Source: Gammaproteobacteria bacterium (GTDB lineage: Bacteria; Pseudomonadota; Gammaproteobacteria; Tenderiales; Tenderiaceae). From it: DNA of 34,192 nucleotides. This document shows positions 1 to 34,192 of this stretch, piece by piece. Position numbers and translations under genes: made by a program. The stretch lies in NCBI GenBank assembly GCA_021731365.1, contig JAKFXL010000019.1, forward strand, positions 1 to 34,192, given 5' to 3'. Within the stretch, counting starts at the first letter, position 1; each line of letters begins with the position of its first letter. Under the pieces are notes generated by a model. The model saw only the letters and a list, made by a program, of their open reading frames with translations, was not told the origin of the DNA and ran no database searches.

Positions 1-242
1 TTGCGATGCTTGTGATCAGCCACGATCTGAATCTGGTTGCGCGATTGGCGGACCAGGTGCTGGTGATGCATGGCGGCCGTCTCCTGGAAAAGGGGGCAAC
101 GCGGAGAGTACTGACAAATCCGCAACACCCCTACACAGAACAGCTGTTAAGAGCCGTGCCGCGACTGACAGCGTACAGCCGCAGCGTCGACCTGAGCGAT
201 CACAGCAACCTCTCGGTTGAGAACGGAGTGGTGCTGCCATGA
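1..242 (+). CDS. ABC transporter ATP-binding protein, dipeptide/nickel type (3' end only)
   Basis: Only the last 80 or so residues are in the window; the reading frame is already open at base 3, so the gene starts upstream. The visible part begins with the H-loop (ISHDL), which follows the Walker B region in ABC ATPases, then the D/H-loop-distal segment and a C-terminal HPYTEQLL stretch characteristic of the Opp/Dpp/Nik family of peptide and nickel importers. By family knowledge it would power uptake through an inner-membrane permease pair. Its stop codon overlaps the start of the next ATPase by 4 bp (ATGA), the arrangement expected for the paired ATPases (DppD/DppF, NikD/NikE) of these importers. 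The substrate cannot be read from this fragment. Confidence 0.85.
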   Translation, partial: AMLVISHDLNLVARLADQVLVMHGGRLLEKGATRRVLTNPQHPYTEQLLRAVPRLTAYSRSVDLSDHSNLSVENGVVLP

Positions 243-1051
243 GCGAAATCCTGTTACAGATCGACTCAGTGAGCCGGACCTATCGTAGTCTTGGCGGCAT
301 GTTCAGCGGCAAGCGCTATCACGTTGCAGCAGTGCAGGAGGTGACGCTGAATATCGCTGCTGGCGAGGTGGTGGGGCTGGTGGGTGAGAGCGGTTCTGGC
401 AAAAGCACCCTGGCGCGTATGGTGGTTGGCCTTGAACGTCCCGATCACGGGCGGATCATGATTGATCAGCACCAGATCAATGGCGCACGCGGTACCACGT
501 TACGACAGTTGCGCCGCACGGTGCAGATGGTGTTTCAGAACCCCTATACCGCGCTTGATCCGTTACAACGGATTGATGACGCCATTGTTGAGCCACTCTC
601 CAACTTTCAACCCTTAACCAAACACGAACGTAAACAGATCGTTTGCGAGGCGTTGAATGATGTGGGTCTTCCCCAACGCCTGCTGCACGCCTATCCCTAT
701 CAGCTCAGCGGCGGCGAACGGCAGCGTGTCTGCATCGCCCGCGCCCTGAGCGTTAAACCAAAACTGCTGGTGTGTGACGAGGCGGTGTCGGCGTTGGACA
801 AGACCGTTCAGGCGCAGGTGTTAAGGCTGTTGCGAGAACTGCAACAACGGCATGGTCTGACGATCCTGTTCATCTCCCACGATCTGGCGGCCGTGAACAT
901 GCTCTGCGACCGTCTGGCGGTGATGCGCAGGGGCCGCATCGTCGAAACCGGAAGCTGCAAACAGGTGCTCTCCGATCCGGGCCATCCCTATACCCAGAGC
1001 CTGCTGTATGCCAGCCGGTACCTGGAGCTGGGTGATGTTGGTTTGAGGTAA
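239..1051 (+). CDS. ABC transporter ATP-binding protein, DppF/NikE-like
   Basis: Complete 270-aa nucleotide-binding subunit, the second ATPase of a heterodimeric peptide/nickel-type importer. Walker A is GESGSGKST at residues 49-57, the Q-loop glutamine is Q100, the signature LSGGE is at 156-160, Walker B LLVCDE is at 176-181, and the H-loop histidine is H214. It ends with an HPYTQSLL motif but lacks the long C-terminal extension of OppF-class proteins (over 320 aa), so its length is closer to NikE (about 268 aa). It is translationally coupled to the preceding ATPase by a 4-bp overlap and is followed 114 bp downstream by a TonB-dependent receptor on the same strand. This suggests an outer-to-inner membrane uptake route for a metal complex or small peptide. 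The substrate is inferred, not shown. Confidence 0.9.
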   Translation: MSEILLQIDSVSRTYRSLGGMFSGKRYHVAAVQEVTLNIAAGEVVGLVGESGSGKSTLARMVVGLERPDHGRIMIDQHQINGARGTTLRQLRRTVQMVFQNPYTALDPLQRIDDAIVEPLSNFQPLTKHERKQIVCEALNDVGLPQRLLHAYPYQLSGGERQRVCIARALSVKPKLLVCDEAVSALDKTVQAQVLRLLRELQQRHGLTILFISHDLAAVNMLCDRLAVMRRGRIVETGSCKQVLSDPGHPYTQSLLYASRYLELGDVGLR

Positions 1052-1120
1052 CTCCGTCAACGCAATTAAAGGTATGGCGGCGCGCTGGCGACAGGGGGCT
1101 GCTTTGTAGTCGTACGAGAT

Positions 1121-1134
1121 AAAAACATGTTTTT
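1121..1134. repeat. 14-bp perfect palindrome upstream of the TonB receptor gene
   Basis: AAAAACATGTTTTT is a perfect palindrome lying 31 bp before the receptor start codon, in the leader or promoter of that gene. It could be an operator, but it is AT-rich and matches no Fur, Zur or NikR consensus that I recognise. The downstream AAGGAG (about 1150-1157) is the ribosome-binding site for the receptor. Confidence 0.4.
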
Positions 1135-1165
1135 TTGAAATCAAATCTAAAAAGGAGAATTAGAG

Positions 1166-3184
1166 ATGCGTCATTCAAATCGATTAGTGTTGGCCAGCAG
1201 CGTGGCCACACTGTTTTCCGTCATCAGCCACGCCAGTTGGGCGGCGGATACCACGGCCAGGACATTGCCGGAGATCACCGTTAAAGGCGAGGCGATGGAG
1301 GCGGCCAACAAGTCATTCACTGTGAACGTGGTTGAGCGTCAGCAGCTCGAAGAGCGCAATGTCGCCGATGTATTGCGCGCCATTGAAGAGGTGCCCGGTG
1401 TGACCATGAGCGCCGGTGCTTATGCACAGGGCGGAGTGGCGAGTGCATTCCAGATACGCGGCTTTGCCGGCGGCGGTCATGGCAGTGATGCAGCAGTATA
1501 TATAGATGGTATTCCACTCAACGAAGGCGATTCGCACAGTGATGGTTTTGCGGATACCAATGTTCTTATGCCCATCGAACTTGGCAGACTCAGCGTCTAT
1601 AAAGGGCCCGTCTCGCCGTTGTATGGCAACTTTGCACGCGGCGGTACCTTGGCGTTTGAAACGCGCAAGGGCGGTGAGTATCAGGAGGTGGACGTTTTTT
1701 TAGGGTCATTTAATACATTCAATGCCCAGATGGCGATGGCCGGAGCCGTGGGTCCGCTATCCAGCAACTTCGCCGTGCAGGCCTACAATAGCGATGGTTG
1801 GCGTGAGCACCAGGAGTACAACAAGGCCACCGCCTCCGGACGCGTGGCCTATAAACTCGACGGCAACTCCGAAGTGGCGCTCTCAATGCGTGGCCATAAT
1901 GGTGATTTTAATGCCCCGGGTTATATCACTGAGGCGCAGTTTAATAGTGGTGAGTCGGGGCGTCAGGGACGTGCACCTACGGCGGAAGATGATGGCGGTT
2001 ATAAAGATTTTTATACCCAGCGCATCGACTACAACACCATGTTGAGCGACAAGACCAAGCTGCTGGTCTTCGGTTATGCAGTGCAGGAGGATTTTGTCCG
2101 TTTTGCCAAATTCAGTTACACACCGACGGGGCAGCGTGAAGACAATTACAAACGCGATGTGCTGGGGCTGGGGGCGAGCCTGAATGGCGAGTCCACTGTC
2201 GGCGGCAAACCTGCATTCTGGGTTGCTGGCGTTGAGTACTACGACGAGACTACCGACAACGCCCGTTATGACAGCAGCAACCGCATCCGCTCTGGAACCC
2301 AATGGAACCGGCAGCTGACCAACAAGACCACCTCGGCGTTTGGTCAGATTGATGTTGCTTGGAGTCCGCTGTTCACCCCGACCCTGGGATTGCGTTACGA
2401 CACCTTTGACGGTGACAACCGGGACAACCTCACCAATAATGTACTCCCCATGCAGGATTACTCCAGCTTCAGTCCAAAACTGGGGGTGCGCTCCACGGTG
2501 TCGCCCAACTGGCAGCTGCGTGGTAGCGTTGCCAGCGGCTACGCCCTGCCAGGAGGCATAGCCAAATATGACCCCGCTGTGAATGCCAATCCAGTGCAGT
2601 ATTGGCAATATGAGGCGGGTGTCAGTGGTACACCGGCAGCGCAGTGGTTTGTTGATGTTGCGGCATTTATTCTTGACTCCTCCGATGAGATTCAGATAGT
2701 CGCTGGCGAAGCCAGGAATTATGGCGCAACACGCCGCAGTGGCCTTGAGGGTGAGGTGCGTTACACACCGGTTATGAATGTGGAGCTGGCAGCGTTGCTG
2801 GGGCTGTTTGACAGCGAGGTCAGGACCAATGCGGATACTGCCATGGTTGGCAAATCTGTCACCAGCGTGCCAAAACAGACCGCCACACTCAAGGCCAGCT
2901 ATGCGCCGCTCGTTGGCGCTGGTGGGACGGTGGCGTGGCGTTCGACAGGCGCCTACTATCTTACAGGCGACAACAGCCAGCAGTATGATGGTTTCGACGT
3001 GGTCGATGTGACGGCGTTTTACACCTTCAACGGGAGCGAGAGCCGCAGCATGAAACTCTATGCGGAGATCAAAAACCTGTTCGACAAAACCTACGCCGAG
3101 GCGGTGTGGTACGGCAGCGGTACCAAGAACTATTCGCCTGCCGCGCAGCGCAACTTAGGCGTGGGGTTGGCAATGAAGTTCTGA
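1166..3184 (+). CDS. TonB-dependent outer-membrane receptor
   Basis: 672-aa outer-membrane receptor. The N-terminus is a Sec signal peptide (positive RHSNR start, hydrophobic core, cleavage after SWA near residue 27). A candidate TonB-box region LPEITVKGE follows, then a plug domain from about residues 45-165 (NVADVLRAIEEVPGV, QIRGF, VYIDGIPL, LSVYKGPVSPLYG) and a 22-strand-type barrel from about 170 to the end. The last residue is phenylalanine, the usual barrel-assembly signal, and a typical C-terminal block (LYAEIKNLFDKTYAEAVWY) precedes it. The start is supported by an AAGGAG site. The plug has a His/Asp-rich stretch (GGGHGSD, EGDSHSDGFAD), which may or may not matter for the ligand. The neighbours are two ABC ATPases of the peptide/nickel class, so the likely role is energised import of a metal chelate or small peptide; the ligand is unknown. 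Confidence 0.92.
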   Translation: MRHSNRLVLASSVATLFSVISHASWAADTTARTLPEITVKGEAMEAANKSFTVNVVERQQLEERNVADVLRAIEEVPGVTMSAGAYAQGGVASAFQIRGFAGGGHGSDAAVYIDGIPLNEGDSHSDGFADTNVLMPIELGRLSVYKGPVSPLYGNFARGGTLAFETRKGGEYQEVDVFLGSFNTFNAQMAMAGAVGPLSSNFAVQAYNSDGWREHQEYNKATASGRVAYKLDGNSEVALSMRGHNGDFNAPGYITEAQFNSGESGRQGRAPTAEDDGGYKDFYTQRIDYNTMLSDKTKLLVFGYAVQEDFVRFAKFSYTPTGQREDNYKRDVLGLGASLNGESTVGGKPAFWVAGVEYYDETTDNARYDSSNRIRSGTQWNRQLTNKTTSAFGQIDVAWSPLFTPTLGLRYDTFDGDNRDNLTNNVLPMQDYSSFSPKLGVRSTVSPNWQLRGSVASGYALPGGIAKYDPAVNANPVQYWQYEAGVSGTPAAQWFVDVAAFILDSSDEIQIVAGEARNYGATRRSGLEGEVRYTPVMNVELAALLGLFDSEVRTNADTAMVGKSVTSVPKQTATLKASYAPLVGAGGTVAWRSTGAYYLTGDNSQQYDGFDVVDVTAFYTFNGSESRSMKLYAEIKNLFDKTYAEAVWYGSGTKNYSPAAQRNLGVGLAMKF

Positions 3185-3271
3185 TGGATGTGGGTCCCGC
3201 GTGCGTACATATTTAGAATAGGGTGTTGATGTGCCCAGGCGGGGCGAGCGTAAAAAATTGTGTTTCTATTC

Positions 3272-3297
3272 TCCGCCAGCAATCCGTTGCTGGCGGA
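3272..3297. terminator. Stem-loop between convergent receptor gene and glgA
   Basis: An 11-bp perfect stem (TCCGCCAGCAA / TTGCTGGCGGA) with a TCCG tetraloop lies between the 3' ends of the TonB receptor gene (+) and glgA (-). Neither side has a long T-tract directly after the stem, so it may be a bidirectional but not classical intrinsic terminator, or a 3'-end protecting hairpin. Confidence 0.55.
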
Positions 3298-3318
3298 AAA
3301 GAGTCCCTTCCCCTGTAT

Positions 3319-4845
3319 TTATAATGGCCATTCTGGTACTGCTTGTACCGGTGCAAGTCTGTTCATATCCGCAACATCGTCATTACGATGTTGTATAGCG
3401 TGCTCATACAGTGTCAGGTAGTGGCGCGCGCTCTGCTTCCAGCTGAAATCCTGTTTCATGCCGCTGACCATCAGCTGCTGCCAGACCTTGGGCTGTGTGT
3501 GGTAGAGCTGGATGGCACGTTGGCTGGCGGTCCACAGGCCATCACTGGTGGAGGTCTCAAACTGGAAACCGGTGGCGCTGCCGGCGGCAATATTGATCTC
3601 ATTGGCGTCAACAACGGTATCGGCCAGGCCGCCGGTGTGGCGGACGATGGGTACGGTGCCGTAGCGCAGGCTGTAGATCTGGTTGAGACCACACGGCTCA
3701 AAGCGTGATGGCATCAGGAAGATGTCGGCCCCGGCCTCTATCTGGTGGGCCAGCGGTTCGTTGTAACCGATGTGTACGGCGACGCTGTAGGGGTGGGCGG
3801 CGGCGATATCCAATAGGGATTGCTGAAACCGTTTGTCGCCGCTGCCAAGCACTACCAGCTGTGCGTTCTGTGCGATTAGCTGGGGGATAATGGCTAGCAC
3901 CAGATCGATCCCCTTCTGCTCCACCAGTCGGCCAACCAGTCCAAAGAGTGGGGTATTTGCCCGTTGTGGCAATCCAAACTGTTGTTGCAGTGCCTGTTTA
4001 TTGAGGGCCTTGCCACTCAGGTCACGGTGGTTAAAGGGGGCAGCCAGATGTGGGTCTGTGGCGGGATTCCACTCCTTATAGTCAATGCCATTGAGGATGC
4101 CGGTCAGCCGTTTGGCGCGATAGTTGAGCAGCCCTTCCAGTCCGTACCCCAATGCCTGGCTGCGGATCTCTTTGGCGTAGGTGGGGCTGACGGTATTGAT
4201 CATGTCGGCATAAGCTAATCCCCCTTTGATGAAGGAGAGGCCGCCGTGGAACTCCAGCCCATGCATGCCCCAGAGCTGTTTGGGTAGGTCCAGGGTAATA
4301 AAGGTGTCGGGATGGAAGTAGCCGTGGTAGGCGAGGTTGTGAATGGTAAACACCGTGGCCGGGCGTTTGGGGTGCAGCGACAGCAGTGCCGGGATCAGGC
4401 CGCACTGCCAGTCATTGCAGTGCACGACATCCGGCTGCCAATCCAGCCCCGTCTGGTTGAGGGCAACGGCGCTGACGGTTTTGGCAAAGGTGGCAAAACG
4501 TTCGGCGTTGTCGGTCCAATCTTCGCCTTCAGCATCGAGGTAGGGGCCACCCTGGCGGTCAAAATGGTGCGGTGAGTCGACCAGCAGCAGTTTGACGCTG
4601 GTGCCGGGAAAGCGCCCTTCCAGCAGGCGGACCGTCTCTGGCACCCCCTCCGCGTGGATGCTGATCAGCGTCAGCCCGGTGACTTTCTGTAAAATCTCGC
4701 GGTAGGCGGGCATGATGATGCAGACATCCTGCTTTAATGTCTTGAGTGCGGCGGGCAGGCTGCCAGCAACATCACCAAGACCACCGGTCTTTATCAGGGG
4801 GTAAGCCTCACTGGCTACAAAAAGGATTTTCTGACTGTTTGACAT
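3319..4845 (-). CDS. glgA: Glycogen synthase (ADP-glucose)
   Basis: 508-aa GT5-family glycogen synthase that transfers glucose from ADP-glucose to the non-reducing end of an alpha-1,4-glucan in the cytoplasm. The N-terminal KTGGLGDV motif (K19) is the ADP-glucose-binding signature. The N-terminal Rossmann half carries DVVHCNDWQCGLIP and FTIHNLAYHG. The C-terminal GT-B half carries LFGLVGRLVEQKGIDL and the SRFEPCGLNQIYSLRYGTVPIVRHTGGLADTV region (given here in pieces) with the retaining-GT acidic residue. The in-frame GTG at 4860 lacks a ribosome-binding site, whereas the ATG at 4845 has AGGAA at a good distance, so I chose the ATG. The gene is slightly longer than E. coli GlgA (477 aa) because of a C-terminal extension. 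It is transcribed divergently from gnd-zwf-pgi and has no glgB, glgC or glgP beside it here. Confidence 0.95.
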   Translation of the reverse strand: MSNSQKILFVASEAYPLIKTGGLGDVAGSLPAALKTLKQDVCIIMPAYREILQKVTGLTLISIHAEGVPETVRLLEGRFPGTSVKLLLVDSPHHFDRQGGPYLDAEGEDWTDNAERFATFAKTVSAVALNQTGLDWQPDVVHCNDWQCGLIPALLSLHPKRPATVFTIHNLAYHGYFHPDTFITLDLPKQLWGMHGLEFHGGLSFIKGGLAYADMINTVSPTYAKEIRSQALGYGLEGLLNYRAKRLTGILNGIDYKEWNPATDPHLAAPFNHRDLSGKALNKQALQQQFGLPQRANTPLFGLVGRLVEQKGIDLVLAIIPQLIAQNAQLVVLGSGDKRFQQSLLDIAAAHPYSVAVHIGYNEPLAHQIEAGADIFLMPSRFEPCGLNQIYSLRYGTVPIVRHTGGLADTVVDANEINIAAGSATGFQFETSTSDGLWTASQRAIQLYHTQPKVWQQLMVSGMKQDFSWKQSARHYLTLYEHAIQHRNDDVADMNRLAPVQAVPEWPL

Positions 4846-5160
4846 GCCTGTTCCTGCCACTGCGAGGGGGGAGTTGCCTATGTTGCTGGCAATTTTTGAT
4901 CTGAAGAATAACAGAGCAGGGCCAAAGTGTGAAAACTCTGGCCAGGGTGGTGGGGCGGTTTATGGAGTGTAAACACATCGATAGCGTGGATATTGATGGT
5001 GTTTACTCAAGTTTCGTAGCGTTGAGACGACTACACTGGGGTTGTCGGGGGGTGCTGATGGTCCCCGCTTTGATTTGTGAATACATTGCCGGTATCGTCT
5101 ACCTTGAAGGTTGAGTGCTGGCGTACTGATATATGGACTGTTCCAGGAAGGAGTTGGCTT
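4846..5160. promoter_or_regulatory. Divergent control region between glgA and gnd
   Basis: 315 bp without a convincing gene; the short open frame from 4929 to 5114 has no ribosome-binding site and no recognisable protein. It should hold promoters for glgA (leftwards) and gnd-zwf-pgi (rightwards). The clearest element is the inverted repeat GTAAACAC (4969-4976) / GTGTTTAC (4999-5006). A weaker GGCCA/TGGCC pair lies around 4919-4943. I could not assign a confident -35/-10 pair. GGAAGGAG at 5146-5153 is the gnd ribosome-binding site. Confidence 0.5.
4969..5006. repeat. Spaced inverted repeat GTAAACAC/GTGTTTAC
   Basis: Two 8-bp arms in perfect inverted orientation, 22 bp apart, with start-to-start distance 30 bp (close to three helical turns). 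The similarity extends outward (GAG and ATC flanks, each with one base of slippage). The left arm is itself near-palindromic (GTGTAAACAC). It lies midway between two divergent central-carbon transcription units, which makes it a candidate operator. It does not match the HexR consensus I know for zwf/gnd control. Confidence 0.45.
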
Positions 5161-6075
5161 ATGCGTATGGCAATGATCGGTTTGGGGAAGATGGGTGGCA
5201 ATATGGCGCGTCGCCTCTGTCGTGGCGGCGTGGAGGTGGTGGGTTACAATCGCTCCGCTGAGATTGTGGAGACGCTGGTGGCGGAGGAGGGCATGATCGC
5301 GTCCACCTCGCTGCGCGATGCGGTGGGCAAGTTGCAGACACCACGGATAGTCTGGCTGATGTTGCCCAGTGGTGAGCCAACTGAACAGGCGTTGCAGGAT
5401 TTAGTATCAATGCTGGAGCCGGGCGATGTGGTGGTGGATGGTGGTAACTCTAATTATCACGACAGCCAACGTCGCGGGGTGCTGTTGAAATCACACGGTA
5501 TCGGATTTATGGACGCCGGGACTTCCGGTGGTGTTTGGGGGTTGGCGAACGGTTACTGCTTGATGGTGGGCGGCGAACCGGAGGTGGCGGCGCAGGTGGA
5601 GCCAGCGCTGAAGGTATTGGCACCCGCCGCTGATCGCGGTTGGGCCCATGTGGGACCGGTAGGTGCGGGCCACTTTACCAAGATGATTCATAACGGTATC
5701 GAATACGGCATGATGCAGGCGATGGCCGAAGGGTTTGCGCTGCTGAAAGGGAAGGGTGAGTTTGATCTCGATCTGGCTAAAATTTCTGAGCTGTGGCGCC
5801 ACTCATCGGTGGTGAGAAGCTGGCTGCTGGATCTGACCGCCGAGGCGTTGAGTCAGGATCAGCAGCTTAAAGATGTTGCCCCATACGTGCCAGATTCCGG
5901 TGAGGGACGCTGGACGGTGATTGAATCGATTGATCAGGGCACCGCTGCGCCGGTACTGAGTTTGGCCTTGAGTATGCGTTTCACCAGTCAGGACAGTGAG
6001 GGTTATGACTTCAAGCTGCTCTCCATGATGCGTAACGCCTTTGGTGGCCATGCGGTGAAAAAGGCCGGCTCATGA
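5161..6075 (+). CDS. gnd: 6-phosphogluconate dehydrogenase, short decarboxylating form
   Basis: 304-aa 6-phosphogluconate dehydrogenase, converting 6-phosphogluconate to ribulose 5-phosphate with CO2 release and NAD(P)H formation in the pentose-phosphate pathway. The N-terminal Rossmann fingerprint is [28 protein letters not shown], the active-site [19 protein letters not shown] and [17 protein letters not shown] (catalytic lysine in TKMIHNG) follow in family order. The length matches the roughly 300-aa short class (YqeC/GndA-like, often NAD-preferring) rather than the 470-aa E. coli Gnd. The frame is open upstream to 5077, but the ATG at 5161 has a strong GGAAGGAG site and begins exactly at the conserved Rossmann strand. 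The stop overlaps the zwf start by 4 bp (ATGA), so the two are translationally coupled. Confidence 0.93.
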
Positions 6076-7586
6076 GTAAACTGCCTCCTTGTACGATTGT
6101 TATCTTTGGTGCCACGGGTAATCTGTCGCGGCTGAAGTTGATGCCGGCGCTGTTTCGGCTCGATTCTGAAAAACGGTTGCCAGAAGGCTCCAAGGTATTG
6201 GCCTTTGGCCGCCGTGCCTGGGACCGGCAGCAGTGGCTGGATGAAGTGGCCAAGATGCTGACGGAGAAGTATCCCCGTGGTTATGATGAAGAGGCGTTTC
6301 TGAGTTTCAGTGAGAAGCTTGACTACCATCAGGGGGATCTGGAGGAGGAGAGTGCCTATGTTGAGTTGAAGGAAAAACTGGCAAACAGCGGCAACTTTCC
6401 CCGCAACGTACTCTATTATATGTCGATCAGCCCGTCGGAGTTTTGTCCAGTGATCGACAAACTTGGCAAGGCCGGGTTGCTGCAGGAGCAACATGGCTGG
6501 GGCCGGGTGGTGGTGGAAAAACCGTTTGGTTACGACCTGCTCAGCGCGCAGTCGCTACAAAAGGGGTTGACCCGTCATCTGAACGAAAACCAGATCTACC
6601 GTATCGACCATTACCTGGGTAAGGCGACTGTACGTAATGTGCTGGTCTTCCGTTTTGCCAACCTGATGCTGGAGCCGTTGTGGAATCGTAACTACATTGA
6701 CCACATTCAGATTACCCACTCTGAAACACTGGGCATTGGCAGTCGCGCCCACTATTACGATAATGCCGGCGCGTTGCGTGACATGTTGCAGAGCCATCTG
6801 TTGCAGCTGCTGGCGCTGGTTGCGATGGAGCCGCCCGCGGGCATGGATGCAGAGTCGTTGCGTGATGAAAAGGTGAAGGTATTGAAGTCAGTACGCCCTA
6901 TCCCGCAAAAGGCGGTACATGCCCACGCCTTTCGTGGTCAATATTCGGCGGGCCAGATTAATGGTCAGTCGGTGCCGGGTTATCTGGAGGAGGAAGATGT
7001 GCCGGGTGACAGCGTGACGGAGACCTACGCGGCGCTTAAACTTTATATCGATAACTGGCGTTGGAAGGGTGTACCCTTTTATGTCCGTACTGGTAAACGG
7101 CTGGCGGAGGGGAGTTCGGCGGTCAGCATCCGTTTCAAACAGCCACCACAGCAGCTTTTTCGTGGCGCACGGCTTGATCAGTTGCAGCCTAACTGGTTGC
7201 TGTTAGGCATTCAGCCCAACGACTGCTTGAAGCTGGAGATCAATGTTAAAGAGCACGGCACGGCCATGAAAACCAGGATGATCAGCCTGGATGCAAGTTA
7301 TCATGAGCAGAGTAAAGGGGCGCAGGGCGACGCCTATGAAGATCTTATCCTGGATGTGATTAAGGGTGACCACTCACTCTTTTTGCGTTACGACGAGGTT
7401 GAGTGGGCCTGGCGCGTAGTGGATCCGATTCTTAAGGTCTGGTCGATGGAGCGTGACTTCATCAATACCTATCCGGCGGGTAGCTGGGGACCACGGGGTA
7501 CATACCGTCTGTTTGATAGAGAAGATCAGTTCTGGCGTCACTCCCTAAGCATTGATGGGAATGATGTGGGATCTGAAGCGTATTGA
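6072..7586 (+). CDS. zwf: Glucose-6-phosphate 1-dehydrogenase
   Basis: 504-aa enzyme oxidising glucose 6-phosphate to 6-phosphogluconolactone with reduction of NADP, the first step of the oxidative pentose-phosphate (or Entner-Doudoroff) route. The nucleotide-binding turn is [11 protein letters not shown] near residue 14, [10 protein letters not shown] lies near 150, and the active-site peptide RIDHYLGK is at residues 177-184, aligned with its E. coli position. [19 protein letters not shown] and the C-terminal WEPILxxW-like segment (VDPILKVW) complete the family pattern. It overlaps gnd by 4 bp and precedes pgi by 43 bp, so gnd-zwf-pgi is probably one transcript. A 6-phosphogluconolactonase gene, commonly paired with zwf, is absent from this cluster. 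Confidence 0.96.
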
Positions 7587-7617
7587 TTACAGAATAAATA
7601 ACCTTTAAAAACAGTAG

Positions 7618-9273
<1,656 letters not shown>

Positions 9274-9337
9274 ATTGAGGTGTAGGTAGTAAAAGAGGGG
9301 CGGTTTTTTTTGCCTGATGGTTCGGCTTTTTTAAACG

Positions 9338-12019
9338 TTGGAATGTCACTTGGTTTTAGAGCGCGAAAAACACAGGATTAATGTTGTGGGCGGCCTCCTC
9401 CTCGTTGCCCTGACACTGGTAGCGGGAATATCGGTTTTTGTGGTGATGCAGCGACATGCAGAGGCATTGCTTGGCAAAGGGCTTGGGGTCTCGCTGGCGG
9501 GCAATGTTCGTCTGTTTGAGGCGCGCATTGAGCAGGTGCTGAGTAATGTCCAGTCCGTTGCGAACCGCCCGTTTGTCATTCAGAATCTGCAGCTTATTGA
9601 GTCGCAGCCAGATGGTGAGGTAGAGATGCTCGGCCTGCAGAGTGTTGCTACATCGTTTCCAGCAACGGTTTTTACCGCACTCTCTTTTTACGATGTTAAC
9701 GGACGTGAAGTCGCTCAGGTGGGTGATTTCTCTGACAATTATGTTTTAAATGTCCCTTTAAATACAAAAAACAGAACCTTTCTGTTGTGGGATGGGCAGT
9801 TCTTTTTGCGCGCCAGTGCTGACATATTGGATCCGCAAGGGCGGCCTATTGGTAGTGTCAGTGTGGAAGCCTCAATGCCGGTGATTACAGAAGTTTTTTC
9901 TGATATTGCTTCAATCGGCGAAACAGCCGAGTTTGCTGTATGTGTGCAGTTGGCGGACGATGTTAAAAACATGGACTGTTTTCTGAATAGACTCGCTGGA
10001 AAGCTGTTTGAGCGATTCCCCCGTATTGTCGATGGTGCTCCTCTGCCGATGGACCACGCCCTGGAAGGGGATGCAGGCGTGATTTTTGCCAAGGATTATC
10101 GAAGCGAGAAGGTTGTTGCCGCCTATGCGCCTGTGGGTGATTTTGGGATTGGTATGGTGATGAAGGTAGATCAGACGGAGCTGTACCATCCTATAGTGGC
10201 GCAATTAAAATATATCATTCCACTGCTGGCTGCGTTGGTGATGGTGGGAATGTTGCTGTTGCACGTTCTGGTGAGGCCATTGGTGCGTAAGCTGGTGGAT
10301 TCTGAGCGTGCCATGCGTAAGCTCCATGTTGAGTTGAGCCAATTTAAAAATACGTTGGATCAAACACTGGATGGTGTTTTTATGTTTGATCCAAAGACCT
10401 TGCGCTTTACCTATGTTAATGAAGGGGCAAGGCAGCAGGTGGGGTATAGCGAAGCGGAGTTGATGCGGATGTTGGTGACCGATATTGGGACTGACTTTAC
10501 GCTGAAAGGGTTTCAAGAGTTATTGCGGCCATTGGTAGAGGGTGTTCAGCCATCGCTTACTTTTCAGAGTGTGCATCGCCATAAAGATGGGCACGATACA
10601 CCGGTGGAGACATTTCTCCAGCTCATCAGCCTGGAGGGGCAGGGACCCCGTTTTGTGGCGATGGTGAGTGATATCAGTGAACGTCTGCAAGCAGAGCAGC
10701 GAATTGCCCATTTGGCTAACCATGATGCATTGACTAATCTGCCCAACCGTAATCTGTTACAGGACCGAATTAAACAGGCGTTGCTGCAGGCAGTACGTAA
10801 CAATGCGCGCGGAGCGGTGCTGTTTATCGATCTTGATCAATTTAAAACCATCAATGATTCGATGGGCCACAGTGTCGGTGACCTGCTGTTAAAAGAGGTA
10901 GCACAAAGACTGGTCGCCAATTTGCGTGGTCAGGATACGGTGGCACGTCAGGGGGGGGATGAGTTTATTGTCCTGTTACCGGTAGTGACAAACGCCCAGA
11001 GCGCTGGTGTTATCGCGCAAAAATTAATGAAAGATCTGTTTCTGCCTTATGAGATCAATGGTAAGGAGCTGCACCTCAGTGCCAGTATTGGTATCGCCGT
11101 CTTTCCTGACGATGGTGATGAGGCGGATACATTGCTGAAACATAGTGATACGGCGATGTACCACGCCAAGGAGGCGGGGCGTAACAACTTCCAGTTTTTT
11201 GCGCCACAGATGAATCAGCAGGCCGCAGAGAACCAGATGTTAGGTTCCTGCCTGCGTTATGCCCTGGAACGTAATGAGCTGCTGCTGCACTACCAGCCTA
11301 TTGTGGATATGGTGAGTGGAAAGCTGGTTGGCCTGGAGACCTTGATCCGTTGGCAGCACCCTGAACAGGGGTTGATACCGCCGCTTAAGTTTATTCCGCT
11401 GGCAGAGGATACCGGGTTGATTGTGCCCATTGGTGAGTGGGTGTTGCGAACGGCCTGTATGCAGTTGAAGTGGTGGCAGGATCAAGGATATGAGGTGCCA
11501 CAGCTGGCGATCAATCTTTCTGTTAAACAGTTCAGGCAAAATACCTTGGTAGAGAGCATTGTGCGTATCCTGGACGAGACTGGTGTAGATGCCCGTTTTG
11601 TGGAGCTGGAGATTACCGAAAGTATTCTCATTGATAATTTTGATGAGGTGGTTAGTATGTTGCGCACGCTCAGTGATATGGGGCTTAAGTTCTCTCTTGA
11701 CGACTTTGGTACGGGCTACTCCAGTCTGAGTTATCTGAAACGTTTTCCGATTAGCACACTCAAAATTGACCGCTCCTTTGTCAGTAACATGGTGACGGAT
11801 GTTGATGACGCCTCGATTGTCTCGGGCATTATCGGGCTGGCCCACAGCCTGCGTATGAACGTGATTGCAGAAGGGGTCGAGACAGAGGCGCAACGGATTA
11901 TTCTGGCTGAACAGGGGTGTGATCAATATCAGGGCTACTACTTTAGTCGACCGCTGCCAGTCTCTGACATCACCTTAAAGTTGCAGCGGCGAGAGGTGCC
12001 GGAGCCGCTGTCGGAGTAG
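9338..12019 (+). CDS. Membrane PAS-GGDEF-EAL cyclic-di-GMP signalling protein
   Basis: Up to 893 aa. Order: TM1 at about residues 16-37, an extracytoplasmic double-Cache-like sensor at about 40-290, TM2 at about 291-312, PAS at about 335-450, GGDEF at about 455-620 and EAL at about 630-885. The cyclase motif GGDEF (539-543) is intact, with an RxxD inhibitory site (RGQD, 530-533) five residues before it. The phosphodiesterase side keeps ExLxR (ETLIRW, E667), NLSVKQF, ELEITES, DDFGTG (788-793), KIDRSF and AEGVET, so both activities are plausible. There is no ATG start before TM1: the longest frame begins with TTG at 9338 without a clear ribosome-binding site, while GTG at 9386 has AGGA 8 bp upstream and would trim 16 residues. 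The sensed ligand is unknown. It appears monocistronic. Confidence 0.93.
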   Translation: MECHLVLEREKHRINVVGGLLLVALTLVAGISVFVVMQRHAEALLGKGLGVSLAGNVRLFEARIEQVLSNVQSVANRPFVIQNLQLIESQPDGEVEMLGLQSVATSFPATVFTALSFYDVNGREVAQVGDFSDNYVLNVPLNTKNRTFLLWDGQFFLRASADILDPQGRPIGSVSVEASMPVITEVFSDIASIGETAEFAVCVQLADDVKNMDCFLNRLAGKLFERFPRIVDGAPLPMDHALEGDAGVIFAKDYRSEKVVAAYAPVGDFGIGMVMKVDQTELYHPIVAQLKYIIPLLAALVMVGMLLLHVLVRPLVRKLVDSERAMRKLHVELSQFKNTLDQTLDGVFMFDPKTLRFTYVNEGARQQVGYSEAELMRMLVTDIGTDFTLKGFQELLRPLVEGVQPSLTFQSVHRHKDGHDTPVETFLQLISLEGQGPRFVAMVSDISERLQAEQRIAHLANHDALTNLPNRNLLQDRIKQALLQAVRNNARGAVLFIDLDQFKTINDSMGHSVGDLLLKEVAQRLVANLRGQDTVARQGGDEFIVLLPVVTNAQSAGVIAQKLMKDLFLPYEINGKELHLSASIGIAVFPDDGDEADTLLKHSDTAMYHAKEAGRNNFQFFAPQMNQQAAENQMLGSCLRYALERNELLLHYQPIVDMVSGKLVGLETLIRWQHPEQGLIPPLKFIPLAEDTGLIVPIGEWVLRTACMQLKWWQDQGYEVPQLAINLSVKQFRQNTLVESIVRILDETGVDARFVELEITESILIDNFDEVVSMLRTLSDMGLKFSLDDFGTGYSSLSYLKRFPISTLKIDRSFVSNMVTDVDDASIVSGIIGLAHSLRMNVIAEGVETEAQRIILAEQGCDQYQGYYFSRPLPVSDITLKLQRREVPEPLSE

Positions 12020-12354
12020 CTCCTGCTCTGCAGTACTCACCTTTGTGGTGTGACAGCCGGTGATAGCCGCTGATTGCTTTTCTGCTGTTTTTTCGTGATA
12101 TTGAATCCCATAGCGCTGGCTATACCTGCCCAGAGGGCTGTGCTGCCGCATCTCTTTGTTAGTACGGGGGGTGGCGCTGATTTCCTGTTTAGCGCAAAAA
12201 AAGGTAAAATCACCCGCTTGTTTCAGCGGCTTGAAAACAGAGCCCCGGTTTTGTAAAAGCATAAAGATCGTTGATCTTGGCGTGGTGGCCCGGTAACGGC
12301 CCGCGTTGCATCTGTCGTGAAGACAGGAATTTTTATATTGAGGATTGAAGTTCT
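12020..12354. promoter_or_regulatory. aceE upstream region with a weak candidate promoter
   Basis: 335 bp without a convincing gene; a 60-codon open frame at 12074-12256 has no ribosome-binding site. The best promoter candidate is TTGAAA (12231-12236), 17 bp, then TAAAAG (12254-12259) with a TG just before it (extended -10). That would start transcription near 12266, leaving a leader of about 90 nt. I saw no PdhR-type AATTGGT/ACCAATT operator. An AGGA at about 12342 serves as ribosome-binding site for aceE. Confidence 0.4.
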
Positions 12355-15015
12355 ATGTCTCAGCTAGCGCAGTTACCCGATATTGACACCGTAGAAACCC
12401 AGGAGTGGATTGACGCCCTTGAGGCTGTCATCGAAAAGGAAGGTGTTGAACGCGCCCACTATTTATTGGAGCAGATGATCGACAAGGCACGCCGCAGCGG
12501 CGCCAACCTGCCTTATTCGGCCAATACCGCCTATGTGAACACCATTCCACCGCACCTGGAGGCGCCGCTTCCCGGCGACCAGGCGATCGAGGACCGCATC
12601 CGCTCCTTTATTCGCTGGAACGCCATCGCCATGGTGGTGAAGGCCAATCGCAAGGCCTCAGAGCTGGGCGGCCATATCGCCACGTTTGCCTCGGCGGCGG
12701 TGCTTTATGATATTGGTTACAACCACTTCTGGCGCGCACCCTCCCATGAACATGGCGGTGACCTGATCTACTCTCAGGGTCACGCCTCACCCGGCACCTA
12801 TGCCCGTGCCTTCCTTGAGGGGCGTCTCACAGAGGAGCAGCTTGATAACTTCCGTCAGGAGGTGGATGGCAAAGGTTTGTCCTCCTATCCGCATCCCTGG
12901 CTGATGCCGGACTTCTGGCAGTTCCCCACCGTATCGATGGGTCTGGGTCCGATTATGTCGATCTATCAGGCGCGCTTCATGAAGTACCTGCAGGATCGTG
13001 GTCTGGCCGATACCAAAAACCGTAAGGTTTGGGCCTTCCTCGGTGATGGCGAGACCGATGAGCCGGAATCTCTCGGCGCCATCACCCTGGCCTCCCGTGA
13101 AAAACTCGATAATCTGGTCTGGGTGGTCAACTGCAACTTGCAGCGTCTGGATGGCCCGGTGCGTGGCAACGGCAAGATCATTCAGGAGCTGGAGGCGAGC
13201 TTCCGTGGCGCTGGCTGGAATGTGATCAAGGTGTTGTGGGGCTCCTACTGGGATCCGCTGCTGGCCAAGGATAAAAATGGTCTGTTGCAGAAACGCATGA
13301 TGGAGTGTGTGGATGGCGACTTCCAGAACTACAAATCTAAAGATGGCGCCTATGTGCGTGAGCACTTCTTTGGCAAGTATCCAGAGCTGCTGGCGATGGT
13401 CGCAAAGATGTCTGACGATGATGTCTGGCGTCTCAACCGTGGTGGTCACGATCCACACAAGGTCTACGCCGCGTACAAGGCCGCCGTTGATAGCGGCCAG
13501 CCAAGTGTCATTCTGGCCCACACCGTTAAAGGTTACGGCATGGGTGCAGCGGGCGAAGGGCAGAACCGTACCCACTCACAGAAGAAGCTCGGCGATGATG
13601 AGATGATCTACGTCCGTGATCGTTTTAATATCCCGTTGAGTGATGAAGATGCTGCCGCCGGGACCTACTACAAACCGGCCGCTGACAGCCCCGAGATGGT
13701 CTACATGCACGCCCGCCGCAAGGAGCTGGGCGGTTACTTGCCGGCGCGCTACCACAGCGCCGCACCGTTGGAGGTGCCGCCACTGTCGGACTTCGATGTG
13801 CTGTTGCAGGGCAGTGGTGACAAAGAGATGTCGACCACCATGGCCTATGTCCGTATGTTGACGCTGCTCTGCCGTGACAAAAAGATCGGCAAACATATCG
13901 TGCCGATCGTGCCTGATGAGGCACGTACCTTTGGTATGGAGGGCATGTTCCGCCAGCTCGGTATCTACTCCTCTGTTGGCCAGCTCTACACGCCACAGGA
14001 TAAAGAGGAGATCATGTTCTATAAAGAGGACAAGTCCGGCCAGATCCTCGAAGAGGGGATCAACGAGGCGGGTTCCATGTCCTCATGGATTGCGGCGGCC
14101 ACCTCCTACAGTTCACATGGCGTCAATACCGTTCCTTTCTATATCTACTATTCGATGTTTGGTTTCCAGCGCATCGGCGATCTGGCCTGGGCGGCGGGTG
14201 ACATGCAGGCGCGTGGATTCCTGATCGGCGCCACTGCCGGTCGTACCACACTGGCCGGTGAAGGGCTGCAACACCAGGATGGCCACGGTCTGATCCTGGC
14301 GGGCACCATCCCCAACTGCATCAGCTACGATCCAACCTTCGGTTATGAACTGGCGGTAATTGTGCAGGACGGCATGCGCCGCATGTACGAAAAGCAGGAG
14401 AGTGTCTTCTACTACATCACCACCATGAACGAAAATTACGTTCACCCAGCCATGCCAAAGGGTGCCGAGCCAGGCATCATCAAGGGCATGTACAAGCTGC
14501 GTACTGGCGGTAAAAAGAAAAACAAGGTGCAGCTGCTTGGCTCCGGCACCATCCTGCGCGAGGTGATGGCCGCGGCCGACCTGCTGCGTGATGAGTGGGA
14601 TGTCGACGCCGACATCTGGAGCGCCACCAGCATCAATGAACTGACCCGTGAGGCGCAGGATTGTGACCGCTGGAACCGCCTGCACCCGGCAGCAACAGCA
14701 AAGGTGCCATATGTCGCGCAATGTTTTGAGGGCGTGAAAGGGCCGTTTATCGCCGCCACCGACTACATTCGCAACTACGCCGAGCAGCTCCGCAAGTGGG
14801 TCCCTGGCCGTTACGAAGTGCTCGGTACCGATGGTTTTGGTCGCAGTGATACCCGCGCCCAGCTGCGTAAACACTTTGAGGTGAACAGCTACCACGTGGT
14901 GGTCGCTGCCCTTAAGGCGCTGGCTGACGAAGGCCAGCTGCCCGCTGCCAAGGTGACCGAGGCGATTGCCAAATACGGCATCGATGCAGAAAAAACCAAC
15001 CCGCTGTTTGCGTAA
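12355..15015 (+). CDS. aceE: Pyruvate dehydrogenase E1 component (homodimeric type)
   Basis: 886-aa thiamine-diphosphate-dependent E1, decarboxylating pyruvate and transferring the acetyl group to the lipoyl domain of E2; almost exactly the length of E. coli AceE (887 aa). The ThDP/Mg motif starts with GDGETDEPE at residue 230, the same position as in E. coli, and ends with the [14 protein letters not shown] segment. [20 protein letters not shown], the [17 protein letters not shown] loop (with the catalytic-loop histidines) and the C-terminal [17 protein letters not shown] motif are all present. It is the first gene of an aceE-aceF-(membrane protein)-lpd cluster, with 19 bp to aceF. No truncation or frameshift was seen. 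Confidence 0.97.
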
Positions 15016-15034
15016 CCGGGACGAGAAAAATAAG

Positions 15035-16339
15035 ATGGCAAAAGAGATATTTGTACCTGATATTGGCGACTTCAAAGATGTTGAAGTGATTGAAGTGCTG
15101 GTCGGCGTGGGTGACACCATCGATGTCGACCAGTCTTTGATCTCGGTAGAATCCGACAAGGCGGCGATGGAGATCCCGGCCCCCGAGGCGGGTGTGGTTA
15201 AGGAGATGAAGATCAAGATTGGCGATCATATCTCTAAAGGCTCGCTGATCCTGTTGCTGGAGCCTGCTGCCAGCGAGGCAAGTGCGGCTTCGGCACCCGA
15301 GGCTGCCGCGCCGAAGGTAGAGGCAGCCCCTGCTGCTGCATCGGTACCGGCACAGCCACCAGCACCCGCCAAACCAGCCGCACCTGTTGCAGCAGCCCCC
15401 GTGCGCCAGTCACCCACCGCCCAGATCGACGAGGCCGGATTTGCCAAGGCCTATGCCAGCCCTTCGGTGCGCAAGTTTGCCCGTGAGCTGGGGGTTGATC
15501 TCGGCAAGGTCGATGGCAGTGGCCGCAAGGGCCGCATCATTCATGAAGATGTGCAGGGCTTTGTCAAACGCGTCCTCAGTCAGCCCGCCGCGGCGGGTGG
15601 TCTGGGTGTAGCGCCGATGCCCGATATCGACTTCAGCCAGTGGGGCGCTGTCGAAAGCAAGCCACTGACCAAGATCAACAAGCTCACCGGCCAGTTCCTG
15701 CACCGCAACTGGGTCACCGTTCCCCACGTCACCCAGTTTGACGAGTCCGACATCACCGATATGGAGAGTTTCCGCAAGGAGATGGCGGCTGAGTACAAAG
15801 AGCGTGGCATCAAGATCACGCCGTTGGTCTTTATGATGAAGGCGGTGGTCTCGGCGATGAAGCAGTACCCACGTTTCAACTCATCACTCGATGCCACTGG
15901 CGAAAATCTGATCATGAAGAGTTACTTCAACATCGGTATCGCCGTGGATACACCTGATGGTCTGGTGGTGCCGGTGGTGCGTGATGTCGATCGCAAAACA
16001 CTGGTGGACCTGGCGGTGGAGCTGGGCGAGATCAGCGTCAAGGCGCGTGATAAAAAACTCAAACCCGGCGACATGCAGGGTGGCTGCCTCACCATCTCCA
16101 GCCTCGGCGGCATTGGTGGCACCAAGTTCACTCCGATTGTGAATGCGCCGGAAGTGGCGATCCTCGGCGTCTCGCGCGCCAAGATGCAGCCGGTCTGGAA
16201 TGGCAAAGAGTTTGAGCCGCGCCTGATGTTGCCGCTGTCACTCTCTTACGATCATCGGGTGATCGATGGTGCTGACGGCGCGCGGTTCACCTCGTTCCTC
16301 AGTCGTGTGCTCTCTGATACACGTCGGTTGTTGCTGTAA
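15035..16339 (+). CDS. aceF: Pyruvate dehydrogenase E2 (dihydrolipoyl acetyltransferase), single lipoyl domain
   Basis: 434-aa E2 core of the pyruvate dehydrogenase complex, passing acetyl from the lipoyl arm to CoA. An N-terminal lipoyl domain (about 1-75, lipoylated K42 in ESDKAAME) is followed by an Ala/Pro-rich swinging linker (about 80-130), a peripheral-subunit-binding domain ([13 protein letters not shown] ... GSGRKGRI, about 135-172) and the acetyltransferase domain, with catalytic H407 and D411 in [12 protein letters not shown]. Only one lipoyl domain is present; E. coli AceF has three, in a 630-aa protein. The frame is open back to 14966 inside aceE, but the ATG at 15035 begins directly at the lipoyl domain and follows the aceE stop by 19 bp, so I chose it. 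Confidence 0.95.
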
Positions 16340-16379
16340 TCTACGCGACTGATGTAGGCGGTCAGATAGGGAGCGCTGT

Positions 16380-16838
16380 ATGTCCGAGTTAGAAAAAAAA
16401 TACCAGGCTCTCGTCGCACAGGGTTGGAGTGGCATGTTGTTCCTGCTGCTCACAATGTTCATCACCGATTTAGTGGAGTTGTCACTGCCGGGGGATTTTA
16501 AGGCGCTCTCTATGCGGCTCTCCCTCGACCCCGGAATGGTGGGGTTGTGGGTATTGGCCGGGATTATCTGCCTCAATGTCGTTGGGCAGATGGCGATACG
16601 CGCCGTCTATAAACGTAGCTGTCGCTGGTGGGTTTTTGGCGTCACTGTGGCCTATGTCGCCTTTTTTCTGCTCCACCAGATTGTCCATCTGCTGAATGGT
16701 GAAGGCTTTGATATCCACTTCATTCTGGACACCACTCACCATGTCGTCGGATTCTGGGCGATCTGGGCGGCCTACCGTTGGGCCAGATTGGCGACGCGTG
16801 ACCATGACGATTCGCCCGCGCCGTTACTCTTCAATTAA
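16380..16838 (+). CDS. Small four-helix membrane protein inside the pyruvate dehydrogenase operon
   Basis: 152 aa, not recognised. Four hydrophobic segments are visible at about residues 19-37, 58-80, 81-103 and 114-137, so it is probably an inner-membrane protein. Histidines cluster around the last two helices (HQIVHLL, DIHFILDTTHHVV), which could bind a metal or haem, but nothing proves it. An AGGGAG site lies 8 bp before the ATG. It sits 40 bp after aceF and 33 bp before lpd on the same strand, so it is almost certainly co-transcribed with the complex. No known subunit of pyruvate dehydrogenase looks like this. Function unknown. Confidence 0.8.
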   Translation: MSELEKKYQALVAQGWSGMLFLLLTMFITDLVELSLPGDFKALSMRLSLDPGMVGLWVLAGIICLNVVGQMAIRAVYKRSCRWWVFGVTVAYVAFFLLHQIVHLLNGEGFDIHFILDTTHHVVGFWAIWAAYRWARLATRDHDDSPAPLLFN

Positions 16839-16871
16839 ATTAAGACGAATTCAGGAATCAAAGGGATACCC

Positions 16872-18620
16872 ATGAGCAATATCGTTGAGATCAAGGTGCC
16901 GGATATCGGTGACTTCAAAGAGGTTGAGGTCATCGAGATACTGGTTGGGGTTGGCGACACCATTAAACCCGAGCAGTCGCTGATCTCTGTTGAGTCCGAC
17001 AAGGCCGCCATGGAGATCCCGGCGCCGCAGGCCGGTGTGGTGAAAGAGCTGTTGCTCAAGATCGGTGACAAGGTCTCTCTCGGTAGCACCATTCTCAAGC
17101 TTGAAATGGAAGAGGCTGTGGCCGCAACAGCTGCACCTGCTGCAGAAAAACCTGCGTCAACTTCAGCGCCAGTCGCCGCCGCACCGCAGTCCGCCAGCTA
17201 CAGTGGCAGTGTTGATGTTCAGGCTGAAATCGTTGTGCTCGGTTCCGGCCCCGGTGGCTACACCGCCGCTTTTCGCGCCGCTGATCTCGGCAAGAAAGTT
17301 GTCATGATCGAACGTTACGACATCATCGGTGGTGTCTGTTTGAATGTTGGCTGCATCCCCTCCAAGGCGTTGCTGCACACCGCTCAGGTGATCAACGAAG
17401 CGGCTGAGTTTCATGAGATTGGCGTTGAGTTCAACACACCGAAGATCGACATGGACAAACTGCGCGCCCACAAAGAGAGCGTGGTTGGCAGGCTCACTGG
17501 CGGTCTCAAACAGCTGGCCAAACAGCGCAAGGTTGAGGTCGTACACGGCTACGGCAAATTCACCTCGCCCAATACCATCGAAGTGGTGGCCGCTGATGGC
17601 AGCAAGAAGATCGTTGGTTTTGAAAGCTGCATCATCGCCGCCGGTTCGCGTGTCACCAAACTGCCCTTTATCCCCTGGGCCGATTCACGCGTGATGGACT
17701 CTACCGATGCGCTGGAAATTGAGGAGGTGCCCAAGCGCCTGCTGGTGGTGGGCGGTGGCATCATCGGTCTGGAGATGGCAACGGTTTACGATGCACTTGG
17801 CGCCAAGGTCACCGTGGTGGAGCTCTCGCCAGGTTTGATGCCCGGTGTCGATCGTGACATCGTGCGGCCACTCGAACGGCGCATTAAAAAGCGTTACGAA
17901 AATATCTACCTCAATACCAAAGTCACCGCTATCGAGCCGACCGATGCAGGTCTGCTCTGTTCGTTTGAAGGCAAAGGAGCACCGGCCACGGATACCTTTG
18001 ATCGCGTACTGGTCTCCATCGGCCGTACCCCCAACGGCAAGTTGATCGATGCAGATAAAGCGGGCGTCACCGTAAACGAGGCGGGTTTTATCCCGGTTGA
18101 TAAGCAGATGCGCACTAACGTGCCGCACATCTTTGCCATCGGCGATGTGGTGGGCCAACCGATGCTGGCCCACAAAGCAACACATGAAGGCCGAACTGCG
18201 GCCGAAGTGATTGCCGGCATGAACTCATTCTTCGATGCCCGTACCATCCCTTCTGTCGCCTACACCGACCCCGAAGTGGCGTGGATGGGCAAAACCGAAG
18301 AGCAGTGCAAGGCCGAAGGCATTGAATATACCAAAGGTGTATTCCCTTGGGCTGCGTCTGGCCGTTCGCTTTCCATTGGCCGTGATGAAGGCATGACCAA
18401 AGTTCTTTTTGGCGCTGATCATAAAATTATTGGTGCCGCGATTGTGGGCACCAACGCCGGAGAATTGATTGCTGAAGCAGTATTGGCGTTAGAAATGGGG
18501 GCTGATGCCCATGATATTGGAATGGCCATTCATCCTCATCCAACGTTGTCAGAAACATTAAACTTTGCTGCCGAGGTGGCGCTGGGGAGCTGTACTGATA
18601 TTTACGCGCCAAAAAAATAG
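16872..18620 (+). CDS. lpd: Dihydrolipoamide dehydrogenase with N-terminal lipoyl domain (E3)
   Basis: 582-aa fusion. Residues 1-77 form a lipoyl domain (K44 in ESDKAAME). An Ala/Pro/Ser linker runs to about residue 112, and the rest is a full FAD/NAD disulfide oxidoreductase. Visible are the FAD fingerprint GSGPGG (124-129), the redox disulfide C156/C161 in GGVCLNVGCIPSK, the second nucleotide fold VVGGGIIGLE, the FAD loop IFAIGDVV, and the C-terminal active-site pair H556/E561 in HPHPTLSE. It reoxidises dihydrolipoamide on E2 with NAD+. Lipoyl-fused E3 proteins are known from other beta- and gammaproteobacteria (e.g. Neisseria P64k). It ends the operon and is followed by a strong terminator. 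Confidence 0.96.
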   Translation: MSNIVEIKVPDIGDFKEVEVIEILVGVGDTIKPEQSLISVESDKAAMEIPAPQAGVVKELLLKIGDKVSLGSTILKLEMEEAVAATAAPAAEKPASTSAPVAAAPQSASYSGSVDVQAEIVVLGSGPGGYTAAFRAADLGKKVVMIERYDIIGGVCLNVGCIPSKALLHTAQVINEAAEFHEIGVEFNTPKIDMDKLRAHKESVVGRLTGGLKQLAKQRKVEVVHGYGKFTSPNTIEVVAADGSKKIVGFESCIIAAGSRVTKLPFIPWADSRVMDSTDALEIEEVPKRLLVVGGGIIGLEMATVYDALGAKVTVVELSPGLMPGVDRDIVRPLERRIKKRYENIYLNTKVTAIEPTDAGLLCSFEGKGAPATDTFDRVLVSIGRTPNGKLIDADKAGVTVNEAGFIPVDKQMRTNVPHIFAIGDVVGQPMLAHKATHEGRTAAEVIAGMNSFFDARTIPSVAYTDPEVAWMGKTEEQCKAEGIEYTKGVFPWAASGRSLSIGRDEGMTKVLFGADHKIIGAAIVGTNAGELIAEAVLALEMGADAHDIGMAIHPHPTLSETLNFAAEVALGSCTDIYAPKK

Positions 18621-18640
18621 TGGCGGTAGGTTATATATTA

Positions 18641-18671
18641 AAAAGTCCCAGCCATGTGCTGGGATTTTTTT
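18641..18671 (+). terminator. Intrinsic terminator after lpd
   Basis: A perfect 7-bp stem TCCCAGC / GCTGGGA (18646-18652, 18658-18664) with loop CATGT is followed by seven T residues and preceded by an A-tract that can extend the stem. It lies 26 bp after the lpd stop and closes the pyruvate dehydrogenase operon. Confidence 0.9.
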
Positions 18672-18851
18672 GTCGAAAAAAATATGGGCTATAAAGTAAT
18701 ATGTAGGTTGTGTCGATAGGCTCAGTTGTTTTGTTTTTTTTAGGGAGTGTCATGGATGGTACAACTAGCGGATGGTAAGTCGTAAAAAGCTGGGGCAGGG
18801 TTGTACATCCTAAGACATTATATTTTAGTCTAAGTAAAGGGAAGAACTGTG

Positions 18852-19694
18852 ATGAATGTTGTGAGTAAGGTATTGAAGAAATCCGAAAAAATTAGATTAT
18901 TAGCGCCGGCACTTTTGGCAGCCACACTGTTTGTATCTTGGTCTCCGGCGCAGGCGTTGCCATTTACAACTGATATTACGATTACTGGGACGTCAGACTT
19001 TAGTGATAACCACGCCTTCGCAGGTGGTTTTACTCAATTGGGAAGCTATTCAGTAAAACAAGGGGGGGTGACAACAACCAATACAGTTAATGGTACGACG
19101 GTGACGGGTGGCCGTCCTCTGAATGCGGCGTTGACTCAGACAGGTGATGGTTTTGGGATCTCTGCTGATGTGAATGGTACCAGCACTGGGGTAGGTAGTG
19201 AGTTCCCTATGAATGTTGAATTCTCTATTTTTAACAGTGCAGTATCAGCTATTTATCAATTGACGTTGCAGTTTGATTATAGCCACACCGTCAATGCTAA
19301 TGGTGGTAATGCATATGCCTTCAGTGAGTTTCTATTGGTTGATACCACGAATAATTTGGATGTGATGGTGCGTAACGTTCTGTCTGATACCTTTTTTGGG
19401 GACCATAAAAACGATTCGAATCCTGGAACGTTTGGTGATGTGGTGGCAGATGGAGGTACGATATTTCTTGATCTGATTCTTAGACCTGGGGAGTTGATTG
19501 AGTTCTTTGCTCAGTATGATATGAGTTTGGGTATTGTTTCTAACTCTGGTTCTGCTGTGGGAAGTTTTTCCGGCTTTCTCAGTGTCGCCAATGTTGTGCA
19601 GGTTGAAACGGGCTCCATCCCTATCCCTGCAACGCTGTTTCTGTTGTTGATGGGTGGCTTGGGTTTGGTAGTCCGCCGCCCTGAACGGGTCTGA
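18852..19694 (+). CDS. Secreted PEP-CTERM-like protein (IPIPAT sorting-signal variant)
   Basis: 280 aa. The N-terminus is a basic stretch (KKSEKIR) then a hydrophobic signal peptide with AQA cleavage near residue 36. The mature part is rich in Gly, Thr, Asn and Ser, contains no cysteine and reads as a beta-rich extracellular domain of no family I recognise. The C-terminus has the tripartite sorting form: a short IPIPAT motif, a hydrophobic helix (LFLLLMGGLGLVV) and a terminal arginine pair (RRPERV). This resembles PEP-CTERM/VPLPA-type exosortase substrates with IPIP in place of VPEP. The start is the ATG at 18852; a GTG immediately upstream is less likely. No exosortase gene is visible nearby. 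Likely a surface or matrix protein, with its own terminator downstream. Confidence 0.8.
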   Translation: MNVVSKVLKKSEKIRLLAPALLAATLFVSWSPAQALPFTTDITITGTSDFSDNHAFAGGFTQLGSYSVKQGGVTTTNTVNGTTVTGGRPLNAALTQTGDGFGISADVNGTSTGVGSEFPMNVEFSIFNSAVSAIYQLTLQFDYSHTVNANGGNAYAFSEFLLVDTTNNLDVMVRNVLSDTFFGDHKNDSNPGTFGDVVADGGTIFLDLILRPGELIEFFAQYDMSLGIVSNSGSAVGSFSGFLSVANVVQVETGSIPIPATLFLLLMGGLGLVVRRPERV

Positions 19695-19716
19695 TCAGTT
19701 TTAATAGGGTGGTATA

Positions 19717-19744
19717 AAAAGCCCGGCACTGCCGGGCTTTTTTG
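19717..19744 (+). terminator. Intrinsic terminator after the PEP-CTERM-like gene
   Basis: GCCCGGC / GCCGGGC stem (19721-19727, 19731-19737) with loop ACT, flanked by an A-tract and followed by a six-base T-run. It lies 26 bp after the stop codon. Confidence 0.92.
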
Positions 19745-19800
19745 TATATAAAATATGCATAGAGAAATATGGGCGCGGTGTATTTAGGCGGAGTGATTTT

Positions 19801-20961
19801 ATGATTATCCCTGACTATCAAGCTGGAAGTATTGTTAATCTGATGAGCAGTATCACTCAGTCGCGGGGGGGCGCTATTAATTCGCTCTATGCACCACTGC
19901 GTGGTCTGGACATGGCCCGTTTGTGTGCGGTGGATAATGTAGTGTTGTTGGTGATTGATGGCCTTGGATATGATTACCTGCGGCAGCATCCACAAAGTGC
20001 TCTATATCAACATCTGCATAGTGCTATCACCTCTGTTGCACCACCGACCACGGTTGCCTCTATTACCACCTTTTTGACGGGCATGGCACCACAGCAGCAT
20101 GGACTGACAGGATGGTTTACCTATTTTCGTGAACTAGGCAGTGTGGTGACAGTATTGCCTTATACCCATCGTAATGGTGGCGCAACCTTAAGTACGCAGG
20201 GTATTGAGGCGCGGGAGTTTTTTGATCACACCTCGGTGTTTGAGCAGATGGCAGCGGAGTGTTACTCGGTGACACCCAGTTGGTTAAAAACATCTGAGTA
20301 CAACATCTCCCATACTGTTGGGGCGGAGATGGTTCCACATTCTGGTTATCAACACTGTTTTGATGAAATAGTACGATTGGTACATTGTCATAAACAGCGC
20401 AAATATATTTATGCTTATTGGCCTGAGTTCGACGGTTTGGCACATGAGTATGGTGTAGGCAGTGATCAGGTGGCGCGACACTTTGCTAAGCTTGATGGAG
20501 CATTTTCTAAATTATTAGATCAGTTACATGGGAGTGGAACGGCGCTGCTGGTGACGGCTGACCACGGTTTTGTGGATATACCACCAGAGCATCGACTGGA
20601 TTTGGCAGATCATCCACAATTAAAAGAGTGTTTGTTGATGCCCCTGTGTGGTGAGCCACGTCTGGTTTATTGTTATGTGCGTTACGAAAAACGTGAACAG
20701 TTTGAACGTTATGTGAGGGATATATTGATTGATGTGTGTGATCTGTATCGTAGTGCAGATCTGATTGCTCAAGGCATATTTGGTCTCGGGGTACCGCATG
20801 CAGAGCTGTCATCCCGGGTGGGGGATTATACGTTGGTAATGAAAGATAACTACGTGTTAACAGGGCGTATTCCGGGCGAGTTGCCACTGCGGATGGTCGG
20901 GTTTCATGGTGGCTTGTCAGCGGCGGAGGTTTATGTGCCGTTGGTATTGGCGGAGTGCTGA
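19801..20961 (+). CDS. Alkaline-phosphatase-fold phosphodiesterase/pyrophosphatase
   Basis: 386-aa member of the type I phosphodiesterase/nucleotide pyrophosphatase group of the alkaline phosphatase superfamily. The complete two-metal site can be read: D53 (VIDGLG), the probable nucleophile T84 (PPTTVAS), D211 and H215 (EFDGLAHEYG), D254/H255 (TADHGF) and H369 (GFHGG). It has no signal peptide, so it probably acts in the cytoplasm or on the inner face of the membrane. By family it hydrolyses phosphate mono- or diesters; the substrate is not predictable. GGAG lies 8 bp before the ATG. It stands between a terminator and a 270-bp gap, so it looks monocistronic. Confidence 0.88.
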   Translation: MIIPDYQAGSIVNLMSSITQSRGGAINSLYAPLRGLDMARLCAVDNVVLLVIDGLGYDYLRQHPQSALYQHLHSAITSVAPPTTVASITTFLTGMAPQQHGLTGWFTYFRELGSVVTVLPYTHRNGGATLSTQGIEAREFFDHTSVFEQMAAECYSVTPSWLKTSEYNISHTVGAEMVPHSGYQHCFDEIVRLVHCHKQRKYIYAYWPEFDGLAHEYGVGSDQVARHFAKLDGAFSKLLDQLHGSGTALLVTADHGFVDIPPEHRLDLADHPQLKECLLMPLCGEPRLVYCYVRYEKREQFERYVRDILIDVCDLYRSADLIAQGIFGLGVPHAELSSRVGDYTLVMKDNYVLTGRIPGELPLRMVGFHGGLSAAEVYVPLVLAEC

Positions 20962-21231
20962 TGAAGTGATGGGGATTTTTGATTTTTTATTATGTGTTTG
21001 TTAAATACATGTTAGGTTTGTGTACCCCAGTGACTGCATGTAAAAACCGTCTTTGTAAAAGAATGTGCACTGTTTTTGTAAAGTGTGCCTCTGTTAGGCC
21101 GATATTTTTTTGAAGTTGCATGTATATGCTGAACTTTGTGCAGGTTTTCAGCGTTATCTAAGTATTTCGTTGAGTTAGTGGCCTGCATTATGTGGTTGTG
21201 TGGCCGAGCGGAAAAATATTCGGGGGTCACC
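20962..21231. other. AT-rich intergenic region, no gene recognised
   Basis: 270 bp, AT-rich. It holds two imperfect direct copies of TTTGTAAA followed within a few bases by TGTGC (about 21053-21087), whose meaning is unclear. There is no RNA gene. The reading frame of the next gene is open back to 21136, but no start there has a ribosome-binding site. Confidence 0.4.
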
Positions 21232-22125
21232 ATGAGTTACACATTAAAGCCAGAACGAAAACAGCTGTTTGCTATCAATTTCCGGCAGAGGCTTGAGTCG
21301 GCTATTGAGCTACCGCCACTGCCAGAGGTGACACGTGAGTTGCTGTTATTAAGAAACAGTGATGTGGATATAAAGCGATTGATTCATATTGTGTCGAAAG
21401 ATGCCTCTATCGCTGCACAAATGCTCTCCTATGCAAGGCTCTCCATGTTTGGTTATGGCAATCGCATTCAAACACTTGATGATAGTGTCATGTTGGTATT
21501 GGGTTATGATAAAGCGTTGCATATGGCGATGGGCATTGCGGCAGGAAAGTCGTTACGCATGCAGGCAGATGGACCGTTGGGGCGTAAGGCATTCTGGCAC
21601 CATTCGTTGCAGATGGCCATGTTGACACAGGCATTGTGTATGACGTTGCCAGCGGCAAAACGCCCAGAACCAGGAGTCTGTTATCTTGCAGGTCTGTTGC
21701 ATGATATTGGCTACATGTTGTTTGGCCATCTCTATCCGGCAGAGTTTTCCATGCTTAACCAGCTTGTCGCCCAATATCCCGAGCGGGACGTGCGCGAGCT
21801 GGAGATGTCCGGTTTTGGTGTGAGCCATGACATGATTGGCATGTGGTTGATGCGGGCCTGGAATATGCCTGAGAGCATTGTGGTGGCAGTAAGAGAGCAC
21901 TGTTTTTTTGATTATGATGGCAAACATGCCATTTACGCCAAGTTGGTAGCGTTTGCTAATCAGATTTTGCGAGCAGAGTCTGGTGAGAGTGCGTTAGCGG
22001 GCAATAGTGAGTTTATAGCTTGCGAAACATTGGGTTTAGACGCCCAGCAGGTCGAGCGGCTGCTTGAGCGCATGCGTGAGGCCTCCGCCCCCCTGGAAGT
22101 GATGGCTAGAGAACTGGCTGCCTGA
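21232..22125 (+). CDS. HDOD-domain protein
   Basis: 297-aa protein dominated by an HDOD domain (about residues 20-220), a relative of HD phosphohydrolases used in bacterial signalling and motility or biofilm control. The family opening LPPLPEVTRELLLL, the SKDASIAAQMLSYA segment, the FWHHSLQMAMLTQAL helix and AGLLHDIGYMLFGH with H157/D158 are all recognisable. HDOD proteins usually lack the complete metal site and act as scaffolds or regulators. There is no attached GGDEF or receiver domain here. The start is the ATG at 21232, preceded by GGGGG; the open frame upstream to 21136 has no support. Confidence 0.87.
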   Translation: MSYTLKPERKQLFAINFRQRLESAIELPPLPEVTRELLLLRNSDVDIKRLIHIVSKDASIAAQMLSYARLSMFGYGNRIQTLDDSVMLVLGYDKALHMAMGIAAGKSLRMQADGPLGRKAFWHHSLQMAMLTQALCMTLPAAKRPEPGVCYLAGLLHDIGYMLFGHLYPAEFSMLNQLVAQYPERDVRELEMSGFGVSHDMIGMWLMRAWNMPESIVVAVREHCFFDYDGKHAIYAKLVAFANQILRAESGESALAGNSEFIACETLGLDAQQVERLLERMREASAPLEVMARELAA

Positions 22126-22180
22126 TCCGCGTGTAGGCCACTGCCGGCCAGACGGTGAGGTGGCTATCTATTGTGCTGTT

Positions 22181-22220
22181 GTGCAGGCCATCTGCACACC
22201 GCGCCCCTTTCCGTTATAAT
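22181..22220 (+). promoter_or_regulatory. Candidate argG promoter with overlapping inverted repeat
   Basis: A perfect TATAAT (22215-22220) lies 38 bp before the argG start. The matching -35 position (22192-22197, CTGCAC) is poor, but it is the right arm of a 6-bp inverted repeat GTGCAG-N5-CTGCAC (22181-22197). A regulator bound there would cover the -35. No ArgR-type box was seen. Confidence 0.5.
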
Positions 22221-22258
22221 TGTCCCCTGTCCTAATCATTCCCAAATGAGATTTAACT

Positions 22259-23485
22259 ATGTCGCAAACAGCTGTGAAAAAAGTGGTACTGGCCTATTCC
22301 GGTGGTCTTGACACCTCCATCATCGTTAAATGGTTGCAGGATGAGTATCAATGCGAGGTGGTTACCTTTACTGCCGATATCGGTCAGGGAGAGGAGGTTG
22401 AACCGGCCCGCGCCAAGGCTAAGGCGATGGGGATCAAAGAGATCTATATCGAAGATCTGCGTGAAGAGTTTGTCCGCGACTTTGTTTTCCCTATGTTTCG
22501 CGCCAACACCATTTATGAGGGTGAGTACCTGCTGGGTACCTCCATCGCCCGCCCGCTGATCGCTAAGCGGTTGGTTGAAATTGCAACCGAGACCGGCGCT
22601 GATGCCATCTCCCATGGGGCTACCGGCAAGGGTAACGATCAGGTCCGCTTTGAGCTGGGGGCCTATGCACTGAAACCCGGCGTCAAGGTGATTGCGCCAT
22701 GGCGTGAATGGAATCTCACCTCGCGTGAGACATTGATGGCCTACGCCAAAGAGCACAATATTCCTATCGATTTTGCCAAACAGGGTAAAAAATCACCCTA
22801 TTCCATGGATGCCAACCTGCTGCACATCTCATACGAAGGGGATGTTCTGGAAGACCCCTGGCACGAGGCTGAGGATGACATGTGGCGTTGGTCCGTATCA
22901 CCGGAACTGGCCCCAGATCAGGCAACCTATATTGAGATCAGTTATCTCAATGGTGACCCGGTTGCCCTGGATGGCCAGGCAATGAGCCCGGCGACCATGC
23001 TGGAGACGCTGAATAAAATTGGTGGTGCCAATGGTATTGGCCGTCTTGATATTGTTGAAAATCGTTACGTTGGCATGAAGTCGCGAGGCGCTTACGAGAC
23101 GCCAGGTGGCACTATTATGATACGCGCCCATCGTGCCATTGAATCGATAACCCTCGACCGTGAAGTTTCTCACCTGAAAGATGAGCTGATGCCACGTTAC
23201 GCCAGTCTGATCTATAACGGTTACTGGTGGAGCCCAGAGCGCAAGATGTTGCAAGCGATGATTGATGCCTCGCAGGCGGATGTGAATGGTGTCGTCCGTC
23301 TGAAGTTGTACAAAGGTAATGTGATTGTTGTTGGTCGTAAATCGGAGGACAGCCTTTTTGATGCCTCTATTGCGACTTTTGAAGATGATGCCGGGGCGTA
23401 TAATCAGGCCGATGCAGCCGGTTTTATTAAACTTAATGCATTGCGTATGCGTATCGCAGCCAACAAAGGGCGTAGCCTTAAATAA
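22259..23485 (+). CDS. argG: Argininosuccinate synthase
   Basis: 408-aa ATP-dependent ligase joining citrulline and aspartate to argininosuccinate, the penultimate step of arginine synthesis. The ATP-pyrophosphatase P-loop is AYSGGLDTS (12-20), followed by TADIGQGEE, the [11 protein letters not shown] segment, [15 protein letters not shown] and the [14 protein letters not shown] block, all family hallmarks. The length is that of the common type (about 400 aa), not the 447-aa E. coli form. The frame is intact, from a likely own promoter (TATAAT at 22215). It ends 53 bp before ppnP and may be co-transcribed with it. Confidence 0.97.
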
Positions 23486-23538
23486 AAAACAGTGCTGCCG
23501 AATGGTTGCATCGATGAAAAAATCAGGAGTGATTTAAT

Positions 23539-23847
23539 ATGGAATATACAAACGCCAGTGTTAAACAGAAGGCCAACATTTACCATGATGGCAAGGTGAC
23601 CAGTCGTAGTGTGGTGACCGCTGAAGGTGAGATGAAGACGTTGGGGATCATGTTGCCAGGACTCTACCGTTTCTCTTCTCAAGCGGCAGAGGTGATGGAG
23701 GTGACCCAGGGGAGCTGCCGTGTCAAATTGGCCGATGAGCAGGAGTGGGTCAATTTCCAGGCTGGGCAGAGTTTTAATGTGGCGGCAAACTCACACTTTG
23801 ATATTGAAGTGGATGACATCCTCGATTACATCTGCCACTTTGCCTGA
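23539..23847 (+). CDS. ppnP: Pyrimidine/purine nucleoside phosphorylase
   Basis: 102-aa single-domain cupin of the PpnP (YaiE, DUF1255) family, which phosphorolyses a broad range of nucleosides to free base and ribose 1-phosphate. Matching features are the small size (E. coli about 94 aa), the ANIYHDGKVTSRSV opening, TLGIMLPGLYRF, the EVMEVTQGSCRVKL strand pair and the FNVAANSHFDIEV C-terminal cupin strand. A CAGGAG site precedes the ATG. It follows argG by 53 bp and ends at a strong terminator, so argG-ppnP may form one transcript. No functional link between the two is obvious beyond nutrient salvage. Confidence 0.93.
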   Translation: MEYTNASVKQKANIYHDGKVTSRSVVTAEGEMKTLGIMLPGLYRFSSQAAEVMEVTQGSCRVKLADEQEWVNFQAGQSFNVAANSHFDIEVDDILDYICHFA

Positions 23848-23873
23848 TTAGGGTAGTACCGCTTTAAGTCTAT

Positions 23874-23903
23874 AAATCCCCCGTTATGGGGGATTTTCTT
23901 TTG
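23874..23903 (+). terminator. Intrinsic terminator after ppnP
   Basis: AAATCCCCC / GGGGGATTT, a 9-bp perfect stem (23874-23882, 23888-23896) with loop GTTAT, followed by TTTTCTTTT. The ribosome-binding site of gloA begins directly at its end. Confidence 0.9.
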
Positions 23904-23914
23904 AGGAAAAAATA

Positions 23915-24298
23915 GTGCGATTACTACATACAATGTTGCGTGTTGGCGATCTTGAACGCTCGATAAAATTTTACACAGAGGTGTTGGGTATGCGGTTATT
24001 ACGCCAGCGCGACTGCCCCGATGGGAGTTTTACCCTGGCGTTTGTTGGCTACGGTGATGAGACGGATACCGCGGTGATTGAGCTTACCTATAACTGGGGG
24101 GTTGATAGTTATGAGATAGGCACCGGTTACGGCCACATTGCCATCGGCGTTGATGGTATCTACGAGGTGTGTGATGCGATTAAAAAATGTGGTGGCAAGG
24201 TTGTACGTGAACCAGGCCCGATGAAAAGCAGCACCACTGTGCTGGCCTTTATTGAGGATCCGGACGGTTACAAAATAGAATTGATAGAGGGGCGTTGA
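23915..24298 (+). CDS. gloA: Lactoylglutathione lyase (glyoxalase I)
   Basis: 127-aa glyoxalase I, converting the hemithioacetal of methylglyoxal and glutathione to S-lactoylglutathione. The four metal ligands fall at the same numbers as in the E. coli enzyme: H5, E56, H74 and E122. The openings ([16 protein letters not shown]) and [11 protein letters not shown] are nearly identical to E. coli, which points to the Ni/Co-type class. The start is GTG at 23915 with GAGG 8 bp before it; the next ATG would remove the metal ligand H5, so GTG is secure. It directly follows the ppnP terminator, so its own promoter must lie in or before that hairpin, or it relies on read-through. Confidence 0.96.
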
Positions 24299-24359
24299 CG
24301 CTGGCTAATGGCTTTGTGATTTTGTCCGATGATTAGGGTTGTAGATGAAGGAACACTCC

Positions 24360-24767
24360 ATGCCGTATATTGAATTTAATAACAGCCTGCGGGTTGGCAA
24401 CAGGCTCATGGATCAGGAGCATGAGATGCTTGTTGGGTATATCAACCAGTTGCAAAAAGTGGTTGAAGAGGTTGCTGACAGCAATGTTATTAAACAGGTT
24501 ATACGGGGTCTGGTTGAGTATAGCCGTACCCATTTTTTTGTTGAAGAAGAGCTGATGAGGGCGTACGGCTACCCAGACAGCGAGTTTCATCTTCGTGCTC
24601 ATGAAGGATTTCGTGCCAATGCCAGTGCATTAGTGCGTGACATGGATATGGGGGATGAGATTGATCTGGGGCAGATGTTGGGATTTTTAACCGAATGGTT
24701 AACCGACCATATTCTAAACACGGATGTTCAATTAGCGGATTTCCTCAGAGACCAGACGCTGGTTTAA
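24360..24767 (+). CDS. Bacteriohemerythrin
   Basis: 135-aa single-domain hemerythrin with a non-haem di-iron centre that reversibly binds O2 in the cytoplasm. All seven ligands are in place: H21, H58, E62 (HxxxE), H77, H81 (HxxxH), H117 and D122 (HxxxxD). It begins with the family sequence MPYIEFNNSL. A start 15 bp upstream is possible, but the ATG at 24360 has AAGGA at 7-bp spacing. Such proteins supply or buffer oxygen or serve as sensors in microaerobic bacteria. The 3' end overlaps by 4 bp that of the convergent response-regulator gene; the opposite operon encodes a possible oxygen-sensing kinase. Confidence 0.94.
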   Translation: MPYIEFNNSLRVGNRLMDQEHEMLVGYINQLQKVVEEVADSNVIKQVIRGLVEYSRTHFFVEEELMRAYGYPDSEFHLRAHEGFRANASALVRDMDMGDEIDLGQMLGFLTEWLTDHILNTDVQLADFLRDQTLV

Positions 24768-24777
24768 CCGCTGGTCT
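24749..24777. repeat. Inverted repeat over the overlapping 3' ends of two convergent genes
   Basis: AGACCAG / CTGGTCT (24749-24755, 24771-24777) forms a 7-bp perfect stem around the shared TTAA in which both genes stop. With no T-tract on either side, it is at best a weak bidirectional terminator or an mRNA-end hairpin. Confidence 0.45.
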
Positions 24778-25168
24778 TGGTGAGCAGGGTCTGCATGATT
24801 GCCAACAGCTCTTTGGATTTATAAGGCTTATGTAAAAAACCACCCAGCCCCAGTGCCTGGGCGCGTGCTTTATCAATGGCATCGCTATAGCCGGTGCAGA
24901 GCAGGAAGGGCAGTGTGGGGCGTAAAATAAACATCTGTGCGGCCATCTCTGTGCCGGTCATGCCAGGCATTGTTTGATCTGAAATGACTAGATCGACTGC
25001 TTCAAATTTATTTTCAAAATGGTGTAAAGCGGTGGCAGGGTCGTTAAATGTGATGACCTGATAGCCGCGACTGCCGAGCAGTGCTGCAAGAAACAGCGTA
25101 ATTGACTCTTCATCATCAACAACCATGATGTTGGCGGGGTGTTGTTGCTGTTGTGAAAAATTATCCAT
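24764..25168 (-). CDS. Single-domain response regulator (distal)
   Basis: 134-aa CheY-like receiver with no output domain. The acidic pair is D18/D19, the phosphoacceptor is D64 (VISDQTMPG), the switch threonine is T92 (LLCTGYSD) and the conserved lysine is K114 (HKPYKS). It follows the histidine kinase by 23 bp on the same strand, so it is probably a phosphotransfer target of that kinase, acting through protein contact rather than DNA binding. A Gln-rich N-terminal tail (SQQQQH) precedes the domain. It is the last gene of the signalling operon, and its end overlaps the bacteriohemerythrin gene. Confidence 0.9.
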   Translation of the reverse strand: MDNFSQQQQHPANIMVVDDEESITLFLAALLGSRGYQVITFNDPATALHHFENKFEAVDLVISDQTMPGMTGTEMAAQMFILRPTLPFLLCTGYSDAIDKARAQALGLGGFLHKPYKSKELLAIMQTLLTKTSG

Positions 25169-25191
25169 GACGCTCTTTTATCTCCAGGCAT

Positions 25192-27891
25192 TCAGGTGCA
25201 GAGTGGTTCATGTTCGTTAAACAGTAGCCGGAATTGACTGCCGGTTTCAGGTGAGCTGGATAACATAATGTGCCCCCGCGCCTCGTGCATAATGCCATGG
25301 ACCATGGCCAGCCCCATACCGGTCCCTTTACCAATCGGTTTGGTGGTGAAGAAGGGTTCGAATATGCGCTGTTGTGTGGTGGCATCCATGCCGGGGCCAC
25401 TGTCGCTAATACATAACTCCACATGGTTGCCGGAGAACCCCTGATGACAGGAGCTGCATATGGCATTTTCCAGGGTGATTTTTTTCACGGAGATCGTGAG
25501 TGACCCAGTGCCATTCATGGCATCACGGGCATTAATGCAGAGATTGAGCACGATCTGTTGCAAGCCGATGGTATCGAGCAATACTGTTGGTGTATCGGGA
25601 TCAAGCGCGGTCTCCATGGCGATGCTTGATGGTAATACAGGTCGTAACAGTTTGAGCATCTCAGGAATGGCGTTGGAGAGCAGCACAGGTTCTGGCATGT
25701 TGGCGTCGCGGCCACGGCTAAATGCCAGCATTTTGGCGACCAGATCACGGGCTCGTTCACCAGCACGATAGATCTGTGCCAAGTGGCTGCTGAGTGTGGC
25801 GTACCCCTGTGCCTGAGCGATCTCTTGCGATAGTTCAGTAAAACCGAGAATGCCTGATAGCATGTTATTAAAATCGTGGGCGACACCGCCTGTGAGCTGG
25901 CCAATGGCCTCCATCTTCTGTGCCTGTGCAAGCTGCCGCTGCAGCCGTTGTCGTTCGAGCTCTGCAGTTTTACGCTCTGTGATGTCGCGCACTACGCCGA
26001 TAAAGACGGGACGCCCAGCACGGCTGATTTGCGATACTTGTAACTCCATTAAAAAAGTCGCCCCATCTTTACGCCGTCCTGTCACTTCCCGGCTCATGCC
26101 AATAACATGTTTCTCTCCGGTGGTGAGATAGTGATGTAAATAGTGATCATGTTGGTTGTGATGGGGCTCTGGCATTAACATGTTGATGTTGTTGTTGATA
26201 ACTTCGGCGGCGCTGTATGTAAAGATCGATTCTGCCGCATGGTTGAATGCAGTCACAATACCGTGTTCGTTAATAGTGATAATACCTTCAATCAAATTGT
26301 CGAGGATAGCTTGAGTATGCCGGGCCTGTTCTTCACGACTGCGTTCAGCGGCAGCCCTTTCCATTTCAGCACTCAGGCGGGTGGCAAATATTTTCATGAT
26401 GGTAATACTGCGCTTCTCATCTTCAATGGGCTTCCGGAAGAGAATCGTCATGTGGCCAATAATACGTCCCTTGTCATTAAGAAATGGAATGACCAGAAGT
26501 GATTCAATGTTTAGCAGGAGAGGACAATCGGGGTAATGTATGTATGCCTGTTCGGTGATACATAAGTGTTCACCAGGATTGATAAGCGAACAGGGTGTTT
26601 CGTCAATATTGCACTCAAAATTGTCATGGAACTCACCATTGCTCCATACGGCAAGTGTCCGGGATCGGCGTAATATCGGATCGGTGATTTCTGTGACTAT
26701 CACAGTGTCCGCCTCCAAGGCCGTTGCAGCGGTCATTGCACTCACTCTGAACACCTCATCGGCAGAGTTTGCGGTTGTGCCAAGAAAAATCGCCTGCAGG
26801 GTATTTTTTTCCCGCTCCATATCGGTCATTGCGGTTCTTAGTATCTGTTCATCCCGTTTACGCTCGCTGATGTCCTGGACAAGGGTTAAATAGAGTGTCT
26901 CATCCTGTCCTGTTATTTCAGTGATTTTAAATTCAGCGGGAAAGACCTTTTCGCCACGACGGACAGCATGAGCGGTAATGGCACCCTGATTGATGACACG
27001 CCCCCGATGCTCAGCAGAGCCCATCCAGCCTTGATGTTGGGCGCGCTGTTTTGGCGGCATTAGTATGTTGACGTTACGTCCTTTCAGTTCATGCTCTTCA
27101 TAACCAAAAATAGCGCAGGCCGCTGCATTTACTGACTCAATAGTACCGTTGGCCCACACGGTAATGATGCCGTCTGGGATATGTGATACTACAGCGAGCA
27201 GTCGCTGTTTACTTTGCAGTAGTTTGTTTGTCATGGTTTGAAGCTGGATACGCATGGTCTCCAGGGCAGCGGCTAACAAACCTATCTCATCGTGACCACG
27301 TTGTATAATCGGTTCATTGAAGTTGCTTTGTGCCAATATTTTTGCGGCGGATGCCATCTCTTCCAGCGGGCGTCGTATTAACCAGTCCTGCAGTATAAAA
27401 TTCAGTGTTAATCCCGTGGCAATGAATGCAAAAACGATAAGACTGATCAGGTTTATCTTTGAAAGCTCGGCCTTTAATTGTGTGCGTGGATCAAACTGTA
27501 GTGTTATTTGTGCCAGTGGTGCACCGCCAAAATCGATGGGGACTGAGATCTCCATCATATTGGACAAATCCTGTTTATGGGTGACCATTAACGGATAGAT
27601 CTGTTTTTTGTTCGGATTGTTGAGCTGTAACCGCTTCCAGGTTGGATCGGTGGCGATAACAGAATCCAATGTTTTGTATATCTGGGCGAGGTCATCAGAG
27701 AGCAGTGGTTCGACCAGGGCAAGACTGAGTATGTGCAGCTTTATCTGTTGCTCCTGCTGTATATTGGTGATGGTATTATCGGTTTGCCATGGTACCCATA
27801 ACCATTGAGTCAAGGCGAGCAGCAGGCCTAATACAACCAATCCAGGTAACAGTAATTTGGTGCGAATGGTGGTGAATCTGTTAATCCTCAT
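25192..27891 (-). CDS. Membrane sensor histidine kinase, HAMP-PAS-GAF-PAS
   Basis: 899 aa. Order: TM1 13-34, a small periplasmic domain 35-147, TM2 148-168, HAMP about 169-222, PAS1 about 228-345, GAF about 362-515, PAS2 about 525-640, HisKA with phosphoacceptor H672 (GGVAHDFNNML), and HATPase about 770-895 with the N-box (LNLCINARDAM), G1 (SDSGPGM) and G2 (GTGMGLAMV). There is no attached receiver. PAS2 looks like the FixL haem-PAS: H581 in QHDHYL and R601 in MSREVTG fall where FixL has its haem ligand and distal arginine. A CxxCH (812-816) lies inside the ATPase domain. The start overlaps the end of the PhnD-like gene by 11 bp, so the two are translationally coupled; a response regulator follows. 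Confidence 0.93.
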   Translation of the reverse strand: MRINRFTTIRTKLLLPGLVVLGLLLALTQWLWVPWQTDNTITNIQQEQQIKLHILSLALVEPLLSDDLAQIYKTLDSVIATDPTWKRLQLNNPNKKQIYPLMVTHKQDLSNMMEISVPIDFGGAPLAQITLQFDPRTQLKAELSKINLISLIVFAFIATGLTLNFILQDWLIRRPLEEMASAAKILAQSNFNEPIIQRGHDEIGLLAAALETMRIQLQTMTNKLLQSKQRLLAVVSHIPDGIITVWANGTIESVNAAACAIFGYEEHELKGRNVNILMPPKQRAQHQGWMGSAEHRGRVINQGAITAHAVRRGEKVFPAEFKITEITGQDETLYLTLVQDISERKRDEQILRTAMTDMEREKNTLQAIFLGTTANSADEVFRVSAMTAATALEADTVIVTEITDPILRRSRTLAVWSNGEFHDNFECNIDETPCSLINPGEHLCITEQAYIHYPDCPLLLNIESLLVIPFLNDKGRIIGHMTILFRKPIEDEKRSITIMKIFATRLSAEMERAAAERSREEQARHTQAILDNLIEGIITINEHGIVTAFNHAAESIFTYSAAEVINNNINMLMPEPHHNQHDHYLHHYLTTGEKHVIGMSREVTGRRKDGATFLMELQVSQISRAGRPVFIGVVRDITERKTAELERQRLQRQLAQAQKMEAIGQLTGGVAHDFNNMLSGILGFTELSQEIAQAQGYATLSSHLAQIYRAGERARDLVAKMLAFSRGRDANMPEPVLLSNAIPEMLKLLRPVLPSSIAMETALDPDTPTVLLDTIGLQQIVLNLCINARDAMNGTGSLTISVKKITLENAICSSCHQGFSGNHVELCISDSGPGMDATTQQRIFEPFFTTKPIGKGTGMGLAMVHGIMHEARGHIMLSSSPETGSQFRLLFNEHEPLCT

Positions 27892-28720
27892 AAAACTTGT
27901 CCAGACGCATTTTTTTTAAGGGGTCGTAATCTTTTAGCTGGGCAATAGCGACGTTTTTGATAGGAATCTGGCTCAGCATCTTCTGCCCGGATTTTGTTTT
28001 TCCCAGTGATAACATTGTTTGCTGTATTGCATTTCTGATGGGCTCAGGAACTCGTGGATGAGCAGTCAGCGGGTGTGGGGCGACAGCATCGGTGGTATGC
28101 AGGATACGGAGTTGATCCCGTACCGTTGCAGATTGATGGGCGAGTGTGCTGGCAACGCCGCCACCTGCTACAGTGTTGCCTAGCACGACATTGAGATAGA
28201 CCGAGTCGTGACTGTTCACGTAACGTGGTTTAAAGGTGATGTTTACTTCACGTGTCAGCATTGCACGTATCATTAATGATGCACCCAGTGCATTGGGTGA
28301 AGGGAAGGCGATGCTTTGATCACGTAGCTCTTCAAGTTTCATGTAGGGGCTATCTTTTCGTACAACCACAATACCGCGCAGCTCTGTTGCAACATCGCGC
28401 ACCAGGGGGATGTATTCATTGGTTGCGGTGGTTTTAAGAAGTTGGTAGGGGTTGACATAGGCAAAGTCAAATTCGCCGGCGAGTAACTGCTGCTCAAACA
28501 CGGGAATGGTCTGACTGCCACGTAGCACAAAACTGTGCCCGGTACGTTGCTGTAACTCTTTTAAAATAGGACGCCAGATCTGCTGTGTGGTGCGGGCATC
28601 AAATTGCGGTACAACACCTATGGTGAAGTTATCAGCCTGACAGATACTGCTGCTCATTATCAACGTGATGATGGTGAGCCAATGGTAAATGTTTATTCTA
28701 CCTGCTGCCTGAGTTGCCAT
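27881..28720 (-). CDS. PhnD-like periplasmic substrate-binding protein
   Basis: 279-aa periplasmic binding protein of the phosphonate/phosphite (PhnD) type II fold. The signal peptide has a hydrophobic core (YHWLTIITLIMSSSI) with CQA cleavage; this does not form a lipobox clearly. Family features: FTIGVVPQFDARTTQQIW, FDFAYVNPYQLL, the LRGIVVVRKDS strand, AFPSPNALGASLM and GGGVAST. I chose the ATG at 28720, which has AAGGAG 5 bp upstream, over the one at 28738, which has none. No ABC permease or ATPase accompanies it. It sits between a response regulator and a membrane histidine kinase and overlaps the latter, so it probably serves as the kinase's ligand-binding partner rather than in transport. 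Confidence 0.88.
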   Translation of the reverse strand: MATQAAGRINIYHWLTIITLIMSSSICQADNFTIGVVPQFDARTTQQIWRPILKELQQRTGHSFVLRGSQTIPVFEQQLLAGEFDFAYVNPYQLLKTTATNEYIPLVRDVATELRGIVVVRKDSPYMKLEELRDQSIAFPSPNALGASLMIRAMLTREVNITFKPRYVNSHDSVYLNVVLGNTVAGGGVASTLAHQSATVRDQLRILHTTDAVAPHPLTAHPRVPEPIRNAIQQTMLSLGKTKSGQKMLSQIPIKNVAIAQLKDYDPLKKMRLDKFYED

Positions 28721-28756
28721 ATGAACTCCTTTTTGCATTGGTGGTAAAAATCAGGA

Positions 28757-29125
28757 TCACCCGGCAATCGTTGAAATTGCGGCACATAGCTCCTCACGTT
28801 TGAAGGGTTTTCTTAGAATGTTTCCCGCTCCAATCAGTGTGGCCAGTGGCAGATAATCAAAACGGCCATTGAGTCCACCACCACCAGACATCGCCACAAT
28901 TTTTGCGTTGGGGGCGAGTTGGCGGATTTCTAAAATAAGATCGATACCGTTTTTTTCTGGCATGACCAGGTCAGTGATGACCAGATCGATCTGTTCACGA
29001 CGCAGTATCGTTAACGCAGCATTGCCATTTTCGGCAGTCAGCAACTCATGTTCTGGTGACTCCAGCATGGCGCTTACCAGCAGCCGCATGTGGGGTTCAT
29101 CGTCGACAACTAAAATTTTTATCAT
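28757..29125 (-). CDS. Single-domain response regulator (proximal)
   Basis: 122-aa CheY-like receiver. The acidic pocket is in VVDDE (D8/D9), the phosphoacceptor is D52 (VITDLVMPE), the switch residue is the serine of AMSGGGG, and the lysine is K106 (RKPFKR). There is no output domain. I took the ATG at 29125, preceded by AAGGAG at 6-bp spacing, rather than the in-frame ATG at 29143. It is the first gene of the operon, 36 bp before the PhnD-like gene, and has a 14-bp palindrome and a TATAAT-like element upstream. Two receivers with one kinase suggest a branched or competing phosphotransfer. Confidence 0.9.
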   Translation of the reverse strand: MIKILVVDDEPHMRLLVSAMLESPEHELLTAENGNAALTILRREQIDLVITDLVMPEKNGIDLILEIRQLAPNAKIVAMSGGGGLNGRFDYLPLATLIGAGNILRKPFKREELCAAISTIAG

Positions 29126-29139
29126 AGTGATCTCCTTGT

Positions 29140-29153
29140 CCATAGGCCTATGG
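29140..29153. repeat. 14-bp perfect palindrome before the signalling operon
   Basis: CCATAGGCCTATGG, a perfect palindrome immediately upstream of the AAGGAG of the first response-regulator gene. It could be an operator or a leader hairpin affecting ribosome access. Confidence 0.55.
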
Positions 29154-29215
29154 CAGTTGTGGTTACTGCGGCGTTGCAGCCTGTCTATGAGTGCGGTTTA
29201 TAACAGTAGATAAAA

Positions 29216-29244
29216 ATTATAATCATCCACGTCAGTACTGTTTG
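29216..29244 (-). promoter_or_regulatory. Candidate promoter of the signalling operon
   Basis: Read on the minus strand, a perfect TATAAT (29221 to 29216) is preceded after 17 bp by CAAACA (29244 to 29239), which matches three of six -35 positions. It lies about 90 bp before the first response-regulator start. The -10 is good and the -35 weak, suggesting activator dependence. Confidence 0.45.
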
Positions 29245-29364
29245 GCAGCGGTGTGCTTTTCAGATTAGCGACATTTAGGCGGCGAACTTGATTGGCATGG
29301 TCGTCAGGGGGGAGAAGGGTGTCGTGCCGTTTGAACAACACTAAACAGTAAAGTGGAGTTAATC

Positions 29365-29388
29365 AAAAAGGGACAGATAATCTGTCCC
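29365..29388 (-). terminator. Terminator-like palindrome after the PhoX-type gene
   Basis: On the minus strand GGGACAGA-TTA-TCTGTCCC is an 8-bp perfect stem (29370-29388) followed by TTTTTGATT, a fair intrinsic terminator 27 bp after the stop of the DUF839 gene. The GGGGACAGATTAT sequence also recalls dispersed REP-like repeats of gammaproteobacteria. Confidence 0.7.
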
Positions 29389-29414
29389 CAGGTTTTTATA
29401 TAGTGTTGTCGCTG

Positions 29415-30677
29415 TTATTTTTTATCGCGGCTAATGGCCCAGGTGCCATCGCCATCCGGCGCGGCAGAGTGCTGGACGTTGACAAAGAGGGTATGGGGAT
29501 CTTTGCCAAAATAGATGCCACTCCCCTCTGCCTTCGGGTCACTGAGAGAGCCAAACAGCCATACTCGATCCGCCATGCCATCCCGGTTGTTGTCGGGGCT
29601 GGCCACCCAGATATCAGAGGGGAGGTTATCCTCAATAATCATCAGCTTGCCATCCGGTGTCACGGCCAGATTGTCTGGGTTATCAAACCCGGTCTGGAAA
29701 TGGGCAGCGCCGGGGCTGCCTATCTCGACAGGCACATTAAGACCCGGTTTAATGAAGTTGCTGACGCTCAGGGTGGCAAGGTTGATAGCCAGGACCCGGC
29801 CATCATAAAGTTCTACATTGCCCTCATACTCGCCTTCGGTAATGGCGGCATACAGGATATTACCGATAATCTGTAAATCCTCAGGCCGGTTGTATCCCGT
29901 CCCGCCTGCGGTGGTACCCGACTGGCGAGCGGCATGGGGATCGATAGGGCCCACCCACTGGCCGGTGCCAGTACCATCACTATTGCCACTGACTTTCAAT
30001 ACATAGAGCTTGCCTGCGCTGAGATCGCCGTAGTGGTCTGGTACAAATCGGTATATGCCGCCGCCATAACCCTCTTTCTGGCCACGAAACTCATCAACGG
30101 TGTAGACCGAGCCATCGTTACCGACCTGAATACCTTCACGCGCCATCAGCCCCATGGCAGGGCGCTCGTGGGCGGTGCCATACATCAGGTTGTTATCTTC
30201 GAGCACAATCTCAAAAAGTCGGCCATTATCCTTCTCCTCAACCACCAGCAGTGTCCCCCAGGGTGTCCAGACAATCCCGTCGATTGCGCTCCAGTCCGCA
30301 TGTTGCACCAGTACCCGGCTCTTACCACTCTTCAGGTCCACCACCGAAACGGCCCCCCCCTCAGTGGTTTGATGGATCTCATGGGTACGGTAGAGATAAC
30401 GCCCGGCCTGTTTACCGGTTTCGTTTACCGTGTTCATATCGTTCCAGTCGTTGCGGCCATTATTGTAGATATTGAGATCGGACTCGCCTGACACAATCTT
30501 CTGGCTGAAGCCTGGGGGTAATTTCCACGGTGCAGCGGCGTTCCAGTCGGCGCTGTTGGCAGAGCCATCAATAGGTACAAAGCCAAAAGGGCCGGTCAGG
30601 CTGCTACTGTCAGCCTGGGCGGTGGAGAGTGTCAGGCAGAAGAGAATGGAGCGGGTGAGAGTGTGGTAGCGGTTCAT
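29415..30677 (-). CDS. Secreted PhoX/DUF839-type protein
   Basis: 420 aa. A signal peptide (SILFCLTLSTAQA, cleavage near residue 23) leads to a beta-propeller-like protein of the PhoX/DUF839 group. Members include calcium/iron-dependent alkaline phosphatases and many uncharacterised exported proteins. Recognisable pieces are WTPWGTLLVVEE, EGIQVGNDGSVYTVDEF, GGGIYRFVP, NRPEDLQI, PDNLAVTPDGKLMIIED and the closing LFVNVQHS, typical of the family end. AGGAG precedes the ATG. No Tat twin-arginine is present, unlike classical PhoX, so Sec export is likely. The catalytic calcium/iron ligands could not be verified by eye, so phosphatase activity is only presumed. Confidence 0.85.
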   Translation of the reverse strand: MNRYHTLTRSILFCLTLSTAQADSSSLTGPFGFVPIDGSANSADWNAAAPWKLPPGFSQKIVSGESDLNIYNNGRNDWNDMNTVNETGKQAGRYLYRTHEIHQTTEGGAVSVVDLKSGKSRVLVQHADWSAIDGIVWTPWGTLLVVEEKDNGRLFEIVLEDNNLMYGTAHERPAMGLMAREGIQVGNDGSVYTVDEFRGQKEGYGGGIYRFVPDHYGDLSAGKLYVLKVSGNSDGTGTGQWVGPIDPHAARQSGTTAGGTGYNRPEDLQIIGNILYAAITEGEYEGNVELYDGRVLAINLATLSVSNFIKPGLNVPVEIGSPGAAHFQTGFDNPDNLAVTPDGKLMIIEDNLPSDIWVASPDNNRDGMADRVWLFGSLSDPKAEGSGIYFGKDPHTLFVNVQHSAAPDGDGTWAISRDKK

Positions 30678-30822
30678 GTTCGGGATCTCCTGAGGTGTAC
30701 AGGTACGAACCGTTAGTATTGGTGCCTGATATTAATGGAGTATGAAGTGTGGATGAAGCTTTTGTGACAAGCCGATGGTGGAACCCATGACAATTTTCAC
30801 TGTCCTTCTGTTCGCACAGCTT

Positions 30823-30831
30823 TGTTAGAAT
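30823..30831 (+). promoter_or_regulatory. Candidate extended -10 promoter for the MoxR gene
   Basis: TGTTAGAAT is an extended -10 (TGn plus TAGAAT, five of six matches to TATAAT), 37 bp before the chosen start of the MoxR gene. No good -35 is visible 16-18 bp upstream, as is common for extended -10 promoters. Confidence 0.45.
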
Positions 30832-30867
30832 CACCCTATTAAAATGGATCAGCAGACAGGAATCACC

Positions 30868-31842
30868 ATGGAACTCTCAAATACGCAACAGGCACTACAG
30901 CAGCTCAGGCAGCAGATATCAACGCAGATCATCGGTCAAGAGGTGCTGGTAGAGCGGCTGCTGATTGCACTGCTCGCCAATGGCCACCTGTTGGTAGAAG
31001 GGGCACCGGGGCTGGCCAAAACACGGGCTATCAAAGCGCTAAGCACAGCGATTGAAGCGGACTTTCACCGCGTACAGTTTACCCCGGACCTGCTGCCAGC
31101 AGACCTTACCGGCACCGACATCTTCCGGCCCCAGGATGGCTCGTTCCAGTTTCAGCGTGGCCCGCTGTTCCATAACCTGGTGCTGGCGGATGAGATCAAC
31201 CGCGCCCCCGCCAAGGTACAGTCGGCGCTGCTGGAGGCAATGGCCGAACGTCAGATCACCGTAGGGGCCACCAGTTATCCGTTGCCCGAGCTGTTTTTAG
31301 TGATGGCCACACAAAACCCCATCGAACAGGAGGGAACCTACCCGCTACCCGAAGCACAGCTCGACCGTTTTCTGCTGCACGTCAACATCACCTACCCATC
31401 GGCAGAGTCAGAGCGCGAGATTCTGCAACTGACCCGGCGTGAAGCCGCATCCTCCCCCCCTAAAGCGGAGCCAGTACCGCGCCTGACACAGCAGACCCTG
31501 TTGCAGGCGCGTGATGAAGTGTTGCAACTCTATATGGGCGATAACCTGGAGCGCTATTTGATAGAGATCATCCTTGCCACCCGCAACCCCACCCCCTACG
31601 GAGCGGAGCTGGCGGGCTGGGTACAGTGGGGGGCCAGTCCACGGGCCACCATCGCCCTGGACCGCTGCGCCCGGGCACATGCATGGCTGGCCGGGCGTGA
31701 CTATGTGAGTCCTGAGGATATCCAGACCATGGCCTACGATGTACTGCGTCACCGGGTATTGTTAAGCTACGAGGCCGAGGCCGAAGGGATCACCACCGAC
31801 CGTTTTATTGAAACACTATTAAACCGGATCGCAGTACCATAG
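30868..31842 (+). CDS. MoxR-family AAA+ ATPase
   Basis: 324-aa MoxR-type AAA+ chaperone ATPase. Walker A is GAPGLAKT (45-52), Walker B is LVLADEIN (DEIN at 108-111), sensor 1 lies in FLVMATQNPIEQEGTYPLPEAQLDRF (shown here only as a family hallmark), and the C-terminal lid contains the GASPRATIALDR motif. MoxR proteins help assemble or activate partner complexes, usually with von Willebrand-A and DUF58 proteins encoded downstream. None follows here; the next genes are a ketosynthase-like and a DUF2235 protein. I took the ATG at 30868, which has AGGA upstream, over the in-frame ATG at 30844, which has none. Confidence 0.94.
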   Translation: MELSNTQQALQQLRQQISTQIIGQEVLVERLLIALLANGHLLVEGAPGLAKTRAIKALSTAIEADFHRVQFTPDLLPADLTGTDIFRPQDGSFQFQRGPLFHNLVLADEINRAPAKVQSALLEAMAERQITVGATSYPLPELFLVMATQNPIEQEGTYPLPEAQLDRFLLHVNITYPSAESEREILQLTRREAASSPPKAEPVPRLTQQTLLQARDEVLQLYMGDNLERYLIEIILATRNPTPYGAELAGWVQWGASPRATIALDRCARAHAWLAGRDYVSPEDIQTMAYDVLRHRVLLSYEAEAEGITTDRFIETLLNRIAVP

Positions 31843-31851
31843 TCTTGCTGT

Positions 31852-31906
31852 TGTGCCGCAGATCACAACGTGACGTATATATAGTATAAAGAGCCGGAAT
31901 ACCGGC
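31852..31906 (+). promoter_or_regulatory. Promoter with CRP-like site before the ketosynthase-like gene
   Basis: ATCACA (31862-31867), 17 bp, then TATAAA (31885-31890) forms a fair sigma-70 promoter. Overlapping its -35 is TGTGC-N6-TCACA (31852-31867), nine of ten matches to the CRP/Vfr core. Just after the start point is a hairpin GCCGG-AATA-CCGGC (31893-31906). Confidence 0.55.
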
Positions 31907-31933
31907 CAGATACATAGCCAAGGGTGGCGGAGA

Positions 31934-33142
31934 GTGAGCAACCAGACAAAAGCCTACATTGCCGGCATTGGCATGATTACGCCGCTGGGTTTTAACAGCG
32001 CTATGACCTCCGCTTCCGTAGGGGCGGGGATCAGCAGCTATGAAATCTCCGACCACTACCACAACCACGCCGGAGAGCCCATCACCCTCAGCCTAGCCCC
32101 CGATGAACTCTTCACCAACCCGTTTGAGATAGATGAGGGGGATTACTACAGCGTTCAGTATGACCGCATCATTAAACTCTCCATCCTGGCGCTGAGGGAG
32201 ATATTCAGCCAGCAGAGCGTTGAACGCCCGGTTCCCCTGATACTGGCCATGGCAGAGTCGCAGGTGGGTGTGGTCCCGGTTCTCTCAAAATTACTGATAC
32301 AAAACCTGCTCAGCCAGCCCGACCTGTTAATTGCCCAGAACAGCGTGCGCCCCACCTACACCGGTCGGGCAGGCGGCATCGAGGGGCTCGATCTGGCGTT
32401 TCGCTATCTCTACGATGCCGACGAGGATTACGTACTGGTGGGCGGCAGCGACAGCCATCTGAGCGCCGCACGCCTCAACCGGCTCGATGAGCAGCGCCGA
32501 CTGTTGGCCCCCGGTAGCGCGGACGGTTTTGCCCCCGGCGAAGGGGGGGCCTTTATACTGCTCACCCGCCACCCGGCGTGCGCGCTCTGTCGCCATGGCC
32601 AGATCATCGCCCTCTCCCCCCCCGGCATCGCCAACGAGCCGGGCCATCTCTTCAGCGACGAACCCTGCAAAGGGGAGGGGCTTGATAAAGCCTTCAAAAA
32701 AGCGCTCAAGGGCTACACCGGCGGAGCCATCAGCACCGTCTACTCCAGCATGAATGGAGAACACTACTGGGCCAAAGAGTATGGCGTCGCCATGATACGC
32801 AACGCCCCACACTTTGGTGACAAGGTAACGGTAGAACACCCCGCCGACTGTTACGGTGATCTAGGCTCGGCCAGCGGCAGCGCACTGATCGGGCTGGCGG
32901 CGGAACGGCTCTTTCGCCAGACCGATGCCGCCTGCCTGATATATGGCTCCTCCGACAACGGCTGGCGCGCCGCCACCCTGATGGAAACAGTGGCATATCA
33001 GAGCAACACCCCCCCCGTTCCCTTTCGCCACCCCGCGTTGGACTCAGACTGGCCCGAGACAGAGAGCGAGGCGGAGTGGGAACATCAGATAGCGTTGAGT
33101 CTATGCCGTAGCGCCACCCCCCCCAGAGGAGAGAGAAAGTGA
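31934..33142 (+). CDS. Catalytically degenerate ketosynthase-fold (thiolase-like) protein
   Basis: 402 aa with the layout of a beta-ketoacyl synthase: N-terminal YIAGIGMITPLG, the central LVGGSDSHLS strand, GFAPGEGGAFILL and a C-terminal YGDLGSASGSALIG helix start. Set against FabB-type enzymes, the nucleophilic cysteine is replaced by tyrosine (PTYTGRAGG, Y142), the first histidine position lies in SSMNGEH (271-277) and appears lost, and the GHxxGAAG histidine motif reads YGDLGSASG (307-315). It therefore probably cannot condense acyl chains and may be a structural or binding protein. The start is GTG at 31934 with AAGGG upstream. It overlaps the DUF2235 gene by 4 bp (GTGA). From memory, thiolase-like proteins of this kind occur beside vgrG/effector genes of T6SS. 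Confidence 0.85.
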   Translation: MSNQTKAYIAGIGMITPLGFNSAMTSASVGAGISSYEISDHYHNHAGEPITLSLAPDELFTNPFEIDEGDYYSVQYDRIIKLSILALREIFSQQSVERPVPLILAMAESQVGVVPVLSKLLIQNLLSQPDLLIAQNSVRPTYTGRAGGIEGLDLAFRYLYDADEDYVLVGGSDSHLSAARLNRLDEQRRLLAPGSADGFAPGEGGAFILLTRHPACALCRHGQIIALSPPGIANEPGHLFSDEPCKGEGLDKAFKKALKGYTGGAISTVYSSMNGEHYWAKEYGVAMIRNAPHFGDKVTVEHPADCYGDLGSASGSALIGLAAERLFRQTDAACLIYGSSDNGWRAATLMETVAYQSNTPPVPFRHPALDSDWPETESEAEWEHQIALSLCRSATPPRGERK

Positions 33143-34192
33143 CCCAGATAGGCGAAAGCGTCTACACCCCACCGGAGGGACCGGGGGAGCAGAATGACGG
33201 CAAAATACACCTCAACATCCGTATCCACGTTTACAACGACGGCACCAGTAACAACCGCACCAATACCCAGAGCCGTCTCGACAAGAAGGAGGCGTACCTG
33301 AAACTCGAAACGAAAAAAGAGAGCTACGAAAACGACTTTACCAATATCGCCACCATGGAGAGCTACATCCTGGGCGACCCCACCCCCGGCTACCACCACA
33401 CCCTCTCCGTCTACGTCGAGGGACCGGGCACCATTGACGACGAGGCTGACCGTACCCTGGGGTATGGCATCGGTGTGGGTGAGGCGGGGGTACGCAGCAA
33501 GGTGGAGCGTGGGCTGATGAAAATCGTCGAGAAAATTGTGGACGCACTTAAAAAGGCGTACAAGAAGGAGGAGAAAGGGATCGTCATCGACCTGCTGACC
33601 GTTGACCAGTTCGGCTTCAGCCGCGGCGCCGCCGTGGCCCGCAGCATGATTCACGAGGCGCTCTCTGGCCGCCAGCCGCTGCAGGCGCGGCTGGCGGCGA
33701 AGAGGTATGCAACCACCAAAGTCGAGATCTGTTTTGTCGGGCTCTATGACACGGTAGCCTCCCACGGGCTGCTCTTCAGCAACGACACCCGGGCGCTGAA
33801 ACTGGATGCAATTTACCGTGCCAAGGCGGTGTTGCACCTGGTGGCGGCGGATGAGCACCGGAAAAACTTCTCCCTCACCAACATCCACAGCGCCAGCAAT
33901 GGGCGCGAGATCTTTCTGCCCGGTGCCCACTCCGACATCGGCGGCAGCTACCTGGACAACCTCACGGAGCAGCAGGTGGTCTACGAAGGGGTAGCCGAGA
34001 TCGCCGGGCAGGAGCGCGCCCAGCTGATCGCCGCCGGCTGGTACCACCCCCACGAGATCACCCTGGAGCCGCTGGCCGACGTGGTGGTGGGCGAACATGT
34101 GCTGCCCCAGGCGCGGCTGCGGGTCTGCCGCCCCCAATCGGCCTACGTCGGGCGCGATACCCTAGCCCCCCTGATCCTCGGCGACCCCCCCT
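33139..34192 (+). CDS. DUF2235/Tle1-like alpha/beta hydrolase (5' part; runs off the window)
   Basis: At least 351 residues, open without a stop to the window end. It carries the DUF2235 (T6SS Tle1 phospholipase-like) signature: an N-terminal strand with VYNDGTSNN (about 31-39), the nucleophile elbow GFSRGAA with S161, GLYDTVAS with D204, and GAHSDIGGSY with H264. These are the expected Ser, Asp and His of the triad. There is no signal peptide, as expected for cargo or a partner of a contractile secretion system. The start is GTG at 33139 with GGAG 7 bp upstream, overlapping the ketosynthase-like gene by 4 bp. It could be an antibacterial lipase effector or a housekeeping hydrolase; an immunity gene would lie beyond the window. 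A long open frame on the opposite strand (33085-34137) is a shadow. Confidence 0.88.
   Translation, partial: MTQIGESVYTPPEGPGEQNDGKIHLNIRIHVYNDGTSNNRTNTQSRLDKKEAYLKLETKKESYENDFTNIATMESYILGDPTPGYHHTLSVYVEGPGTIDDEADRTLGYGIGVGEAGVRSKVERGLMKIVEKIVDALKKAYKKEEKGIVIDLLTVDQFGFSRGAAVARSMIHEALSGRQPLQARLAAKRYATTKVEICFVGLYDTVASHGLLFSNDTRALKLDAIYRAKAVLHLVAADEHRKNFSLTNIHSASNGREIFLPGAHSDIGGSYLDNLTEQQVVYEGVAEIAGQERAQLIAAGWYHPHEITLEPLADVVVGEHVLPQARLRVCRPQSAYVGRDTLAPLILGDPP

Follow-up and report, generated by a model that had tools for sequence, protein, structure and literature searches.

The four genes described here are located in the window, a stretch of DNA of 34,192 nucleotides. They probably encode a two-part sensor, in which a PhnD-like periplasmic binding protein is coupled to a membrane histidine kinase and a second input, most likely oxygen, would be received in the cytoplasm. 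Pairs of this kind are widespread and belong to a known class of mechanism, while the plug-in form with this binding protein and this periplasmic sensor domain (SensorN) is previously undescribed. A description of a pairing of PhnD with GGDEF or Cache domains was not found in the openly accessible literature. A bipartite sensor had already been proposed in an earlier note on this DNA, and the near one-to-one pairing of both genes across genomes supports this proposal well.

Gene order and architecture of the kinase

According to the open reading frames of the window, the genes are tightly packed on the minus strand in the order RRn (receiver), binding protein, kinase and RRc (receiver), and these coordinates agree with the order given in the earlier note (Table 1). 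The overlap of 11 bp, which had been noticed between the genes of the binding protein and the kinase, is exact (ATGAGGATTAA). The distance between RRn and the binding-protein gene is 18 bp, and 23 bp separate the kinase gene from RRc. Because better ribosome-binding sites stand at the inner starts 29125 (RRn) and 28720 (binding protein), these are probably the actual starts. The end of RRc overlaps the convergent bacteriohemerythrin gene by 4 bp. In another genome, a hemerythrin-like gene (L143, 6101-6565) is likewise placed beside a pair of RRn and hybrid kinase. Between the operon and the preceding gene, a hairpin with a T run occurs at 29389-29369, in a region whose hairpin counts do not exceed those of shuffled sequences. 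Upstream of the operon, beyond this hairpin, a PhoX-like beta-propeller gene (29415-30677) is located on the same strand.

Table 1. Genes of the locus and domains of the kinase, with their positions in the window.
Feature	Position	Strand	Remarks
RRn, standalone receiver	28757..29143	-	probable start 29125; residues DD, D, S and K intact; GGGG-x-x-GRFDY loop
PhnD-like periplasmic binding protein	27881..28738	-	start more likely 28720; signal peptide, followed by type II PBP fold
Membrane histidine kinase, 899 aa	25192..27891	-	phospho-acceptor H672
SensorN periplasmic domain, residues 33-147	27451..27795	-	interval TM1-TM2; single-Cache/PDC-like
HAMP linker, residues 165-217	27241..27399	-	PF00672
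PAS1, residues 229-350	26842..27207	-	domain match
GAF-like by eye, residues 351-518	26338..26841	-	no Pfam or PDB match
PAS2, predicted FixL-type heme PAS, residues 519-645	25957..26337	-	H581, H595, R601
HisKA and HATPase_c core, residues 664-892	25216..25902	-	Pfam
RRc, receiver	24764..25168	-	corresponds to C-terminal REC of hybrid kinases
Bacteriohemerythrin	24345..24767	+	NF033749, E 1.2e-30; possible functional neighbour

Pfam assigned the domains HAMP, PAS, PAS, HisKA and HATPase_c, in this order, to the kinase. The structure model (pLDDT 89) places a domain of about 110 aa in the periplasm at about residues 35-147 (33-147 in Table 1), where a small periplasmic domain had been expected. 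For this SensorN domain no Pfam family was found, including no match to Cache; its model matched WalK, CdgS9, CitA and LuxQ with Z scores of 8.9-12.4. LuxQ is the receptor of the binding protein LuxP. Since LuxQ is among these matches, the modelled fold of SensorN is compatible with docking of a binding protein, with which it agrees but which it does not prove. Of the cytoplasmic PAS and GAF domains that had been described, the PAS domains were confirmed by two Pfam matches, whereas the GAF label for residues 351-518 found support neither in Pfam or PDB nor via a relative.

PAS2 aligned over its full length and without gaps to the heme PAS of FixL (116 bits, 8e-33), and the next best match in the PDB was the heme PAS of DosP. 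In this alignment, H581 corresponds to H200, the heme ligand of FixL, while H595 and R601 (the distal Arg) correspond to H214 and R220. The residues were taken from the PDB alignment, as a strict text pattern missed obvious relatives. FixL-like PAS sequences are common, and heme binding has been shown for only some of them; for PAS2, it is a strong prediction. As PAS2 is FixL-like and carries the heme-ligand His and the distal Arg, the sequence supports a cytoplasmic oxygen input to the kinase, which is more specific than the perhaps oxygen-related input suggested before. With the predicted heme PAS, the kinase is a candidate integrator of two signals. Like in FixL, PAS2 directly precedes HisKA and contains the equivalents of H200, H214 and R220. 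In contrast to FixL, the window kinase additionally possesses a periplasmic sensor, PAS1 and the GAF-like segment, and the operon has no DNA-binding regulator of the FixJ type.

Pairing of the binding protein with the sensor domain

Profiles of the binding protein and of SensorN were searched in 369 genomes drawn from the class. The cut-off was at least 320 bits for the binding-protein subfamily and at least 200 bits, or more widely at least 140 bits, for the sensor domain. The context of the orthologs was read in related genomes and in named genomes. At 31 of the 33 loci with a binding protein of at least 320 bits, the sensor domain was encoded directly downstream on the same strand. Vice versa, the binding protein was located just upstream of the sensor domain in 28 of 29 cases at 200 bits or more, and in 32 of 38 cases at 140 bits or more. 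In genomes outside the profile building, 14 of 15 binding proteins and 11 of 12 sensor domains were paired, counts from which one further genome was omitted after it was found to be a training record. The pairing is far beyond chance. Missing co-occurrence with the kinase in other genomes had been named as evidence against a bipartite sensor, but the co-occurrence was strong. Of the order PhnD, kinase and receiver, for which a neighbourhood survey had been suggested, the pair of binding protein and sensor recurred. The exact order RRn, binding protein, kinase and RRc was absent at the other 42 pairs examined and was seen only in the window, which agrees with the statement that this arrangement was not known.

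Downstream of most orthologs, a protein with two transmembrane segments is encoded. Its N-terminal half can be aligned with that of the window kinase, W85, P100 and G204 being invariant, and its periplasmic part belongs to no Pfam family. All partners of the 43 pairs contain HAMP (43/43); HisKA is present in 25 and GGDEF in 18 of them, and 15 of the latter set also possess EAL. The output has been exchanged repeatedly, as six changes of the output type were counted on the tree of the binding proteins by parsimony, at least three of which are forced by well supported branches. Binding proteins of the next tier (220-320 bits) usually adjoin signalling proteins with two transmembrane segments, the periplasmic parts of which obtained low or no scores with the SensorN profile.

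Sensor-domain proteins without an intact adjoining binding protein were found at the loci L098, L102, L106, L108, L111 and L112. At L102 (5752-6018) a binding-protein remnant of 88 aa is present, and in the genome of L106 (G081) the binding protein is encoded on a different contig. The distances of binding proteins and sensor domains correlated with an r of 0.54, which must be ascribed to joint inheritance and not to contact, because the correlation with HAMP was equally high (r 0.56). Since it is not specific to the periplasmic domain, this correlation was rejected as a proof of contact.

Signalling could also proceed from the inside to the outside, as in LapD. The cytoplasmic domains would then set the Cache-like domain, which captures or releases the binding protein. 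This is unlikely: although the output domain of the LapD ortholog CdgS9 was the second-best Foldseek match of SensorN and many partners carry GGDEF-EAL, 25 of the 43 partners are histidine kinases, a form ill-suited to an output of the LapD type. Furthermore, the protein to be captured has a ligand-binding fold and is not a protease such as LapG.

The two receivers and the proposed signal path

Both receivers are single-domain proteins of PF00072 with intact phospho-acceptor Asp and catalytic residues, so that the description of two output-less receivers flanking the pair holds true. Sequence comparison indicates that their origins differ. At the loci examined, every match of RRc with at least 55 bits (14/14) is the C-terminal REC domain of a protein in which it follows a kinase core matching that of the window kinase. 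RRc is therefore best read as a REC domain which turned into a separate gene; alternatively, the fused form is the derived one. RRn belongs to a subfamily of standalone receivers, which occur with about 50% identity in other genomes. At 18 loci, RRn is mostly located beside a kinase with the same core and usually with a fused REC, and at L155 it lies directly before a sensor-domain protein. An MCP gene is part of the RRn cluster at 10 loci (L142, L145, L147, L148, L151, L153, L154, L155, L156 and L158). A cluster of chemoreceptor, RRn and kinase is thus recurrent; the cluster of L153 also contains HTH-REC and REC-HD genes, and that of L155 a CheA-like gene.

In the proposed mechanism, the secreted PhnD-like protein would bind its ligand, probably not a phosphonate, and would dock on the Cache-like periplasmic domain of the kinase. 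The signal would be passed on from TM2 via HAMP, PAS1 and the GAF-like segment to the FixL-type heme PAS, and this input would control the autophosphorylation at H672. Subsequently, the kinase may phosphorylate RRc, which would take the place of the fused REC in related hybrid kinases; RRn is probably a further target. Because neither receiver has an output domain, both may act through protein contact or in a relay. A branched phosphotransfer had been suggested for this system. It is supported in part only; a relay or tuning function is as likely as a branch, because RRc resembles a detached receiver of a hybrid kinase. A system of RRn, kinase and REC exists elsewhere without the binding protein; the operon is therefore probably an evolutionary splice, in which a transferable cassette of binding protein and Cache-like input was combined with such a system.

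It is improbable that the effect of the binding protein is vestigial and that the kinase is mainly a FixL-like oxygen sensor with two receivers, since the binding protein of the window retains the motifs of its subfamily and an intact, overlapping reading frame. Such a reading would fit to the predicted heme PAS, which is well conserved, to the wide distribution of the same kinase core and RRn without a binding protein, and to those sensor-domain genes that have lost it, as shown by the 88-aa remnant at L102.

Family, pocket and putative ligand of the binding protein

The binding protein belongs to PF12974 (Pfam, E 7.5e-53), and its score with the PhnD equivalog TIGR03431 is far below the cut-off (70.6 versus 261.1 bits). 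The nearest solved protein is ArrX (E 1.3e-10); ArrX, PtxB and PhnD are the closest folds to the structure model (pLDDT 91; Foldseek). PhnD and AioX hold the oxyanion with a Ser-x-Ser motif at a helix start, one His and two Tyr, and the conserved pocket of the AioX type comprises Ser161, Ser163 and His192, with Cys106 for arsenite (PMC5908839). The sequence PNSTSG of E. coli PhnD aligns with PNALGA in the subfamily of the window protein, i.e. Ser-Thr-Ser is replaced by Ala-Leu-Gly. Both pocket serines are replaced throughout the sensor-paired set and in most proteins of the next tier. The pocket His is kept (H177), Y94, N96, D115, H222, H227 and R229 are invariant in an alignment of 28 rows, and the mature protein does not possess the Cys of AioX. 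Because the Ser pair is lost, phosphonate, phosphite, arsenite and arsenate are unlikely ligands. The phosphite and phosphonate considered in the earlier note are accordingly disfavoured in view of the exchange of Ser-x-Ser for Ala-x-Gly. The pocket points to a ligand that is probably of a non-phosphonate kind; the protein might also bind no ligand at all.

In the genome, which is 98.8% complete, no PhnE-type permease was found above the cut-off of TIGR01097, and the four weak matches are other permeases. No such permease occurs beside the four PF12974 loci of the genome, and none was found adjoining the orthologs in a search with E. coli PhnE as seed, a fragment of a pseudogene product with a lower sensitivity than the model TIGR01097. 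The claim that the binding protein is transporter-less is hence true genome-wide, and ABC permeases beside orthologous binding proteins, which the earlier note had held to speak against its proposal, did not appear in the form of PhnE at any ortholog. It is very unlikely that the protein is an orphan ABC component (PhnD), which serves a permease encoded elsewhere and adjoins the kinase for merely regulatory reasons. Its membership in PF12974, a family named after ABC transporters, would agree with this role. The missing PhnE in the nearly complete genome, the TIGR03431 score of 70.6 against a cut-off of 261, the missing Ser-x-Ser motif and the orthologs, which adjoin signalling proteins and never PhnE, largely refute it.

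All four PF12974 loci of the genome adjoin signalling genes. At the locus on contig 43, the neighbour is a hybrid kinase that shares its periplasmic domain with the window kinase; a kinase and receivers, one of them with GGDEF-EAL, are encoded at the locus on contig 52, and a PAS kinase and a receiver at that on contig 54. The transporter-less PF12974 proteins beside kinases and receivers at L036 (8035-12404) and L037 (605-5425) of the same genome belong to different subfamilies, and that of L036 retains an oxyanion-like motif (ESTMSH).

That binding proteins can activate receptors is generally accepted as a mechanism, both for kinases and for c-di-GMP enzymes (PMC9602780), and AioX and ArrX represent the same mechanism for PhnD-type proteins (PMC5908839). 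The window resembles the systems AioX-AioS-AioR and ArrX-ArrS-ArrR, as a transporter-less PhnD-type protein is encoded with a membrane kinase. It differs from them in the pocket, which has kept only the His (H177) and neither the AioX Cys nor Ser-x-Ser, in its receivers without DNA-binding output, in that no arsenic enzyme was seen nearby, and in the partner domain, which also occurs on GGDEF-EAL proteins. That the operon encodes an arsenic oxyanion system of the AioXSR or ArrXSR type is extremely improbable in spite of ArrX as the nearest solved protein (E 1.3e-10) and the similar gene pairing (PMC5908839), as the Cys is absent from the mature protein, the Ser pair is replaced, the receivers have no DNA-binding domain and no molybdoenzyme was recognised by eye among the open reading frames of the window. 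In TtrS and ThsS, which respond to tetrathionate and thiosulfate, the PhnD-like domain is the periplasmic sensor within the kinase itself (PMC5408782), whereas it is a separate protein in the window.

The locus is similar to LuxP-LuxQ, TorT-TorS, NspS-MbaA and ScrB-ScrC, in which a separate binding protein acts on a kinase or c-di-GMP enzyme via the periplasmic domain of this receptor, and the periplasmic domain of LuxQ is Cache-like, as is the model of SensorN. These systems use binding proteins of other families. The window locus is further distinguished by a single-Cache-like sensor domain without a name and by one subfamily of binding proteins common to kinase and c-di-GMP outputs.

With evenly balanced confidence, it is proposed that the signalling subfamily of PhnD-like proteins and the Cache-like domain form a transferable cassette, which occurs in kinases, hybrid kinases and c-di-GMP enzymes and would report one non-phosphonate ligand in all of them. 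In the window kinase, it would be combined with the heme PAS, so that chemistry outside and oxygen inside the cell are integrated. With this cassette, a sensor domain that is not covered by Pfam becomes defined, and the 43 pairs represent a natural set in which one input drives either kinases or c-di-GMP enzymes. Through the cassette, the question of the ligand can be tested once for many bacteria.

Relatives of the binding protein are designated in databases as 'phosphate/phosphite/phosphonate ABC transporter substrate-binding protein'. Because of the pairing, the missing permease and the altered pocket, this annotation is doubtful. Relatives of the second tier annotated as ABC substrate-binding proteins are also encoded on large plasmids of Vibrio coralliilyticus (L129) and Salinivibrio (L130), where they directly precede the gene of an 'ATP-binding protein', which is likely a kinase, with EAL genes nearby.

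Follow-up and report, generated by a model that had tools for sequence, protein, structure and literature searches.

A FixL/DosP-class PAS domain, predicted to bind haem, in a sensor kinase encoded beside a PhnD-like periplasmic binding protein

Introduction

Does a membrane sensor kinase of a Tenderiaceae bacterium carry a haem-based oxygen sensor, and is oxygen then what this kinase reports on? The question is raised by a stretch of 34,192 nucleotides of Gammaproteobacteria bacterium DNA (GenBank assembly GCA_021731365.1, contig JAKFXL010000019.1), which was analysed as a whole and is called the window below. An initial annotation had described the second PAS domain (PAS2) of the kinase as a FixL-like haem candidate, with a histidine and an arginine at the positions of the FixL haem ligand and distal arginine, and had considered oxygen sensing plausible because a bacteriohemerythrin is encoded next door. 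Our literature search found no paper on this kinase, though one may exist.

Results

Arrangement of the kinase operon

Within the window, four minus-strand genes are arranged as an operon in the order REC-only regulator, PhnD-like protein, 899-residue kinase and second REC-only regulator. The first two are separated by 18 bases and the last two by 23, and the middle two overlap by 11. The features of the locus are as follows (window coordinates, strand, description, basis).

24345..24767, plus strand: bacteriohemerythrin, convergent with the operon and not counted in the system (NCBIfam NF033749)
24764..25168, minus strand: response regulator with REC alone, 134 aa, following the kinase gene after a gap of 23 bases (Pfam)
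25192..27891, minus strand: sensor histidine kinase, 899 aa (ORF list and Pfam; hydrophobic stretches, H-box)
25216..25902, minus strand: transmitter of the kinase, HisKA (residues 664-727) and HATPase (773-892) (Pfam)
25972..26319, minus strand: PAS2, residues 525-640, FixL/DosP-class, predicted haem domain (Pfam, alignment, PDB match, model)
26332..26796, minus strand: GAF-like stretch, residues about 366-520 (similarity to the GAF of an L155 kinase)
26854..27204, minus strand: PAS1, residues about 230-346 (Pfam, alignment, model)
27238..27381, minus strand: HAMP, residues 171-218 (Pfam)
27881..28738, minus strand: PhnD-like periplasmic binding protein, 285 aa, overlapping the kinase gene by 11 bases (Pfam PF12974)
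28757..29143, minus strand: response regulator with REC alone, 128 aa, preceding the PhnD-like gene by 18 bases (Pfam)

The kinase begins with a transmembrane segment (residues 8-35), followed by a periplasmic stretch, a second transmembrane segment (141-169), HAMP, PAS1, the GAF-like stretch, PAS2, HisKA (with H672) and HATPase. The GAF-like stretch has no Pfam match of its own but is similar to the GAF of an L155 kinase (7.8e-18); it contains several cysteines (in CNIDETPC, HLC and DCP), a candidate redox or metal site. Since both operon regulators are REC-only by Pfam, the pathway has its output elsewhere. Upstream of the operon, a PhoX-like protein (29415-30677, minus strand) covers only positions 226-513 of the 515 positions of the PhoX profile and is thus without its first part.

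PAS2 belongs to the FixL/DosP class

Pfam assigns residues 525-637 to PAS, and PAS2 as a whole lies inside the region (25940-26350) where the initial annotation had placed it. Alignment of PAS2 with residues 143-270 of Bradyrhizobium FixL (BjFixL) is gapless, with 55 of 128 positions identical, and the motif framework described before is present: LMPEP (572-576), TTGE (590-593) and VTGRRKDG (603-610), with LMPEP, TTSD and VTGKRRDG as the BjFixL equivalents. Four residues of PAS2 matter for what follows.

26149..26151, minus strand: H581 (in QHDHYL), on FixL H200 and DosP H77, proximal ligand position (alignment and model)
26131..26133, minus strand: H587, on FixL R206 and DosP H83 (alignment)
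26095..26097, minus strand: M599, on FixL I218 and DosP M95 (alignment and model)
26089..26091, minus strand: R601, on FixL R220 and DosP R97, distal arginine (alignment and model)

When PAS2 alone was searched against PDB sequences, it found BjFixL at E=2e-32 and DosP at 8e-18. Fourteen distinct sequences matched at E<1e-6, all of them FixL, DosP or FG214, and the next match came at E=0.006; the FG214 entry, 10jx, is a haem PAS by its title and a multi-sensor kinase by the label in the sequence file. The likeness of PAS2 to FixL is far beyond chance. PAS fold, close similarity and a proximal histidine in helix F are all found in PAS2, which is thereby a member of the FixL/DosP class. In a 2023 survey, FixL and DosP fall together in one PAS cluster (cluster 3), in which more than 9700 sequences (60%) have the histidine and are proposed to bind haem (PMC10468136), and several Pseudomonas PAS domains have been predicted to bind haem by similar reasoning (PMC8694187). 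With PAS2 in this class and both the proximal histidine and the distal arginine in place, haem binding is the most likely reading of the domain.

PAS cavities change their ligand easily. Ligand use is mixed inside PAS clusters, and the FixL cluster itself has nine Fe-S-type members (PMC10468136), from which one might suppose that the FixL-like pocket of PAS2 holds a flavin, a metal or a small hydrophobic molecule in place of haem. We regard this as very improbable: residues 515-655 have no cysteine, and so no Fe-S-type cysteines, and PAS2 matches the LOV and NifL chains by sequence only at E>0.06.

The initial annotation also pointed to a nearby histidine in PAS1, and H286 does align with H200, with alanine at the R220 position. 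PAS1 as a second haem domain is not favoured, for the R220, Y203, R206 and Y207 positions are occupied by Ala, Trp, Ser and Ala, respectively; confidence in the PAS1 model is lowest around these positions (block means 70 and 75).

Structure models of PAS2 and PAS1

An AlphaFold2 model of residues 515-655, computed from 36 aligned sequences, has a mean pLDDT of 95.0. By VIA-align it superposes on oxy-/holo-FixL (1dp6) with Z 20.4 and 1.2 A over 116 of 116 residues, and on ferrous DosP (1v9z) with Z 16.1 and 2.0 A over 113 of 113 residues. Judged by the ranges covered, neither match has a gap, and H581, M599 and R601 (model residues 67, 85 and 87) fall on FixL 200, 218 and 220 and on DosP 77, 95 and 97. 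The claim that H581 and R601 stand at the FixL positions was thus borne out by a gapless alignment and a confident model alike.

A control model of PAS1 (pLDDT 92.3) also found FixL as its first match (Z 18.4, 2.1 A), though PAS1 is without the distal arginine, and we rejected fold rank as evidence for haem. PAS1 is an imperfect negative control, as it keeps a histidine at the proximal position. As judged from these models, a fold match marks the subfamily and not the cofactor.

The His/Arg pair is common and the distal methionine is rare

A profile was built from PAS2 and BjFixL. Removal of duplicates and of domains with over 12 gaps left 161 unique domains, of which 102 (the window's included) scored at least 90 bits, the threshold chosen here for the FixL class. 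The sample took in 60 listed places from class genomes, running down the list to G201:C16, with G003:C24 added and G179:C6 omitted. Most of it was found with PAS2, and the profile itself derives from PAS2 and BjFixL, which tilts the tally towards PAS2: the histidine is present in 101 of the 102 FixL-class domains, the arginine in 95 and both in 94, while the pair occurs in none of the 59 domains below 90 bits. Among the 92 FixL-class domains less than 80% identical, 91 have the H200 histidine, whose column is the second most conserved of 118, and 85 have the R220 arginine, whose column ranks 22nd. H581 and R601 are therefore what most members of this very common class have, and the pair is, by sequence, a class signature and not a distinctive trait.

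How common the class is can be seen from the genomes of the window's taxonomic class, 128 of 274 of which have at least one match at E<=1e-10, and from plasmid records, where 546 of 72,556 have a match at E<=1e-5. In its identity to BjFixL, PAS2 ranks 62 of 102, which is middling for the class. PAS2 is an ordinary member of a large and already described family of bacterial sensor domains, the best known of which bind haem and respond to oxygen. The FixL-like haem candidate of the initial annotation stands as to class, proximal histidine and distal arginine, but the pair is not distinctive (94/102), and the distal side is closer to that of DosP. The bacterium has a second FixL-class PAS (G000:C44:13560-13907; L002, L153), 58% identical to PAS2 and with both the histidine and the arginine; it is part of a hybrid kinase that has 1026 residues and two REC domains.

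The methionine at the M599 position is shared by three of the 102 class members, and GMSRE is found in one, the window PAS2 itself. The closest transmitter relative (L012/L154; 59% identical over residues 510-896) has phenylalanine there, and the methionine is therefore not conserved.

In a further explanation, PAS2 has no haem and relays the periplasmic signal mechanically to the kinase, as proposed for BvgS, with H581 kept for core packing. We think this unlikely, though it has a published precedent. The BvgS PAS has a FixL-type histidine in the helix F cavity and bound no haem on purification or after hemin was added, yet the change His643Ala abolished the response to modulators and lowered the melting temperature by 7 degrees (PMC3726324). 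The histidine alone is thus insufficient for haem. The window kinase, too, has a binding-protein-type input, and PAS2 departs from the class consensus at three strongly kept Gly/Pro sites, namely N566 (Gly in 89/92), L614 (Pro in 87/92) and T558 (Gly in 84/92). A structural role of the histidine would not, however, need the distal arginine, which nearly all class members keep, and PAS2 is far closer to FixL and DosP than to any solved non-haem PAS.

The PhnD-like partner recurs beside kinases with the same N-terminal sensor

Among solved chains, the best match of the PhnD-like protein is to ArrX (E 1.3e-10), which belongs to the AioX/ArrX group of signalling proteins (PMC5908839). Since the PhnD-like protein is the nearest partner of the kinase, oxygen cannot be the sole input. 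We compared 48 PhnD-like loci, comprising 40 from the class search (the higher-scoring 40 of 50 outside the own genome, with G004 covered by L149), 7 from the family and from the bacterium itself, and the window's own. At 30 of these 48, the PhnD-like gene abuts a kinase with the N-terminal sensor of the window kinase, and 18 are without one at the threshold used. Among the kinases with that sensor (n=31, L145 being without a PhnD gene), six have a FixL-class PAS, and five of these the His and Arg pair. In the window kinase it is PAS1 that follows HAMP, where the other such kinases have their FixL-class PAS, while PAS2 adjoins the transmitter.

FixL-class PAS domains (95-138 bits) were seen in PhnD-paired-type kinases of other families at L289, L294, L299, L312 and L145; in L299, the proximal histidine is replaced by arginine and the distal arginine is kept. 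This last case, a PhnD-paired kinase whose FixL-class PAS is without the histidine, lends something to a haem-free relay as well. The genome also has a second PhnD-like gene (45% identical; G000:C43:15605-17109; L142, L152) beside a second kinase, which shares the N-terminal sensor and has HisKA, HATPase and a REC fused to it, and is without a FixL-class PAS.

A PAS2-kinase-REC unit with a different N-terminus was found in G003 (L154; kinase core 1.3e-100, REC 7.6e-43), a genome in which no PhnD-like match was obtained at E<=1e-30. At L154 3004-6344, PAS domains stand in front of a PAS2-transmitter half that is 59% identical, and next comes a gene related to that of the 134-residue REC; given that the front half differs, the PAS2-transmitter unit has recombined.

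The bacteriohemerythrin lies outside the operon

The bacteriohemerythrin named in the initial annotation is a real gene (NF033749, 106.3 bits vs a cut-off of 84), but it is convergent with the operon and lies outside it, sharing 4 bases with the final operon gene. In G003, which has the closest PAS2-kinase-REC unit, the bacteriohemerythrin and the unit are on different contigs, and no close PAS2-kinase neighbour was present within the 1.5-kb flanks of 7 of the 16 listed bacteriohemerythrin relatives (L248-L253, L256). One weak PAS match (1.5e-06) occurs in the flank of L248. With a convergent gene and no linkage in the relatives examined, we rejected the bacteriohemerythrin as weak support for oxygen sensing.

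Discussion

A working model of the kinase

We consider it probable that PAS2 is a FixL/DosP-class domain that binds haem and has a sensing role. The domain would then hold one b-type haem on H581, and the kinase would respond to a gas ligand, oxygen in the first place, or to redox state, with R601 stabilising the bound oxygen; PAS2 would supply one of several inputs. On the periplasmic side, the PhnD-like protein may bind a small, probably oxyanion-like ligand and act through the periplasmic stretch, the second transmembrane segment and HAMP, after which PAS1 and the GAF-like stretch would relay the signal onward. PAS2 directly precedes the dimerisation helix and would control the phosphorylation of H672, from which the phosphate would pass to one or both of the REC-only regulators. 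In this model the haem, the gas binding, the direction of signalling, the ligand of the PhnD-like protein and the phosphotransfer partner are predictions, whereas the order of domains and of operon genes, the residue alignment, the fold and the recurring PhnD-kinase pairing were observed.

A haem in PAS2, if there is one, could be six-coordinate with His/Met ligation by analogy with DosP, where M95 is the sixth ligand of ferrous haem until O2 displaces it and R97 binds the O2 (PMC4263535). M599 may likewise occupy the sixth site until the ligand arrives. A fuller proposal, that a DosP-like His/Met haem in a FixL framework is combined with the periplasmic binding-protein input, so that O2, CO or NO must displace M599 and the kinase works as an AND or veto gate, we hold to be unlikely.

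Taken alone, the PAS2 finding is ordinary. If PAS2 binds haem, PhnD-paired FixL-class kinases (5/31 with the His and Arg pair) would couple the sensing of a periplasmic ligand with that of oxygen or redox state. The family also provides natural variants for tests of haem retention, with His and Arg, with His only, with His changed to Arg (L299) and, in print, with a haem-free His (BvgS), and M599 makes the question of five- versus six-coordinate haem testable in one protein.

Comparison with known systems

PAS2 resembles FixL of Bradyrhizobium and Sinorhizobium in the proximal histidine, the distal arginine and the equivalents of Y203, Y207, I216, V222, M234 and L236, and the window kinase, like FixL, has this PAS directly before HisKA and a haem-free-looking PAS upstream. 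It differs from FixL in R206 to His587, I218 to Met599, G219 to Ser600 and I215 to Val596, and the kinase differs in having a periplasmic binding-protein input and neighbouring regulators with REC only, without FixJ-type output. Orthology with FixL was rejected (NCBIfam NF041777, 260.6 bits vs a cut-off of 850), and a FixJ-type partner with receiver and DNA-binding output was not found among the neighbouring regulators (134 and 128 aa), though the genome beyond the locus may hold one. FixL is repressed as a kinase when O2 is bound to its haem (PMC8534201), and SmFixL R200H keeps its haem and autoxidises more (PMC10765370). We take SmFixL R200 to be the same position as FixL R206 and H587.

With E. 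coli DosP (EcDOS), PAS2 shares the residues H77, H83, M95 and R97, as H581, H587, M599 and R601, and the distal strand is VIGMSREV in PAS2 and VEGMSREL in DosP, with GMSRE common to both. At three positions PAS2 sides with DosP and not with FixL, having His and not Arg at 206, Met and not Ile at 218, and Ser and not Gly at 219. The two domains are 34% identical, with Y588 against DosP N84 and L617 against DosP F113, and the window protein is a histidine kinase whereas DosP is a phosphodiesterase.

BvgS is like the window kinase in combining a PAS that has the FixL-type histidine with a periplasmic input of binding-protein type, but its PAS was found to be haem-free on testing, whereas haem in PAS2 is a prediction.

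On the periplasmic side, no arsenic oxidase or reductase gene was seen by name or tested Pfam among the listed ORFs of the window, and, of the oxyanion-site residues Tyr, Ser-x-Ser, His and Cys106 of AioX/ArrX-type proteins, the conserved Ser-x-Ser is not clear at the aligned place in the PhnD-like protein (SPNALGAS, in one low-identity ArrX alignment). The gene arrangement, in which a PhnD-fold binding protein, a membrane kinase and regulators are encoded next to one another, is that of the AioX-AioS-AioR and ArrX-type systems, from which the window differs in having regulators with REC only. PhnD-like sensing is also known from the two-component system TtrS/ThsS (PMC5408782), where the PhnD-like part is inside the kinase, whereas in the window it is encoded by a separate gene.
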